Shown here: positions 1 to 64,000 of the stretch, piece by piece
Layout of the letters: every line of letters begins with the position of its first letter
Position numbering within the stretch: position 1 is the first letter of the stretch
DNA from: Candidatus Hydrogenedentota bacterium
GTDB lineage: Bacteria > Hydrogenedentota > Hydrogenedentia > Hydrogenedentales > JAEUWI01
Reading direction: 5' to 3'
Assembly (NCBI GenBank): GCA_016182605.1
Contig: JACPGE010000044.1
Coordinates: forward strand, 1-64,000
DNA length: 64,000 bases
Notes under the pieces: model-generated
Database searches by the model: none
Told to the model about the DNA's origin: nothing
What the model saw: the letters and a program-made list of their open reading frames with translations, nothing else
Position numbers and translations under genes: made by a program

Positions 1-53
1 AAGCGACGCCCTTCCAGGCACACGTCTTCGGATTGCTCGAACTCAAGCCATAA
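1..53 (+). CDS. 3' end of an unidentified gene, cut by the window edge
   Basis: Only the last 16 codons are visible, read from base 3 and ending at a TAA at 51-53. The visible residues include TPFQAHVF and end LELKP. They match the end of the minus-strand fragment at 339-539, which ends TPFRAHVFEPPGLKT. That match at both base and residue level is the reason for calling it coding. The protein family is not recognised, and the upstream part lies outside the window. Confidence 0.45.
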   Translation, partial: ATPFQAHVFGLLELKP

Positions 54-141
54 ACACACGTACCCAGTAAACACGCATTTGAAATTTGCCTAAGTGGTTG
101 CACCAGAAATGGTTAGCCTTAAATTCGCGCTGGAACTTCGG

Positions 142-250
142 GCTAAATCACGGGCTGTCTGGCGATACCGCTGTGCATGTTGTGGCCATTGTGGGTCTAA
201 GAAGGAGTTACGGAACAAACGCGTGGAGCCCGAGATTTATCCGGGTTGGA
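142..250 (+). repeat. Dispersed intergenic repeat, copy A
   Basis: A block of about 109 bases beginning GCTAAATCACGGGCTGTCT and ending near ATTTATCCGGG recurs at 18497-18610 in the opposite orientation, with high identity. Its first part recurs at 38821-38860. All three copies lie between genes. Short frames across it are not supported as genes, because the copies differ in reading frame context and none has a ribosome binding site. Confidence 0.8.
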
Positions 251-338
251 CCGAAGTTCCGGTGATAAATGAAGCGCAAGTTTTTGTACTTCCGCTTGTT
301 GGGCCCAATCGGAATGCGCGGTTACTGGGAACACCGGT

Positions 339-539
339 TTAGGTCTTGAGGCCGGGCGGCTCGAAGACGTGTGCCCGGAAGGGCGTCCGTTCGGCAAGTT
401 GTTCGAAGCGTGCCACGGATTCGCCTTCTCCTGCGCGGCAGGTGTTCTTGCATCGCGTGGTGAACCCGTTGAGGAGCGTGAGGTGCTTGCTCATCTTGTG
501 ACAATTGATGACCGTGCCCGCCTCCAGGCCCTGTAACCA
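339..539 (-). pseudogene. C-terminal fragment of an unidentified gene, similar to the tail at 1-53
   Basis: The minus strand reads open into a TAA at 341-339 and encodes about 66 residues ending TPFRAHVFEPPGLKT. The last 18 or so codons align with the plus-strand gene end at 1-53. Further upstream the frame loses any recognisable character and has no plausible start with a ribosome binding site. It therefore looks like a truncated copy rather than a whole gene. The two similar ends face each other across 54-338, as left by an inverted duplication or by two copies of one element. The family is not recognised. The stretch 540-798 holds no gene I can support. Confidence 0.35.
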
Positions 540-798
540 TTTCCCGCCACAGCAGGTAGACCCAGCGGCCGGACATTGGCCGCCGGCCCCGCAGCCGCGT
601 GCCCGCCCGCACTTGTTGACACCCCCGCGATCAGATGGGTAGACTGGCCCCGGGAGGCCTGCGCGACTGGCGTCGTTGCTGGTTTGAATTGGAAGCGGAC
701 GGTACGCACGCCCAAGGGGAATGGCTGCGCGGACGGAGAACGGCCTGCACATTGGGCGCCTGGGCGCTCACGGTGAAGGTGCAACCTTGGAGAGACCC

Positions 799-2583
799 AT
801 GCTGCAAAGATCCCTTTCGTTAATACTTGCGCTCTGCCTCACCCTCGCGTGCGCCGGCAGCGCGCTGGCTCAGGATCCCCCTGCCCCGGCCGATACCCCG
901 GAAGCGCCCCAAGTCGAAGAGGCCGAACCTGCACCGGAAGCGGCGCCCGAGTTGCAACTGGGTCTCGATCTCCAGTTTGGCGAAGAACTTGCCACGAAGT
1001 CCGACCGCAGCCTCCAGGAAGAAATCTCCATCGACTTGATCGACCTGCAAGCCTTGCAGGATGCCATCAACGCAAGCCAGCCCCGCGAACAACTGCGGCT
1101 CAGCCTGGAAGAATGCATTCAACTCGCCCTCGTCCAGAATCCCGACATCAAGATCACCTCCCTCGAACCCGTCAAGGCAGAAGAAGACATCTTCAGCGCC
1201 AAGGGTGAGTTCGATCCCGTGTTTGGGGCGGAAGCCACCTATACGCACGCCTCCCAATCCGCCAATCAGCAGGCCGTGGCCTTCGGCGGCATCACCGCTA
1301 TCAAGCAATGGGTCACCCGCACGCAGGGCACCCTGTCGGGCAAGCTGCACTACGGCTCCCAATACAACGTCATATGGAGCAGCAACAAGGAGGAATCCAC
1401 CTACAGCGGCTTCATCGAAGAATTCGACAGCGTCGTTACCCTCCAACTGACCCAGCCCCTCCTGCGTGGCTTCGGAAAAAAATACAACCGCGTCCGCATC
1501 ACCGCAGCGGAAAACGCCAAGGCCCTCACTGCCGAGCAATTGCGCCTCACCGTACTCAACACCGTCGCCAATGTCGTCAAGGCCTATTGGGACCTGGCCG
1601 GCGCCGTGGAAAACGTGCGCGTGCGCGAAGAATCCCTCGCCAACGCGCGCCGCCTCCTCAACGTCAACGAAACCCGCCGCCGCATCGGCACCGCCGCCGA
1701 CATCGAAGTCCTCCAGGCCAAGGCCGGCGTCGCCACCCGCCAAAGCGATCTCGTCTCCGCGCGCTCCTCCGTCTCCGATGCAGGCGATTTCCTCAAGACC
1801 CTGCTCGACCTGAAAGACGGCGACTTCTTCTCCAACGCCGACATCTTCCCGGTTGACCGGCCCAACCTCACAGACAGCTTCCACATCAAGCCCGACACCA
1901 TCGGAGTGCGCCTGCAAGAAGCCATTGACCGCGCGCTGGAAATGCGCCCCGAAATACGCATCTCGGAAATCGAAATCGCCAACGCCGAGCTCGAAGAATT
2001 CCGCACCCGCCGCGATCTGCTCCCCGTCTTCGACATCAACGGCAGCTACACGCAGGGCGGCCGCGATCACAAACTTGCCAAAACCCTCGAAGGCGTTTCC
2101 GATCGCCAGGACAGCGCCTTCTCCTACGGATTCCAGGCCTCCATCCCCCTCCGGAACCGCAGCGCGCGCGGCGCCTACACCAAGGCCAAGCTCGACGTGC
2201 GCCAGGCCGAACTCCGCGAACAACAGCGGGAAATGGAATTGATCGCCAACGTCCACCAGACCGTGCGCAACGTGCTCACCAACCAAATCCTCGTCGAAAG
2301 CAACCGCCAGAGCGTGCGCCTCCAGGAAGCCAACGTCGTCGCCGAAGAAAAGCGCCTGCGCCTCGGCGTCACCACCTCCTTCCAGGTCCTGCAAATTCAG
2401 GAAGACCTCACCATCGCGCAAACCCAGGAACTCCAGGCCGGCATCGCCTACGAAAAAGCGCTGGTCGATTTGCAGCTCGCCGAAGGCACCCTCCTCGACA
2501 ACCTCGGCCTCCAGCTCACCGAACCCGAAGGCGAAGAACGCCCCACCTTCGTCGAAGGCCTCATTCCACGCTGGAAAGAATAA
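799..2583 (+). CDS. TolC family outer-membrane efflux/secretion channel
   Basis: Encodes about 594 residues. The ATG at 799 follows a GGAGAG ribosome binding site and opens a clear signal peptide (MLQRSLSLILALCLTLACAG, then SALAQ). The upstream in-frame ATG at 721 is rejected because it would bury that signal. After an acidic, proline-rich linker the mature part has the two-fold alpha-helical repeat of outer-membrane efflux proteins: long helices rich in A, E, Q and R, and strand-forming segments with Y/G/S such as GKLHYGSQYNVIWSS. The late repeat ends with the typical LRLGVTTSFQVLQIQEDL. TolC-type channels form trimers that carry substrates from an inner-membrane pump across the outer membrane. 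No membrane-fusion protein or pump lies beside it, so the partner is elsewhere. The substrate cannot be inferred. Confidence 0.9.
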   Translation: MLQRSLSLILALCLTLACAGSALAQDPPAPADTPEAPQVEEAEPAPEAAPELQLGLDLQFGEELATKSDRSLQEEISIDLIDLQALQDAINASQPREQLRLSLEECIQLALVQNPDIKITSLEPVKAEEDIFSAKGEFDPVFGAEATYTHASQSANQQAVAFGGITAIKQWVTRTQGTLSGKLHYGSQYNVIWSSNKEESTYSGFIEEFDSVVTLQLTQPLLRGFGKKYNRVRITAAENAKALTAEQLRLTVLNTVANVVKAYWDLAGAVENVRVREESLANARRLLNVNETRRRIGTAADIEVLQAKAGVATRQSDLVSARSSVSDAGDFLKTLLDLKDGDFFSNADIFPVDRPNLTDSFHIKPDTIGVRLQEAIDRALEMRPEIRISEIEIANAELEEFRTRRDLLPVFDINGSYTQGGRDHKLAKTLEGVSDRQDSAFSYGFQASIPLRNRSARGAYTKAKLDVRQAELREQQREMELIANVHQTVRNVLTNQILVESNRQSVRLQEANVVAEEKRLRLGVTTSFQVLQIQEDLTIAQTQELQAGIAYEKALVDLQLAEGTLLDNLGLQLTEPEGEERPTFVEGLIPRWKE

Positions 2584-2590
2584 CCCTGTC

Positions 2591-2782
2591 GCAGCGCCTT
2601 GGGGGACTTTACCTGCCGGCAAGCAATCGCCGGACAGGATGGAAGTCTGCCACCGGCAGGAATTGTACCCGGAGGTGGAAAAACTAACGCCTTCACAGCG
2701 CCCAGGGGACTGTACCTGCCGGCAAGCAATCGCCGGACAGGATGGAAGTCTGCCACCGGCAGGGACTGTACCCGGGAGTGGA
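2591..2782 (+). repeat. Tandem pair of about 103-bp units carrying the GGGACTGTACC motif
   Basis: Two near-identical copies run from about 2591 and about 2695. Each has a GGGACTTTACC or GGGACTGTACC start, a shared core ACCTGCCGGCAAGCAATCG, and a second half with CACCGGCAGG and TGTACCCGG. The unit is bounded at both ends by the near-palindromic GGGAC/GTACC motif, which also occurs at 35336 and 37420-37580. This is REP-like intergenic DNA downstream of the TolC gene. It may act as a transcript end or be a relic of a transposed element. Confidence 0.8.
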
Positions 2783-2899
2783 CACAACAAGACACGCTCC
2801 ACACCCCCATTCGGAAGCAGAGACCGACAATTGCGGGAACATGCGCCCTGGCGGTGAGAGGGCCGTTCGCAACCCGCGTTCGAGTTTTGCAGCGGGCTG

Positions 2900-3142
2900 C
2901 TACGCCACTTCCTGCCATTGCGTCACTTCGACAAGAGCGTGATTGGCACGGGCTTGCTCCACCAAGGCTTCGAGTTTGGCAGATACCAGGTCGTCAATCC
3001 ACGCGTCGCCACACTGCGAACACACGTGTGCCGGCACACCGCAAACCACCACTACTCCGGTCTTCAGATCAACTGCAAAGGTAGTGGTGCCGTCCACTTT
3101 TACCCCTCCACAGAGAGGACATTTTCCAGGGCTGTCTGTCAT
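2900..3142 (-). CDS. YgiT-type zinc-finger protein, probable antitoxin
   Basis: An 80-residue protein. Two CxxC pairs, CPLC near the N-terminus and CSQC about 30 residues later, form the zinc knuckle of the YgiT/MqsA N-terminal family. The C-terminal half is a short charged helix (AKLEALVEQARANHALVEV). Its ATG overlaps the stop of the upstream DUF4258 gene in an ATGA junction, so the two are co-translated. Small zinc-finger proteins of this kind are commonly the second gene of DUF4258 pairs and are regarded as antitoxins. Unlike MqsA it has no separate HTH domain. Antitoxin activity here is inferred from family and context. Confidence 0.75.
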   Translation of the reverse strand: MTDSPGKCPLCGGVKVDGTTTFAVDLKTGVVVVCGVPAHVCSQCGDAWIDDLVSAKLEALVEQARANHALVEVTQWQEVA

Positions 3143-3465
3143 TGGTGCTTCCTTCTCGTCTTCCAGTCGTCGTGGAAATGTGCCGCGTCGGGCCGGTACG
3201 CCGTTATGATATGGGTCTGCAACGCCTGTGGATCAACTGCAGCCACCACATGCAGGGGCTGGGTCGCCCGCGAAAGTATCAGGCAACTGGGATACGGCCG
3301 ATCTTCCGCGTAAACCTCGATTACCTCGCCAGTCAGCATGGCCTGAAGCACCTCCGAACGGGTTATGCCCCGTTCAAGACAACGTGATAACGCATGCGAT
3401 TGCCACTGCACCCGCCCCACGGCCACGGCGTGCCGAAGAATAGCTATATTCTCATGCATGTCCAT
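3139..3465 (-). CDS. DUF4258 protein, probable toxin of a type II toxin-antitoxin pair
   Basis: Encodes about 108 residues if started at ATG 3465; a second ATG lies two codons later at 3459. The frame is open further upstream, but that part is not family-like. The family pattern is clear: SHALSRCLERGI, then VLQAMLTGEVIEVY, RPYPSCLIL, PLHVVAAVD and TAYRPDAAHFHDDWKTRR. DUF4258 belongs to the RelE/BrnT-like toxin folds and is usually paired with a YgiT-type zinc-finger gene, exactly as here with a 4-base overlap. Toxin-first order is usual for this pair. Toxicity has not been shown for this protein; RNase or translation-inhibiting action is inference. The ribosome binding site is weak for both ATGs. 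Confidence 0.72.
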   Translation of the reverse strand: MDMHENIAILRHAVAVGRVQWQSHALSRCLERGITRSEVLQAMLTGEVIEVYAEDRPYPSCLILSRATQPLHVVAAVDPQALQTHIITAYRPDAAHFHDDWKTRRKHQ

Positions 3466-3801
3466 GCTATTAATTGGCGGGCTCCGGTTTGTAAGAATGT
3501 GAGGACGTTCTAGTGGGAGAAAAGACTTTTGTACTTGCAGTACAACATCCACGGCGCATAGTTCACGTTACTCCCTGCCCAACGCTGGAAAGTCAATCGC
3601 CTAGCGTGGCCACGATTCAAATCAAGTGGTATCAAGTGTATAGTACGCCAAGTATCGCGTCAATTCTCCGAAATCCCGTCTGACAAAACTACCGGTTCAG
3701 CACATTCCAGGGAAATGCACCCGCCCCAACTAGAACCCAAACCCCGGCAAATGCTAGACTTTGCGCTCTTCTTTTCCACCCCAACTGCGTGAGGGAGCCC
3801 C
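3466..3801. other. Intergenic stretch between the toxin-antitoxin pair and leuB
   Basis: No gene is supported here. The stretch is more AT-rich than its surroundings and lies between divergent genes, so it should hold both promoters. A possible extended -10 element (TGCTAGACT at 3752-3760) lies about 40 bases before the leuB start, without a convincing -35. ATCAAGTG occurs twice close together near 3620-3640. Confidence 0.4.
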
Positions 3802-4899
3802 ATGAGCACCACCCATAGCATCGCCCTGCTTCCGGGAGACGGGATCGGACCCGAACTCGCCGTCGAGGCACGCAAGGTACTGGACGCCGTCGCTGCGCGC
3901 AACAGCGTGACCTTCAACATTCTCGAAGCGGACTTCGGCGGCGCCGCCTACTTCAAACACGGCCAGTCCTTCCCCGAAGCCACCAAGGCCATCTGCGATC
4001 GGGCCGATGCCATCCTCAAGGGGCCCATCGGGCTCAGCTTCGAAGAGTCCAAAAAAATCCCCGTGGACGAACAGCCCGAGCGCGGCGCCCTGCTGCCCCT
4101 GCGCCGCCGCTACAACACCTTTGCAAATTTCCGCCCGGTATTTCTGCCACCGGAACTGGCCCATTTCTCGCCCCTGAAACCCCACGTGGTGGCGGGCGGC
4201 ATCGACATCATGATGATCCGCGAACTCGTGGGCGGCCTCTACTTCGGCAAGAAGGAAGTGGGCACCCGGGAAGACGGCACGCGCTACGTGGTCGAGCACC
4301 TCGAATACGACGAGCACCAGATCAGCGCCATCATGAAGATCGCCTTCGACGAGGCGATGGGACGCAAGAAAGTCTTGCACAACGTGCACAAGAGCAACGT
4401 GCTCAAGTCGAGCGTCTTGTGGAACGAAATCCTGGACGAAGTGCACCGCGATTATCCAGACGTCGAAGTGAAACACATCATCGTCGACGCCGCGGCCACG
4501 GCCCTGGTGATCAACCCGCGCCAGTTCGACGTGATGGTCATGGAAAACATGTTCGGCGATATCCTCAGCGACCTCGGCGGCGGCATCCTCGGCTCCCTTG
4601 GCCTCATGCCCTCCGCCTGTGTCGGCCCGGAAAAGGCCTACTACGAGCCCTCCCACGGCTCCGCGCCGGACATCGCAGGCAAGGGCATCGCCAACCCCTA
4701 CAGCATGATTGGTTCCGTCGCGCTCATGCTGGACAAGAGTTTCGGCATGAAAGAGGCCGCCGATCAGATCTGGCTGGCCATCCGCAGCGTCTTCGGCGCG
4801 GGCATCACCACGGCAGACCTGCGCGATCCCGAGGGCAAACTAACCATCCTCAAGACCAGCGAATTCGGCGACAAGGTGGTGAAGGCGATCCAGGGCTAA
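3802..4899 (+). CDS. leuB: 3-isopropylmalate dehydrogenase
   Basis: A 365-residue enzyme that oxidatively decarboxylates 3-isopropylmalate in leucine biosynthesis, acting in the cytoplasm with NAD and a divalent metal. The family markers are in order: [10 protein letters not shown] (9-18), the substrate arginines in [13 protein letters not shown] (101-113), [10 protein letters not shown] (140-149, with the catalytic Tyr147), HKSN with Lys197, and Asp229, Asp253 and Asp257 as metal ligands in VDA and [22 protein letters not shown] (285-299) carries the Asp typical of NAD rather than NADP use. RELVGG points to LeuB rather than isocitrate dehydrogenase. GGGAG precedes the ATG. leuA, leuC and leuD are not adjacent, so the pathway genes are dispersed. 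A perfect hairpin follows at 4921-4945. Confidence 0.93.
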
Positions 4900-4920
4900 G
4901 AGCCAGGCAGCACGGTTTCC

Positions 4921-4945
4921 GGGGCATGCCCGCGTGGCATGCCCC
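4921..4945 (+). terminator. Perfect hairpin after leuB
   Basis: GGGGCATGCC and GGCATGCCCC form a perfect 10-bp stem around a 5-base loop, 21 bases after the leuB stop. No T tract follows, so it is either a Rho-assisted or pausing terminator, or an mRNA-stabilising structure ahead of the next gene, which starts at 4971. Confidence 0.6.
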
Positions 4946-4970
4946 CCATCTCACCCCCGGGGAATCCTTT

Positions 4971-5900
4971 GTGAACACCCGATTCATAGCGCCACTCGCG
5001 CTCGCTGCCTCCGTGCTTGGCTGGGGGCTCTCCCCCATTTTCATCCGTTACCTCAGCGGCAGTTTCGACGCCTACACCCTCACCTTCATACGCTACGGCG
5101 TCTCCGCCCTCGTGCTCGCGCTGCTCTCCGCGTGGTTCTTTCCCCGGGGCCTCGCGCAGACCCGCCAGGAATGGCCGGGACTCCTCCAGCTTGCCGCGAT
5201 CAACGTCGTCATGCAAACGCTCTGGACCATCGCCTGCTACGAAACCACCGCCACCACGGCCCAGCTCATCACCAAGTCAGAAACCCTCTTCGTCATCATC
5301 CTCAGTTACATCGTCTTCCACGAAGAACGCCGCGTCATCCACCATCCCCTCTTCCTCACCTGCGCGGCCCTCAGCATGCTCGGCGTCATCGGCATCATGA
5401 TCCCCGATCCCCGCATGAGCCTCATTCCCACCGTGGACACCGCCTTCTTCATGCTCCTCTCCGTCTCCATCCTCTGGTCTTTCTACGCGGTGCGCGGAAA
5501 ACAGATCGCCCAGCGCATGCACCCCATCCCCATGTTCACCATGGCCGCCGTGTTCAGCACCGCGGGCTTCGGCATGCTCACCCTCGCCCTCGGCGAACCC
5601 GGCGCGCTCACCGGCGCTCCCCCACGCGATCTCTTGCTCGCCGCCGCCTCCGGCCTCCTCCCCATTGCCGTGGCCCACTGCGCCTACCACTTCGCCCAAC
5701 TCCACCTCGGCGCCGCCTTCTGCATCACCATGATGCTCTGCAACCCCCTCTTCACCCACCTCATCGCCCTCGCCCTCTGGGACGACGAGGCCATGAGCTG
5801 GACCCAGTGGACCGGCGCCTCCATGCTTGTGATCGGCAGTATCGGCGTTATCCAGGCCCAGCGCATCGCCAGCGCACTCACCCCGGCACAGGATCCCTGA
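4971..5900 (+). CDS. EamA/DMT-superfamily permease
   Basis: About 309 residues from a GTG start preceded by a GGGGAA ribosome binding site. The frame is open upstream through leuB, but membrane character begins exactly here. About ten hydrophobic helices occur as two five-helix halves, the EamA duplication. The first begins LALAASVLGWGLSPIFIRYL and the second restarts at TAFFMLLSVSILWSFYAV. DMT proteins export or exchange amino acids, nucleotides, sugars or other small metabolites. Nothing in the sequence fixes the substrate. The gene lies 71 bases after leuB on the same strand, so an amino-acid role is possible but speculative. Some related proteins are annotated only as 'DMT family transporter'. 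Confidence 0.85.
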   Translation: MNTRFIAPLALAASVLGWGLSPIFIRYLSGSFDAYTLTFIRYGVSALVLALLSAWFFPRGLAQTRQEWPGLLQLAAINVVMQTLWTIACYETTATTAQLITKSETLFVIILSYIVFHEERRVIHHPLFLTCAALSMLGVIGIMIPDPRMSLIPTVDTAFFMLLSVSILWSFYAVRGKQIAQRMHPIPMFTMAAVFSTAGFGMLTLALGEPGALTGAPPRDLLLAAASGLLPIAVAHCAYHFAQLHLGAAFCITMMLCNPLFTHLIALALWDDEAMSWTQWTGASMLVIGSIGVIQAQRIASALTPAQDP

Positions 5901-6186
5901 GCGGACGGCATTTCCCGTTGCGTCTCTGTGTGAATCCCCTCCCTAAGATCGCCATTTGCACTCGGCTTTGATCCCCACCCCTTGGGTTGCGGCAATGCTG
6001 CGCCAAGTGTTCCGTGTGCTCTGTGGTCCGCGAAGCGCTGGCCGCGTCTCCATCTGGGCTTCACGCTGCGCCCGCCGCCCAGCCCCAATGCAAACTTTCG
6101 CCATTACAGCGGCGCCGCCCCCGTCTGCTAAGATTTAGCGTCTCGATTCCGCCAAGCAGCACCCAACTCCAGAAAGTGCCTCAACC

Positions 6187-7011
6187 ATGACCGGTTCGGA
6201 AATAAAGAAGGCCCTCAAAGCAGGCAAGCGCGTCTTCGGCACCTGCATCACCAGCCCCTCGCCCATCTGGCCCGCCGCTATCGCCGGATGCGGCGTCGAC
6301 TTCGTATTCATCGACAACGAACACATCCCCCTCGACCGCTCGCAAGACGCGTGGATCTGCCAGGCCTTCCAAGCACTTGGCATCGCCACCGTCGTACGCA
6401 TTCCGAAGGTGGACGCCGCCGCCGCTTGCCAAATGCTTGACGCCGGCGCAACAGGCATCGTCGCACCCTATATGGAGTCCCCCGAAGAAGTGCAGGCGCT
6501 CCGCGGCTCCGTGCGCTTCCACCCGCTCAAGGGGCGGCGCCTCCAGGAAGCCCTCGCTTCGGAAGACACCCTCAACGACGAAACCCGCGCCTGTCTCGAC
6601 AAGCACAACGCGGACAAAATGCTGCTCGTCAACGTCGAAAGTGTGCCCGCCTTGGAACGGCTCGATGAGATCCTTTCCGTGCCCGGTATCGACGTTGCGT
6701 TGGCCGGTCCCCACGATCTCTCCATCAACTTGGGCGTGCCGGAACAGTATGCCCATCCCAAGTTCGTCGAAGCCATGGCGCACATCATCCGCACGGCAGA
6801 GGCCCATGGCGTCGCCCCCGGCTTCCACTTCACCCCGGGCAAAGACACCACCGGAGCCTGGACCCGCATGGGAGCCCGTTTCGTCGTGCATAGCACGGAC
6901 ATCTTCATGGTGCAAGACACGCTCCGCACCGCCATGAGTGCCTACCACGCGGAATTTGGTCAAGCCGGTGGGGGCGGACAAAGCGGCGCCCCGCGAACCG
7001 TCGTGGTATAG
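6187..7011 (+). CDS. HpcH/HpaI family class II pyruvate aldolase
   Basis: A 274-residue cytoplasmic enzyme with the phosphoenolpyruvate/pyruvate TIM-barrel fold. Family signatures are DFVFIDNEHIPLDR (the usual DTEH region), VVRIPKVD with the substrate arginine, GIVAPYMESPEEV, VNVESVPAL with a metal-binding Glu, and ALAGPHDLSINLG with a metal-binding Asp. Homologues (HpcH, RhmA, GarL) cleave 2-keto-3-deoxy acids to pyruvate and an aldehyde with Mg or Mn. The exact sugar acid or aromatic-pathway substrate cannot be read from the sequence. No sugar-acid catabolic genes are adjacent, since the next gene is convergent. The last 15 or so residues, after AEFGQAGGGG, are a Gly-rich extension. Confidence 0.87.
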   Translation: MTGSEIKKALKAGKRVFGTCITSPSPIWPAAIAGCGVDFVFIDNEHIPLDRSQDAWICQAFQALGIATVVRIPKVDAAAACQMLDAGATGIVAPYMESPEEVQALRGSVRFHPLKGRRLQEALASEDTLNDETRACLDKHNADKMLLVNVESVPALERLDEILSVPGIDVALAGPHDLSINLGVPEQYAHPKFVEAMAHIIRTAEAHGVAPGFHFTPGKDTTGAWTRMGARFVVHSTDIFMVQDTLRTAMSAYHAEFGQAGGGGQSGAPRTVVV

Positions 7012-7070
7012 CGCTCTCCACCACGAACGCCCCGCAGAGCTTCAAACTCCGGAACCCACTGCGGCGCTCC

Positions 7071-8042
7071 CTAAATCTTGTCGCCCGGCTGCCACTCGAA
7101 AATGCGTGCCGGGTCGTCGAAATAGCGCTTCACGTGCTTGCCAAAAGGGAACGCTTCGCCCGCGTCGAAGGCCCGGTGGTCCATGGAGCCCGTGAGCGTG
7201 ATCGTGTAGCGCGGCACCACCTGGCCGTCGACGACCCAGGGCGCCAGCTTCAAATCCCCGATCCCGAACATCATCACTTCCGGGGGCACAATCACCGTGA
7301 GCGTCTGGTTGCCGGCCACCATCATACCGATGTTGGCCACGGTACAGGTGGAGCCCAGGATATCCTCCACGCGCAGGCGCTGCTCCACGGGAATCCGCTC
7401 CATCGCGGGATCGGGCAAGGGCCGCTGCCACAGCGATCCGCGCAGCCAAATCCAGAGTGCCCCTATCGCCCCCAGATCCAGTTCCTTCAGGCCTATCTTC
7501 ACATACTCCGCCGCGGCTTCAAAATAGAGCTGTTCCGGATCGGTGCGGCGCGAGCGGCGCACCAGGTCCCGCATCTCCGAAGCCACCTGCTCCAGCGTCT
7601 TCAGATGCGGATTGCGCAGCACCGGGCGCACCACGCCGAAGCGCGTGTGCACCGTGAAACTCAGGTTGATGTCCTCGCAGCGGTAGAGTTTGCCGCCGTT
7701 GCGCCAGGGCGTGTAGTCGATAAACGCGTTCATGCACGGCGTGTGGTAGAGCGAATGCGCGATGGCCTTGAGGAAGAAGGCGGAAAAGTTCTTGTGGATC
7801 GCCCGTTTGAAGAGGTCCTTCTCGGAAAGCCGTTCCGCGCCGCTGACGATCTCCTGGTCCACTTCGCGCCCGTATTCCACCAGGGGCGTCACGTCGTATT
7901 GAATCACCATCGCCGCATGGGGGGTGTTCCGGGCCGACTCGGAAAGGAAGTGGGAAACGAGCTGGCGGAGAAAGTGAAACTGCGTTACCTCCTTGATTTT
8001 CACGTGTTTACGAAGATAGGCGACACGAAAATCCTGGAACAT
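7071..8042 (-). CDS. Stand-alone catalytic domain of a 2-oxoacid dehydrogenase E2 acyltransferase
   Basis: A 323-residue protein that matches only the chloramphenicol-acetyltransferase-like catalytic domain of dihydrolipoamide acyltransferases. Features are an N-terminal segment TQFHFLRQLVSHFL, INLSFTVHTRFGVVRPVLRN in the middle, GSTCTVANIG (the usual TFTISNLG region), and the active-site motif DHRAFDAGEAF with His289 and Asp293. There is no lipoyl domain and no E1-binding domain. A motif insertion also separates the catalytic Asp from the usual Gly. It therefore cannot serve as a normal E2 without a lipoyl partner in trans. It may act on another acyl carrier. No E1 or E3 gene is nearby. It may be monocistronic. 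Confidence 0.8.
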   Translation of the reverse strand: MFQDFRVAYLRKHVKIKEVTQFHFLRQLVSHFLSESARNTPHAAMVIQYDVTPLVEYGREVDQEIVSGAERLSEKDLFKRAIHKNFSAFFLKAIAHSLYHTPCMNAFIDYTPWRNGGKLYRCEDINLSFTVHTRFGVVRPVLRNPHLKTLEQVASEMRDLVRRSRRTDPEQLYFEAAAEYVKIGLKELDLGAIGALWIWLRGSLWQRPLPDPAMERIPVEQRLRVEDILGSTCTVANIGMMVAGNQTLTVIVPPEVMMFGIGDLKLAPWVVDGQVVPRYTITLTGSMDHRAFDAGEAFPFGKHVKRYFDDPARIFEWQPGDKI

Positions 8043-8136
8043 GAGGAGCCTCCCCGGCAGTTACAGATCAACTGGGACAATACCGCCGGCGCCTTGCTTC
8101 GTTACAGCTTGGACCAAAACCGGGGCGCCCGGGAAA

Positions 8137-8165
8137 TTGCGCAGAAGGTCCCGATACGGTATGAT
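8137..8165 (+). promoter_or_regulatory. Sigma-70-type promoter of the cyclophilin pair
   Basis: TTGCGC (8137-8142), a 17-base spacer and TATGAT (8160-8165) fit the housekeeping consensus. The predicted start of transcription lies about 40 bases before the GTG at 8214. Confidence 0.65.
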
Positions 8166-8213
8166 CGCGGGCTGTGGCATTTTCCCGCCTCGTGCAAATG
8201 AAGGAGTTGTACC

Positions 8214-9053
8214 GTGCAGACCAAACTGCTCACCATCGGGGTGATCGTGGCGCTCATGGCCGGGCTCACCGCCTATAACCGCTCGTTTAACCAGCCCCGC
8301 CTGACTCCCGAACAGATCGCGGCGGCCAAGGAAGCGGAGGCCAATATCGAAGAGGCCTCCACGGCTACCGGCGAGGCCGCGCCCGCCACCGCCGAGACGC
8401 AAACCGCGGCCGCCGAGGAGAATCCCGCCGTTGCCGCGCCGCCCGCCGCGGCCCCAGCAGCCCCCGCAGGCCCCAGCCCCATGGAAGGGCTCAAGGAACT
8501 CACCGCCTGGCCCGAAGAGGCGCCGGATGTCTGCCTGATGAAAATGGAACTCTCCAATGGCGATCTCCTGATCGAAGTCCACAAAGAGTGGGCCCCCATT
8601 GGTGCGGCCCATTTCTACAAGCTCGCGAAGCTCGGCTTCTACAATGATTCGCGCATCTTCCGCGTGGTCCCCGGCTTCGTGGCGCAAACGGGGATCGCGG
8701 CCGAGCCCGGCCTCGACAAACAGTGGGCCGATGAGAATATCCCGGACGATCCCGCCACGCAATCGAACGCGCCCGGCATGATCACCTTCGCGAGCCAGAT
8801 GCGGCCCAACACGCGCTCGACCCAGTTCTTCATCAACACCGGAAACAACGCCAACCTGGACAGCATGGGTTTTGCGCCGTTTGCCAAGGTGATTCACGGC
8901 ATGGACGTCGTGACCAAGCTAAACTCCAAGTACGGCGATTCCCCGACCCGCATGCAGGAACCCATGCATGAACAGGGCAACGCGTTCGTCGACAAGACCT
9001 TTCCCGGACTGGACTACATCAAACGCATCGTGCTCGTCGAACGAACCCAATAA
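8214..9053 (+). CDS. Membrane-anchored or periplasmic cyclophilin-type peptidyl-prolyl isomerase
   Basis: 279 residues from a GTG preceded by AAGGAG (8201-8206). The first 20 residues, LTIGVIVALMAGLTAY, form a signal anchor. Then comes a linker of about 75 residues made largely of Ala, Pro, Glu and Thr, so the enzyme stands off the inner membrane. The cyclophilin domain begins near residue 100: NGDLLIEV, APIGAAHFYKL, FRVVPGFVAQTG with the catalytic Arg, GMITFASQ, STQFFINTGNNANLD and FAKVIHGMDVV. It catalyses proline isomerisation in envelope proteins. Phe replaces the Trp that binds cyclosporin in eukaryotic cyclophilins. It is followed 12 bases later by a second, cytoplasmic cyclophilin. Confidence 0.9.
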   Translation: MQTKLLTIGVIVALMAGLTAYNRSFNQPRLTPEQIAAAKEAEANIEEASTATGEAAPATAETQTAAAEENPAVAAPPAAAPAAPAGPSPMEGLKELTAWPEEAPDVCLMKMELSNGDLLIEVHKEWAPIGAAHFYKLAKLGFYNDSRIFRVVPGFVAQTGIAAEPGLDKQWADENIPDDPATQSNAPGMITFASQMRPNTRSTQFFINTGNNANLDSMGFAPFAKVIHGMDVVTKLNSKYGDSPTRMQEPMHEQGNAFVDKTFPGLDYIKRIVLVERTQ

Positions 9054-9065
9054 GGAGAGACTACG

Positions 9066-9581
9066 TTGTCCAAGGTTAAATTCGAATGCTCCTGCGGTGA
9101 TTTCACCGTGGAACTCCGTGAAGACTGGGCCCCCAAGGGCGTGGCCCGTTTCAACGAACTGCTGGAACAGTCCTTCTTCGACGGCATCCGCTTCTTCCGC
9201 GTGGTGACCAAGCCGCGCCCCTTCATCGTGCAGTTCGGCATTCACGGCGACCCCGAAGTCTCCGCGGAATGGCGCGACAACAAGATCAAGGACGATCCGG
9301 TGGTGGGCAGCAACACCGAAGGCACGCTCTGCTTTGCCACCTCCGGCCCGAACACCCGGACCACCCAGCTTTTCATCAATTACGGGGACAACTCTTTCCT
9401 GGATTCGCAGGGCTTCTCGGCCATTGGCACGGTGCTCGAAGGCATGGACACCGTGCGCAAGATCTGTGACGCCTACGGCGAATCGCCGAACCAGGGCATG
9501 ATCCAGCAGCAGGGCAACGCCTACCTGGAATCGAAATTCCCGAAGATGGACTACATCATCTCCACCACCGTGCTCGATTAA
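9066..9581 (+). CDS. Cytoplasmic cyclophilin-type peptidyl-prolyl isomerase
   Basis: 171 residues from a TTG preceded by AAGGAGAG (9052-9059). There is no signal sequence. The domain starts at once (KFECSCGDFTVELREDWAPK) and shows FFRVVTKPRPFIVQFGIHG, GTLCFATSGPNTRTTQLFIN and SAIGTVLEGMDTV. It resembles the domain of the preceding anchored protein and is co-transcribed with it. The pair therefore looks like a duplication that was assigned to two compartments. The active-site stretch between FRVV and the Q-x-G has two extra residues (the KPRP turn) compared with most cyclophilins. Confidence 0.9.
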   Translation: MSKVKFECSCGDFTVELREDWAPKGVARFNELLEQSFFDGIRFFRVVTKPRPFIVQFGIHGDPEVSAEWRDNKIKDDPVVGSNTEGTLCFATSGPNTRTTQLFINYGDNSFLDSQGFSAIGTVLEGMDTVRKICDAYGESPNQGMIQQQGNAYLESKFPKMDYIISTTVLD

Positions 9582-9607
9582 TCTCAACCTCCCGGTTTGT
9601 CTTCCTT

Positions 9608-9630
9608 GCGGCGCCCCACGCGGGCGCCGC
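9608..9630. terminator. Hairpin between the convergent cyclophilin and hslV genes
   Basis: GCGGCGCCC and GGGCGCCGC pair perfectly over nine bases around a 5-base loop, in the 63-base gap between the convergent stops at 9581 and 9645. Its position suits a shared bidirectional terminator, although the flanking T tracts are short. Confidence 0.6.
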
Positions 9631-9644
9631 GGCTGTTTCCGGGC

Positions 9645-10187
9645 CTATTTCGAGTCGAGCAGCTCGATCGTGCGGTTGTGGTTCGTGTAAATGCAGATGT
9701 CCGCGGCCGCCTTCAGCGATTCTTCCACCACCGCGCGCGCGTCCATCTGCGTGTGCTGCACCAGCACCCGCGCCGCCGCCAGCGCATAGTTGCCGCCGGA
9801 ACCGATCGCGATGATCCCGTCTTCCGGCTCGATAATCTCGCCGTTGCCGGAGATCAACAGCGACTGCTCCCGATCGCACACCGCAAGCAGCGCGTTGAGC
9901 TGGCGCAGGTACTTGTCCGTGCGCCACTCCTTCGCAAGCTCTACCGCCGCGCGCGCGAGGTTGCGGTTGTATTCTTTCAGCTTGCCCTCGAAGCGGTCGA
10001 AGAGCGTGAAGGCGTCCGCCACGGCCCCGGCAAATCCCGCCAGCACCGCGCCCTCCGCCAGCCGCCGGATCTTGCAGGCATTCCCCTTCATCACCGTGTC
10101 GCCGATCGTCACCTGGCCGTCGCCGCCCATGGCCACCACGCCGCCCTTGCGCACGGCGATGACGGTGGTCGCGTGAAATTGTTCCAT
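9645..10187 (-). CDS. hslV: HslV/ClpQ peptidase subunit of the HslUV protease
   Basis: About 180 residues from the ATG at 10187, which follows CAGGAGTG. The frame continues upstream but without family similarity. HslV is the threonine peptidase core of a bacterial proteasome-like particle. After a short propeptide (MEQFHA) the mature enzyme would begin with [10 protein letters not shown], so the catalytic Thr is present. [73 protein letters not shown] and [16 protein letters not shown] complete the family pattern. HslV needs the HslU ATPase for activity. hslU is not adjacent, although the two are usually an operon, so the partner must lie elsewhere. Confidence 0.93.
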
Positions 10188-10261
10188 CGGTACACTCCTG
10201 GTTGGAAGGTCCCCATTGCGCCCACACGATAGCACATCGTCCGCCCGGCGGAAAAAGGCGC

Positions 10262-11377
10262 TCAGTCAAGATAGGGGTTCGTGTCGATCCGTATGGCCTC
10301 GTGCACGGCGCGCAAACGCTCCGCCGCGCTCTCCCGGCAGGCGCCGGTGCATACCGCATAGCCATGCCGGTCCCGGCTTTCCAGGTCCACGCAGTGGCGC
10401 ACCACGTCCCCTTTCTTCGCGGGGATCACGATCGACACGAGCCCGGGCAGCGCGCCGGCCTTCTCCAGGCCCTTGATGCCCTGCACCACCCCGGAGCGGC
10501 ACAGGAACCAGCCAATCGCCACACCCAGATTGCGCCGGGCGTTCAGGCGCGGCGGCAATCCACAGAGCACGCGCATCCATTCGGCGCTCAGGTCGATGCC
10601 CAGCCCCTCGCGAAAGAGCACGCGCAACGGTGCGGGCAGCTCATGATGTATCCACAATCCGGAGACCAGGAAGTCCTTGCCCTCCGCAACGATCTCCACT
10701 TCAAGCAGGGCGTGGCACGGAGGCAGCGCCCGCGCCGCGGCATGCGCCAGGTCCATGCATGTCCCATAGGCCCCGCCGCGCAGCGGCGCCGGAAAGGTGT
10801 AGCCCAGCGGCATGCGGAAGCCCTTCGGCTGCATCGTAACGCCCACCGCGTCGATGGCGAGAAACTCGCGGCCACGTTTGAAACCAAAAACGGAAATGGT
10901 GGCGCCTGCGCTCGCAGTCTGCACCAGGGCTTCGTTTGCCCGGCGAAACACCATGCGCAGGGCGAGCCCCAACTCTTCCTCCGCGTCAACCACGGCGCTC
11001 GCATTGAAGCCGGGCGCCAAATTGCCGTGGACCCACAGGGGGTAGGGCCCCGCTTCGAATAGTGCGGCACTGGAATCGCCCGCCAGCGAAAACGGCAGGT
11101 GCGGCACACTCGATGCCGCCAGCACCATCGGCGTTACTCCATTCAGCGCGCCCGCCCCGCCAAGCCCAAGGCGCTGCGCCGCCCGGTTCACAATGGCCCA
11201 ATGGCGCCCATCCGCGTTGTATATACCCTGAACCCGCCGCGTCTTGCCCGCGCGAACGAGGCCGTCCTCCAGCGCCGCCGCATCCTCGATCGCGCCGCTG
11301 TAATAAACGGCATTCAGCCCCGCGGGCCCTGCGCTTGCCTCTATCCTCGCGGCGCCGGTTCCGCCATTCACAATCAT
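10262..11377 (-). CDS. ATP-grasp-fold protein with eroded catalytic residues
   Basis: About 371 residues from ATG 11377. No strong ribosome binding site is seen, so the start is uncertain. The protein has the outline of an ATP-grasp ligase: an N-terminal alpha/beta part, [12 protein letters not shown] (62-73), a middle with PYPLWVHGN where V-V-K-P is usual, [18 protein letters not shown] and [18 protein letters not shown]-terminal module ([20 protein letters not shown], then [17 protein letters not shown]) resembles the LAL_C2-type cap of these ligases. The ATP-binding Lys is replaced by His, and the metal-binding Glu-x-Asn-x-Arg stretch reads SGLWIHHEL. It keeps an intact reading frame, so it looks like a pseudoenzyme rather than a pseudogene. 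It is divergent from the peptide ABC operon. A role in amino-acid or peptide ligation is not supported. Confidence 0.6.
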
Positions 11378-11436
11378 CAGACTGGGCTGCTTCAATATTT
11401 CCCTCGCGAAACCCGGTGCGTGGCGCGGGCGTCTCT

Positions 11437-11464
11437 TTGGTGCGAAGTCCCGGAGGCGTATGCT
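11437..11464 (+). promoter_or_regulatory. Candidate promoter of the peptide ABC operon
   Basis: TTGGTG (11437-11442), a 16-base spacer and TATGCT (11459-11464) lie in the 195-base gap between the divergent ATP-grasp gene and the solute-binding protein. The predicted leader is about 100 bases long. Confidence 0.4.
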
Positions 11465-11572
11465 ACCATCAATTCCATGCGAAGTGCGCAAATCTTCAGG
11501 CCCTTGTTCAATACACCACGTGTAGCGTCCGGTGCAAGTCCATCGCGCCGCCGGCGCCACAGGAGTGATACC

Positions 11573-13273
11573 ATGAAGTTGCCTTCACCCCTCGCTTTGC
11601 TTGTCTTGCTGCTTGCCTTCACCGGGCTCGCCTGCTCCAACACCGGCACCGAACCTGCCGCCAAAACAGGCACAAACCCGCAGACAGACGCTGCGGCGGC
11701 GCCGCAGGCCGCCGGAGAACCGGTGGACGGCGACTGGATCGTCACGCATTCCCCCACGGAGCCCCCGACCCTCAACCCCTTCCTGGAATCGGCCGGGGCA
11801 GACACCGTTCGCGTTGTCGATGGCAATGGCGGCTTCATCTATGAGAACCTCGTCACCTACGACAGCGATACGTTGGAAGTGATTCCCTGGATTGCCGAGT
11901 CCTGGACCATCTCCGAAGACAAACTGGCCTACACGTTTAAGTTGAAACAGAACGTGACCTTTTCAGACGGCGTGCCCCTCACCGCGAACGATGTGAAATT
12001 TACCTTTGATACCGTCCTGGACCCCAAGAACCTCACCGCGGACCGGCGCAGCTACTTGAGCGGCCTTAAAGAGGTCAACGTGCTGGACGATTATACGATC
12101 GAGTTCAAGTGCGCCAAGCCCTACTTCCTGAACCTGATCACCCTCGGCACCCAGTGGGTCTTGCCCAAACACATCTTCGGTACCGGGGACTTCAACACGC
12201 ACCCCAACAACCGCGCACCCATCGGCAGCGGTCCCTACCTCTTCGAGTCGTGGCAGACCGGCAGCGCCATCACGCTCGCGCGCAATCCCAACTATTGGGG
12301 AGAGAAGAAGCCCCACGTCGACAAGATCATGTTCAAGATCATCACCGACGACAACGCCGCCTTCCTGGAATTGCAGAACGGCGGCATCGACGAGATGCGC
12401 ATCACCAACGCCGAGCAGTGGACGAACCGCACCAACACGCCGAAATTCACCGATCAGTTTGACAAGTACTCCCTCTGGTCCCCGGTCAACGGCTACCTGG
12501 GCACCTTCAACTGGATTGCCTGGAACATGCGCCGCCCACTGTTTGAAGACAAGCACGTGCGCCGGGCGATGACCATGCTCCTCGATCGGCAGCGCATTCT
12601 CGACAAGGTCTATTACGGCCTCGGCCGCGTGGTGACCGGTTATAGTTTCCCGGACAACGACGACTACGACAAGACGATTGAGCCCTGGCCCTACGATCCG
12701 GATCGGGCCGTGATGCTGCTGGAAGAGGCCGGCTGGAAAGACACGGACAACGACGGAATCCGCGACAAGAACGGTGTGCCCTTCAAGTTTGAGTGGATCT
12801 TTGCCAGCGGCGTGAACGAGTACGAGATCATGGCCACGGTCTACAAAGAACAGCTCGACAAGGTGGGCATCAACATGACCATCCGCCCGCTGGAATGGGC
12901 CAGCTTCATCGAGAGCGTGACCAAGCGGGAGTTCGACGCCTGCATGATGGCGTGGGTCAGCCCGATTGAATCCGACCCCTATCAAATCTGGCACTCCAGC
13001 CAGACCGAGAACGGGAGCAACTATCCCGGCTTCAAGAACGCGGAAGTGGATCGCCTCATCGAAGAAGCGCGCGTCGAATTTGACGAAGACAAACGCAATG
13101 CCCTCTACCGGGAATTCCACAAGATCCTCCACGAGGAACAGCCCTACACCTTCCTCTTCAACCGCAAGCGCAATCTGGCGGTCTCGAAGCGTTTCGAAGG
13201 TGTGAAGGAGCAGCCGCTCGGCTTCGATTTCAGGGATTGGTGGGTGCCCGTGGCCGCGCAGAAATACCGCTGA
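11573..13273 (+). CDS. Peptide ABC importer, solute-binding lipoprotein (DppA/OppA family 5)
   Basis: 566 residues from the ATG at 11573, preceded by AGGAG. The signal peptide ends in a lipobox (LAFTGLACSN), so it is a lipoprotein in the periplasm. Family 5 markers follow: TEPPTLNPFLESAGAD, IPWIAESWTISEDKLAYTFK, NVTFSDGVPLTANDVKFTFD, IGSGPYLFESW, the conserved NPNYWGEKKPHVDKI, AMTMLLDRQRIL and FDACMMAWVS. It binds peptides or similar solutes and delivers them to the permease encoded next. It is the first gene of a complete five-gene operon. A short calcium-loop-like DTDNDGIRDKNG occurs near residue 400, which is common in this family. The gene order fits Dpp, Opp or App systems; solute specificity cannot be told. 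Confidence 0.93.
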   Translation: MKLPSPLALLVLLLAFTGLACSNTGTEPAAKTGTNPQTDAAAAPQAAGEPVDGDWIVTHSPTEPPTLNPFLESAGADTVRVVDGNGGFIYENLVTYDSDTLEVIPWIAESWTISEDKLAYTFKLKQNVTFSDGVPLTANDVKFTFDTVLDPKNLTADRRSYLSGLKEVNVLDDYTIEFKCAKPYFLNLITLGTQWVLPKHIFGTGDFNTHPNNRAPIGSGPYLFESWQTGSAITLARNPNYWGEKKPHVDKIMFKIITDDNAAFLELQNGGIDEMRITNAEQWTNRTNTPKFTDQFDKYSLWSPVNGYLGTFNWIAWNMRRPLFEDKHVRRAMTMLLDRQRILDKVYYGLGRVVTGYSFPDNDDYDKTIEPWPYDPDRAVMLLEEAGWKDTDNDGIRDKNGVPFKFEWIFASGVNEYEIMATVYKEQLDKVGINMTIRPLEWASFIESVTKREFDACMMAWVSPIESDPYQIWHSSQTENGSNYPGFKNAEVDRLIEEARVEFDEDKRNALYREFHKILHEEQPYTFLFNRKRNLAVSKRFEGVKEQPLGFDFRDWWVPVAAQKYR

Positions 13274-13295
13274 TCCAGCCGGAAGACATGCGCTC

Positions 13296-14291
13296 ATGAA
13301 GGCCTATCTCATCCGGCGGCTCCTGCTGATCATCCCCACCTTTCTGGGAATCAGCCTGATCACGTTTGCCATCGTGCAGCTCGCGCCGGGCAGCCCCGTC
13401 TATCTGGTGCTGCACAAAATGGAGGGCAGCTCCCCCACGGGCAGCGTCTCCAAGGATGTTATCGAACAGACCAAGAAACTCTACGGCCTCGACAAGCCCC
13501 TGCCGCAGCGCTACGTCATCTGGCTCGGCAAACTGTGCCTGCTCGACTTCGGCGCCTCGTACAAAGATCAGCGGCCCGTCACCACACGCATCCTGGAGGC
13601 CCTGCCCATCACCATTCTGCTCAACGTCATCTCGCTCTTCCTGATCTATCTCATCGCCATACCCATGGGCATTTTCAGCGCCACCCACCCCAACTCGATC
13701 CCCGATCGCATCAGCACCATGGGCATGTTTCTCCTCTTCAGCCTGCCCAACTTCTGGGTGGCCATGCTCCTCATGTTCTTCCTCGGTGGCGGCGCCTACC
13801 TCAACTGGTTTCCCGTCTACGGCCTCAGTTCCATTGGCGCAGACGCCTATTCCTGGCCGAAGTGGCTCCTCGACCGTTCCTGGCACCTCGTGCTCCCCAT
13901 CGTGTGCCTCACCTACAACGGCTTCGCCGCACTCTCCCGCTATGCCCGCGCCGGCGTCATCGAGACCATCCGCCAGGACTACATCCGCACCGCGCGCGCC
14001 TATGGCTTCTCCGAGCGCACCGTGATCTACCGCTACGCCCTGCGCAACTCGCTCATCCCCATCATCACCCTCCTCGGCACACTCCTGCCCGCCATGATCG
14101 GCGGCAGCGTCATCATCGAAAGTATCTTCTCCATCAATGGCATGGGCCGTCTCAGTTTCGAGGCCATCCTCGGCCGCGACTATCCCATGATCATGGGGGT
14201 CCTCTCCTTCACCGCACTGTTGACCATGGCCGGCCTCATCCTGTCCGACATCATCGCGGCCGTGGTCGACCCGAGGATCAAGTTTGAGTAA
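13296..14291 (+). CDS. Peptide ABC importer, DppB-type permease
   Basis: 331 residues with an N-terminal helix (LLLIIPTFLGISLITFAIVQ), a periplasmic stretch of about 70 residues and five further helices. The cytoplasmic coupling (EAA) loop reads ETIRQDYIRTARAYGFSERT, and the end TMAGLILSDIIAAVVDPRIK is typical. It forms half of the transmembrane path with the next gene product. The start lies 22 bases after the binding-protein stop, and its own stop overlaps the TTG start of the next gene by eight bases, indicating translational coupling. Confidence 0.93.
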   Translation: MKAYLIRRLLLIIPTFLGISLITFAIVQLAPGSPVYLVLHKMEGSSPTGSVSKDVIEQTKKLYGLDKPLPQRYVIWLGKLCLLDFGASYKDQRPVTTRILEALPITILLNVISLFLIYLIAIPMGIFSATHPNSIPDRISTMGMFLLFSLPNFWVAMLLMFFLGGGAYLNWFPVYGLSSIGADAYSWPKWLLDRSWHLVLPIVCLTYNGFAALSRYARAGVIETIRQDYIRTARAYGFSERTVIYRYALRNSLIPIITLLGTLLPAMIGGSVIIESIFSINGMGRLSFEAILGRDYPMIMGVLSFTALLTMAGLILSDIIAAVVDPRIKFE

Positions 14292-15279
14292 GCAACAGAA
14301 GCAGGGTTATTGGCGCATCGTCGCACGGCAGTTCCTGCGGAACCGCTTTGCCGTGGCGGCGTTTCTCCTGCTGCTCCTCCTCGCGGCGCTGGCCCTGGCC
14401 GCACCCTTCCTTGCAGGCAACATTCCCATGTACATGGTGAAAGACGGCAAGAGCTACCTCCTCCCCAATCTCTTCACCTACAGCGATCTTGTCTCGTTCC
14501 GCTTTGACACCTGGAAGCCCGGCCCCAATGACTCGGCGATCCGTCCCCCCATTCCCTACCCGCCCGATGAATCCGATCTCGATGGCGCCCTCGCGCGCCC
14601 TGGCGCGGAACACTGGCTCGGCACCGATGACCGCGGCCGCGACGTGCTGAGCCGGCTCATCTGGGGCACACGCATTTCCATGACCATCGGCTTTGTCGCC
14701 GTGGGTATCTCTGTCGTCATTGGCGTCATTCTCGGCGCCCTCGCCGGTTTCTATGGCGGCCGCATCGACATGGTCATCCTGCGCATGATCGAGGTCATGC
14801 TTTGTTTCCCCACGCTCATTCTTATCCTCGCCCTCGTCGCCGTGCTCCCGCCGAGCATTTACAACATCATGCTCGCCCTCGGCCTCACACGCTGGCCCGA
14901 CGTGGCCCGCCTCGTGCGCGCGGAATTCTTCAAGCTGCGCGAAAGCGACTTCTGCATCGCGGCGCGCGCCACGGGCCTCTCCGACCTGCGTATCATCTTC
15001 CGTCATCTCCTGCCGAATGCCATGGCCCCCGTGTGGGTCAATTCCACCTTTGGCGTTGCCGGCGCCATCCTCATCGAATCGGCCCTGAGTTTCCTCGGCT
15101 TTGGCGCGCCGCCCCCCACCGCAAGCTGGGGCGAGATTCTCAATCAATCGAAGAACTATGTCGATTTCGCCTGGTGGCTCGTCACCTTTCCGGGGCTCGC
15201 CATCTTCATCACCGTAACTGCTTTCAACCTGGTCGGCGAGGGACTCCGTGATGCCATGGATCCGCGCCTGCGCCAGTAG
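14284..15279 (+). CDS. Peptide ABC importer, DppC-type permease
   Basis: 331 residues from a TTG that overlaps the previous gene. It has the N-terminal cytoplasmic OppC_N segment (GYWRIVARQFLRNRFAVAAF) and a first helix. A long periplasmic loop (about 430 bases of mostly polar codons, including HWLGTDDRGRDVLSRLIWG just before helix 2) is followed by five helices. The coupling loop reads FFKLRESDFCIAARATGLSD. It pairs with the DppB-type permease. The periplasmic loop is longer than in many DppC proteins, with an insert containing VKDGKSYLLPNLFTYSDL. The next gene starts 18 bases on. Confidence 0.93.
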   Translation: MSKQQKQGYWRIVARQFLRNRFAVAAFLLLLLLAALALAAPFLAGNIPMYMVKDGKSYLLPNLFTYSDLVSFRFDTWKPGPNDSAIRPPIPYPPDESDLDGALARPGAEHWLGTDDRGRDVLSRLIWGTRISMTIGFVAVGISVVIGVILGALAGFYGGRIDMVILRMIEVMLCFPTLILILALVAVLPPSIYNIMLALGLTRWPDVARLVRAEFFKLRESDFCIAARATGLSDLRIIFRHLLPNAMAPVWVNSTFGVAGAILIESALSFLGFGAPPPTASWGEILNQSKNYVDFAWWLVTFPGLAIFITVTAFNLVGEGLRDAMDPRLRQ

Positions 15280-15297
15280 AGGAACCCCCTTCATTTC

Positions 15298-16338
15298 ATG
15301 ACGCGCCAAGATTCACAGCCCCTGCTTGAGGTCAAGGATCTCAAGACCTGGTTCCGCACGGACCAAGGCATCGCCCGCGCCGTCGACGGCGTCTCCTACG
15401 CCATCTATCCCGGCGAAACCCTCGCCGTCGTGGGCGAGAGCGGCTGCGGCAAGAGCGTGACGGCCCTGTCGATCCTGCGCCTCCTGCCCGAGCCCCCCGC
15501 GGAGATTGCCGGCGGCCAGATCCTCTTCGACGGGCGCAACCTCCTCGATCTCGATCTCCACGCCATGCGCGGCATCCGTGGCAACGACATCACCATGATC
15601 TTCCAGGAGCCCATGACCTCCATGAACCCCGTCTTCCGCGCCGGGGATCAGATCGCCGCCACCATCCGCCTCCACCAGAAGGTGGACCTCGCCGAAGCGC
15701 GCAGGCGCACCCTCACCCTGCTCGAACAGGTCGGCATCCCCGCGCCGGAGAAACGCATCGACGATTACCCGCACCAGCTCTCCGGGGGCATGCTCCAGCG
15801 CATCATGATCGCCCTGGCCCTCGCTTGCGGTCCCCGCCTCCTCATTGCCGACGAACCCACCACCGCGCTCGATGTGACCATCCAGGCGCAGATTCTCGAT
15901 CTCCTCCGCAAACTCCAGCAGGACCGCGGCATGGCCATTCTGCTCATCACCCACGACCTCGGTGTCGTCGCGGAAATGGCCAGCCGCGTCGTCGTCATGT
16001 ATGCCGGCCACGTGCAGGAAGAGGCCACCGTGCACGAACTCTTCAAGAACCCGCAGCACCCCTACACCCGAGGCCTCTTCGCATCGCTCCCGAGCATGCA
16101 ATCCAACAGCAAGCGGCTGCACACCATTCAGGGCACGGTCCCCCCGGCCACCGCGTTCCCCGAGGGCTGCCGCTTCGCGCCGCGCTGTCCCCACGCCATG
16201 CCGGTCTGCCGCGAAAAACAACCGCCCATATTCCCGATTGCGCCGGGCCATGGCGCCGCATGCTGGCTCCACGACGCTGAAACGAGCCGCGCCGAAGGCC
16301 GCCCAACCGGAATCCCGGCCGATGGAGCCGCACCATGA
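15298..16338 (+). CDS. Peptide ABC importer, DppD-type ATPase
   Basis: 346 residues. Walker A is GESGCGKS, the Q-loop is [12 protein letters not shown], the signature is LSGGM, and Walker B is [12 protein letters not shown] followed by the switch histidine in LITHDLG. The C-terminal oligopeptide/dipeptide extension ([15 protein letters not shown]) carries the cysteine cluster that binds an iron-sulfur centre in related ATPases. It energises uptake as a heterodimer with the next gene product. It ends in an ATGA overlap with that gene. The signature LSGGM in place of LSGGQ is common in this subfamily. Confidence 0.93.
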
Positions 16339-17318
16339 GCGACGCCCTCCTCCAGGTCCGCGATCTTACCAAGCGCTTCCCGGTGCGCCGTGGCGTCTTC
16401 TCTCAGATCACCGGCTATGTGCGCGCGGTCGACGGCATCTCCTTCGATATCCCCCGGGGCAAGACCCTCGCCCTCGTCGGCGAAAGCGGCAGCGGCAAGA
16501 CCACCGCGGGCCGCGCCATTTTGCGCCTCATCGAACCCACCAGCGGTTCGGTGCGCTTCGATGGCCAGGAAGTCACCACGCTGAACAAGCACGATCTGCG
16601 CGCCCTGCGCAAACGCATGCAATTGATCTTTCAAGATCCCTACGGCAGCCTCAATCCGCGCATGACCGTGTACAACGTGCTTTCGGAAGCCATGGCCATT
16701 CACGGTCTCGCGCGCGGACGCCGGCGCGAACGGGTCTATGAACTCCTCGATCAGGTCGGCCTTGCGGATACCGCCGCCGACCGCTACCCGCACGAATTCA
16801 GCGGGGGTCAGCGCCAGCGCATCGGCATCGCCCGCGCTCTCGCCGTCGAACCCGACATCCTCATCGCCGATGAGCCCGTCTCCGCGCTCGACGTGTCGGT
16901 GCAGGCCCAGATCCTCAATCTCCTCGCGCAGCTCCAGCAGGACCTGGGCCTGACCTACCTCTTCATCGGACACGACCTCAGCGTGGTGCGCCACATCTCC
17001 GATGAAGTCGCCGTCATGTATCTCGGCAAGATCGTGGAGATGGGGCCCGTGGACGCCCTCTTCAGCGCGCCTGTGCACCCCTATACGAAGGCCCTCCTCT
17101 CCGCAGTGCCCGTGCCCGACCCCGATGCGCACAAGCACCGGATTCTCGTGCAGGGCGATGTCCCCAGCCCCATGAATCCGCCCAGCGGCTGCCGCTTCCA
17201 CCCCCGTTGCCCCGACGCCACATCGGCCTGTGCGATTACGGAACCCCAACTGGAGGGCGAATCGCACCGCGCCGCGTGCCTCGTGCACGCCCCGGCGCCC
17301 CTCCGGTCCGCTAAGTGA
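16335..17318 (+). CDS. Peptide ABC importer, DppF-type ATPase
   Basis: 327 residues. Walker A is GESGSGKTT, the Q-loop is [12 protein letters not shown], the signature is [16 protein letters not shown], Walker B is [12 protein letters not shown] and the switch histidine is in FIGHDLSVV. The C-terminal cysteine cluster is [15 protein letters not shown]. It is the second nucleotide-binding subunit and the last gene of the operon. The phosphatase gene begins 100 bases later and probably has its own promoter. Confidence 0.93.
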
Positions 17319-17417
17319 TTTGCCGCAAACCAATTGCAGGTATTTCAGAGCGGCCATTTGCGCTACCTGCCGCCAGTTTGCTACCCTCTTCAGACGTGGT
17401 GTACAGAGAGATTCTAC

Positions 17418-18353
17418 ATGCGACTCGATATTGCGGCCCAGTCTGACATCGGCCGCAGAAAAAAGAAAAACGAAGATTCGTTCGGGATTTTCCGCGAGGG
17501 GGATTCCCGCATTGCCCTGTTTAAAGAGGGCGCGCTCCTCACCGTAGCCGATGGCCTCGGCGGCCACATGGGCGGTGACATTGCCTCCAAACTCGCCGTC
17601 TCCATCATTCAGGATGCGCTCAAAGAAACGCCCAATGACGATGACGACGATGTCGAGGAAAAGGACGAGGGCCCCCTCCCCATCCTGCGCAAGTACATCA
17701 TCAAGGCCAACGACAGCATCTTCCAGACCAACCGGGATCAGGTGCGCACGCGCCGGCCCATGGGCACCACGCTGCTCACCGCCGTGATCACTCCGAAGAA
17801 GGTCTACATCGGTAATATCGGCGATTCCCGTGCATATCACATGCGGGAAGGCGAGATTATCGCCCACACCGAAGACCACTCCTGGGTCGACGAACAGGTC
17901 AAGCTTGGCCTCATGTCCAAGGCGGAAGCCGAAATGGACCGCCGCAAGAACATCGTCACCCGCTGTGTCGGCACCCACGAAGAAGTCGTGGTCGACACCT
18001 ACCGCTGGCACATCGTGCCGGGAGACATGATCCTGCTCTGCACCGACGGGCTCGTGAACATGGTCCCCGATGCGGATATCCGCGAACAGTTCCAGAAAAA
18101 AGGCACCGCTGCGGAAATCGTCCAGCGCCTGGTGCACCTCGCCAACGAGAACGGCGGCAAGGACAACGTGACCGTGATTGTGGCGAGCATCAGCCCCAAT
18201 CCCATGCGCCTCGTCTACATGCGCACCAGTTCCTTTTTCCGCCGCAATGGATTCACCCTCGGCTGGCTCTTCTTCCTGCTCTTCTACGGCATCGCCGCGG
18301 CCGCCGCGGGCTATATCCTGCGCCCTTTCTTTCCCCCCTCCCGCTTCTTTTAA
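17418..18353 (+). CDS. PP2C-type (PPM) serine/threonine phosphatase with a C-terminal membrane helix
   Basis: About 311 residues from the ATG at 17418, which follows AGAGAG. The eleven-motif PPM pattern is visible: SDIGRRKKKNEDSFGIF with the first metal ligands, VADGLGGHMGGD, GTTLLTAVI, IGNIGDSRAYHMREGEI, LCTDGLVNMV and GGKDNVTVIVASI. Such enzymes remove phosphate from Ser/Thr of proteins using Mn or Mg and reverse Hanks-type kinases. The last 40 residues contain a hydrophobic helix (GWLFFLLFYGIAAAAAGYIL), so the catalytic domain is tethered to the inner membrane and faces the cytoplasm. An acidic insert (DDDDDVEEKDE) lies near residue 75. No kinase gene is adjacent. Confidence 0.92.
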   Translation: MRLDIAAQSDIGRRKKKNEDSFGIFREGDSRIALFKEGALLTVADGLGGHMGGDIASKLAVSIIQDALKETPNDDDDDVEEKDEGPLPILRKYIIKANDSIFQTNRDQVRTRRPMGTTLLTAVITPKKVYIGNIGDSRAYHMREGEIIAHTEDHSWVDEQVKLGLMSKAEAEMDRRKNIVTRCVGTHEEVVVDTYRWHIVPGDMILLCTDGLVNMVPDADIREQFQKKGTAAEIVQRLVHLANENGGKDNVTVIVASISPNPMRLVYMRTSSFFRRNGFTLGWLFFLLFYGIAAAAAGYILRPFFPPSRFF

Positions 18354-18647
18354 GCGCACACAGAGAACCTTGTGTGTGCTTCGTGGTGACCTTCCAGATG
18401 AAGCTCCCGGTCGTGAATGCAACTCCAAATCCCGGGCTGGAAGCCCCAAGCTACGCTTGGACGCTTCTCCTCCGGCGAATACATTCTGAAAAATGCTCCA
18501 GCCCGGATAAATCGCGGGCTCCAAGCATCTCTTTCGTAACTCCTTCTTAGACCCACAATTGCCACAACATGCACGGCGGCATCGCCAGACAGCCCGTGGT
18601 TTGGCTTGCCCAGTGAACGCCAGCACCGGCTTCGCGCCGGGCACATT
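18354..18647. other. Intergenic stretch with dispersed repeat
   Basis: The phosphatase and lactonase genes converge here. The stretch is filled by copy B of the dispersed repeat (18497-18610) and its flank. The flank at 18431-18480 (CCCGGGCTGG, AAGCCCC, CTACGCTTGG) reads like further repeat sequence. No gene is supported. Confidence 0.6.
18497..18610 (-). repeat. Dispersed intergenic repeat, copy B
   Basis: The reverse complement of this block matches 142-250 over about 110 bases with few changes, including ACGGGCTGTCTGGCGAT and GTGGGTCTAAGAAGGAGTTA. Its right flank (CCAGTGAACGCCAGCA) matches the region before copy C at 38821. This shows that the full element is longer than the part shared with copy A. 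Confidence 0.85.
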
Positions 18648-19802
18648 TCACCGCGTGAAGATCACGCACACCGGCTTGTCTACGGCAATACTGCTACCCG
18701 TGGCCGACAGCGCGCCCGTTCCGGCGTCCACTGCAAACACCACCACGTTTCCCGACTCCTGGTTCGCCGCCAGCAGGAATTTTCCTGCGGGGTCAATGTT
18801 AAAATTCCGGGGCGTCTTGCCGCCCGCCGGCGTGTGGCCGATCAGTGTCAGCTTGCCGCTCTTCGCGTCTACCGCATAGCCCGCGATGCTGTCATGGCCC
18901 CGGTTCGACACGTACAGATATTTCCCGGTGGGATGCAGCACAATCTCCGCCGTCGTGCTGTCGCCCGTGAAGTCCGCCGGCAAGGTCCCGATGCTTTGCA
19001 CTTCCGCCAACGCGCCCGTGTTCTTCGCGATCGAAAACACCGTGACGGTGCTTCCCATCTCGTTCACCACATAGGCAAAGCGCCCAGCCGCCTCCAGCGC
19101 CACGTGCCGCGGGCCCGAACCTGCCGTCACCTGACCATGGTCCGGCGCATTCTCCGCTATCGTCCCGCGCGCTCCATCGAAGCGGTAGATCTTCACCTGA
19201 TCCAGCCCCAGATCCGCCACGTAAAGGAATCGCCCCGGCCCGTCAAAATTCACCGCGTGCGCGTGGGGCCCCTCCTGGCGCTGGGCGTTCACACTGCTCC
19301 CGGCATGCTGAAAAAAACTGTGCGCCGCACCCAGGCTCCCGTCCTCCTGCACGGGCAGCACCGACACACTGCCACCGCCATAATTGGCCACGGCCACCGC
19401 ATTGCCCTGCGGCGAAACCGCCACGTGGCACGGCCCGCCACCACCGCTCGACTGACGGTTCAACAAAGTCAGCATGCCCGTGGCTGCATCCACCGAGAAA
19501 GCGCTGATCGTGCCGCCCTCGCCGCCCATCTCGCCCACCGCATAGATCACCGCCTTGGCCGGGTGCGCCGCAAGAAACGCGGGATTCTCCGTCGCGGCCG
19601 CGAGCCCCTTCAGCGTCAATGCCCCCGTCTCCGCATTCATATCCGCGAGATAGATGCCCTCGCTGCCACCGCCGGTGTAGGTGCCCACGTAGACCCGCCA
19701 CGTTTGCGGGAGCGCCTCTTCCGCGGCAACGTGAATCGCGGCAGCAAGTAGTATCATGGCCAACGCTCCGGCACGGCCCATTCCAACGCACAACCCACGC
19801 AT
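18648..19802 (-). CDS. Exported seven-bladed beta-propeller lactonase (6-phosphogluconolactonase-like)
   Basis: About 384 residues from the ATG at 19802, chosen because AGGGA lies directly before it and a signal peptide follows (GALAMILLAAAIHVAAEE). The family 'lactonase, 7-bladed beta-propeller' (YbhE/Pgl-like, carboxymuconate-cyclase fold) is recognised from VYVGTYTGGGSEGIYLADM, NPAFLAAHPAKAVIYAVGE, GGGPCHVAVSPQGNAVAVAN, GPHAHAVNFDGPGRFLYVAD, GSGPRHVALEAAGRFAYVVN and ISNIT-like repeat ends. Cytoplasmic members hydrolyse 6-phosphogluconolactone. The signal peptide argues for a periplasmic role on another lactone. The catalytic function is therefore family-level only. It stands alone, between the convergent phosphatase gene and the sdh operon. 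Confidence 0.85.
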   Translation of the reverse strand: MRGLCVGMGRAGALAMILLAAAIHVAAEEALPQTWRVYVGTYTGGGSEGIYLADMNAETGALTLKGLAAATENPAFLAAHPAKAVIYAVGEMGGEGGTISAFSVDAATGMLTLLNRQSSGGGGPCHVAVSPQGNAVAVANYGGGSVSVLPVQEDGSLGAAHSFFQHAGSSVNAQRQEGPHAHAVNFDGPGRFLYVADLGLDQVKIYRFDGARGTIAENAPDHGQVTAGSGPRHVALEAAGRFAYVVNEMGSTVTVFSIAKNTGALAEVQSIGTLPADFTGDSTTAEIVLHPTGKYLYVSNRGHDSIAGYAVDAKSGKLTLIGHTPAGGKTPRNFNIDPAGKFLLAANQESGNVVVFAVDAGTGALSATGSSIAVDKPVCVIFTR

Positions 19803-19947
19803 TTCCCTGTCCCTTTCTGCCATCCCGCACCCGGCAGGGCGCACAAATTTACCGCGCCCATCATGGCTCCGTCTGCCCAAAAAAACAGAAACGCGGCCAG
19901 ACCCAATCGCTCCGGGCCCGGCCGCGCAAAAAATCAACCCAGGCCGA

Positions 19948-20712
19948 TCATACGTCGGGCGAGAGCATCGCTTTCATATATTCCCGGTTCATGTTCGTGA
20001 TGTTGCTCACTTTAATCTCTTTGGGGCACGCCGCTTCGCACTCGTAGTGCTTGGAGCACGAACCGAAGCCCTCTTTGTCCATCTGCTGGACCATCGCGAT
20101 TACGCGGGTCTTCCGTTCGGGGTGGCCCTGCGGAAGTTTCGCAAGCTGCGTGATCTTCGCCGCCGTAAACAGGCTCGCGGACGCGTTCGGACAGGCCGCC
20201 ACGCACGCACCACAGCCAATACAGGCCGCCGCGTCCATCGCCTCGTCCGCCGCCTTCTTGGGAACGGGGATCGCATGCGCGTCGGGCGCCTGGCCCGTGC
20301 GCACGCTGACGAAGCCGCCCGCCTGTATGATGCGATCGAAGGCCGAACGGTCCACCACCAGATCCTTCACAATCGGAAAGCCCTTCGCGCGCCACGGCTC
20401 GATCGTGATCGTGTCGCCATCCTTGAACTTGCGCATGTGAAGCTGGCACAGCGTCGTCGCCGTCTGCGGACCATGCGCCACGCCGTTCACCACCGCGCCG
20501 CACATGCCGCAAATGCCTTCCCGGCAATCGTGATCAAACGCCACCGGCTCCTTGTCATGCCGCTCCAACTGATTGTTCACCACGTCGAGCATCTCAAGAA
20601 AGGAAGCATCCACCGATATGTTCTTGGCGTCGTAGGTCTCAAACTCGCCCTTGGATTCCGGGCCGGCCTGGCGCCACACCTTGATCTTCAGATTGATGGT
20701 CTTGCCCGCCAT
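19948..20712 (-). CDS. sdhB: Succinate dehydrogenase / fumarate reductase iron-sulfur subunit
   Basis: 254 residues. It carries electrons from the flavoprotein to the membrane heme subunit on the cytoplasmic face. The plant-type [2Fe-2S] cysteines are in [15 protein letters not shown] with a later CQLHM. The ferredoxin part has [13 protein letters not shown] and [15 protein letters not shown] for the [4Fe-4S] and [3Fe-4S] centres. The ATG at 20712 shares its A with the TAA of sdhA (TAATG), so translation is coupled. AGAGGAG lies 12 bases upstream. It is the last gene of sdhCAB. Confidence 0.95.
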
Positions 20713-22622
20713 TACTTGTAGCTCCTCTGGGTCAGCTTCACGTTCTCGTAGGTCAGCGGTTCCTGGTGCAGCACGGGCGCGGTGGTCTCGCCCGTGAATT
20801 CCCACGCGGCGACATGGCAGAACTTGTCGTCGTTCCGCAGCGCTTCTCCGTCCTCGGTCTGGTGTTCCTCACGGAAGTGGCCCCCGCAGGACTCGTCGCG
20901 CTCCAGCGCGTCGCGGCACATCAGCTCGCCATACTCCAGGAAGTCCGCCACACGCCCCGCGCGCTCCAGCACCTGGTTGAAAGTCCCCGGCGAACCCGTG
21001 ACGTTTACGTCCTCCCAGAATTCCTGCCGCAGGCGCGGTATCTCCTGCAACGCCTCCTTCAGCCCCGCCGCATTGCGCGCCATACCGCACTTGTCCCACA
21101 TGATCTTGCCCAGTTCCCGGTGAAAATCGTCCACCGCGCGCGATCCCTTGCTGTGCACCAGCCGGTCGATCCGCTCCTGCGCCTCCTTCTCCGCCGCGCG
21201 CACCGCCGCGTGCCCCTCTTTCACCTTGGAGGGGCCGGCCTTCGCCAGGAAATCGCCAATCGTGCAGGGAATCACGAAGTAGCCATCCGCGAGCCCCTGC
21301 ATCAGCGCGCTTGCGCCGAGACGGTTCGCGCCGTGATCGCTGAAATTCGCCTCGCCCAGCACGTGCAGCCCGGGCAGGTTGCTCATCAGGTTGTAGTCCA
21401 CCCAGAGCCCGCCCATGGTGTAGTGCACCGCGGGATACATCATCATCGGCAGCTTGAACGGATCGTCGTCGGTGATGCGCTCGTACATCTGGAAGAGGTT
21501 GCCGTATTTCCCATCGATGACATCGCGGCCGTCGCGATCGATCGCATCGCGGAAGTCGAGGTAGACCGCCATGCCCGTCGCGCCCACGCCGTGGCCCTTG
21601 TCGCACCACTCCTTCGCGTTGCGCGAGGCCACGTCGCGCGGCACCAGATTCCCGAAGCTCGGATATTTCTCTTCGAGGTAATAGAGGCGATCCGATTCGG
21701 GGATTTCCTCCGGAGATCGCTTGTCGCCTTTGCTCCGCGGCACCCAGATCCGGCCGTCGTTGCGCAGGCTCTCGCTCATCAAGGTCAGCTTCGACTGATA
21801 GTCGCCATGCACGGGAATGCACGTTGGGTGGATCTGCGTGTAGCACGGATTGGCGAAAAAAGCCCCGCGCCGGTGCGCGCGCCAGGCCGCCGTCACGTTG
21901 CAGGCCATTGCGTTCGTCGACAGGTAATACACGTTGCCATAGCCGCCCGTCGCCAGGATCACCGCGTCCGCCGTATGCGTCTCGATCTTGCCGCTCACCA
22001 GGTTCCGGCACACAATGCCCACCGCGCGGTTGTCCACCACGATCAGGTCGAGCATCTCGCGCCGCGTGAACAACTGCACGTTCTTGCGCGCCACTTCTTT
22101 CATCAGCGCGCTGTACGCGCCGAGCAGCAACTGCTGCCCCGTTTGACCGCGCGCATAAAACGTGCGCGACACCTGCGCGCCGCCAAAGGAGCGGTTCGCA
22201 AGGTAGCCGCCGTACTCGCGCGCAAAGGGCACGCCCTGCGCCACGCACTGATCGATGATGTTGACGCTCACCTCGGCGAGCCGGTGCACGTTGGCCTCGC
22301 GCGAGCGGTAATCGCCGCCCTTCACCGTATCGTAGAAGAGTCGGTGCACGCTGTCCCCGTCGTTCTGATAGTTTTTGGCCGCATTGATACCACCCTGCGC
22401 GGCAATGCTGTGCGCGCGCCGGGGGCTGTCCTGAATGCAGAAATTCTGCACCCTGTAGCCCATCTCGGAAAGGGAGGCCGCGGCGGAAGCGCCCGCGAGG
22501 CCCGTGCCCACCACGATGATGTTGTACTTGCGCTTGTTCGCCGGATTGACCAGCTTCATCTCAAACTTGTGTTTGGACCACTTGTCCGCGATGGGACCAC
22601 TCGGTATATGGGATTCAAGCAT
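20712..22622 (-). CDS. sdhA: Succinate dehydrogenase / fumarate reductase flavoprotein subunit
   Basis: About 636 residues. The FAD dinucleotide fold is [20 protein letters not shown], the covalent-FAD histidine is in [17 protein letters not shown], and [23 protein letters not shown] and [14 protein letters not shown] are the catalytic and capping segments. The form matches the SdhA subclass that pairs with a single b558-type cytochrome subunit, as in Bacillus, Bacteroidetes and many PVC bacteria. The start at 22622 forms a TGATG junction with sdhC. The reaction is succinate to fumarate linked to quinone; the direction cannot be told from sequence. Confidence 0.95.
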
Positions 22623-23335
22623 CAGCCTGCCACTCCTATCAGGTAGGTGCGCACCAGCACATAGGCCGGAAGCGACGCGAAGCCGAGGGCCACCGCAGCG
22701 CCGATCGCCTTGGCAATCAATTCCGCGCGATCCGTGCCCTTGTCGAAGAGCACGCCCAGCGTCACCAGAACACTGGAGAGCGCGTGGCTCAGATGCAGGC
22801 CCACGCAGCTCACCGCGGCAATATAGAAGAGCGCCCGCAACGGGTTGCCGAAGGAGGAATAGACCACCCCCCACAGCCCCAGACTCGCGCCGCCATTCAT
22901 GCCTTCCACAATCGATCGGGGCCCCTCGCGATGGCCAAACACGGAAAAATCCAGCACGTGAAAGATCGCAAACATCAATACCATCAGCCCGGTCAGCAGC
23001 ATCAGGCGCGTCGCCGGGGATCGCCGCCCCACGTAATTGTGCTGATCGTAGCGGCTCTTGCGCGCCGCGCGGTTCGCGCGCGCCAGCGAGATCGCCGTGC
23101 CCACGTGCGCCAGAAACACCGCCAGCAGTCCCGCACGCGCCACCCAGAGCAGCGGACCAAACTCCTGCATCTTTTCGGCGTAGGCGTTAAAGGCTTCCGG
23201 ACCGATTAAAATCAACAGATTGCCCGCCAAGTGCATGCAGACAAACCCAGTCAGTGCCAGACCGGACACCGCCACCACGAGCTCCTTGGCCACCGTCGTG
23301 GTGAGCCGGCTGCTCAGACTCATAGACGCACTCAT
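22622..23335 (-). CDS. sdhC: Succinate dehydrogenase cytochrome b558-type membrane subunit
   Basis: 237 residues with five hydrophobic helices, starting at [20 protein letters not shown]. Conserved heme-ligand candidates are in [31 protein letters not shown] and [11 protein letters not shown]. Their spacing fits the di-heme, single-subunit b558 family, which needs no SdhD. It anchors SdhA and SdhB and passes electrons to quinone. It is the first gene of the operon, and a plausible promoter lies at 23437-23466. Confidence 0.92.
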
Positions 23336-23644
23336 TGAGGATTTCCTTCTCGATTGTCCCGTGCGGGGAAGCCAGCCTCGAAGCCAAGTCCCGCCATGGA
23401 TCCCCCGGACCCGCCGGACTCAAGCATTCCCGCCCTATTCTAGTCCATGGATCCGGCGCTTTCCAAGGGCAGGCGCCGGGATTCGTGCGATCCCCCGAAA
23501 AAGACACCACTGGAAAGGTCTCCCCGCGGGGAGATTCCCAAGTGTTCCCCACAGGATTCGGGCGGCGGCGGCACGACCGCCTTCGCTGCGTCGCGATTCC
23601 GGTATTGTGCCTCGCGCACTTTGTGCCGTTGTGCCGACTGGGTC
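23336..23644. other. Intergenic stretch upstream of sdhC; strand-composition switch
   Basis: No gene is supported in these 309 bases. They hold the likely sdhC promoter, a perfect 16-base palindrome TCTCCCCGCGGGGAGA (23519-23534), and the region where plus-strand composition appears to change from C-rich to G-rich. One DnaA-box-like TTCCCCACA occurs near 23545. It is alone, and no AT-rich unwinding region is present. Confidence 0.5.
23437..23466 (-). promoter_or_regulatory. Candidate sdhCAB promoter
   Basis: Read on the minus strand, TTGGAA (23466-23461), an 18-base spacer and TAGAAT (23442-23437) resemble a housekeeping promoter. The leader would be about 95 bases before the sdhC ATG at 23335. 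Confidence 0.5.
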
Positions 23645-26600
23645 TCAGAAGGGCAGGATATCGGGGACGACACGCACCTCGGTGGTGAAGCTATAGGGCG
23701 TGTTGAGCGCGGGGTCGTTGCTGGGGAAGGTCAGTTGGATGAAGAAGGCGCGCCAGCCCGCCGTCGGAACCGTGACGTTGCCTTCAAAGACATTGGGGGA
23801 GCCGTTGACAGCGGTGAGCGTCGTGCTCGTCCAGACGGCGCCGATGGTTTCGAGGCGGAAGTCGCGCGTGTTCGGGTTGGCGGCGGTCCAGAGTTTCACG
23901 TCGATGGGTGTGGTGGCGGTGGTGACGCGGAGGCCATTGTTGCCGAGGAACTGCCAGGAGAACTGGGGCCGTGCGAAGCTGGTGCCGGTGCTCTGTCCGG
24001 TGGGGGCGACGACAGCGTTGTACCAGGCGAGCAGGCTCGAGAAGGTGCCGGTGTTGGTGTAGGACCCGGCGGCGCCGCTGAGGCTGTGGTCGGTATTGGG
24101 CGCGAAGTAGAGGTAGTTCTCGCCGGGAAGCTGGTTGTAGTAGAACTGGGAGGAGTCCGGCAGGAAGAACTGGTCGCCGGAGGAATTCGAGATCAGCTTG
24201 GGCATGGTGAGGCGGCTGCGGTAGGCGTAGGGATCGACGATGGAGAGGAGCGAGTCGCTTGCCGGGGTGCCGAAGCGTTCGAAGACGCCGGCATTGACAT
24301 AGTCTTCGATGGCGTCGCTGTAGAATCCATAGGCGGCGAAGTGGTGGTTGATCTGGATTTCCATATTGAGGACGTCGATGACGAGCGGTGCGATGGCGTG
24401 CACGCGCGGATCGGCGGCTGCGGTGAGCCAAGTGGTCCAGCCGCGTTTGGAGGCGCCGAGGACGACGAAGCGATCGATGTTGATGGGATTGTTGGCGCGC
24501 GTGCGGAGGTAGTCCTGCACGGTGTCCATGGCGCGGACGGCGGAACGGGTCATGGGGAGCAGCGCGGGCCAGGTCATGTCGGTCTTGCCCGCGTCGAAGC
24601 TGTCGAGATATTTGTCGTAGGAATAGGCGATGATCTCGTCCTCGGTGCGGCCCTGGACTTCATTGGCGAAGATGAGGGGCTGGCTGGGCACGTTCTGGAT
24701 GAGGGCAACGACGGTCTGGGTGGCTTGGGCGATCTGTTTGATCAGGTCGATATTGGCCGGTGAGGAGCTGAAGCTGCCGCCGGAGACGAAGAGCATGGCG
24801 GTGGTGGAACTGACGGTGAGCGGTTCGCCGACGCTGACGATGTGGCGCCACTCGGTTTCGTTGACTTCCTGGGTGCCGCGCCAGGTGCCGGAGGTCATGC
24901 TGAGGCGCGAGGTGGTGAAGGCGGTCTCGCGGGAGACCGAGGTGAGAGACCAGTCGTAAGTGGGGTCGCAGGAGTAGACGAAATCACGGAGGACTTCGTT
25001 TTCGGGTCCGTTAAGTTCCGGGAAGGCCTCGGCTTCGAGTTCGAGGCTGTTGAACTGGTTCAGGCTGGTGTTCGAGACGAGGAGTATGACCTGGTCGTAG
25101 CACGATTCGGGATCCGGGGAGAAGCCCTCGACCACGAGCGTGGATGCGTTTGCGGGGAGGGTTTCGCCGCCCACGCCGGGCCGGTAGACCGCGACGTCGA
25201 GGCTGTTGCCGCGGCTGTCGGTGAGCCATTCGCTGCGGTTGAAGGTGAGGGTGAGTTCGGTGGCGAGGGGGTGGACATCGAGCACGATAATGCGGCTGGA
25301 GAGGGGCGGAATGTTTTCCAGGGCGTCGTGGGTGTCTCCGGAGAGGGTGATGGCCTGGGAGGGGGCGGGAAGCACGGCTTCCACGATGGCATCCTCGCCG
25401 AAGCGATCCTCGTTGAGGGTGTAGGGCATGCGCGCTTCGTCAGAAGGGCGCAGCAGGGCGTCGTCACCGTTTTCGATGGCGCGCGCGCGTGCGAAATCCC
25501 AATAGGCCTGGCCGAGGGTGATGCCGAGGGTGCCGGCGAGGGAGCGGTCGAGGGCGATCACGGCTTCGCGGGCGATCTGGTTGAAGGAGAGTCCGCGTCC
25601 GCCATTGGGCAGGCCAGCGAGGCGGCTGCGCACTTCTTCGAGGAGGCCGCGCACGGGGGTGCGGGTATGCGCGATGTAGTCCACGGGATCCTGAACCTGC
25701 AGGTGCCGATCGAGGTAGACGAGAAATTCATGACCTGCGGCGTCGTAGCCGTCCACGTCGCTGTCGAAGGGGAAGAACAGGGGGTTGGAGAGCACGAGGT
25801 ACTCGCCCGCGTCCTGACCGCGCGCTTCCATGTAAGTGAGTTCATCGCGGTTGAGGTGCCCGCTGGCGTTGAGGTCGCGCAGGCGGAATTCTTCATCGCT
25901 CATGCGGGGCACGGCGAGGGAGGCTTCGCCCGAGGTGACGACGCCATCGTTGTTCAGATCGAGGTTTTCGAAATCGTCGAGGATGGCGTTGGCGAAGCGG
26001 TTGTTCGCTTCGAGGCCGAGGTAGCGCGCGATGGCGGCGCCGAGACCGTCGAGCGGGCTGAATGCGCGCCGGTTGCCGGCGGGATCCCGGTCTACGGTGC
26101 TGGTGAGCGGGGCTTTGGGGAAGTCATAGCCTTCGGCCACGCTGCGCAGGAGTTCCTCGGCGAAGAGGGATTCCGGCGAGATTTCCCGCGCGACGTCGAG
26201 TGGATCCTGGCTGGCCTGCTGCTGCTGACTGGTGTGGATGGCGATCTGGAGCAGTTGCAGGGGGTCGATCACGATCTGGCCAAAGAGCCGGGTGCTGATG
26301 GGGAGGCGGAGGAAGTCTTCGTAAGCCGGGGTGTAGCGTTCGCTCATGTTGTAGAAGAGGAACGAGAAGCCCTCTTCGCGGCCTGCGAGGAGGGGGCTGC
26401 GGAAGCCGCCGCTCACATACTGTTCGTGGAGGAGGCGCACGGCATCGGCGAGCATGGTGAGGGTGGCGGCGCGGTCGGCGGCGCTGAAGTCGCGGCGGTC
26501 ATAGTCGCGCACGCGATCCTGTTTGCCGATGCGGAGTGCGGTTAATTGATTGAGGAGATTTTCGCTGGTGGAAATGTGCCAGCGATCGTTCCAGGCAAAA

Positions 26601-27442
26601 CTGGATGCGATCTTGGCGCTGCTGGGCGCCTGAACCGACTCGTGCACGCCGCCCGGACGGTAGACGGCGACATACTGTGCGGTGTGCGGGAGATCGGTGA
26701 TCTGGGCGACGAGCAGGTTGCCCGCGATACGGCCACTGATGGGGACGGTGAGCCCATCGGCAAGGCGCGCGAGGATGAAGACTTTACCCGGGTTGCGATC
26801 GCCGAGGGGGACGACATCGACGGCGAACGGGAGGGTGAGCTCCGCGTTGGCGGCGGCCGAGCCATTGAAACGGCTGGTGGTGTTGTTGTGGGTGATGGTG
26901 TAGGTGTCGGAGACGATCTGGGTGAGTTCCTGGACGCGCAGGGGGAAGCCGGCATTTTGTCGGGAGATGCCGACGGCGATCTCCTGGGTTACGGCGCCCG
27001 CGGGCACGGCAAAGGAGGCGGAGCCGCTGGAGACGATACCGCCATCTGCGTCGATGGGGTCGAAGGTCACGGGTTCCGTGACGACGATATAGTTGTTGCG
27101 GGTCGCGGTGTGGCTGCCCTGGCTGGTGGTGACGGTCAAACTTACGGAATAGCTTCCGGGCAACTGATAGCGGTGGGAGGGGTTGGGTCCGTTGCCGGCG
27201 CCGCCATCGCCGAAGGTCCAGGCCCAGGCGGCGATGGGGGCCGTGGCGGAAACGGAGGCGTCGCTGAATCGGACGGTGAGCCCGGGCCCACCGGCTCTGG
27301 GGGTGGCGGTAAAGTTGGCCTGGGGCAATTCGACGGGTATGGGAACTTCACAGCCTGCTATGGCGAGGGCCAGGAGCAGTGAAAGCGCCCAATGGGCGGA
27401 ACGAACGGAACCCAGACGAGACAATCCAATTCTGCAACGCAT
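23645..27442 (-). CDS. Large lipoprotein: PKD domain, EF-hand-like segment and PhoPQ-related (PqaA-like) alpha/beta-hydrolase domain
   Basis: About 1,265 residues from the ATG at 27442, which follows AGGGAGAGG. The signal peptide ends in a lipobox (LALAIAGCEV). Near residues 38-122 a PKD domain is shown by TPRAGGPGLTVRFSDAS, WAWTFGDG and HRYQLPGSYSVSLTV. The middle carries two calcium-loop-like segments (LDLNNDGVVTSGEA and RDLNASGHLNRDEL). The last 470 or so residues are the PhoPQ-activated pathogenicity-related family (PF10142): VQGRTEDEIIAYSYDKYLDS, then VVLGASKRGWTTWL with the predicted nucleophile Ser near residue 950, and IVDPYAYRSRL. The fold is a hydrolase; the substrate is unknown. 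The combination suggests surface attachment and binding before hydrolysis. Confidence 0.82.
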   Translation of the reverse strand: MRCRIGLSRLGSVRSAHWALSLLLALAIAGCEVPIPVELPQANFTATPRAGGPGLTVRFSDASVSATAPIAAWAWTFGDGGAGNGPNPSHRYQLPGSYSVSLTVTTSQGSHTATRNNYIVVTEPVTFDPIDADGGIVSSGSASFAVPAGAVTQEIAVGISRQNAGFPLRVQELTQIVSDTYTITHNNTTSRFNGSAAANAELTLPFAVDVVPLGDRNPGKVFILARLADGLTVPISGRIAGNLLVAQITDLPHTAQYVAVYRPGGVHESVQAPSSAKIASSFAWNDRWHISTSENLLNQLTALRIGKQDRVRDYDRRDFSAADRAATLTMLADAVRLLHEQYVSGGFRSPLLAGREEGFSFLFYNMSERYTPAYEDFLRLPISTRLFGQIVIDPLQLLQIAIHTSQQQQASQDPLDVAREISPESLFAEELLRSVAEGYDFPKAPLTSTVDRDPAGNRRAFSPLDGLGAAIARYLGLEANNRFANAILDDFENLDLNNDGVVTSGEASLAVPRMSDEEFRLRDLNASGHLNRDELTYMEARGQDAGEYLVLSNPLFFPFDSDVDGYDAAGHEFLVYLDRHLQVQDPVDYIAHTRTPVRGLLEEVRSRLAGLPNGGRGLSFNQIAREAVIALDRSLAGTLGITLGQAYWDFARARAIENGDDALLRPSDEARMPYTLNEDRFGEDAIVEAVLPAPSQAITLSGDTHDALENIPPLSSRIIVLDVHPLATELTLTFNRSEWLTDSRGNSLDVAVYRPGVGGETLPANASTLVVEGFSPDPESCYDQVILLVSNTSLNQFNSLELEAEAFPELNGPENEVLRDFVYSCDPTYDWSLTSVSRETAFTTSRLSMTSGTWRGTQEVNETEWRHIVSVGEPLTVSSTTAMLFVSGGSFSSSPANIDLIKQIAQATQTVVALIQNVPSQPLIFANEVQGRTEDEIIAYSYDKYLDSFDAGKTDMTWPALLPMTRSAVRAMDTVQDYLRTRANNPINIDRFVVLGASKRGWTTWLTAAADPRVHAIAPLVIDVLNMEIQINHHFAAYGFYSDAIEDYVNAGVFERFGTPASDSLLSIVDPYAYRSRLTMPKLISNSSGDQFFLPDSSQFYYNQLPGENYLYFAPNTDHSLSGAAGSYTNTGTFSSLLAWYNAVVAPTGQSTGTSFARPQFSWQFLGNNGLRVTTATTPIDVKLWTAANPNTRDFRLETIGAVWTSTTLTAVNGSPNVFEGNVTVPTAGWRAFFIQLTFPSNDPALNTPYSFTTEVRVVPDILPF

Positions 27443-27546
27443 CAACGGCCTCTCCCTTTGCCAATTTGCGATGTACACAAGCCGGGGCAGTGCTGCCACG
27501 GAAAAGTCTTTACAATCCCATGGAGATAGGATTGCTGGTGCTTTCA

Positions 27547-27575
27547 AGTGTGCGTGAACGGTTTTGAAATGTCAA
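27547..27575 (-). promoter_or_regulatory. Candidate promoter of the PKD/PhoPQ-related lipoprotein
   Basis: On the minus strand a perfect -35 hexamer TTGACA (27575-27570) is followed after 17 bases by CACACT (27552-27547). This lies between the M20 peptidase stop and the lipoprotein start, with a predicted leader of about 100 bases. Confidence 0.5.
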
Positions 27576-27602
27576 CCCAGTACATTGGGGGGCCGCGCCG
27601 CT

Positions 27603-29081
27603 CTATATCTGCTGTTGGGCTGAGACGGCGTTTTGGAGGAGACGCGTGTAAAAGGCGGCCACGCGTTGATAGTTTTCGATGGCAATGCGCTCGTTGCTGC
27701 CGTGGATGCGGGCGAGATCGGGACCGGTGAGCCAGAGCGGGAGGAAGCGGTAGATGCCACTGGTGATGGCGGCGTAGTGCTGGGAGTCGGTACCGCCCAC
27801 GACGAGTCCCGGGGCGACGATGGCCTCGGGGGTGGTTTCGCGCAGGGTCTTTTGAAGGAGGGCGAAGGCGGGGGAATCCACCGGCGAGATGGGGGACGGC
27901 TCTGAACCTTCGGCGAGGGGCTTCGCCGTCACGCGTTCATCGTTTATGACGGCTTGCACATGCTTCAGCACGCTTTCCGAGGTATCGCCGGGGAGGATGC
28001 GGAAATTGACGACCGCGCGGGCGTGGCTGGGCAGGACATTGTCCTTGATTCCCGCATCGAGCATGGTGGGCGCCGTGGTCGTGCGGATGGAGGCGTTGGT
28101 GGCGGGGGAGGCCGCAAGTTGAGACTGAAGAAGGGGCGCGAGGAGATCCGCGTTGGCGAAGACCATGCGCATCCCGAAGGGCATTTCAGGGCCGAGGAAA
28201 TCGAACATGGTGCGCACGGGCCCGTTGAGGTTGGCGGGCATCTGGTGGGTTTCCAGGGCGTGGATAGCGGCGGCGAGGATGCCTACGGTGGTTTCCGCGG
28301 GGGGCTGGGAGGAGTGGCCGCCGGCGCTTTCGGCGATGAGTTCCACGCTGAGATAGCCCTTCTCCGCGATGCCGATGAGTCCCACGGGCACAGTGATACC
28401 GGGGATAAGCCCTTCCACGATGGCCATGCCCTCATCGAGGACGAATTCCGGGGCGACGTTCCGGCTCTTGAGAAGGGCGGCGATCTGTTTGGCGCCCTGT
28501 TCGCCGCCGACCTCTTCATCGTGGCCAAAGCCAAGGAGGACCGTGCGCTGCGGGGTCACGCCCTGCGTGAGGAGGTATTCGACCGCTTCGAGGAGCCCGA
28601 GCACCGAAGCCTTGTCGTCGAGGGTGCCGCGTCCCCAGATGTAGCCGTCCTGGATGGCGCCGGAGAAGGGGGGCTGTTCCCAGTCAGATTCGGTGCCGGG
28701 TTCGATCGGGACCACATCCATATGCGCGATGAGGAGGATGGGCGGCGCGGCGGCGTCCGTGCCAGGCCAGGTGTAGAGGAGGCTGTAGGTGTTGACGGCT
28801 TCGCGCTGGAGCGTGGCATGCACGCGCGGGAAATGGGTTTCGAGGTAGCGGTGAAACGCGAGGAAGGCATTGGGATCGAGCGCAGCGCGATCCTGGTGGG
28901 ATATGGTGGGGATCTGAACGGCGCCGGCGAGGCGGGTGGCGAGGGCATTGGCGTCCAAGGGAAGCGCGGGCGCGGGGGTGACGGCTATCTGGCGGGACTG
29001 GAACGCGGCGGTGCGCGCAACGAAGAGCAGTGCCATCGCGAGAAGAAAGAGGAGTATGCCCAGGGCCAGCTTTTTTTTCAT
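27603..29081 (-). CDS. Membrane-anchored M20 family zinc peptidase
   Basis: About 492 residues from the ATG at 29081. An N-terminal helix (LALGILLFLLAMALLFVA) anchors or exports it. M20 zinc-site motifs are LLIAHMDVVP (His, Asp), GRGTLDDKASVLGLL (bridging Asp), GHDEEVGGEQGA (catalytic Glu-Glu) and a late HGSNERIAIENY. The dimerisation domain lies between. The closest recognisable type is the carboxypeptidase S / PM20D1-like branch, which cleaves or forms N-acyl amino acids and dipeptides. It probably acts in the periplasm. Together with the peptide ABC importer it could contribute to peptide use, but the genes are far apart. Confidence 0.87.
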   Translation of the reverse strand: MKKKLALGILLFLLAMALLFVARTAAFQSRQIAVTPAPALPLDANALATRLAGAVQIPTISHQDRAALDPNAFLAFHRYLETHFPRVHATLQREAVNTYSLLYTWPGTDAAAPPILLIAHMDVVPIEPGTESDWEQPPFSGAIQDGYIWGRGTLDDKASVLGLLEAVEYLLTQGVTPQRTVLLGFGHDEEVGGEQGAKQIAALLKSRNVAPEFVLDEGMAIVEGLIPGITVPVGLIGIAEKGYLSVELIAESAGGHSSQPPAETTVGILAAAIHALETHQMPANLNGPVRTMFDFLGPEMPFGMRMVFANADLLAPLLQSQLAASPATNASIRTTTAPTMLDAGIKDNVLPSHARAVVNFRILPGDTSESVLKHVQAVINDERVTAKPLAEGSEPSPISPVDSPAFALLQKTLRETTPEAIVAPGLVVGGTDSQHYAAITSGIYRFLPLWLTGPDLARIHGSNERIAIENYQRVAAFYTRLLQNAVSAQQQI

Positions 29082-29154
29082 GACGCGGTACTTTCCATGG
29101 ATGGACGCCGCGGAACAGCCGGCGCGGATGAGGTTACAGGGAGCGTGAGGGGCA

Positions 29155-29183
29155 ATTGTAGGGCGAAAAGTGCGCGCCGTCAA
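29155..29183 (-). promoter_or_regulatory. Promoter of the M20 peptidase gene
   Basis: On the minus strand TTGACG (29183-29178), a 17-base spacer and TACAAT (29160-29155) match the housekeeping consensus well. The leader is about 70 bases. Confidence 0.65.
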
Positions 29184-29204
29184 TGGGCGTTTTGGCGCCA
29201 TTCA

Positions 29205-29234
29205 TTGCATCCCGGGCGGGCACGATGCTAGGCT
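29205..29234 (+). promoter_or_regulatory. Candidate tyrS promoter
   Basis: TTGCAT (29205-29210), an 18-base spacer and TAGGCT (29229-29234) lie about 120 bases before the tyrS ATG. The site is back to back with the M20 promoter at 29155-29183. No T-box-like element was recognised in the leader. Confidence 0.4.
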
Positions 29235-29357
29235 ACATGCGGCTGCGGGCGCGTTGTGCGGTGCGGCCCCAACCCCCAGCAGGCAACGGCGCGTTGCCCT
29301 ATTCAGCCATCACGCGGGACCGGCACGGCCTGCGGCATTGCATTCAGGATCGGAATC

Positions 29358-30629
29358 ATGAGCCTCATCGAAGAACTCCGCTGGCGCGGCCTCCTCCATC
29401 AACAGACCCACGACGACCTCGAAGCGCGCCTGGCGAAGGAGCCCATCACCTGCTACGCGGGCTTCGATCCCACGGCGGATTCGCTGCATGTCGGCTCCAT
29501 GATCCCCATCATCGGTTTGATGCACCTGCAGCGCGCCGGGCACCGGCCCATCATACTTGTGGGCGGCGGCACGGGGCTGATTGGCGACCCGTCGTTCAAG
29601 GCGGCCGAGCGCGCGCTGCTGACGAAGGAGGATGTGGCGCGGAATGTGGCGCGGATCCAGAAACAACTTGAGCACTTTCTCGATTTCACCGGGCCTAACG
29701 CGGCCGTGGTGCGCGACAACGGCGACTGGCTGAGCCAGTTGCCGCTCATCGATTTCCTGCGGGACATCGGCAAGCACTTCTCCGTGAATGCGATGTTGAG
29801 CAAGGACTCCGTGCGCCAGCGGCTGGAAGATCGCGATCACGGCATCTCCTACACCGAGTTCACGTACAGCCTCTTGCAGGCCTACGATTTTCTCGCATTG
29901 TTCGAGAAGGAAGCGTGCCGCCTGCAACTGGGCGGTTCGGATCAGTGGGGCAACATTGTGGCGGGAATCGATCTGGTGCGCCGCATCCACGGGGAGGAGA
30001 CTTATGGCTTCACCCTGCCCCTGGTGACGAAGTCCGATGGCTCGAAGTTTGGCAAGTCGGAAACGGGGAATGTGTGGCTCGATCCGGCGCGCACCTCGCC
30101 CTACACTTTCTACCAGTTCTGGCTGAACCAGGCCGACGCGGACACGAGCCGCTACCTGCGGTTTTACACCTTTCTGGAGCACGCGGCGATCGAGGATCTG
30201 GAGCGGCAGATCGCGGAAGAGCCGCACAAGCGCGCCGCGCAACGGGCGCTGGCCGAGGCGGTAACGCGCATGGTGCACGGCGACGCGGCCCTCGCAAACG
30301 CGATCGAGGCGAGCGAAGCCATGTTCAGCGGCGACCTGAAGGGACTCGATGAAGCGACGCTGAACGATGTGTTCGCGGAGGTGCCCAGTGCCGTAATACC
30401 GCACAGCGTGCTCGGCGCGGGCCGGGGACTTATCGACGTGCTGGTGGAGGCGCAGGTATTCCCGAGCAAGGGCGAAGCGCGCCGCCTCATCCAGAACGGC
30501 GGGCTCTACCTGAACAGCGAGCGCATCGACGACGCGGAAACGCCGTTGAACGCGGCCTCACTGCTCACGGGGAACATCGCCATCGTGCGCAAGGGCAAGA
30601 AGAACTATCATTTGTTGCGGTTTGAGTAG
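29358..30629 (+). CDS. tyrS: Tyrosyl-tRNA synthetase
   Basis: 423 residues from the ATG at 29358. This class I synthetase charges tRNA-Tyr. It shows CYAGFDPTADSLHVGSMIPI with the HIGH-type HVGS, LVGGGTGLIGDPSFK, SYTEFTYSLLQAYDF, LQLGGSDQWGNIVAGIDLV for tyrosine and ATP binding, and the KMSKS-type KFGKSETGNVWL. The C-terminal 65 residues are an S4 RNA-binding domain (PSKGEARRLIQNGGLYLNSE). Length and order are those of bacterial TyrRS of the TyrS type. It is transcribed alone. Confidence 0.96.
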   Translation: MSLIEELRWRGLLHQQTHDDLEARLAKEPITCYAGFDPTADSLHVGSMIPIIGLMHLQRAGHRPIILVGGGTGLIGDPSFKAAERALLTKEDVARNVARIQKQLEHFLDFTGPNAAVVRDNGDWLSQLPLIDFLRDIGKHFSVNAMLSKDSVRQRLEDRDHGISYTEFTYSLLQAYDFLALFEKEACRLQLGGSDQWGNIVAGIDLVRRIHGEETYGFTLPLVTKSDGSKFGKSETGNVWLDPARTSPYTFYQFWLNQADADTSRYLRFYTFLEHAAIEDLERQIAEEPHKRAAQRALAEAVTRMVHGDAALANAIEASEAMFSGDLKGLDEATLNDVFAEVPSAVIPHSVLGAGRGLIDVLVEAQVFPSKGEARRLIQNGGLYLNSERIDDAETPLNAASLLTGNIAIVRKGKKNYHLLRFE

Positions 30630-30696
30630 GTGAGGGTGGGGGTGTGAAGTGTGAGGTGTGCCGGGGCGTGGGTCAGGACGACACCGCGTTGCCGCG

Positions 30697-32160
30697 CTAC
30701 TCCGTATGGCGGGCATCTTCGACGACGATCGGCAGGGTGAAGAGGGGAAGAATCATCGCTGGTAACGCGATGGCGAAACTGATAAACGGGCTGCCGCCAG
30801 GGAGCATCCACCGCAGGCTGGCGAGGGTGAGTGCGAGCAGAAGCGCCACGAGTGCGGCCTGCACGAGTGTTGCGGCCAGGGGTACGCGCATCCGGCGCAA
30901 TTCCGCAATGCGGACCCAGAGCAGGACCGAAAAGATCGGGATCGTGAGCCACGCGGCAAATCCGGAGAGGCTCAGCGGAGCGTCCAGGAGCCATGCCTGC
31001 ACCATTACGACGCTCCAGATTGCCGGCACGCCGAAATCTTCCCCGGTAAAACGCGCCGCGTGTCCGTGTAGGATTCCCAAGACCAGCATGGAAAGTACGA
31101 GTCCGGTCTCGTAAGCCGCTATAGCGGGCGTATTTCCTGCCAATGCGGGATTCGGGAGCGGCAAGTGCGACTTTTCCAGGGCGAGGACGAGCACGTATCC
31201 CGACAGGACGGCGATCGCGCGGAAGTAGGTTCTGATCTGGAGATTGAGGAGGAAGGGCGTTGAGACGGGCAAGAGGAAGTTGCGGGGGGCCAGGAGGCGC
31301 TGACGGCGGTGCGCCTCCACGTAGAGGATGAGCGGCAGGGCCCACAGGGCCACATGCTGCACGCCACTGCCTCCAAAAACGCCGTTCAACGAGGGCATAG
31401 CTGCGCAGGCGAGATCCATTCCCAGGACTAGCAGCAGAAATAGAGGCGCCAGCCACTGGTCGAAAGCGCCGAAACCCACACTCCATCGCAACGCATGTGA
31501 AGCGTACTTAAAGGCTTGTTTCGAGGTGCCGGGCCGCAATGGGGCGGACCACGACCGGGGCCAGACGATCAACCGGTTGCTGATGCCCACGGCTATGATC
31601 ATCAATAGCAGAAACGTCGCTTTGGCCGGCGTACCCGGCAGGAGGCCCGGCTGTGCGTGGGTCAGTGCCACCAGTGACACCACGATGAGAAGCGCCGCGC
31701 CCCCGCGCCAGCGGCGATCGTTCAGTGCTTGCCCCATGCCATTGGCCGCCACGGCGAGGTTGAAGGCGCAGATCGTGAGGACAGCCGCGCCGAAGCGGGT
31801 CATGTCGGGGAGGGTAGCCGCGAGAATCGCCAATAAGCCAAGCCCTCCAAAGAGCAGGGTGCGAGAGCCCGCAATGGTCAGGACGCGCCACGTGTGCCCC
31901 AGCGGCTTCACCAGATCGGCATCCAGTTGCTTTGACGTCCCCGCGCCGACGGCCAGGATCGACATTTGCACCGTCATCAGGACTCCGAAATCGAGTGCGG
32001 GTTGTACCTGGGATCGGTCCATGCCGTACAGGAAGAGCATAAACAGGTGGTACGCATTTATAGCCAGAATGGAGCGGAGCGGGTACTCGTGCCATGTGCG
32101 CCAGAAGAGCGCATGCGTGCGTGTTGTATGGACGGGCAGATTAAGCGAAGCGGTAAACAT
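30697..32160 (-). CDS. Large polytopic membrane protein, second membrane component of the GntR/ABC operon
   Basis: 487 residues with roughly 12-14 hydrophobic helices and short loops. No family is recognised with confidence. It follows the next membrane gene by 38 bases in a GntR-ABC ATPase-membrane-membrane operon, so it is probably a transmembrane partner of that ATPase. It shares a plan with its neighbour: an N-terminal THALFWRTWHEYP box before helix 1 (the neighbour has TRAILWYQWMCFK), a large mid-loop with basic residues, and a last helix followed by the tail EDARHTE (neighbour EFYRHAE). These weak but co-linear matches suggest distant paralogy. Compared with usual ABC-2 permeases (six helices, about 250-400 residues) it is large. 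Function is inferred from context only. Confidence 0.7.
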   Translation of the reverse strand: MFTASLNLPVHTTRTHALFWRTWHEYPLRSILAINAYHLFMLFLYGMDRSQVQPALDFGVLMTVQMSILAVGAGTSKQLDADLVKPLGHTWRVLTIAGSRTLLFGGLGLLAILAATLPDMTRFGAAVLTICAFNLAVAANGMGQALNDRRWRGGAALLIVVSLVALTHAQPGLLPGTPAKATFLLLMIIAVGISNRLIVWPRSWSAPLRPGTSKQAFKYASHALRWSVGFGAFDQWLAPLFLLLVLGMDLACAAMPSLNGVFGGSGVQHVALWALPLILYVEAHRRQRLLAPRNFLLPVSTPFLLNLQIRTYFRAIAVLSGYVLVLALEKSHLPLPNPALAGNTPAIAAYETGLVLSMLVLGILHGHAARFTGEDFGVPAIWSVVMVQAWLLDAPLSLSGFAAWLTIPIFSVLLWVRIAELRRMRVPLAATLVQAALVALLLALTLASLRWMLPGGSPFISFAIALPAMILPLFTLPIVVEDARHTE

Positions 32161-32198
32161 GGGGCGCCTCCGAATGTGCGGGCCGGATTATCGCTTCA

Positions 32199-33692
32199 TT
32201 ACTCGGCATGCCGGTAGAACTCCAGTAGTCTTGGTACCGCAATGAGGGGAAGTAATGCTCCGGGGAGCGTAAGAACTGTCGAGAAAATCAAGAGCAGTCC
32301 CTCATTGGGCAATGTCCAGTAGTGAAGGAGTAAGGTCGTGCCAAAGTATGGCGCAAGTCTTGAAGCTTCTCTGAACGTGTCGCCGATGGGCAAGGCGGTG
32401 CCTCCAAAGACATCCTGCAGACTGTTTGCCCAGAAAAGGAAATTTATGAGGTAAATGATGAGAAAGAACCCCATGAATCCGCTGGAGTCGTGCCCGTTCA
32501 GCAGCCCGGCCCAGATTATCGAAAAGATAAGGCCGGACCTCCAGCCTGGGGGTGTTCGAGCACGGGAATAGGCGATAAATACCGTGCCAATTACAGCGGG
32601 ACCAAAAAGCAGTGAAAACGCGTATACGTAGAGTGATACCTGATCAACGCCGGAAAGCAGGCCAAGCCACCCGGCTACCAGGTATTCGATGGCGAGTAAG
32701 CCAGTGAACAAGTAGAACAGAAGCACTTGGTGTATATAGCGGAATCGAAACTGTTGGCTGAGACGGGCCGCTGAGACGGGCCGTGCAAATACCGAATGAT
32801 CACGAAGGCGCATAAGTGCACACGCCTGCATTGAGTAGATGCCGAATAGCGCACCGAGACCCAACAGATGGGGGTCTATGGCACCATGTATTCCAAGATA
32901 TGCGATTGTTTTCGGTAGCCAGGTGGCAGCCAGATCCCAGGCCAGCACCAGAAATACAATGGAGGCGGACAGTATGGAAGCGCGGTGTCCTCGCCGTGCG
33001 AACCAGTCCAAAGCCTGCGTGGGTGTCAAATTTCCGGGCTCAGGTTGCCAGCGTGCGGCCAGTCTTCCCCACCCGGTGCCGGAGTAGACTGCCGGTGCGA
33101 ACTCCGCGAAACTCCCAATGAGTATTATAGCGGTAATAAAAATGAACGAGCCCGTGCGGAGTGCCAATTCACTGCTTAGCGCGTACCCCGCGAGAGAACC
33201 CAAGAAAGTGACTAGCATCACTATCGCCGTACCTGCCGGTCGATCAGTCCGCAGATTCAACGAAAGGCCGCTACAACTCAATCCCACGACAAGAAGGAAA
33301 ACGGTGGCCAAGGAGACAAAGCGTACGTGGCCCGGATAATCAAGCATGTATCCCGACATCGCCAACGCCCCGAAGAGCAGTATGCGAAACAGGAAATGCA
33401 CCAGGAACTGCCTTCTTCGACTCATCGGAAGGGGTGTATCGCGCAAGTGATCTGGAGATGCAAGCAAGGCACAGGAAAGAATTAGAAAGTAGCGTATAAA
33501 GCGCAAGAACGGCTTGGGCGCATCTATCAGTTCTCCTTCATGCGTAATGTAATGCACAAGGATGTGCTGATCCATGAGAAAAAGTACCACGCACCAGAGG
33601 CAAAAGAACCTTTTGAAACACATCCACTGGTACCACAGGATGGCGCGGGTTGGGGATCCGTGACTGGGGAGGTTGAGGGGCGCAACGCTCAT
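32199..33692 (-). CDS. Large polytopic membrane protein, first membrane component of the GntR/ABC operon
   Basis: About 497 residues from ATG 33692; a GTG three codons earlier is also possible, and neither start has a strong ribosome binding site. It has roughly 12 hydrophobic helices. A cytoplasmic-looking loop (near residues 210-240) contains WQPEPGNLTPTQALDWFARR. The family is not recognised. It resembles the following gene product in overall plan and in the tail EFYRHAE. It lies 148 bases after the ABC ATPase, the largest gap in the operon. Base composition is somewhat less GC-rich than in neighbouring genes. It is probably the membrane half of an ABC exporter or an ABC-linked membrane complex. 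Confidence 0.7.
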   Translation of the reverse strand: MSVAPLNLPSHGSPTRAILWYQWMCFKRFFCLWCVVLFLMDQHILVHYITHEGELIDAPKPFLRFIRYFLILSCALLASPDHLRDTPLPMSRRRQFLVHFLFRILLFGALAMSGYMLDYPGHVRFVSLATVFLLVVGLSCSGLSLNLRTDRPAGTAIVMLVTFLGSLAGYALSSELALRTGSFIFITAIILIGSFAEFAPAVYSGTGWGRLAARWQPEPGNLTPTQALDWFARRGHRASILSASIVFLVLAWDLAATWLPKTIAYLGIHGAIDPHLLGLGALFGIYSMQACALMRLRDHSVFARPVSAARLSQQFRFRYIHQVLLFYLFTGLLAIEYLVAGWLGLLSGVDQVSLYVYAFSLLFGPAVIGTVFIAYSRARTPPGWRSGLIFSIIWAGLLNGHDSSGFMGFFLIIYLINFLFWANSLQDVFGGTALPIGDTFREASRLAPYFGTTLLLHYWTLPNEGLLLIFSTVLTLPGALLPLIAVPRLLEFYRHAE

Positions 33693-33840
33693 GGGTGGCA
33701 CTCGCTGGTTCGAATTAAAGTGAGCATGCTCGTTCTCATTGCCCGCCGTGGAAATGTGTGGTGTGTGCCGAAGGGGTTGTATACACGGCGGAACGTGTGA
33801 ACGTTAAATCCAGAATCGATATGCATGGCATTCATGCTCA

Positions 33841-34749
33841 TCACTTCGCGTTCATGGCCCAGAGCGCGCGGCCGGTGTGGGCGACAAAGATCTCCTCAAG
33901 TGAAGGTTCGCGGAGATCCCATTGGGCGCGCTGGATGCCGGAGCATTCGGCTTCGAGGATTTCGCGGTGGCCTTCGACGATGATATGGGTCTCCTCGCCG
34001 ACGCGTTCGCGGGTGAGTTCGCCGGTGAATCGGAGATCGCTCGTGTGTCCGTTCATGTTGTGGAGAATCAGGTGGTGGTGCTGCTCTTTCAAGGCGTCGA
34101 GCCGTCCATGCATTACCATCTTGCCGTCCTGAATCATGGCAATGCGATCACAGACGCGCTCGACCTCGTCGAGCAGGTGCGACGAGAAGAGGACGGTCCG
34201 GCCTTCGTCGGCCACGGTGCGGATGATGGCCGCGAGTATGTCGCGCCGTACCACGGGGTCCAGGCCGGCTGAAGGTTCGTCGAGTATCAGCAAGTCGGGC
34301 CGGTACGCGATGGCCGCGACGAGGCCGGTCTGGGCGAGTTGGCCGCGAGAGAGGGTTTGCAGTCTGGCATTCGGGTCGAGCCGGAAGAGGTGCACCAATT
34401 CCGCGGCGTAGGCGTCGTCCCAACCGGGATAGAAGGCCTTGGTGTAGCCGAGCAATTCGCGCACGGTCATCCACAGGGGCAGGTCGCGGTCTTCCGATAG
34501 GTAGCCCACCCGGGCGAGCACCTTCTCCGGCGTCTTTACGGGGTCCATGCCGTAGACGCGCACCGAGCCCCGCTGGCAACGGTAAAGGCCGAGGATGTGC
34601 TTGATGAGAGTGGTCTTGCCGGCGCCATTGCTGCCGACCAGCCCGAAGACCTCGCCACGCGGGACCTGGAGGTCCACGTTGCGCAGCGCGTCTGTGCCGC
34701 CGAAACGCCTGGACAGGCCGCTGACTTCGATCACGTGTTCCGTATTCAT
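33841..34749 (-). CDS. ABC transporter ATPase of the GntR-linked operon
   Basis: 302 residues. Walker A is GSNGAGKTT, the Q-loop region is VGYLSEDRDLP, the signature is LSRGQ (Arg in place of the first Gly of LSGGQ), Walker B is LLILDEPSAGLD and the switch histidine is in LFSSHLLDEV. The C-terminal 80 residues form the extra domain common in ABC-2 exporters of the YtrB/CcmA type, ending SLEEIFVAHTGRALW. It would energise the two membrane proteins encoded downstream. It overlaps the GntR gene by ATGA, so repressor and ATPase are co-translated. Confidence 0.9.
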   Translation of the reverse strand: MNTEHVIEVSGLSRRFGGTDALRNVDLQVPRGEVFGLVGSNGAGKTTLIKHILGLYRCQRGSVRVYGMDPVKTPEKVLARVGYLSEDRDLPLWMTVRELLGYTKAFYPGWDDAYAAELVHLFRLDPNARLQTLSRGQLAQTGLVAAIAYRPDLLILDEPSAGLDPVVRRDILAAIIRTVADEGRTVLFSSHLLDEVERVCDRIAMIQDGKMVMHGRLDALKEQHHHLILHNMNGHTSDLRFTGELTRERVGEETHIIVEGHREILEAECSGIQRAQWDLREPSLEEIFVAHTGRALWAMNAK

Positions 34750-35153
34750 GAATGTGCTCCCGGCTCCCGGCAGGTTGTGTGCTCAGGGCGATAGGCTTCT
34801 TCGATCAGTTCATGGAGGCGCGGCCCGGAGATATTGAGATTGCGCGCCATGACGGTAAGGGCGTGGACTTGCTTGCGTATGAGGGCTTCTTTTGCATTGG
34901 TGGCCAGCGGCGAGCCTTCGCCGGAGACGACTGTGCCCGCGCCCTGGCGGCTCTTAAGCAGGCCGCTCGCTTCCAGTTCCCGGTAGGCGCGCAGGACCGT
35001 GTTCGGGTTGATGAGCAGGCGCTGCGCGAGTACGCGGATGGGCGGCATGGCCTCTCCAGGCCGAAGGAGGCCCGTGGCGATGGCAGCCTCGATTTGCTGC
35101 ATGATCTGGCGGTAAAGGGGTGCGCCATCGTTGGTGTTAAGGTAGACTTCCAT
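34746..35153 (-). CDS. GntR family repressor of the YtrA type
   Basis: About 135 residues from ATG 35153; an in-frame TTG three codons earlier is less likely. The winged helix is clear: PLYRQIMQQIEAAIATGLLR, PGEAMPPIRVLAQRLLINPN, TVLRAYRELEASGLLKSRQG and GTVVSG. After it comes only a short helical tail of about 55 residues, the YtrA-subfamily form that lacks a ligand-binding domain and sits in front of ABC genes. It probably represses its own operon: a perfect 10-bp inverted repeat spans 35164-35187, right at its promoter. The natural inducer is unknown; in Bacillus YtrA-type systems respond to cell-wall antibiotics. Confidence 0.9.
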   Translation of the reverse strand: MEVYLNTNDGAPLYRQIMQQIEAAIATGLLRPGEAMPPIRVLAQRLLINPNTVLRAYRELEASGLLKSRQGAGTVVSGEGSPLATNAKEALIRKQVHALTVMARNLNISGPRLHELIEEAYRPEHTTCREPGAHS

Positions 35154-35163
35154 AGGTTCCAAG

Positions 35164-35206
35164 ATTGTCTTAAGTAATTAAGACAATTTTTAGAGCGAAA
35201 AGTCAA
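35164..35206 (-). promoter_or_regulatory. Promoter with overlapping palindromic operator for the GntR/ABC operon
   Basis: The arms ATTGTCTTAA (35164-35173) and TTAAGACAAT (35178-35187) are perfect inverted repeats around a 4-base centre. On the minus strand TTGACT (35206-35201) and, 17 bases later, TCTTAA (35183-35178) form a promoter whose -10 lies inside the operator. Binding of the GntR dimer would block RNA polymerase. The operator ends 11 bases before the repressor ATG, so it also covers the likely ribosome binding region. Confidence 0.75.
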
Positions 35207-35335
35207 GGGGGGAATTGTGCTGGGGGGGCAAACTGCTCGCGGGGGGGTGTTGCCGTGAAGGGCACACGAATGCGCGTTTCGCGCAATCGTGTGGCACGGG
35301 GAGAGGGGGTGGGGAGAAGTTTGCGTTATTGTGTC

Positions 35336-35351
35336 CCGGGTACAGTCCCCT
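35336..35351 (+). repeat. Single copy of the GTAC-centred repeat
   Basis: CCGGGTACAGTCCCC occurs here, the same motif as in 2591-2782 (opposite orientation) and 37420-37580. It lies in the 400-base intergenic stretch 35154-35554, which otherwise holds the operator, a REP-like inverted pair and a long inverted repeat, and no supported gene. Confidence 0.6.
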
Positions 35352-35380
35352 TGTATGGTGCTCCGGGTTTGCGGTGATTT

Positions 35381-35463
35381 CTCGTTCCCACAGTCCTCCG
35401 TGGGAATGCATACAGAGCCTTCAACAAGCACCACGCATTCCCACGGAGGACTGTGGGGACGAG
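35381..35463. repeat. REP-like inverted pair (BIME-like)
   Basis: CTCGTTCCCACAGTCCTCCG continues into TGGGAATGC (35381-35409). Its reverse complement follows at 35435-35463 with one base change, leaving a 25-base centre. A diverged copy of the whole arrangement lies at 56160-56240. Such paired elements are usually mobilised by REP-associated tyrosine transposases; none is in the window. Confidence 0.8.
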
Positions 35464-35471
35464 AAAGAAGA

Positions 35472-35507
35472 TCGGACGGATCAGTCCGATCCGGCCGATC
35501 CGTCCGA
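35472..35507. terminator. Long inverted repeat after the von Willebrand lipoprotein gene
   Basis: TCGGACGGATC (35472-35482) and GATCCGTCCGA (35497-35507) pair perfectly around 14 bases that are themselves rich in GATCCGG. It lies 48 bases past the stop of the minus-strand gene at 35555. A terminator role is plausible, but no T tract is seen. Confidence 0.4.
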
Positions 35508-35554
35508 GGGCAAAGGTTCGTCCAGCGCGCAAGGTCTGGGTTCCGGACTCTGGC

Positions 35555-37213
35555 TTACTTGCTCAGGGTCTTTGCGGTGATCACGAGGTCGAGGAACTCC
35601 TCCCGTTCTTCGTCGTCTTGTGTGGCGGATTCGGCGAGGACTTGGGCCATTTCGAGGTTGGCCTGGCCGCGGTAGTCGCTTTCGCGCAGGCACATGCCGA
35701 AGGCGGCGACGCCGGCGCTGAAGCGGTAACTCGGGGAGGTGGCGCTGAGTTCGGCTTCGGCCAGGCGCACGGGGACATCAAACTTCACGCTCTCTTCCGC
35801 GTCGGGGAGTTTGTAGCGTACTTTCACGGTCATGAAGTCGCTGGACGAGACAGGCGAGGCGGAAGGCGTGACCGGGGTGGGCTGGTATTTCAGATCATCC
35901 ACCGCGCCGGGGATGGGCTGGCCGGCGGGTACGAGTTCATAGAGGGCGGTGACGGTGTGGCCCGCGCCGACTTCGCCTGCGTCTTTTGCATCGTCGTTGA
36001 AGTCTTTCGCGGCGAGCATGCGGTTTTCGTAGCCGATGAGGCGGTAGGCCGCGACCTTCGCGGGGTTGAACTCCACCTGGTACTTCACGTCTTTCGCCAC
36101 GGTGACCAGCGTGCTGCCAGCCTGTTCGATGAGCACGCGGCGCGCCTCCTTGATGGAATCGATGTAGGCGTAGTTGCCGTTGCCGCGGTCTGCGAGCTGT
36201 TCGAGCATGTGGTCTTGCAGGTTGCCGATACCGAAGCCCATGGCCGTGAGGAAGACGCCCGATTTCGCCTCGGATTCGATGAGGGACATGAGGCTGTCGT
36301 GGCCGGTCACGCCCACGTTGAAGTCGCCGTCGGTGGCGAGGATTACGCGGTTCACGCCGCCCTCGATGAAGTGCTTGCGCGCCATGTCATAGGCGAGTTG
36401 GATGCCGGAGGCGCCGTCGGTGCTGCCCCCGGATTCCAGGCGCCGGATCATCGCTTCGATCAGTTTCTTTTCGCGGGTCGGGGTGGAGTCCATGGCGACG
36501 CCGCTGCTGCCGGCGTAGGTCACGATGCCGATGCGGTGTTCGTCGCCGAGGGTGCGGAGCAGGGCCACGAGGGCCTCCTGTACGAGGGGCAGTTTGTTGG
36601 GATCGCCCATGGAGCCGGAGACGTCGATGAGGAAGACGAGGTTGGCGCGCAGCTTCGAATCTTTCGCGAGGGACTTGGCCTTCACGCCGATGTGCGCGAG
36701 TTGATGGGTGGTGTCCCAGGGGCAGGGCCCGATTTCCACCTGGGTGCTCACCGGGTGCGTGTTGTCCGGTTCGGGGTAGGTGTAATCGAAGTAGTTGATG
36801 AGTTCCTCGATGCGCACGGCCTCGGCGGGCGGGCGCTGGCCGTCGTTGAGAAAGCGGCGGATGTTGGCGTAGCTGGCCGTGTCCACGTCGATGGAGAAGG
36901 TGGAGAGGGGCTCCTTGAGCACGGCATGGAAGGCGTCTTCCGTAGTGGCGCCGTAATGCTCGCGGCCGGGCGCCGTTCCCGCACTGTAAGGCGCGGCGCT
37001 AACGGCGGGGCTTGCACTGAAATACAGATACTCCAAGTCCAGATCGGGTTGTCTTGCGGCAGAGGTGCTTTCGGCCATTGCGGCGGGCGCGGCTGCGGGC
37101 GCCAGGCTCATTTCGACGGTCTTCTTGCTCTTGCAGCCCGCGACGATCATGGCAATCAGGATGGTGATGCACAGTCCGCGGCGGCATGCGCGCCGCACGG
37201 TCAGGTTACTCAT
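35555..37213 (-). CDS. Von Willebrand factor A domain lipoprotein (YfbK-like)
   Basis: 552 residues from the ATG at 37213, which follows GAGAGGAGC. The lipobox is MIVAGCKS with Cys27. The N-terminal von Willebrand-associated domain runs through FSIDVDTASYANIRRFL and RIEELINYFDYTYPEP. The A domain follows with an intact metal site, VFLIDVSGSMGD (Asp197, Ser199, Ser201), and continues through VILATDGDFNVGVT. The C-terminal DUF3520-type domain includes VEFNPAKVAAYRLIGYENR and VKVRYKLPDAEESVKFDV. Members are envelope-attached proteins thought to bind protein partners through Mg; the process is not known. It is transcribed alone between repeat-rich gaps. Confidence 0.9.
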   Translation of the reverse strand: MSNLTVRRACRRGLCITILIAMIVAGCKSKKTVEMSLAPAAAPAAMAESTSAARQPDLDLEYLYFSASPAVSAAPYSAGTAPGREHYGATTEDAFHAVLKEPLSTFSIDVDTASYANIRRFLNDGQRPPAEAVRIEELINYFDYTYPEPDNTHPVSTQVEIGPCPWDTTHQLAHIGVKAKSLAKDSKLRANLVFLIDVSGSMGDPNKLPLVQEALVALLRTLGDEHRIGIVTYAGSSGVAMDSTPTREKKLIEAMIRRLESGGSTDGASGIQLAYDMARKHFIEGGVNRVILATDGDFNVGVTGHDSLMSLIESEAKSGVFLTAMGFGIGNLQDHMLEQLADRGNGNYAYIDSIKEARRVLIEQAGSTLVTVAKDVKYQVEFNPAKVAAYRLIGYENRMLAAKDFNDDAKDAGEVGAGHTVTALYELVPAGQPIPGAVDDLKYQPTPVTPSASPVSSSDFMTVKVRYKLPDAEESVKFDVPVRLAEAELSATSPSYRFSAGVAAFGMCLRESDYRGQANLEMAQVLAESATQDDEEREEFLDLVITAKTLSK

Positions 37214-37419
37214 GGCACAGTGCTCCTCTCTCGTACACACAGGGTTTGCTTGGGGCGGGCGCGCCAGATCTGGAAGAGGCGGGGAAACCGGCATGCACGA
37301 TGCCCGCTGATTCTCATCCGGCGCTGCGTGTGGCCCCGTTCATCACGCCACACTGAGTGTATATATGCTCGGAGGCTTGGAATCGTTCCCTGGAGTTTGA
37401 GGGGTGGGGTGGGTATTGT

Positions 37420-37580
37420 TGGGTCCCGGGTACAGTCCCCGCCGGTGAAAGCCGGTGCTGCGTTTTTAGGTTGATGCGTGCCGGCGGGTACGGTCCCCTT
37501 GGTTGTGCATTACCGGGTCCCGGGTACAGTCCCCTTGGGGGGTGCATTGCCGTGTTCCGGGTACGGTCCCCTTGGGGTTC
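37420..37580 (+). repeat. Cluster of four GTAC-centred repeats
   Basis: CCGGGTACAGTCCCC or a variant with GTACGGTCCCC occurs at about 37427, 37487, 37523 and 37559; three are followed by TTGG. The spacing shortens to 36 bases for the last three. The 380-base gap 37214-37594 between the von Willebrand and recombinase genes is otherwise without a supported gene. Confidence 0.8.
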
Positions 37581-37594
37581 ACGGATCGTTCGCC

Positions 37595-38524
37595 CTATGC
37601 GTGGGGGTGGGCGACGCGGTAGACCTCTTTGAGGCGGTCGATGCTGACGTGGGTGTAGATCTGGGTGCTGGAGAGGCTCTCGTGGCCGAGCATTTCCTGC
37701 ACCACGCGCAGATCGGCGCCACCGTCGAGCATGTGGGTGGCGAAGGTGTGGCGGAGGGTGTGGGGGGAGACCATGCGGCGGCCAGGGAAGAGCATGCGCA
37801 CGTAGCGCTCCACCACGCGCTGCACGCTGCGGGTGGTGAGGGAGCCGCCGCGGAAATTCACAAACACGAGGCCGTGGCGCGGGTTGCGCAATTGCGTGCG
37901 CACGCGCAGGTATTCGTCCAGCGCCTGGATGGCGTAGTTGCCGAGATGGGCGATGCGCTCTTTGTTGCGCTTGCCGAGCACGCGGACGAGTCCGCGATCG
38001 AGTTCGACGTCGGAGATCTTGAGCTGGGCCAGTTCTCCGGCGCGGATGCCGCTGGAGTAGAGGGTCTCCAGGATGGCCTTGTCGCGTTTGCCCAAGGGCG
38101 TGGTCAGATCGGGCGCCTCCATGAGCTTCGTCACCTCGGGAATGCTCAAGACCTCCGGGAGGTGCTTGGCAAGTTTGGGCGAGCGGATGGCCTCGGAGGG
38201 GTTGAGTTCCAGCATGCCTCGCCGGACGAAATAGCGGTAGGCGGCCCGGATGGAGGCGAGTTTGCGCGCGGCAGTGCGGGGGGTGCCACCCTTCACCTGG
38301 ACATGGGCGAGATAGGCGCGCACGTCGATGGGCCGGGCCTTGGCGAGGAGGGAGAAGCTGGCGGCGGCCTTGACCTCGCTGTCGCCTTCGAAGGATTTCA
38401 CCCCAAACTTGAGGTAAGCGCAAAACTGCTCGAGGTCGTGCAGGTAGGCGCGCAGGGTATGGCCGGAATAGTTGCGTTCAACCTTGAGGTAATTGACGAA
38501 CTGGAGGATTTCGACCGATATCAT
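37595..38524 (-). CDS. Tyrosine recombinase XerC/XerD
   Basis: 309 residues. The N-terminal SAM-like DNA-binding domain is followed by the catalytic domain with the complete set: Arg161 (GIRAGELAQL), Lys near 185 (VLGKRNKER), His255 and Arg258 (PHTLRHTFATH), His281 (MLGHESLSS) and the nucleophile Tyr290 (TQIYTHV). Xer proteins resolve chromosome dimers at dif. Some relatives are integrases, but length and the TQIYTHV end are of the Xer type. XerC and XerD cannot be separated by eye. No cassette array or attachment site is visible. The start at 38524 is not preceded by a strong ribosome binding site. Confidence 0.9.
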   Translation of the reverse strand: MISVEILQFVNYLKVERNYSGHTLRAYLHDLEQFCAYLKFGVKSFEGDSEVKAAASFSLLAKARPIDVRAYLAHVQVKGGTPRTAARKLASIRAAYRYFVRRGMLELNPSEAIRSPKLAKHLPEVLSIPEVTKLMEAPDLTTPLGKRDKAILETLYSSGIRAGELAQLKISDVELDRGLVRVLGKRNKERIAHLGNYAIQALDEYLRVRTQLRNPRHGLVFVNFRGGSLTTRSVQRVVERYVRMLFPGRRMVSPHTLRHTFATHMLDGGADLRVVQEMLGHESLSSTQIYTHVSIDRLKEVYRVAHPHA

Positions 38525-38745
38525 ATTGAGTTGACCGCCTGGCGCGGATTATTGCGCAAAACGGCGGCATTTGCAAGCCCAAAATCTACAGGTAGTAGTT
38601 TGGTTACATTTTGCCGTAATATATAGGGCCGTGCGCACCATTTTGGCGCTTTTTCCTCCCGGTTCTCCCCAGACTTTGACGCCGGGCGGTGCAGGCCAGG
38701 GCGCACTCGGGCGTATAGTGGCTTGCTATCCAATGGGTTAACCCG

Positions 38746-38805
38746 CATATTTCACCACTTTGCGACCTCCGGATCGCATTCGGATTGGCAACGTGGTGAA
38801 ATATG
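38746..38805. repeat. 60-bp element with perfect 13-bp terminal inverted repeats
   Basis: CATATTTCACCAC (38746-38758) and GTGGTGAAATATG (38793-38805) are exact inverted repeats. The 34-base centre has its own weaker dyad (TCCGGATCGCATTCGGA). It may be a stable hairpin, a miniature mobile element or a remnant of transposon ends. The outer bases AACCCG remind me of some IS termini, but this is recollection only. Confidence 0.65.
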
Positions 38806-38820
38806 CTCAGCGCAACGTCG

Positions 38821-38860
38821 ATGCTGGCGTTCACTGGGCAGGCTAAATCACGGGCTGTCT
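38821..38860 (+). repeat. Dispersed intergenic repeat, copy C (partial)
   Basis: ATGCTGGCGTTCACTGGGCA, then GGCTAAATCACGGGCTGTCT match copies A and B, and then the similarity stops abruptly at 38861. It directly follows the inverted-repeat element at 38746-38805. Confidence 0.75.
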
Positions 38861-39103
38861 GTTATTTCCGGATCCAAGGTTTGGGCAACAACAAGAGCAA
38901 CCTTCAAGATCCTGAGCCGGACTGAAACGCGCAAATTGTACGAAAATTGGAACATGATTCGACGATCCCTGGCCTCTGGGACCCGTCACGATATCGCCAA
39001 AGGGGTATTTCATATGATACAAAGGGGGGCACAGGCGGACGAAGCCGCACGCTTGCCCTGAACGGGAAGGGACTGGAATAGGCGGGCCCTGCGCGGTGTC
39101 CAC

Positions 39104-39133
39104 TTGATATGGCGTGGGGTGAACGCGTACTAA
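39104..39133 (+). promoter_or_regulatory. Candidate topA promoter
   Basis: TTGATA (39104-39109), an 18-base spacer and TACTAA (39128-39133) lie about 35 bases before the GTG start. Confidence 0.5.
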
Positions 39134-39167
39134 AGGGACCCATTCACGGCGCGGATCAAAGGAGATT

Positions 39168-41897
39168 GTGTTGAAACTGGTAATAGTGGAATCGCCGGCC
39201 AAGGCCAAGACGATTGGCAAGTTCCTTGGCAAGGGCTATGAGGTGGTGGCAAGTTATGGCCACGTACGGGATTTGCCCAGCAGTGCGGAGGAGATCCCGG
39301 AGTCGATCAAGGGGAAGCCGTGGGCCCGGATGGCGGTGGACGTGGAGAACGACTTTACGCCGGTCTATGTGGTTCAGGCGGACAGCAAGAAACACATTGC
39401 CGAGTTGAAGAAGCTGGTGAAGGCGTCTGAAGAAGTGGTGCTGGCGACCGATGAGGACCGGGAAGGGGAGGCGATAAGCTGGCATCTGCTGGAGATCTTG
39501 CAGCCCAAAGTCCCGGTGAAACGGATCGCGTTCCACGAAATCACGAAGACGGCCATCGAAGAGGCGATAGCGAGCCCGCGCGAGGTGAATTATTCGCTGG
39601 TGCGCGCACAGGAAAGCCGGCGCATCCTGGACCGGCTCTACGGCTATTCGCTGTCGCCGGTGTTGTGGAAGAAGGTGCGCACGAAACTCAGTGCGGGGCG
39701 GGTGCAGAGCGTGGCGGTGCGCCTGGTGGTGGAGCGCGAAGAGGAGCGGCGTGCGTTTCACACGGCCACGTTCTGGGACATTGAAGCTCAGTTGGAGGCC
39801 GATGGCATCGGCTTCAAGGCGGTGCTCTCCCAATGGGACGGCAAGCGCATTGCAGGCAGCAAAGATTTTGACGAGAAGACGGGGAAGTTGATCGCGGACA
39901 AGGTGCATTGGCTGAAAGAGGCGGAGGCGAAATCGCTGGCGTCGGGGCTGGAAACCGCAGCGCCGTGGCAGGTGATCGGGGTGGAGCAGAAGGCGTCGAA
40001 GCGGAAGCCGCCCGCGCCGTTTATCACGTCGTCCTTGCAGCAGGCGGCGAGTTCGCTGCTGGGGATGAGTCCGAAACAGACGATGCAGGTGGCGCAGCGG
40101 CTGTACGAAGGGGTGGATCTGGGCGGAGGCGAACGCGAAGGTCTGATCACGTACATGCGTACCGACTCGGTGATTCTGAGTGAGCGCGCGCTCGCGGAAG
40201 CGGCGCAGGCAATCAAGTCCATGTACGGCGATCGCTACCACGAGCGGCGTCAGTACAGCACGAAATCGAAGATGGCGCAGGAGGCGCACGAAGCGATCCG
40301 GCCGACCCACCTGAGCCGTCCGCCGCGGGAAGTGGCGGCCTATGTGAGCAAGGACGAATTGCGGCTCTATGCCTTGATCTGGAACCGCACGATGGCCTCG
40401 CAGATGGCCGATGCGGAGCTGATGCAGACGAGCCTGGAGATTGGCGCGAAAGTGCAGGGCAAAGAGGCCGTATTGCGCGCGACGGGCACCGTGGTGACCT
40501 TCGATGGTTTCCTGAAGGTGTCGGATGCGGAGCAGTCGGACGTGCAGTTGCCGCATCTGAATCAGGGGCAGAAAGTGGGCCGCAACGAGGCCGTGAAACT
40601 GCATGGACTCGAAGCGCTGGGCCACGAGACGAAGCCGCCGGCGCGCTTCAACGAAGCGAGCCTGGTGCGCCGTTTGGAAGAAGAGGGGATCGGGCGTCCG
40701 TCCACCTATGCGCCGACGATCTCGATCATTCAGCAGCGCGGCTACGTGGACAAGCGCGGGAAGGCGCTGGTGCCGACCTATCTGGGCATCGCGGTGACGC
40801 TGCTGTTGCGCAAACATTTCAGCGAGTTTGTGGACGTCAAGTTCACGGCGCGGATGGAAAACGCGCTGGACGACATTGCGGAAGAGCACCAGGACTGGAA
40901 GCAGTTCCTGTCGAGCTTCTATTTTGGCAACGGCGATTTCGGGCATGGATTGCAGCCGCAAATCGATTCGCAGATGGAGCAGATCGACTTCCCGAGCATC
41001 CCCGTGGGCGACGACGAGGCGGGCCTGTCGATTGTGGTGCGCCTGGGCCGCACGCAGGCGTTTTTGCAGCGGGGCGAAGGCGGCACGGGCCACACGGCGA
41101 CGGTGCCGGAAGACATTGCGTACGACGAGTTGACGGTGGAGAAGGCGGTGTCGCTGCTGGAGGCGCGCGCCAAGGGGAACGAGCCTCTCGGTCAGGATCC
41201 GGAGACGGGACTGAACGTGTATGCGATTCTGGGTCCGTTCGGGCCGTATGTGCAATTGGGCGAGGTGACGGAGGGCGAGAAGAAGCCGAAGCGCGTGAGT
41301 CTCGGCCGCGGATTTCCGCTGGAAGATGTGACGCTGGATATTGCAATGCAATATTTGGGACTGCCGCGAAAGGTGGGCGATCATCCCGAGACCGGCAAGT
41401 CGATCCGCACGGCCATCGGACGCTTCGGCCCCTACGTGGTGTGCGATGGCGAGTTCCGCAGTCTGCCCACGACGGAGACCGTGTTCTCGATGACTCTGGA
41501 CGAAGCCGTGGCGCTCTTGGCCCAGCCCAAACGGGCGGGACGCCAGAAGGTGCTGTTGCACACGGTCGGCGAACATCCCGAGAGCAAGGCAGCGCTGGAG
41601 ATCTATGAGGGCCGCTATGGCCCCTACATCACGCTCGATGGCGTGAACGCATCGCTTCCCAAAGGTGTGGACCCGGCCACCGTAACGGTGGCGCAGGCGC
41701 TGGAACTGCTTGCCGCCGCAGCGGAACGGAAGCCGGCCGCGAAGAAGCGCGCGGTGAAGAAGAAGGCGGCGGCCAAGGCCCCTGCGAAAAAGGCTCCGGC
41801 AAAAAAGGCCGTGGCGAAAAAAGCTGCCGCGAAAAAACCGGCGGCCAAGAAAGCCGCGGTTAAGCTGGCAGCAGACAAGAAGGCCCCTGCGAAGTAA
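39168..41897 (+). CDS. topA: DNA topoisomerase I with a lysine/alanine-rich tail
   Basis: 909 residues from GTG 39168 (or TTG 39171), preceded by AAAGGAG. This type IA enzyme relaxes negative supercoils. The Toprim domain has VIVESPAKAKTIGKFLG and DEDREGEAISWHLLE. The core has SAGRVQSVAVRLVVERE, the catalytic Tyr329 in GLITYMRTDS, HEAIRPT, and RLEEEGIGRPSTYAPTI. The C-terminus lacks cysteine zinc ribbons. Instead it has three Topo_C repeats (LGPFGPYVQLGE, IGRFGPYVVCDG, EGRYGPYITLDG). It then ends in about 50 residues of repeated KKA, AAKK and APAKK, a histone-H1-like tail. This architecture occurs in Actinobacteria, planctomycetes and relatives. The tail probably aids processive DNA binding. 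Confidence 0.96.
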   Translation: MLKLVIVESPAKAKTIGKFLGKGYEVVASYGHVRDLPSSAEEIPESIKGKPWARMAVDVENDFTPVYVVQADSKKHIAELKKLVKASEEVVLATDEDREGEAISWHLLEILQPKVPVKRIAFHEITKTAIEEAIASPREVNYSLVRAQESRRILDRLYGYSLSPVLWKKVRTKLSAGRVQSVAVRLVVEREEERRAFHTATFWDIEAQLEADGIGFKAVLSQWDGKRIAGSKDFDEKTGKLIADKVHWLKEAEAKSLASGLETAAPWQVIGVEQKASKRKPPAPFITSSLQQAASSLLGMSPKQTMQVAQRLYEGVDLGGGEREGLITYMRTDSVILSERALAEAAQAIKSMYGDRYHERRQYSTKSKMAQEAHEAIRPTHLSRPPREVAAYVSKDELRLYALIWNRTMASQMADAELMQTSLEIGAKVQGKEAVLRATGTVVTFDGFLKVSDAEQSDVQLPHLNQGQKVGRNEAVKLHGLEALGHETKPPARFNEASLVRRLEEEGIGRPSTYAPTISIIQQRGYVDKRGKALVPTYLGIAVTLLLRKHFSEFVDVKFTARMENALDDIAEEHQDWKQFLSSFYFGNGDFGHGLQPQIDSQMEQIDFPSIPVGDDEAGLSIVVRLGRTQAFLQRGEGGTGHTATVPEDIAYDELTVEKAVSLLEARAKGNEPLGQDPETGLNVYAILGPFGPYVQLGEVTEGEKKPKRVSLGRGFPLEDVTLDIAMQYLGLPRKVGDHPETGKSIRTAIGRFGPYVVCDGEFRSLPTTETVFSMTLDEAVALLAQPKRAGRQKVLLHTVGEHPESKAALEIYEGRYGPYITLDGVNASLPKGVDPATVTVAQALELLAAAAERKPAAKKRAVKKKAAAKAPAKKAPAKKAVAKKAAAKKPAAKKAAVKLAADKKAPAK

Positions 41898-42020
41898 CAG
41901 ACCGGTGCGGGCAGCGCGAATCTGGCGCCGTCGCCAGAGGTGGCTTCGACTCGATTGCCCCGCCGTTCGGGAGCTATACTGGTGGCTCTTGCACGGGGGC
42001 GCAAACCGTGGAGAAGTACC

Positions 42021-42647
42021 ATGAAACGGTTTCTGAAGATCGCCGGTGGCATCGTGGCGATCCTGCTGCTGATTCTGGGCGCCGTCGCCTGGCAGTATTT
42101 TATCAATCACAACTGGCGCACGGTGGAAGAGGGCGCGTTCTACGGCTCCCGCCAGATGTCCGGTCCGGCTCTGGCAGCCGCCATACGCGATCACGGCATC
42201 AAGACCGTCGTGAATTTCCGCGGGGACAATGCGGGTCAGCCCTGGTATGACGACGAGGTAAAGGCCTGCGAGGCGGCGGGCGTGACGCACGTCAATTTTG
42301 CATGGTCGAAGAGTTCCCTGCCCCCTCCGGAATCGCTGGCCGCGTACATCGCCCTGATCGAAACCGGCGAAAAACCCTTTCTCACCCATTGCCAGGGTGG
42401 CACGCACCGCACTGGGGTGGCTGCTGCCTGCTATGAATTGATCCGCGGGAAAGGCGTTGACGCGGCGCGCGCCCAGTTTGGACCCGCCTTCAACGACGCC
42501 CCTATTGGCAAGCTGGTGGATCTCTACGAGGGTTCCACGATGCCCTTCGCGCAATGGGTGCGCGAGATCTACCCGCTGGTCTACGTGGAATTGAAGGCCA
42601 GCGAGGAGCAGGCCGCTCCGGAAGCCACAGTGGCAGCGGGCGCCTGA
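42021..42647 (+). CDS. Membrane-anchored dual-specificity/tyrosine phosphatase-like protein
   Basis: 208 residues from the ATG at 42021, which follows GGAGAAG. An N-terminal helix (IAGGIVAILLLILGAVAWQY) anchors it with the enzyme probably outside the cytoplasm. The phosphatase signature HCQGGTHRTG (Cys124, Arg130) fits HCx5R, and the earlier VEEGAFYGSRQMSG and HGIKTVVNFRGDN are typical of the DSP/PTP family near tyrosine phosphatase SiwX14-type proteins. The substrate could be phosphoprotein or inositol phosphate. It lies between topA and the btuF-like gene and is probably transcribed on its own. Confidence 0.83.
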   Translation: MKRFLKIAGGIVAILLLILGAVAWQYFINHNWRTVEEGAFYGSRQMSGPALAAAIRDHGIKTVVNFRGDNAGQPWYDDEVKACEAAGVTHVNFAWSKSSLPPPESLAAYIALIETGEKPFLTHCQGGTHRTGVAAACYELIRGKGVDAARAQFGPAFNDAPIGKLVDLYEGSTMPFAQWVREIYPLVYVELKASEEQAAPEATVAAGA

Positions 42648-42704
42648 GCGCGGGCCCGAGCCACGCGAGGAATGTGGATTTCCCGTGCATTTTGTGGTCC
42701 TTTG

Positions 42705-42757
42705 CGTTACACTGGTGGCGCAGAATTCTTGGGAATCACGATATTCACAGTGTAACG
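42705..42757 (+). promoter_or_regulatory. Inverted repeat in the btuF-like leader
   Basis: CGTTACACTG (42705-42714) and CAGTGTAACG (42748-42757) are perfect 10-bp inverted repeats 33 bases apart. The second arm ends directly at the GGGAG ribosome binding site of the gene starting at 42770. It could fold in the mRNA and mask translation, or be two half-sites for a regulator. No B12-box of a cobalamin riboswitch was recognised. Confidence 0.5.
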
Positions 42758-42769
42758 GGAGAAATTCGC

Positions 42770-43693
42770 ATGGCAGGGCGCCTTAGCCGCAAGGTGAGGT
42801 GGGGGCAAGTTTCCGGGCGTTGGATGGCGGTGACCATTCTGGCAGGGATTGCCCTGTTGGGTGCGGGGTGTGGCGGGTCCACAGCACCGCAGGGGATCAT
42901 GACCTTGGCGCCGCACCTTACCGAGACCGTGTTTGCCCTGGGGCAGGGCAAACGGGTGGTGGCTGTGGGGAAGTTCGACGATTACCCGCTTGCGGTAAGT
43001 CTACTGCCCGATGTGGGCGGCTACCTCGATCCGGATCTGGAAGCGATCGGTCTGTTGAACCCGGCGTTGTTGATTGTGCCGGGCGATCACCGCAAGGTGT
43101 CCGAATATGCGGCCTTGAACACCATTCCTGTGTTGAACGTGAACATGGACAGCCTGGCCACCATTGATGCGGGCATCGCCACGATTGGCGAGGCGCTGGG
43201 TGCAGTGAAGCAGGCCGATGCGTTGCGGCAACAGGTGAAGTCGGAAGTGGAGGCGATGCGTGCGGCCGTGGGCGATCGGCCGCCGGTGCGGGTACTGATC
43301 GTCACTTCTCGCGAGCGCGGCCAATTGGACAACCTCTTCACCGTGGGCAAAGAGTCGTTCGTGTCGGAGATGGTGGAACTTGCGGGGGGGCAGAATATCT
43401 TCGGCGACCAGGCCACGGGGTATTTCGAGGCCTCGAAGGAGACGATGGTGATGGCGGCGCCGGAGGCGATCATCGAGTTCCACGCAGGCAAGACGATGAC
43501 GAGCAATCAGAAACAGGCCTTCTACGACGACTGGATGGCCTTTACCGATGTTCCCGCAGTGAAAAACGGGCGTATCTACCTGATTCAGGAATCGCACGCG
43601 TTGCGTCCCGGGCCTAGAGTGGTCGACATTGCCCGCATTGTGGCTCGATCCTTGCACGCCGATGTCGAGATTCCGGCAGTGGACGAATCTTAA
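42770..43693 (+). CDS. BtuF/FepB-type solute-binding lipoprotein for a corrinoid or iron chelate
   Basis: 307 residues from the ATG at 42770, which follows GGGAG. The signal peptide ends in a lipobox (IALLGAGCGG). The PeripBP_2 fold is shown by IMTLAPHLTETVFALGQGKR, AVGKFDDYP, LPDVGGYLDPDLEAIGLLNP, SFVSEMVELAGGQNIFGDQA and AAPEAIIEFH. It would bind cobalamin, heme or a siderophore in the periplasm and pass it to the permease encoded at 48772-49806. In known operons the binding protein, ATPase and permease are adjacent. Here a 4.2-kb block separates btuF from its ATPase. The last 73 bases of the gene recur at the ATPase start. Gene symbol withheld because the ligand is uncertain. Confidence 0.85.
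   Translation: MAGRLSRKVRWGQVSGRWMAVTILAGIALLGAGCGGSTAPQGIMTLAPHLTETVFALGQGKRVVAVGKFDDYPLAVSLLPDVGGYLDPDLEAIGLLNPALLIVPGDHRKVSEYAALNTIPVLNVNMDSLATIDAGIATIGEALGAVKQADALRQQVKSEVEAMRAAVGDRPPVRVLIVTSRERGQLDNLFTVGKESFVSEMVELAGGQNIFGDQATGYFEASKETMVMAAPEAIIEFHAGKTMTSNQKQAFYDDWMAFTDVPAVKNGRIYLIQESHALRPGPRVVDIARIVARSLHADVEIPAVDES
43619..43691 (+). repeat. Direct repeat, left copy: btuF 3' end containing an orphan btuD start
   Basis: This 73-base block matches 47938-48010 at 59 positions without gaps. In frame 1 it is the end of the btuF-like protein (VVDIARIVARSLHADVEIP). In a second frame it holds an ATG (43662) with MSRFRQWTNL, which parallels the true ATPase start MSTIQTKTNL. The ATPase frame is lost immediately after the repeat. 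Confidence 0.85.
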
Positions 43694-44126
43694 TGCAATC
43701 CTTCGGGATGCGGGTATGTCCGGGCCGGAATACGCCCCGGTCCATCATTTATGGCGTGCCGTTGTACGGAGCGGGTTAGGTTTTGATTCCGGATTTTGGG
43801 CAGGATTCGCCGGATTTGCCAATCTATAAAACCCATGGTACACTCGACCTGTGCATTCCCCCAGCCGGATCGCCTCGTTTGTTCGGTCTGCGGGAAAACT
43901 GGAAAGTCTGACTCTAGACTTGCGGTCATGCGTGTCACTCTCCATGCGTCTATTCGATAGAAGCCGGGTTCGGGCAGAATCTTTGCTGTGCTTCGATGCA
44001 AAGGACTTGGGTTGCGCAGAACGCTGGTCATGTGCGTTGCCTCGCCGGGCCTAACAATCTCGTGAAACGATTCCTGAAATCCGATTGAAACGCCTGTCTC
44101 CGGCCGGCTGTTTTGAGGAGAATGCC
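43694..44126. other. Intergenic stretch between the btuF-like gene and the RedB-like gene
   Basis: No gene is supported here. It follows the left direct repeat and contains a good promoter at 43816-43844. This leaves a long leader of about 275 bases before the RedB-like gene, with no recognised riboswitch. Confidence 0.5.
43816..43844 (+). promoter_or_regulatory. Promoter of the RedB/kinase/HD-GYP operon
   Basis: TTGCCA (43816-43821), a 17-base spacer and TACACT (43839-43844) match the housekeeping consensus. It lies inside the separating block, so the block brings its own promoter. Confidence 0.55.
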
Positions 44127-44771
44127 TTGGGAAACAAACTGCTCTATTGCCTCACGGGATCCTGGCTGGCTCTGGTCTGCGCGGGTATGGTGGTGGTGGA
44201 GCGCCACTCGGTACGAGCCGGGCAGTCTGCGTCCTCCGGCAACGGCTGGCCCGTGGACACGCACCTGAGCCGATCCGCGGACAAACCTGCGCTGTTGATC
44301 TTTGCCCATCCGCACTGTCCCTGTACCGAAGCCATGATGAGCGAGATGTTCCGCATTGAAGCACGGCACCCCGGCGCGTTTGACCCGACCGTGGTTTTTA
44401 CGGTGCCGGAGGGCGGCGATACGTCGGAATGGACGGAGACGTCCCTTATACAACGTGCCCGTCAACTGCAATCGGTGAAGGTCGTTTTCGATCCAGGCGG
44501 GCGCGAGGCGGCGCTGTTTTCGGCGAAGACCTCGGGCCAGATCATGCTCTATGATGTTTCGGGCCATCCGCTGTTTACGGGCGGCATTACCGCGGCCCGG
44601 GGCCACGAAGGGAACAATGATGGCCGGAAATTGCTGGAAGCCGCACTGACGCATCCCGATGGATCGTTGCGGATCTTTCCCGTGTTTGGATGCGGGCTCG
44701 TCGTTCCTGATGCGGCGCGCCCCCAGAAAGAAGCTGGGCCACGGCCCGGGGAACACTCAATATGGAAATGA
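44127..44771 (+). CDS. RedB-like thioredoxin-fold protein, membrane-anchored
   Basis: 214 residues from TTG 44127, which has GAGGAG six bases upstream. A TTG at 44085 in the same frame has no such site. An N-terminal helix (LTGSWLALVCAGMVVV) anchors it. The core LLIFAHPHCPCTEAMMSEMF has a Cys64-Pro-Cys66 pair where thioredoxins have CxxC. KTSGQIMLYDVSGHPLFTGG, ITAARGHEGNN and the late VFGCGLVV follow. I recall proteins of this form annotated as 'RedB' in planctomycetes and relatives, next to the same type of kinase. It overlaps the kinase gene by ten bases. A redox-sensing or electron-transfer role to the kinase is inference. Confidence 0.7.
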   Translation: MGNKLLYCLTGSWLALVCAGMVVVERHSVRAGQSASSGNGWPVDTHLSRSADKPALLIFAHPHCPCTEAMMSEMFRIEARHPGAFDPTVVFTVPEGGDTSEWTETSLIQRARQLQSVKVVFDPGGREAALFSAKTSGQIMLYDVSGHPLFTGGITAARGHEGNNDGRKLLEAALTHPDGSLRIFPVFGCGLVVPDAARPQKEAGPRPGEHSIWK

Positions 44772-46681
44772 CGGACAAGGTGGCGGCACGCGCCTCTCAG
44801 CTCTATGCGGCGGATCAAGGCGGTTTGTACCGCCGGACCGACCGGCTGTTTGCGGGGCTCATGGTCTTTCAGTGGCTGGGCGCCGTGATCATGGCGGCGC
44901 TCGTTTCGCCCCGGACCTGGACCGGGGAGATGAGCCAGGTGCATATTCACCTGTGGACCGCGGCCAGTCTGGGCGGCCTCCTGACCATTTTCCCCGTCTT
45001 TCTGGTCACGGTAAACCCCGGCACGGCACTCACGCGCCACGTCATTGCCATATCGCAGACCCTGTTTGGGGCCATGCTGATTCACCTGAGTGGCGGGCGC
45101 ATCGAAACCCATTTCCATGTTTTCGGTTCGCTGGCCTTCCTCGCCTTCTACCGGGACTGGCGTGTGCTGGTTACAGCCACCGTCATCGTGGCGGGCGACC
45201 ATTTCCTGCGCGGCATGTTCTGGCCCCAGTCCGTTTTTGGCGTGCTCTCATCCAGCCAATGGCGCTGGCTGGAACATGCGGCCTGGGTATTATTTGAAGA
45301 TGTAATCCTGGTGGCGTCGTGCCAGAGCGGCGTACGCGACATGAAACACGTGGCGCAACGTCATGCGGAGCTGGAAGCGACCAACGAGTTGATCGATGCC
45401 AAGGTGCGCCAACGCACCTTTGAACTGGCACAAGCCCATGAGAATCTGGAAGACATGGTGGAAGAGCGCACCGAGGAATTGCAGCGCACGCTGGTGAGTC
45501 TGCAGGAAGTGAACGTCGAATTGCGCGAAGCCAACCGGCACAAGAGCCGCTTCCTTTCCACCATGAGCCACGAATTGCGGACCCCCCTGAATGCCATTAT
45601 CGGATTTGCCGATCTGCTTGCAGGCGAGGGCTACGGGCCGCTCAATGAGAAGCAGGGCAAGTTTGTCAGCCGGATCGACGACAGCAGCACCCACCTGCTC
45701 GCGTTGATCAACGACATTCTGGATGTGGCCCGGATAGACATGGGCGCCATGGAACTCACGCTGGAGAGCATCGAGTCGGAAGAAGTTTTGTCCGACGTGC
45801 ACCAGATGATGCTGCCGCAGTTTGAAAAGCGGCAGATACAACTGGTGCTGGCCGAAGACCGCGGCCATTGCTGCCTCCGGGGGGATCGGCGCCGCTTGCG
45901 CCAGATTGTGTTGAACCTGTTGTCCAATGCCCTCAAATATGCGCCCGCGGGATCCGAAGTGACTCTGGATTGCCACACGGAGGACGAGCGGCTGGTCCGC
46001 TTCACGGTCGCGGATCGCGGCGTGGGCATCGAGGCGGAACAACTGGAACACATTTTCGAGGAGTTCAAGCAGGCCAACCGGGAGCGCGACGAAGCCCTGG
46101 GGGGCATTGGATTGGGGCTTGCGCTCACGCGGCGGCTGGTGGAACTTCAAGGCGGGACCATCCACGTGGAGAGTGTGCCCGGCGAAGGCAGCACCTTCTG
46201 GTTCACCGTGCCCGGCGCCCCATCCAATATCCTGGTTCCAGCGGCCCTCCTGCCGAAGGAAGCGGAGATCCCCCGCACGGGCCGGGAGATCACCGTGCTG
46301 GTGGCCGAAGACAATGAAGTAAACATGATGATGATTTCGGACATGCTCACGCTCCACGGCTACACCCTCCTCACCGCCAGAAACGGCCAGGAATGTGTGG
46401 ACCTTGCGCGCGCCCACCATCCGAATTTGATCATCACGGATGTGCGCATGCCCGTGAAAGACGGCCTCGAAGCCGTGCGTGAACTGCGCCTGGAAGCCCT
46501 TTTTAGGGACACGCCCATCATCGCACTGACCGCGAATGCGAGCCACGTGAGCCGGGAAGCCTGCCTGGAGGCCGGGTGCAGCCATCACCTGACGAAACCC
46601 ATCAAGTCGAAAGAACTGTTTCCGGCGATCGAATATCTGCTCAAGACGGACAAACCCCAGGGAGTACCGGCACAGGCATGA
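44762..46681 (+). CDS. Membrane-bound hybrid histidine kinase
   Basis: 639 residues; start 44762 or the ATG two codons later. Residues 28-188 form about six helices with conserved histidines (IHLSGGRIETHFHVFGSLAF at 107-126, GDHFLRG at 145). I associate this type of input domain with kinases and chemotaxis receptors, and metal or heme binding is possible. A coiled linker (200-260) leads to the HisKA box FLSTMSHELRTPLNAIIGFA with His270. The ATPase domain has NLLSNALKYAP, VADRGVGI and GGIGLGLALTRRL. A C-terminal receiver has Asp560 (IITDVRMP) and Lys612. The gene overlaps the RedB-like gene and ends in ATGA with the regulator, so all three are coupled. Confidence 0.92.
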   Translation: MEMTDKVAARASQLYAADQGGLYRRTDRLFAGLMVFQWLGAVIMAALVSPRTWTGEMSQVHIHLWTAASLGGLLTIFPVFLVTVNPGTALTRHVIAISQTLFGAMLIHLSGGRIETHFHVFGSLAFLAFYRDWRVLVTATVIVAGDHFLRGMFWPQSVFGVLSSSQWRWLEHAAWVLFEDVILVASCQSGVRDMKHVAQRHAELEATNELIDAKVRQRTFELAQAHENLEDMVEERTEELQRTLVSLQEVNVELREANRHKSRFLSTMSHELRTPLNAIIGFADLLAGEGYGPLNEKQGKFVSRIDDSSTHLLALINDILDVARIDMGAMELTLESIESEEVLSDVHQMMLPQFEKRQIQLVLAEDRGHCCLRGDRRRLRQIVLNLLSNALKYAPAGSEVTLDCHTEDERLVRFTVADRGVGIEAEQLEHIFEEFKQANRERDEALGGIGLGLALTRRLVELQGGTIHVESVPGEGSTFWFTVPGAPSNILVPAALLPKEAEIPRTGREITVLVAEDNEVNMMMISDMLTLHGYTLLTARNGQECVDLARAHHPNLIITDVRMPVKDGLEAVRELRLEALFRDTPIIALTANASHVSREACLEAGCSHHLTKPIKSKELFPAIEYLLKTDKPQGVPAQA

Positions 46682-47859
46682 ATCCATCCTTTAACACTTC
46701 GGAAGCCCTGGCGGACACGAGGACGGCAGTTCCGGACAACGGAAACGAACTGGTCCTTATCGTCGATGATGTCAGTGCCAATCGGGAACGGCTAGCCGAC
46801 GAAATCGAACTGCTCGGCTACCAGTATGCCGAAGCCGGGAATGGCGTTCAGGCACTCGAACAACTCGAAACGCTCACGCCGGATCTCATCCTCCTGGATC
46901 TCATGATGCCGGTCCTGGACGGCCACGGCGTGCTCGATGCCATGCATGCGCACCCGGAGTGGCGGCGGATTCCCGTCGTTGTGGTCTCCGGCATGGACGA
47001 TTTGGACAGCGTGGTCAAGTGCCTGGAAAAAGGGGCCGCCGATTATCTGGTCAAGCCCATCAAAAGCCGGCTGCTCCGCGCGCGAATCGAGAACACGCTT
47101 GCGGGAAACCGCCTCCGGAAACGCGACGAATTGCTCCGCGCAATGACCCACCGCTACAACGAAGAGCTCGAAGTCCGCGTGGCCGATCAGGTGAAGCAGA
47201 TTGCCGATGCCCATGTGTCCACCATCTTCGCCCTGTCTGCGCTTTCCGAGTCGCGCGACCCGGAAACGGGCGCGCACCTGGAGCGGATGCGGGAATACTG
47301 CCGCCTGCTGTCGGTGGCCCTGCAATCGGAACCGGCCTATGGGAACGTCATCGACGCCGCCTTCGTCGAGAACATCTACGCCGCGTCGCCGTTGCACGAC
47401 ATCGGCAAGGTGGGCATCCCCGATCACGTGCTCTTGAAGCCGGGGAAACTCTCGGAAGGCGAATTCATCATCATGCAACAGCACTGCACCATCGGCGCGG
47501 AAACCTTGCGGCGCGTCAGCGAACGCTACAAAGACAATGCCTTCATCAATATGGGCATCGAAATAGCCGAGAGCCACCATGAAAAATGGAATGGCGCCGG
47601 TTATCCCCATGGGACGCTGGGCGAAGAGATACCGCTTGCCAGCCGCATTCTGGCGCTCTGCGATGTCTACGACGCGCTCACGTCGAAGCGCTGCTACAAG
47701 GAGGCCTTTTCCCATGAGAAAAGCAGGGACATCATCCTGAGCGAGCGCGGAAAGCATTTCGATCCGATCATCACGGACGTATTCGAGCGCATCCAGGACG
47801 AATTCGACGCCATCCGCATGCGCCTGCAAGAGGAAGACCGGCCGCCCGCGGCCCTGTGA
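46678..47859 (+). CDS. Response regulator with HD-GYP c-di-GMP phosphodiesterase domain
   Basis: 393 residues. The receiver has LIVDDVSANRERLADEIELL, the phospho-acceptor Asp74 in LLDLMMP, and Lys127 in VKPI. A helical linker (150-180) leads to the HD-GYP domain: GAHLERMREYCRLL, PLHDIGKVGIPDHVLLKPG with His240-Asp241, and HHEKWNGAGYPHG (300-312), a full GYP motif. It should hydrolyse c-di-GMP when phosphorylated by the kinase encoded just before it. C appears more frequent than G on the coding strand here (46861-46920 has about 22 C and 13 G), unlike the G-rich genes on either side of the block. Confidence 0.93.
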   Translation: MNPSFNTSEALADTRTAVPDNGNELVLIVDDVSANRERLADEIELLGYQYAEAGNGVQALEQLETLTPDLILLDLMMPVLDGHGVLDAMHAHPEWRRIPVVVVSGMDDLDSVVKCLEKGAADYLVKPIKSRLLRARIENTLAGNRLRKRDELLRAMTHRYNEELEVRVADQVKQIADAHVSTIFALSALSESRDPETGAHLERMREYCRLLSVALQSEPAYGNVIDAAFVENIYAASPLHDIGKVGIPDHVLLKPGKLSEGEFIIMQQHCTIGAETLRRVSERYKDNAFINMGIEIAESHHEKWNGAGYPHGTLGEEIPLASRILALCDVYDALTSKRCYKEAFSHEKSRDIILSERGKHFDPIITDVFERIQDEFDAIRMRLQEEDRPPAAL

Positions 47860-47937
47860 GTCCCGCCGTGCCGCACGCATTCCGGAACGCCTGATTGGGA
47901 AACCGTCCCGGCGTTGCTTCACTGCAACGGCTTCCGG

Positions 47938-48010
47938 GTGGTCGACATTGCCCGCAGTGTTGTGCGATCCTTGCACCCCGATGTCGACAATCCAGACAAA
48001 AACGAATCTT
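47938..48010 (+). pseudogene. Direct repeat, right copy: btuF 3'-end remnant overlapping the ATPase start
   Basis: Read in the btuF frame it encodes VVDIARSVVRSLHPDVDNPD and ends at TGA shortly after NES. This corresponds to the end of the binding protein at 43619-43693. Upstream of 47938 the similarity vanishes, so only the tail of btuF is left. The ATPase ATG at 47981 lies inside it in another frame. Confidence 0.8.
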
Positions 48011-48771
48011 GAGGGGCGTCTCCTGGGCTATGCATATACGCCTGGGCTGTCTGTGCTGGAGTCGGTGAATGTGGCCGTGGGCGAGGGGGAACTGGCCGGC
48101 ATCGTGGGCCCCAATGGGTGCGGCAAGAGCACCCTGCTGCGGCTGCTGGCGGGGATGCTGCCCCTGCAAGCGGGAGAGGTGGCGCTGAACGGCCGCCCGC
48201 TGCGCGACTACGCCCACCGGGACCGGGCGCGGCATCTGGCGTTTCTGCCCCAATCGGTGAATCCCGCCTTCGATCTGCCCGTGGAGGAGGTCGTGCGGTT
48301 GGGGCGTTTTCCGCATGGCGGCGGCGGGAGCACGGCGGTGCAGCAGGCGATGGCGCGGACCGACGTGGCGGGTCTGCGCGGGCGCGCCTTTTCCAGTCTG
48401 AGCGGGGGCGAGCGCCAGCGGGTGCTGCTGGCGGGGGTATTGGCGCAGGAGCCGCACCTGATGCTGCTCGACGAGCCGACCTCTGCGCTAGACCTGCATC
48501 ATGAGGCGGAGGTATTTCATCTCTTGCGTGGCATGGCGCGCGGCGGCGCGGGCATAGCAGTGGTGACGCACAACCTGAATGCGGCGGCGCAATACTGCGA
48601 TCGGATTGTGCTGCTGGGCGCGTCGCACCGGTGCGTGGCGGAAGGCGCGGCGAAAGCCGTATTTACCGAGGCGCACTTGAGCGCGGCCTATGGGGCGGCG
48701 ATCCGCGTTGCGCGTCATCCGCTCACGGGCGGCGTGTTTGTGGCCGCGCAGGCGCCCTCCGGAGACGCACC

Positions 48772-48775
<4 letters not shown>
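47981..48775 (+). CDS. BtuD/FepC-type ABC ATPase
   Basis: 264 residues from the ATG at 47981, inside the btuF remnant. Walker A is GPNGCGKSTLL, the Q-loop is FLPQSVNPAF, the signature is LSGGERQRVLLAG, Walker B is LMLLDEPTSALD and the switch histidine is in VVTHNLNAA. The end YGAAIRVARHPLTGGVFVAA is typical of cobalamin and iron-chelate ATPases. It powers the permease encoded next, with which it shares a GTGA overlap. Its binding protein is 4.3 kb upstream. Confidence 0.9.
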
Positions 48776-50947
<2,172 letters not shown>

Positions 50948-51092
50948 AAGTGGCCGTATCCTGCTCCCGTAGCGGCACCGAGGGTGTCCCGGGAAATCAC
51001 CCCCGGGCAAGTGACCGCCCGACCTCCAGCATAATAACCGGTCTTACCGGGTTCATTTACCGCCAAAAGCGCAAGATGGAAGTACCGATTCG

Positions 51093-51449
51093 ATGGATAT
51101 CGTCAATGCCGTATATGTGCAATCCCTGATTTTGGCCCAGGCTGCCCCGGAAGGCGGCGGGGGCGCGTCGAGCACGAGCCTCCTGGGTGGCCCCTTTTTC
51201 ATGCTGATGCTGTTCTTCGTGGTGATGTATTTTCTGGTATTGCGCCCGCAGAACCGGAAAGAGGCAGAGCGGCGTCTGTTGCTGGAGAAGCTCCAAAAGG
51301 GCGACGCGGTGGTGACGATTGGCGGTATTTGCGGGGTAATCGTCGGTCTGTCGGAGAAGCACGTGGTCGTCCGGGTGGATGACAATGTAAAAATTGAGTT
51401 TGTGCGGAGTGCCATCTCCGAAGTGTCGGCCCCGGCCGCGGCCGACTGA
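51093..51449 (+). CDS. yajC: Sec translocon accessory protein YajC
   Basis: 118 residues with a single membrane helix (FFMLMLFFVVMYFLVL) followed by the family signature RPQNRKEAERR, then a small cytoplasmic beta-rich domain (KGDAVVTIGGICGVIVGLSE). It associates with SecDF and SecYEG. The order tgt-yajC-secDF is conserved in many bacteria and supports the call. There is a Gly-rich, Ala-rich N-terminal segment before the helix. Confidence 0.93.
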   Translation: MDIVNAVYVQSLILAQAAPEGGGGASSTSLLGGPFFMLMLFFVVMYFLVLRPQNRKEAERRLLLEKLQKGDAVVTIGGICGVIVGLSEKHVVVRVDDNVKIEFVRSAISEVSAPAAAD

Positions 51450-51492
51450 TCCCATGGGCCGATGGGTCGGCTCATTGAACTGGGGCACGGTT

Positions 51493-51520
51493 TTGCATTA
51501 ATCTTCCGGTCCTTTAATAA
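51493..51520 (+). promoter_or_regulatory. Candidate internal promoter before secDF
   Basis: TTGCAT (51493-51498), a 16-base spacer and TAATAA (51515-51520) lie in the 98-base gap between yajC and secDF, close to the ATG at 51548. Confidence 0.4.
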
Positions 51521-51547
51521 TCCCGGAGATCTTGGAGTGATAGCATC

Positions 51548-54238
51548 ATGACTCGCAGTCTTACGCGAACGATACTGATTTGGGCCGCGCTCATTATGGC
51601 GCTGGTCTATATAGTCCCAACGGTGGGGTGGATGACCCTGTCGGACGGGGCGCGGGCTGAACGGCTCGCGCGCTGGGAAGAGGAAGACACCAAGATCGCC
51701 GCGGAGCAGCCGGGCGAGTTTTCCCGTTTGCTGCACCGGATTACGCGCTGGTCGGAATTCGACCGCGAGATGGTGATCAACCTCGGGTTGGACCTTCAGG
51801 GCGGCATTCACATGGTGCTCGGCTTCAACGTGGACGATTTGGGTCCGGAGAAGCTGGCCGAGCTGGAAGCGAGCGGCATGACCCGCGCCCAGATCGAGGA
51901 GCAGATCCAGGATACGGTGCATCAGCAGATCGAGCGCCGCATCAACGATTTCGAAGCAGACGAGCCCATTATCCAGACCCTGGGCACGAACCAGGTGCAG
52001 ATCCAGCTTCCTGGGGAAAAAGACATTGACCGCGCCCGGAAACTCATCACGAAGGCGGCGGTGCTGAACTTTCACATTGTGGCCGGTCCGGAAGAGATGA
52101 GTTCGTTGTTCGCGAAGATCCGGGATGCGTACCCGGGCCGCTTCGTGGAGTTTTTGAACAGTTCGGCGATCCGGGGCGGTGGCATCACCGTATCGCAGGA
52201 AAATTACGATCGCGTGGACAAGGTGCTGAAGGAGGCGAGTGCAAAGGGCGGATTGATTCCGGACAACAAGACAGTGCTCTTCAGCAAGCCACCCAAGCCG
52301 TGGGAGCCGCAGGTCTATGAGTTGTTCGTGGTGGACAAAGAGCCGATCCAGTCGGGTGAAGGCCTGACGAAGGCTGCGGCCATACCGGACAACACGAACC
52401 CGCCCTACTGGCAGATTTTGTTTGAGTTTAACAATGCGGCCGGCGAGAATTTCGGCAAGGTGACGCAGGCGAACACCGGCAACCCAATGGCCATCGTGCT
52501 CGACGGGGTGGTGGTTTCCGCGCCGCGCATCAACAGCCGCATTACGACGAACGGTTCGATTACGGGGAGCTTTGAAGGGGAAGAAGCGCGGGACTTGTCC
52601 ATTGCGTTGAACTCCGGCTCCATGGTGGTCCCGGTTCGCGAAGATTATACCGGTGTGGTTGGTGCGACTCTGGGTGCGGAGAGCGTGGAACGGGGTATTT
52701 ATTCCTCGCTGGCAGGCATCATAATCGTGGCCGTGTGCATGCTGGGGTACTACCTCTACGCGGGCGCGATATCCGTGGTGGCACTGGTGATGAACGCCAT
52801 CATGATCGTGGCGGCGATGGCCTATTTCGACATGACGCTGACGCTGCCGGGTATTGCGGGGCTGATCCTGACCATCGGTATGGCGGTGGACGGCAACGTG
52901 CTGATTTTCGAACGTATCCGCGAAGAACTTAAATTGGGCCACTCGCTCATGAGTTCCATCGAGGCGGGCTTCGTGCATGCGACCTCATCGATTGTGGACG
53001 CGAACGTGACCACGCTGATCGCGGCGATTGTGCTGCTGCAGTTTGGCACGGGCCCGATTGAGGGCTTCGCCATCGCGCTCAGCATCGGTATCGTCACCAG
53101 CGTGTTTACGGCGCTGGTTGCGAGCCGGGCGATGTTCGACTTCCTCACGCACAAAAAGCTGATGACCAAGCTCACCATGATGAGCCTGATCAAGGAAACG
53201 ACCCACTTCAAATTTATGAGTGCGTGGAAGATCGCGGCGACGATTAGCATCATTGGCATGATTGCCAGTGTGGCGCTTTGCGTGCTGCGCTACGAGCAGG
53301 GCACCATGTTCGGCGTTGACTTCACGGAGGGCACGAACGCCCAGATAACGTTGACGGCCGCGGCGGATGTGCCGGCGGATGCCGTGCGGATTGCACTGCA
53401 GGATGCGAAATTCGACAGCCCCTCGGTGCAAAAGGCCGGCGCGGGCGAATCCCTCGCGGAGAACCACTTCATCATTCGCGTCAGCGAAACGGACGAGACG
53501 CTGAAGGCGAAAGAAACGCCCCAGCCGGATGGAAGCTTTTTGACGGTGTCGGAACTGCTGCAGCATGCGCTGGCGCCGTTGACCACCGGCGGTGCGCCCG
53601 CCGAAGTGGCACTGGACGAAGTAATGACGGTTGGGCCGGCCGTGGGCGAGCAGTTGCGCTGGGACGCCCTCCAGGCGGTTATCGCGTCGCTGTTCTTCAT
53701 CGTGCTGTACGTGGCCTTCCGCTTTGAAATGAAATTCGCCGCGGGCGCGGTGCTCGGTCTGGTGCACGACGTGATTCTCACCCTCGGGGTGCTCGCGCTG
53801 CTGGATCGCCCGATCACGATGGCCGTGGTGGCCGCGATTCTGACAGTCATCGGTTATTCGCTCAACGACACGATCGTGGTCTTCGACCGTATCCGCGAGG
53901 ATCAGCAGCTCTTCAAGGGCAAGGGCCTCAAATTGGTGACGATACTGGACGATGCGGTGAACAAGACGCTCTCCAGAACGATCCTGACGGGTATGACGAC
54001 CCTGTTTGTGGTCACGGTGCTGTACTTCTTTGGCGGCGCCGCCATTCAGGACTTCGCGCTCGCGTTGATCGTCGGGATTCTCGCGGGAACCTACTCCTCC
54101 ATTTACGTGGCCAGCCCGCTGGTGTATGTGTGGAGCGAATACTTCTCGCGCCACGTGGTGGAAGAGGCGCCGGTGAATACGCGCCGCCGGAAAAAATCGG
54201 CGAAGACGAAGGATGTGACCAGCGAAGCGACGAGCTGA
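51548..54238 (+). CDS. secDF: Fused SecD-SecF protein-export protein
   Basis: 896 residues. The SecD half begins with a helix (ILIWAALIMALVYIVPTVGW), the D1 motif NLGLDLQGGIHMVLG, a large periplasmic domain including IQTLGTNQVQIQLPGE, and a membrane block (GATLGAESVERGIYSSLAGI through GIAGLILTIGMAVDGNVLIFERI). The SecF half starts near residue 555 with HFKFMSAWKIAATISIIGMI, then FGVDFTEGTNAQITL, VGPAVGEQLRWDAL and TVIGYSLNDTIVVFDRIRE. About twelve helices in all form a proton-driven RND-type motor that pulls secreted proteins across the membrane. The fused form occurs in Bacillus, Bacteroidetes and many PVC bacteria. It ends with a basic tail and a strong terminator. Confidence 0.96.
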   Translation: MTRSLTRTILIWAALIMALVYIVPTVGWMTLSDGARAERLARWEEEDTKIAAEQPGEFSRLLHRITRWSEFDREMVINLGLDLQGGIHMVLGFNVDDLGPEKLAELEASGMTRAQIEEQIQDTVHQQIERRINDFEADEPIIQTLGTNQVQIQLPGEKDIDRARKLITKAAVLNFHIVAGPEEMSSLFAKIRDAYPGRFVEFLNSSAIRGGGITVSQENYDRVDKVLKEASAKGGLIPDNKTVLFSKPPKPWEPQVYELFVVDKEPIQSGEGLTKAAAIPDNTNPPYWQILFEFNNAAGENFGKVTQANTGNPMAIVLDGVVVSAPRINSRITTNGSITGSFEGEEARDLSIALNSGSMVVPVREDYTGVVGATLGAESVERGIYSSLAGIIIVAVCMLGYYLYAGAISVVALVMNAIMIVAAMAYFDMTLTLPGIAGLILTIGMAVDGNVLIFERIREELKLGHSLMSSIEAGFVHATSSIVDANVTTLIAAIVLLQFGTGPIEGFAIALSIGIVTSVFTALVASRAMFDFLTHKKLMTKLTMMSLIKETTHFKFMSAWKIAATISIIGMIASVALCVLRYEQGTMFGVDFTEGTNAQITLTAAADVPADAVRIALQDAKFDSPSVQKAGAGESLAENHFIIRVSETDETLKAKETPQPDGSFLTVSELLQHALAPLTTGGAPAEVALDEVMTVGPAVGEQLRWDALQAVIASLFFIVLYVAFRFEMKFAAGAVLGLVHDVILTLGVLALLDRPITMAVVAAILTVIGYSLNDTIVVFDRIREDQQLFKGKGLKLVTILDDAVNKTLSRTILTGMTTLFVVTVLYFFGGAAIQDFALALIVGILAGTYSSIYVASPLVYVWSEYFSRHVVEEAPVNTRRRKKSAKTKDVTSEATS

Positions 54239-54266
54239 GCCGGTACGAAAACAGATTGAACCGAGG

Positions 54267-54296
54267 GCCCCTGGAGCACACGCTCCGGGGGCTTTT
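54267..54296 (+). terminator. Rho-independent terminator after secDF
   Basis: GCCCCTGGAGC and GCTCCGGGGGC form an 11-bp stem (one G-U pair) around ACAC, followed directly by TTTT. It lies 28 bases after the secDF stop. Confidence 0.85.
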
Positions 54297-54412
54297 CTCA
54301 TATGCGCCCGGCAGGACGCCGGTGCAATGCGTTTACGCAAATCGATAGATGAAGCCGCCCTACACACTCCATATCCGCTCCCAGCCGGAACAAGTGCGGC
54401 TTTATATGAAAT

Positions 54413-54871
54413 CTAGAGACCGAACTGCTTGAGGTGATGGTTCAGATGCGCGCCGTGGATTTTTTCCCAGCGGTGGTACGGCGTGGGTCCGAGAAGCGGA
54501 GTCATGCCGGTTTTCCGAGGCGAGGCTTCGAGGGCGTCGACGAATCGCTCGATGCAGGACAAGACCAGTTCGCGTTCGGTCTCGAAGGAGCCTTCGGCCT
54601 CGGGCGTAAATGAAACGGGCGCCTTGATCTTGCCTTTAGGCCAGTTGGTAAACCACTCGAAGAAGACGAAATAGATGACGTCGCGGAGGATGGGCCAACT
54701 AGCATCCTTCTCCTTTGTTTCATCAAAGGTTAGCTGGAAAACAAAGCGCAAGTGGCGCAGCATGCGTGTGGCGTCGAGGGAACCCCACTTGCGCGGGGTA
54801 TCCTCGCGCAAGTGCCGGATACGGGCGATGTAACCGTCCTTGGTGCTGCGGTTCAAGAGTATTCTGGCCAT
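54413..54871 (-). CDS. DUF1569 family protein (DinB-like fold)
   Basis: About 152 residues from ATG 54871, with AGAGGA nine bases upstream. Family features are LDATRMLRHLRFVFQLTF near the N-terminus and GPTPYHRWEKIHGAHLNHHL at the end, with the histidines placed as in the DinB four-helix metal-binding fold (DUF1569). The biochemical role is unknown; relatives may be metal-dependent hydrolases or thiol transferases. It lies just downstream of queC on the same strand with a 30-base gap and may be co-transcribed. That does not imply a queuosine role. Confidence 0.75.
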   Translation of the reverse strand: MARILLNRSTKDGYIARIRHLREDTPRKWGSLDATRMLRHLRFVFQLTFDETKEKDASWPILRDVIYFVFFEWFTNWPKGKIKAPVSFTPEAEGSFETERELVLSCIERFVDALEASPRKTGMTPLLGPTPYHRWEKIHGAHLNHHLKQFGL

Positions 54872-54901
54872 GCTGGGCAATCCTCTCTTGGAGACGCGGT
54901 T

Positions 54902-55588
54902 TCAGCGCTCATATTCTACCGGATCGGGCGTCCCGTTCGCGGCAAAGGCGTTCAACCGCTCAATGCAGGTGGGGCAGGCGCCGCAGGGCTTCTCGCCTCC
55001 GCGGTAACAACTCCAGGTGTGGGCGAAATCCACGTTCAGGGCAATGCCCAGGCGCACGGTTTCCGCCTTGGAGCGGGAAACGAAAGGGGCGTGGACGCGC
55101 ACGGCGTTGCGCCGGTTCAGGGAGAGGACGCCGTTGATCGCGGCGAGGAAGGCGGCGGTGCAGTCCCAGTAGCCGTATTCGTCCTGGGCCTGGGCGCCGT
55201 AGTAGAGGTGCTGCACGCCCCGGCTTTCCGCGAAGGCGGCGGCGATGGACAGAAGCATCATGTTGCGGTTTGGCACGTAGGTGGGCGGCTGTTCGAGGTC
55301 TTTTTCACTCAACGCGGCGAGGGCGGGCACCTCCGCGCCGCCCGTGAGCAGCGCGCTGCCGTCTTTCAGGATTTCGCCCATGAAGCCAATGTCGATGATG
55401 CGGTGTTCCGCGGCCCCGGCGGCGGCGGCCTGATAGCGGGCGCAGTCCAGCTCGCGGCTGTGGCGCTGGCCATAGTCGAAGCTGATCGCATGGATTGTAT
55501 CGTGGCCCAGATCGCGCGCCACGTGGTGGATCAACACGGTGGAATCGATACCGCCGCTGAGAAGCACGACGGCCGGCAGGTTAGTCAT
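54902..55588 (-). CDS. queC: 7-cyano-7-deazaguanine synthase
   Basis: 228 residues from the ATG at 55588, which follows AGGAG. It converts 7-carboxy-7-deazaguanine to preQ0 using ATP and ammonia, a step of queuosine synthesis. The PP-loop is VVLLSGGIDSTVLI. FDYGQRHSRELDCAR, YVPNRNMMLLSIAAAFAESR and DCTAAFLAAIN follow. The zinc site is CYRGGEKPCGACPTCIERL. tgt lies about 4 kb away. queD, queE and queF are not in the window. Confidence 0.95.
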   Translation of the reverse strand: MTNLPAVVLLSGGIDSTVLIHHVARDLGHDTIHAISFDYGQRHSRELDCARYQAAAAGAAEHRIIDIGFMGEILKDGSALLTGGAEVPALAALSEKDLEQPPTYVPNRNMMLLSIAAAFAESRGVQHLYYGAQAQDEYGYWDCTAAFLAAINGVLSLNRRNAVRVHAPFVSRSKAETVRLGIALNVDFAHTWSCYRGGEKPCGACPTCIERLNAFAANGTPDPVEYER

Positions 55589-55647
55589 GGATTCGAACTC
55601 CTGTCAGGACTGGGTCTGGTATTTCGGGGACAGCCCCGAATACGGTC

Positions 55648-56007
55648 TCAGCGGAAAGGGAGGTCGGGCGCAATCTCATACAGGTACTGCTCCGGGTCTT
55701 CCGGCTCCCACCGGTAGGTCTTCAGGTTGCAGGTGGCGTCCGCCTCGAAAACGACGCCCTCCTCCTCCAGCAGGATGCGCTGTTCCATGGGCCGCTCGAT
55801 GTCGCCCCGGGCGCTGATGCCTCCCTGGTGGTTGATGACGCGCTGCCAGGGCACGCGGTCTTCCGGAGTGCAGGCGCGCAGGGCATAGCCCACTGCCCGG
55901 GCGGCGCGGGGACTGCCCAAAATGGCGGCAATCTGGCCGTAGCTCATCACCCGGCCGCGGGGAATCTCGCGCACGACGCGGTACACGGCTTCATAGAAAT
56001 TGTCCAT
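55648..56007 (-). CDS. Alkyltransferase-like (ATL) DNA-damage recognition protein
   Basis: About 119 residues from ATG 56007; an earlier in-frame ATG is at 56043. It has the MGMT C-terminal domain: FYEAVYRVVREIPRGRVMSY, GQIAAILGSPRAARAVGYAL and DRVPWQRVINHQGGIS. The alkyl-acceptor Cys of PCHRV is replaced by Trp (PWQRV), which defines the ATL group. These proteins bind O6-alkylguanine, flip it out and recruit nucleotide excision repair rather than repairing it themselves. It is 59 bases upstream of queC on the same strand. Confidence 0.88.
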   Translation of the reverse strand: MDNFYEAVYRVVREIPRGRVMSYGQIAAILGSPRAARAVGYALRACTPEDRVPWQRVINHQGGISARGDIERPMEQRILLEEEGVVFEADATCNLKTYRWEPEDPEQYLYEIAPDLPFR

Positions 56008-56159
56008 GGGGCTAGTGTACCCGATGGGGGCCTGCCACGGCACTTGAAAATCTTGCCGGAGTGGTTTTGAACGGGTTTTGGCCTGCGTGGTACCATTGCG
56101 GGCTCCCCACCTCCATCAACGCAGATGGAGCCGGGCACACGCCTGAAGGTATGTATATA

Positions 56160-56240
56160 CTCGCTCCCACGGTCCTCCGCGGGAACGCGCAATTGCACGC
56201 GAATTTCACATGCATTCCCACCGGGGATCGTGGGGACGAG
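56160..56240. repeat. REP-like inverted pair (BIME-like), diverged copy
   Basis: CTCGCTCCCACGGTCCTCCG continues into CGGGAACGC (56160-56188). It faces an inverted relative ending GGGGACGAG (56211-56240), the same arrangement as at 35381-35463 but less well conserved. It lies in the 293-base gap between the divergent ATL and exporter genes, which has no other supported content. Confidence 0.7.
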
Positions 56241-56300
56241 CGCTGAATGCGCGATTGAAGAGCACGTTGTTTTGCCACCTCCCTCAAGGAAAGACTATTC

Positions 56301-58295
56301 ATGGCCAATCCGGGACCGAATACGGGCGCACTTGCCCCCCCCGCCAGAAAGCCCAAGGGCTCGGCGTGGAGTGTGTATTCCCGGTTGCTGGGCTATGCCT
56401 GGCAGTACAAATACAAGCTGATGACGTCGCTGGTATTTGCGGTGCTGATCGTGGGATCGATGACGACGATGCTATTGAGCGTGCGGTTTGGGATTCAGCT
56501 TACCTTTTATGAGCCCCCGGTGGCGGAGGCGGGCGCCCCGATTACGGCGGATGCCGATCCGCGCGATTCGATGGCGGGACACATCGGGGAATTTTTGGCG
56601 CGGCCGGTGGTGGCGCCCGTATTGGGGTGGGTTGACCGGCAGTTGGGCTGGAGGCTGGGGGATTTCGACCAGACTTTCGTGGCGTGGGTGAACCATGCGC
56701 GCGCGGATCAGATGAGCGCGCTGGTGGTGTGGTGCGTGCTGCTGGTGTCACTCTCGCTGCTTTCGGGGATAGCGCGGTTCATCCAGGAGTATTTTGCGGG
56801 TTCGATCGGGGCGCGGATCTCGGTGGATTTGGCGGACGAGATGTACCGGAACCTGGTGCGCCAGCCGGTGGGCTATTTCGAGGCGAACAGTTCGGGCGAC
56901 ATCATGGGACGCTTCACGAACGACGTATTCATGGTGAACCGGGGGCTTGCGGCGGTGCTGGAGAAGGTGATGCGCGAGCCGCTGGTGGCGGCGGCGCTGC
57001 TGGGCATGGCGCTGTACACGGACGTGGTGCTGACGCTGGTGGGGCTGCTGGGCTTTCCGCCGGTGGCGCTCGTGCTCACGATGATCGGGCGGAAGGTGCG
57101 GAAGAGCGTGGGGCGGTCTTTACAGAAGATCGCCTCGATGGCGACGGTGGTGAACGAGACGATCACGGGGATCGCGATCATCAAGAGCTACAACATGGAA
57201 GAGTACGAGGTGGAGCGGGTGCGCACGGAGCTGCACAAGCTGCGCAAGTTCCTGTTTCAAATGGTGCGGCTCAACGCGATGACGGGGCCCTCGACGGAGT
57301 TTATTCTTATCTGCGGGATCGTGGCGTTTTTGTTGATCAGCGGTCAGCGGCTGGCAAGCGGGGATCTGGACGCGGGCAAGCTGACGAGCCTGTTCCTGGC
57401 GCTGGCGATGATGCTGGATCCGGTGCGGAAGCTTTCCGTGGTGAACAACATGATCCAGACAAGCGTGGCCAGTGCGGAGCGCGTGTTCGAGATCATCGAT
57501 CTGAAGTCGAGCATCGAGGTGGCGGAGAATGCGGTGGAATTGGGCCCATTGCGCGAGTCGATCCGTTTTGAGGACGTGGGCTTCCAGTATAACGACGAGA
57601 AGGAAATTCTGAAGCGCGTGAACGTGGTGGTGAAGAAGGGGGAGATGATCGCGCTGGTGGGTCCGAGCGGCGCGGGGAAGAGCACGCTGGTGAAGCTGCT
57701 GCCGCGCTTTTACGACGTGACCTCGGGGGCGATCGCGATAGACGGGCACGATCTGCGCGCGGTGACGCCGGAGAGTCTGCGCAACCAGATCGGCATGGTA
57801 ACGCAGGACACGGTGCTCTTTGCGGAGTCGATCCGGGACAACATCGCGTTTGGGAATCCGCATTTCACAGAGGAGCAGGTGCGCGCGGCGGCGATGGACG
57901 CGAATGCGGCGGAGTTTATCGACATCCTTCCGCGGAAGTTCGAGACGGTGCTGGGGGAATCGGGCATTTCGCTTTCCGGCGGGCAGCGGCAACGGCTGGC
58001 GATAGCGCGCGCGCTGATTAAGGATCCGTCGATCCTCATTCTCGATGAGGCAACCTCCAGTCTGGACGCGGAGAGCGAGCGCCTGATTCAAGACGCGCTC
58101 GAACGCTTTGTGAAGGGGCGGACCGTGTTTGTGATTGCGCACCGGCTGTCGACAATACAGCGCGCGGACCGGATTCTGGTGATGCGGGGCGGGTGTATCG
58201 TGGAAGAGGGCACGCACGCGAACCTGCTTCAACGGGGCGGTCTGTACAGCCAGTTGTACGCGACACAGTTCGGTGCGGCGGAGCCCGTGGAATGA
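56301..58295 (+). CDS. MsbA-like ABC exporter (half-transporter)
   Basis: 664 residues from the ATG at 56301, which follows AAGGAAAG. The membrane domain has six helices and the coupling motifs of type IV exporters (GSIGARISVDLADEMYRNLV, SGDIMGRFTNDVFMVNRGLA, ITGIAIIKSYNMEEYEVERV). The ATPase has GPSGAGKSTLVKLLPRFYD, GMVTQDTVLFAESIRDNIAF, SLSGGQRQRLAIARALI and LILDEATSSLDAESERLIQD. Between helices 1 and 2 lies an unusual insert of about 65-70 residues (about 70-137). MsbA-type proteins flip lipid A or other lipids, but drug and peptide exporters look alike. It overlaps a lipoprotein gene by ATGA. Confidence 0.9.
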   Translation: MANPGPNTGALAPPARKPKGSAWSVYSRLLGYAWQYKYKLMTSLVFAVLIVGSMTTMLLSVRFGIQLTFYEPPVAEAGAPITADADPRDSMAGHIGEFLARPVVAPVLGWVDRQLGWRLGDFDQTFVAWVNHARADQMSALVVWCVLLVSLSLLSGIARFIQEYFAGSIGARISVDLADEMYRNLVRQPVGYFEANSSGDIMGRFTNDVFMVNRGLAAVLEKVMREPLVAAALLGMALYTDVVLTLVGLLGFPPVALVLTMIGRKVRKSVGRSLQKIASMATVVNETITGIAIIKSYNMEEYEVERVRTELHKLRKFLFQMVRLNAMTGPSTEFILICGIVAFLLISGQRLASGDLDAGKLTSLFLALAMMLDPVRKLSVVNNMIQTSVASAERVFEIIDLKSSIEVAENAVELGPLRESIRFEDVGFQYNDEKEILKRVNVVVKKGEMIALVGPSGAGKSTLVKLLPRFYDVTSGAIAIDGHDLRAVTPESLRNQIGMVTQDTVLFAESIRDNIAFGNPHFTEEQVRAAAMDANAAEFIDILPRKFETVLGESGISLSGGQRQRLAIARALIKDPSILILDEATSSLDAESERLIQDALERFVKGRTVFVIAHRLSTIQRADRILVMRGGCIVEEGTHANLLQRGGLYSQLYATQFGAAEPVE

Positions 58296-58990
58296 GTGCC
58301 GTGGCGCGGTTGGGTGTGGCGCTCTTGCTCGCCCTGACGGGATGCGGTGGCGGCGAGCAGGTTCCCGCGCCCGCGGCGGCAACGGAATCGCCTGCGCCGG
58401 CAGTTGCCGAGCCGGCGCCACCCCTTGCCACGGACGCCGCGAAGACGCTCATGGCGCGGATACAGGTGGTGGATCTGGAGGGTACGCCGCTGGCGAATAT
58501 GGCGCCGATCGTAACGCGTCAGCCGAACGCGTTCGATCCGCCGCTGGCCACCGGGACGCTGACCGATGCAGGCGGCCGCGGCGAGGTGCGTTTCGAGTTG
58601 ACCGAAAAGGTCTGCATCCGTGCGTGGGATCCGGAACTGGGGTATTTCCCCAACAATTTCTTCGAGGTGCTGCCCGGGGCGGCTGGCCTGGAAGAGGATT
58701 TGCTGGTGGTGATGGTGCGGGGCGCACGGCTGAAGGCGCAGTTGTTTGACGTGGCCGGGAGCGCGCTGGCGGGGCAGACAGTGGCGCTCATGCTTTCCCA
58801 TCCGGAGCGGGGGCCGTGGTGGCCGGTGGAAGCCCAGACGGCGGACGACGGGCTGGTGGACTTCGGTCCGGTGCCCGCGGGGGAATATGCAATGCACTTT
58901 CAGGCGGCATCGGGGCAAAGCCTGGAACAGCCGGTGGTGGCGGTGCGCCCGGGGCAGACGACGGATCTCGGGGCGCTCACACTGCACTGA
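58292..58990 (+). CDS. Lipoprotein with beta-sandwich (carboxypeptidase-regulatory-like) repeats
   Basis: 232 residues from the ATG at 58292. The lipobox is LLLALTGCGG. An Ala/Pro/Glu-rich linker of about 40 residues follows. Then come two regions that look like carboxypeptidase-regulatory-like (Cna-B-type) beta sandwiches: IQVVDLEGTPLANMAPIV with LTDAGGRGEVRFELTE, and LKAQLFDVAGSALAGQTVAL with DGLVDFGPVPAGEYAMHFQA. It has no catalytic motif. The ATGA overlap with the exporter gene indicates coupled expression, so it may serve the exported substrate or the exporter from the periplasmic side. Function is unknown. Confidence 0.75.
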   Translation: MSAVARLGVALLLALTGCGGGEQVPAPAAATESPAPAVAEPAPPLATDAAKTLMARIQVVDLEGTPLANMAPIVTRQPNAFDPPLATGTLTDAGGRGEVRFELTEKVCIRAWDPELGYFPNNFFEVLPGAAGLEEDLLVVMVRGARLKAQLFDVAGSALAGQTVALMLSHPERGPWWPVEAQTADDGLVDFGPVPAGEYAMHFQAASGQSLEQPVVAVRPGQTTDLGALTLH

Positions 58991-59031
58991 TCGGTACCTG
59001 GCCGGGGGGCCTGCGCGGGCGGGAGTGCATT

Positions 59032-59060
59032 TTGACCGTTGGGCATGGTGCGCCTATAAT
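59032..59060 (+). promoter_or_regulatory. Near-consensus promoter of the coiled-coil gene
   Basis: TTGACC (59032-59037), exactly 17 bases and TATAAT (59055-59060). This is the closest match to the housekeeping consensus in the window. The start of transcription is about 55 bases before the ATG at 59121. Confidence 0.8.
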
Positions 59061-59120
59061 CAACCGTTGCATGGCAGGGGCGCGATTCGCCGTTTCGAAT
59101 TCATCACAAGGATAATATTC

Positions 59121-62100
59121 ATGGGGACTTCCCAGGGTTCGGCACAATCGAAGATTCGAGCCACCATATCGGGGTGGACGGCGGAAGTCGGTGCGGCTCA
59201 TGGGGAACTTTCCGGGCAGTTGCTGGAGACCAACGCGCAGTTGGGGCGCTTGCTGGAGGTGCTGGTCAACAAGGTGGAGCACACGGCGGAGCTTGCAGCG
59301 GCACAGGATGAGATCGAGCGGCTGAAGCGGCAATTGGGGGAGAGCGATCTGCTCGCGGGCGCGGTGACGCAGTATTCGGCGGGGGTCTCCCCGGCGATCC
59401 AGGCGCTCCGGCAGGAAATGCTCAACGCGCTGAACCGGCTGAACAGCACGGTGTCCGCGTGGAAGCTGGAAGTGACGGAGGCCCACCACGGGCTCTCGCA
59501 GCAGATTGAGGAGGCGAACCGGCAGTTTGGATTGCTGCTCGAATTGATGGAGCAGTCGCCGATCGCCCCGGATGAACCGAACTACAAGGCCCTGGACGAT
59601 CTGGTGATGCAGCAGGAGGCGCTCATTCAAGATCTGCGCCATGAGAAGGCCGTGCTCACCACGCAGGCGCACGCGCTGAACGTGGAACTGGAGGGGCTCC
59701 AGCAGGCGCAAGAGCATTTCACGCAGGAAATCCAGTTGGCGGCGGAGTCCGTGGCGCTTCAACGCGAAGACGAGTTGCACAAGGTCCGGGAACGGCTGGC
59801 CGCGCGGGAGGCGGAGATCCAGCAGCTCGTTCTTGAGAACGAAGGGCTCGCGGAGGCATTGACCGGGGCCCACACGCAGTCCGCGCAGATGGAAGCAGAG
59901 ATTCAGGCGGACCGCGATCGGTTGCATGCGAGTTTGGAGACAATGAAGCAGGAGATGGTGGCGCTGCATGACCGCGAGCGCGATCACCGCATGGAGACAC
60001 AGAAGCTGCTGGAGGAGTTGTCCCAACAGCCCCCTGGTGTGGATCCTTCGGTACTGGAGGCGGCGGAACAACGCGTTCAGGAACTTCGGGCGGCGATCGA
60101 AGAGAAAGACGCACGGCTTGCCGCACAATTGGACCGTTGCGCCGGGCTCGACAAGCTCGTCTGGGATCTTCAGCAGCAGGCGGATGCACTCTTGGAGGCC
60201 CAGGACGAGGCGGGGCCGTCCCGCGAAGAGCTAGCACGGGAACTGGAAGCCGTACGCGCGCAGCGGGACGCACTCGCGCAAGAAAACATGGCCCTTGCGG
60301 CGCGATTGACGGCCTTGCAAGCGGCCAAGGACGAGGAGATCCAGGCGCTTCGTGCAGCGCGGGATGAACTGGCCAGCGAATCTGAGGCGCTCCGGACGGA
60401 AGAGGGCGCGTTGCGGGAGCAACACGGGGCGCTGAGCGCGGCGCATGATGCATTGGCGGTGCAGGTTTCCGTGCTGCAGGCGGAGCTGACATCGCACCGG
60501 GAAGCGCTTCAGGCGGCGCAATCGGAAAAGGATATCGCCGAAGGCCGGCTTGCGGCGGTGGAAGAGCAGTTGGCGCAGAAGGCGCAGCGGCTCGAAGGGA
60601 TTGCGGGCGAGGTTGACGAGAAGCGGATGGTGCTCGCGGATCGGGAGACCGAGCTTCAGGCCGCGTATGAACGCATCGATCGGCTCGAACACGAGCTGGA
60701 GAATGCGCGCAATCAGGAGACGGCGCTGGCGTCGGCCCAGTCGGAATTGCAGCGGCGCCTGGAAGAAGTGCAACGGAACCTGGCGGCGGCGCAGGAGGCG
60801 ATTGCGAAGGACGAAGCGGCGCAGTCCCACGAGCAATCCTTGTTCCTCTCGCGGCTCCGGGTGGAATCGCTGGAGGCGGATCTGCGCACGGCGCAGGACC
60901 GGCTGGGGCTGCTCAAGCAGCAGGAACAGGACTGGTCGCAGCGGACGCAGGACCTTACGCGCGCACTGGGGATGGCGCGGGAGGTGGGCGAGAAAGAGCG
61001 GGAATTGCAGCAGCGCGAGCAGGAACTGGCAGCCTTGCGCACGGAGATGGAGGCGGTCAGCCGGGAGTTGGAGGCGTTGCAGGAAAGCCTGGCGGCGAGC
61101 ACGCAGCGCGAAGCATCGATGCGGCAGCGGGTGGAGTTCTTGACGGCGCAACTGGAAGAGTCGGCGCACCTGGCGGCCGATCAGACTGCTCGGATCGATA
61201 CGGTGGAGGCGTCTGCCCGCACGCTGAAGGGTCAGACCGCGGCGCTGGAGACGGAATTGCAGGAGGCACACGCCGCGCTGGAAAACCGGGACACGGCGCA
61301 TGCGGCCTCCATGGAGGAGATCGCGCGGCTTCAGGAAGAGCTTGGCGCTTTGAAGGCAGCGCTGGAGGCGGAGCGGGAATCGGTGGCTGTGGAACGCGCC
61401 GGGTTCGTGGAGCGCAGTGCGGAGGCCGAACATCAACGGCTGGCGCTGGAAGAGGCCCTTGCGCTGAGCGCGGCGGACATTGGAGATTTGCAGGCGGCGC
61501 TGGGCGGATCGCGCGAGCGCCTGGCCGCGGTGGAACTGGAGTATGGCGAGCAGCAGCGCGCGTGGGCGCCGGAGCGCGCCGCGATGGCGGAGACGGCGCG
61601 GGCGATGGGGCTGGAGCGGGACGCACTGGTGGAGGAGATTGCCGCGTATGAGACGGCGCTGCAGCAGAGCGCGGCGGATCGGGCGGGGCTCGCGGAGCAG
61701 GCGCAACTGATTGAGGAGCAGTATCACGCACAACGCGCGGAACTCGACGGGTTGAAGCTGGAGACGTTGGGGTTGATGGAGCAGCTCTCGGATGCGGCAA
61801 ACATGCTTGCGGCGCGGGAATCCGGGTTTCGCGCCGCGCTGGATGCCGCGGAGCGGCGTGCCGCGGACTATGCCGATCGCGAGAGCGGCAGCCGATCGCT
61901 GCTGGATGCGATTACGCGCGAACGCGCGGAACTGGGCAACGCCAACAGCGCGTTGCAGGCGCAGCATGCGGCGCTTTCGCAGCAGCTTGCGGATTCCCAA
62001 GCGGCGTTGTCGGCGATGCAACCGGAAAGCGTGGCGTTGCAGGCACGTGCCGAGGCGCTGGAAGAAACGCTGGAGTCCGTGCGCCGGGAGCTGCATGACC

Positions 62101-64000
62101 GGGAGGCCACCTGGTCGATGGAGCACGATCGATTTGAGGCGCGGATCGCCGAGCTTCTGGAGGAGCAGCAGTTACTCGAAGAACAGGCCGCCGCGCCGTG
62201 GATGGAAACGCGCATTCTCATGCTCGAAGCGGAAGTGGCGGAATTGCAGCAGGAATTGATGCTGGCAGCGGCCGGATCGGCGCAGGAAGCCACGGCGCCC
62301 GGCGCGCGGGAAGAGGAGCAGCGCGCCGCGCTTCAGGACGAGTTGGCGCAGTTGCAGGAAGAACTGGGCACGTTGCAAGCAAGATACACGGACCTCCTGG
62401 ACGAGCGGGACGCGCTCGTGGAGCAGGTGCAGACAGCCGGCATGGCATACGCGGATCAAGATGCGGACCGCGAATCGTTGCGCGCGGCATTGCAGGCAGA
62501 GCGCGCGCAAAACAGCGCATTGTCAGGCCAGGCCGAGGCCTTGCGCGCGGAATCCGAGTCTCTGGAGCAGGCGCTGGCCGCTATCCGCGCCGCGCAAACC
62601 ACGGCGATGATGCAATCCGAAGGGGCCGTGCAGGCGATCCGGGAGGCGGCGCTGGGGCAGCAGGCGCTGCTTGTCGAGCGAGAGGCCGCCATCGGAGACC
62701 TTACGGCGCGCATTGCGGTGCTCGAAGAGGCGCTGCTGGAACAGGCAGACGGCCCGAGCGCGGCGGAGGTGGAGGAGAGTGCGCGGCAGCTTGATGAGTT
62801 GAACCGGGTACTTGCGGGGGCACAGCAGGCCTACAAGGACAAGGCGCTGGCATTGGAGGAAAGCGATCGGGCACTGAAGGACAGCCTGCTTTCCCACGCG
62901 ACGGCGGAAGATCGGATTGCCGATCTAGAACGGCAGGTCCGCGAATTGCGCGGGGCCCTGACGGAAATGGAACAGAAGGAGGCGCTGGTTCAGGCGCAGC
63001 ACGAAAGCTTTATCCAGGAGATCGAGGCGCTGCGGCGTTTGGAACAAACCCGCTCCGCGGCGCTTGACAAGGCACAATCGGAAACCGCCGCCGGCAAGGA
63101 AGCGCTGGCGGCGCGCGAGACGGAGATGGCCGCGTTGCGGGAAGAACTGCGCGCGGGATCCGCCGCGCTGGAGGCGTTGCGCGCGGAGATGGCGGAATAT
63201 GAGCGCCGCATGGAAGGCTTGCTGGCGGAGCATGCGGCGCAATCGGACCAGTGCGCGGCTTTCCAGCGCGAGGTGGAGGCACAACAGACGCAGTTGGAGG
63301 AGGCGCAGCGCGAACTTCAATCCCGTGCCGCAGCCCACGACGAACAACGTGCGGCAGCGCAGAATCTGGAAACAGAAACCGCCCGCTTGCAGGCCTTACT
63401 GGACGAGTCCGGCACGGAGACGGCCACCCGCAACGCGGCCCTGGAAGAAGCCTTGATCGCTTCGCAGGCCCTGGAACTGCGGCAACAGGAAGCCCTCCAG
63501 CAGGGCGCCGCGGCGCTTGAGGCGCAGAAAGACGCGCTGGCCGGGCGGGAACGCGAGTTGATGGCGCTCGATGCAGCCTTGCGCGAAGCGAAGGAGGCAC
63601 TGGCAGAGGCGAATGCGCGGGAGTCCGCCCTGGCCGGCGCGCTGCATGTTGCGCGCTCGGCGGAAGCGCAGCAACGCGCAGGATTGGAGAACGCACTGGC
63701 GGCGCTGACCGCGCAATCCGAAGCGCTCGCGGCGCAGGAGCGGGAGACGGTCGATCTTCAAGAACACATGCAGGACCTGCAGGAAGAATTAAGCGCTCTA
63801 AGCAAGGCGGAGGCGTCGACCCAGGCGCAGATGGAGTCCCTGCGCGAGGAGATAGCGCTTGCGCGCGAGGATCGGGAGGGATTCCAGGAGCATCTGCAGA
63901 CGCGGGAGAGCGACATCGAGTCGCTGCATCAACAATTGCGCGAACAGGAAGAACAACTCGACGGTATCAATCAGGAGCGGGAACGCTTGCAGGAAACCGT
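59121..64000 (+). CDS. Very long coiled-coil protein, incomplete at the window edge
   Basis: The frame from ATG 59121 is open to the last base, at least 1,626 codons. No signal peptide or membrane helix is seen. The first 60 residues (SGWTAEVGAAHGELSGQLLE and on) are helical. From about residue 60 onward the sequence is almost entirely heptad-like, rich in Ala, Glu, Gln, Leu and Arg, with runs such as AAAQDEIERLKRQLGE and EQLEALE-type repeats and very few Pro, Gly or aromatic residues. Such proteins are structural rods, seen in filament-forming or SMC-like scaffolds. There is no ATP-binding motif in the visible part. Internal sequence repetition without exact DNA repeats suggests old expansion. 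The family is not recognised; the C-terminus decides its role. Confidence 0.85.
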   Translation, partial: MGTSQGSAQSKIRATISGWTAEVGAAHGELSGQLLETNAQLGRLLEVLVNKVEHTAELAAAQDEIERLKRQLGESDLLAGAVTQYSAGVSPAIQALRQEMLNALNRLNSTVSAWKLEVTEAHHGLSQQIEEANRQFGLLLELMEQSPIAPDEPNYKALDDLVMQQEALIQDLRHEKAVLTTQAHALNVELEGLQQAQEHFTQEIQLAAESVALQREDELHKVRERLAAREAEIQQLVLENEGLAEALTGAHTQSAQMEAEIQADRDRLHASLETMKQEMVALHDRERDHRMETQKLLEELSQQPPGVDPSVLEAAEQRVQELRAAIEEKDARLAAQLDRCAGLDKLVWDLQQQADALLEAQDEAGPSREELARELEAVRAQRDALAQENMALAARLTALQAAKDEEIQALRAARDELASESEALRTEEGALREQHGALSAAHDALAVQVSVLQAELTSHREALQAAQSEKDIAEGRLAAVEEQLAQKAQRLEGIAGEVDEKRMVLADRETELQAAYERIDRLEHELENARNQETALASAQSELQRRLEEVQRNLAAAQEAIAKDEAAQSHEQSLFLSRLRVESLEADLRTAQDRLGLLKQQEQDWSQRTQDLTRALGMAREVGEKERELQQREQELAALRTEMEAVSRELEALQESLAASTQREASMRQRVEFLTAQLEESAHLAADQTARIDTVEASARTLKGQTAALETELQEAHAALENRDTAHAASMEEIARLQEELGALKAALEAERESVAVERAGFVERSAEAEHQRLALEEALALSAADIGDLQAALGGSRERLAAVELEYGEQQRAWAPERAAMAETARAMGLERDALVEEIAAYETALQQSAADRAGLAEQAQLIEEQYHAQRAELDGLKLETLGLMEQLSDAANMLAARESGFRAALDAAERRAADYADRESGSRSLLDAITRERAELGNANSALQAQHAALSQQLADSQAALSAMQPESVALQARAEALEETLESVRRELHDREATWSMEHDRFEARIAELLEEQQLLEEQAAAPWMETRILMLEAEVAELQQELMLAAAGSAQEATAPGAREEEQRAALQDELAQLQEELGTLQARYTDLLDERDALVEQVQTAGMAYADQDADRESLRAALQAERAQNSALSGQAEALRAESESLEQALAAIRAAQTTAMMQSEGAVQAIREAALGQQALLVEREAAIGDLTARIAVLEEALLEQADGPSAAEVEESARQLDELNRVLAGAQQAYKDKALALEESDRALKDSLLSHATAEDRIADLERQVRELRGALTEMEQKEALVQAQHESFIQEIEALRRLEQTRSAALDKAQSETAAGKEALAARETEMAALREELRAGSAALEALRAEMAEYERRMEGLLAEHAAQSDQCAAFQREVEAQQTQLEEAQRELQSRAAAHDEQRAAAQNLETETARLQALLDESGTETATRNAALEEALIASQALELRQQEALQQGAAALEAQKDALAGRERELMALDAALREAKEALAEANARESALAGALHVARSAEAQQRAGLENALAALTAQSEALAAQERETVDLQEHMQDLQEELSALSKAEASTQAQMESLREEIALAREDREGFQEHLQTRESDIESLHQQLREQEEQLDGINQERERLQET

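Follow-up and report, generated by a model that had tools for sequence, protein, structure and literature searches.

Insertion with long target duplication was described in Helicobacter pylori (Nobusato et al. 2000, Gene 259:99). According to later reports the duplicated target is long and of variable length, and the inserted unit often carries restriction-modification genes (PMC1643837, PMC3031569, PMC3154945, PMC4978471). For the insertion sequences IS5 and IS1 a target duplication of 4-10 bp is stated in one of these reports (PMC3031569). Two further systems resemble the genes considered here. The ABC importer operons of the vitamin B12/iron-siderophore type encode a binding protein, an ATPase and a FecCD permease. 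NosR-like HD-GYP response regulators comprise a receiver and an HD domain and are paired with a hybrid kinase.

The locus lies in a window of 64,000 nucleotides (positions 1 to 64,000 of contig JACPGE010000044.1, assembly GCA_016182605.1) from a Candidatus Hydrogenedentota bacterium. It contains the same three importer genes, here split by 4.3 kb, and a receiver and HD domain protein encoded beside a hybrid kinase. A complete signalling operon was probably inserted at the btuF/btuD junction of a coupled btuF-btuD-btuC-type operon, which was thereby split with duplication of the target. The features are as follows.

42770..43693, + strand: intact gene of a btuF-like periplasmic substrate-binding protein (PF01497, E 6e-24)
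43619..43691, + strand: left copy of the duplicated btuF/btuD junction, 59/73 identical to 47938-48010
43722..43743, + strand: terminator-like hairpin after btuF, weak, as such sites are no more frequent than in shuffles
43816..43844, + strand: predicted promoter of the inserted operon from a consensus scan, TTGCCA-17-TACACT, with TGG before the -10
44085..44771, + strand: RedB-like protein, predicted membrane-anchored thioredoxin fold with a CPCT motif
44762..46681, + strand: hybrid histidine kinase with a conserved multi-helix N-terminal domain, HisKA, HATPase and receiver
46678..47859, + strand: response regulator with an HD-GYP-type HD domain (PF00072, PF13487)
47890..47937, + strand: candidate extension of the second btuF-tail remnant, rich in indels (gapped BLAST, borderline)
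47938..48010, + strand: right copy of the duplicated junction, a btuF tail without its body and the real btuD start
47981..48775, + strand: gene of a btuD-like ABC ATPase, starting inside the btuF-tail remnant (PF00005, E 9e-31)
48775..49806, + strand: gene of a btuC-like FecCD permease (PF01032, E 3e-80)

The initial annotation had reported a direct repeat of 73 bp, and its coordinates proved exact: the two copies agree ungapped at 59 of 73 positions (81 %) with a spacing of 4319 bp. The alignment score of 79 is far beyond chance, the maximum in 2000 dinucleotide shuffles being 32. Used as a query against the whole 6.76-Mb genome, the end of btuF matches the two repeat sites only, the second with an E value of 1.6e-12. 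The repeat opens with a stretch of 19 identical bp, which is also the longest exact run between the copies, and the similarity drops sharply at the upstream edge. Gapped BLAST extends the match upstream to 43579-43691 and 47890-48010 (72 % over 121 columns). Tested alone, the additional upstream part is borderline, since 4-5 of 400 shuffles reach it with lenient scoring and strict scoring gives no signal; the best match of 47860-47937 within 1.6 kb of btuF and its upstream DNA is nevertheless the collinear place. The duplicated junction can thus safely be given as at least 73 bp and possibly comprises about 120 bp. Other repeats of different kinds occur as well. Near-identical copies of about 211 bp are found at 7888-8099, 11010-11222 and 11595-11808 of one short contig (L104, G000:C30), possibly a repeat element or a repeated domain, and adjacent direct repeats of 0.5-0.8 kb with 61-63 % identity (15376-16208/16422-17230 and 8541-9036/9078-9576) are probably tandem paralogous genes.

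Both copies have the content that had been ascribed to them. The left one is the end of the intact btuF-like gene and includes an orphan ATPase start (ATG TCG..), which heads ten codons of the btuD reading frame leading nowhere. In the btuF frame the right one gives VVDIARSVVRSLHPDVDNPDKNES followed by a stop, with the real ATPase ATG at 47981 inside, and it is a tail without a body: a BtuF profile built from the relatives gives it 13.2 bits, compared with a best value of 4.6 in 2000 shuffles and 33.2 for the left tail. Outside the ATPase frame 37 of 42 positions are identical in the two copies, within it 22 of 31, as fits two copies each freed from one of two overlapping frames. Both btuF tails have the same frame relation to btuD and the same terminal ES codons, and they are nearer to each other than to the tail of any relative. 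All transporter genes of the locus are open, and none was broken by the insert, so that each of the two operons has kept an intact look.

An original neighbourhood of the three genes, with the btuD start inside btuF, had also been proposed and is borne out by the relatives. btuF, btuD and btuC are directly adjacent in 28 of them from seven families, 20 of the 28 with a 4-nt ATGA overlap of stop and start, and the spacing ranges from overlaps to 182 nt. The block stands between the genes in none of these genomes, so a block ancestral to this junction was rejected; two full btuF genes, which would have pointed to another history, were likewise not seen. The closest relatives compared are of family level, with transporter proteins about 50-60 % identical, and the empty site is therefore deduced from distant relatives. 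The position of the operon itself is not conserved: in the region 39168-50944, btuF-block-btuDC is located between topA/phosphatase and tgt-yajC-secDF genes, and these neighbours are absent from the contiguous-operon regions of 6/6 relatives.

The signalling operon exists as a separate unit elsewhere. Of the 68 genomes of the order that were searched, only three besides the one under study have a RedB-like gene, and all three belong to the same family. In G005 the genes for the RedB-like protein, kinase and HD-GYP regulator stand in the same order on contig C501 between unrelated genes (49/62/71 % identity), and the uninterrupted btuFDC operon is located on another contig, C397. This bears out the expectation that a relative would carry the block elsewhere. 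The G005 block is not bracketed by a btuFD repeat, which agrees with an origin of that repeat as a target-site duplication. A flank gene of G005 was used to seek a donor site in the genome under study and gave a weak homologue of 34 % only and no empty site. Furthermore, the orthologous operon is preceded by TTGCCG-17-TACACT with an identical CATGG before the -10 (L079:808-836), and a count over both strands of 787 kb gives no more than 5 cases of TTGnnn paired with TACACT at 16-18 nt. The same-order copy in G005, the common promoter and the contiguous btuFDC operons of the relatives together argue for an independently existing operon whose position in this genome is derived, in agreement with the proposed insertion of a promoter and three signalling genes with duplication of the junction.

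The three genes of the block are of the kinds named in the initial annotation. The RedB-like protein matched no Pfam or NCBIfam model; its AlphaFold model (pLDDT 76) has thioredoxin-like best hits in Foldseek (best E 3.5e-7), by which the protein is a predicted membrane-anchored thioredoxin fold. No Pfam model covers the N-terminal membrane domain of the kinase, and the model of this sensor domain (pLDDT 66) leaves its fold too uncertain for a structure search. The domain is 57-61 % identical in distant relatives and is strongly conserved in a Verrucomicrobia metagenome-assembled genome and in another bacterium, each time directly downstream of a RedB-like gene. A search of the genome contigs with the kinase yielded only two RedB-kinase pairs, both distant, and no closer relatives. 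A RedB-like gene directly upstream of a kinase with this very conserved multi-helix domain is seen at 44085-45391 and at L079, L082, L083, L089 and L090. Such pairs occur across different phyla with differing kinase C-termini, and their RedB-like proteins share an invariant FAHPxCPCT and a C-terminal GC. Unlike the NosR-like regulators, the regulator of the block (152 bits against an NCBIfam NosR cut-off of 400) has a thioredoxin-fold partner gene upstream. That the block serves redox- or metal-linked sensing passed on to the HD-GYP regulator is no more than a reasonable guess.

The names given to the genes fared less well, as neither 'B12' (btu) nor 'RedB' has family support here in the Pfam and NCBIfam or riboswitch searches. 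The transporter proteins stay below the NCBIfam cut-offs of the BtuF, BtuD and BtuC models (74/234, 149/281 and 178/334 bits, respectively), and no cobalamin riboswitch was found with Rfam in the window or the relatives, so that a riboswitch-backed B12 function was rejected. As judged from sequence, a B12 specificity of this btuFDC-like importer is unproven.

The locus resembles insertion with long target duplication in that the unit is present in one genome and absent at the corresponding site of relatives, in that the flanking direct repeats are a duplicated target far longer than those of insertion sequences, and in that the insert lacks a transposase. The known cases mainly concern restriction-modification genes in close Helicobacter strains, whereas here a sensing operon sits inside a coupled transporter operon, and identity between the copies has fallen to 81 %. 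A classical transposon does not fit the at least 73 duplicated bp, nor the block itself, in which no transposase was found and which is entirely accounted for by its three genes. Ku-dependent non-homologous end joining is unlikely as well, because no Ku gene was found in 20 genomes, the own one (97.9 % complete) and 19 relatives, by a search that was positive for the Bacillus subtilis control. The ancestral state would have been a translationally coupled btuF-btuD-btuC-type operon, at whose junction the complete, separately promoted operon was inserted. The insertion probably took place in one step, illegitimate or repair-associated and free of a transposase, with a long duplication of the target. 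The end of btuF would have been kept by the left copy and the start of btuD by the right one, without breakage of a transporter gene. Each copy would later have drifted once only one reading frame needed keeping. Composition gives no sign of a foreign origin. The block is indeed C-richer than its neighbours, as had been noticed, and the figure was numerically right. Its reading as a foreign mark did not hold, since in a comparison with 213 long genes sampled from the genome and the window the codon usage of the kinase lies nearer to the host mean than that of 96 % of the genes comparable to it in length, the regulator is typical too, and the skew outliers (high G skew) are topA, btuF, btuD and btuC instead of the block.

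A different order of events begins with a tandem duplication of btuF with the btuD start, or of the whole operon, followed by entry of the signalling operon between the copies and later deletion of the second btuF body and of any first btuD-btuC. The possible remnant at 47890-47937, which with its indels looks like a decaying gene, and the divergence of the copies by about a fifth would suit this history, which had been offered as an alternative from the beginning. However, it needs a duplication, an insertion and one or more deletions and thus more steps, the sharp upstream edge next to 19 identical bp speaks against it, and after the left copy no resemblance to a btuD body, to btuDC or to the DNA upstream of btuF was detectable. 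It is weakened accordingly and appears unlikely. An arrangement that is ancestral and was lost in the relatives, or a repeat due to chance or to an assembly error, is hardly credible in view of the 28 relatives, from seven families, that have the operon uninterrupted and of a repeat score reached by 0 of 2000 shuffles. The k-mers used in assembly are typically longer than 19 bp, and with a longest exact run of this length a repeat-induced misassembly is unlikely.

The transporter genes might also have different histories, btuDC and the btuF tail having come from another lineage and been joined to the resident btuF and the signalling operon. In the trees BtuF groups with four orthologues of the same family (support 95/92), whereas BtuD and BtuC show no clear grouping with theirs and have branch lengths of 0.85-1.0 (medians of the relatives 0.18-0.28), compared with 0.40 for BtuF (median 0.36). 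In addition, the G+C contents of btuD (68.7 %) and btuC (66.2 %) exceed that of btuF (61.3 %) and also that of the block. On the other hand, the btuF tails on either side of the block have unusual features in common and are closest to each other, AU tests do not reject family descent of BtuD and BtuC (p 0.30 and 0.21), and no closer BtuC was found in the rest of the phylum. Separate origins of this kind are very doubtful as an account of the whole locus; the long branches of BtuD and BtuC may go back to a separate origin or to constraints that changed when the operon was split. Quite improbable, too, is the farther-reaching idea of the RedB-kinase-HDGYP operon as a small unit, self-mobilising or selectively captured, that inserts with long target duplication and has brought the ATPase and the permease of the transporter, though not the binding protein, under redox/c-di-GMP-linked control, with fast evolution of these two proteins thereafter.

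Insertion of the signalling operon with duplication of the junction would also have altered the transcription of the transporter genes. btuF retains its own upstream region and would keep its own promoter. btuD starts 121 bp after the regulator gene, and no terminator-like site was found in this interval, for which reason btuD-btuC are likely to depend on the promoter of the block (43816-43844). Their transcription from there, predicted from sequence, is a plausible consequence of the insertion.

As a trace of genome rearrangement the locus is clear yet rather ordinary, being of a kind known in other bacteria; its cargo is unusual and its outcome neat. It can be read as a fossil of an operon that was split without breakage of a gene, the stop of the upstream gene and the start of the downstream one each being retained in the duplicated junction. 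With this locus a pattern known chiefly for the restriction-modification genes of Helicobacter also takes in a signalling operon and a sparsely sampled phylum, and the locus offers a testable case of transporter subunits that would have been put under separate promoters.
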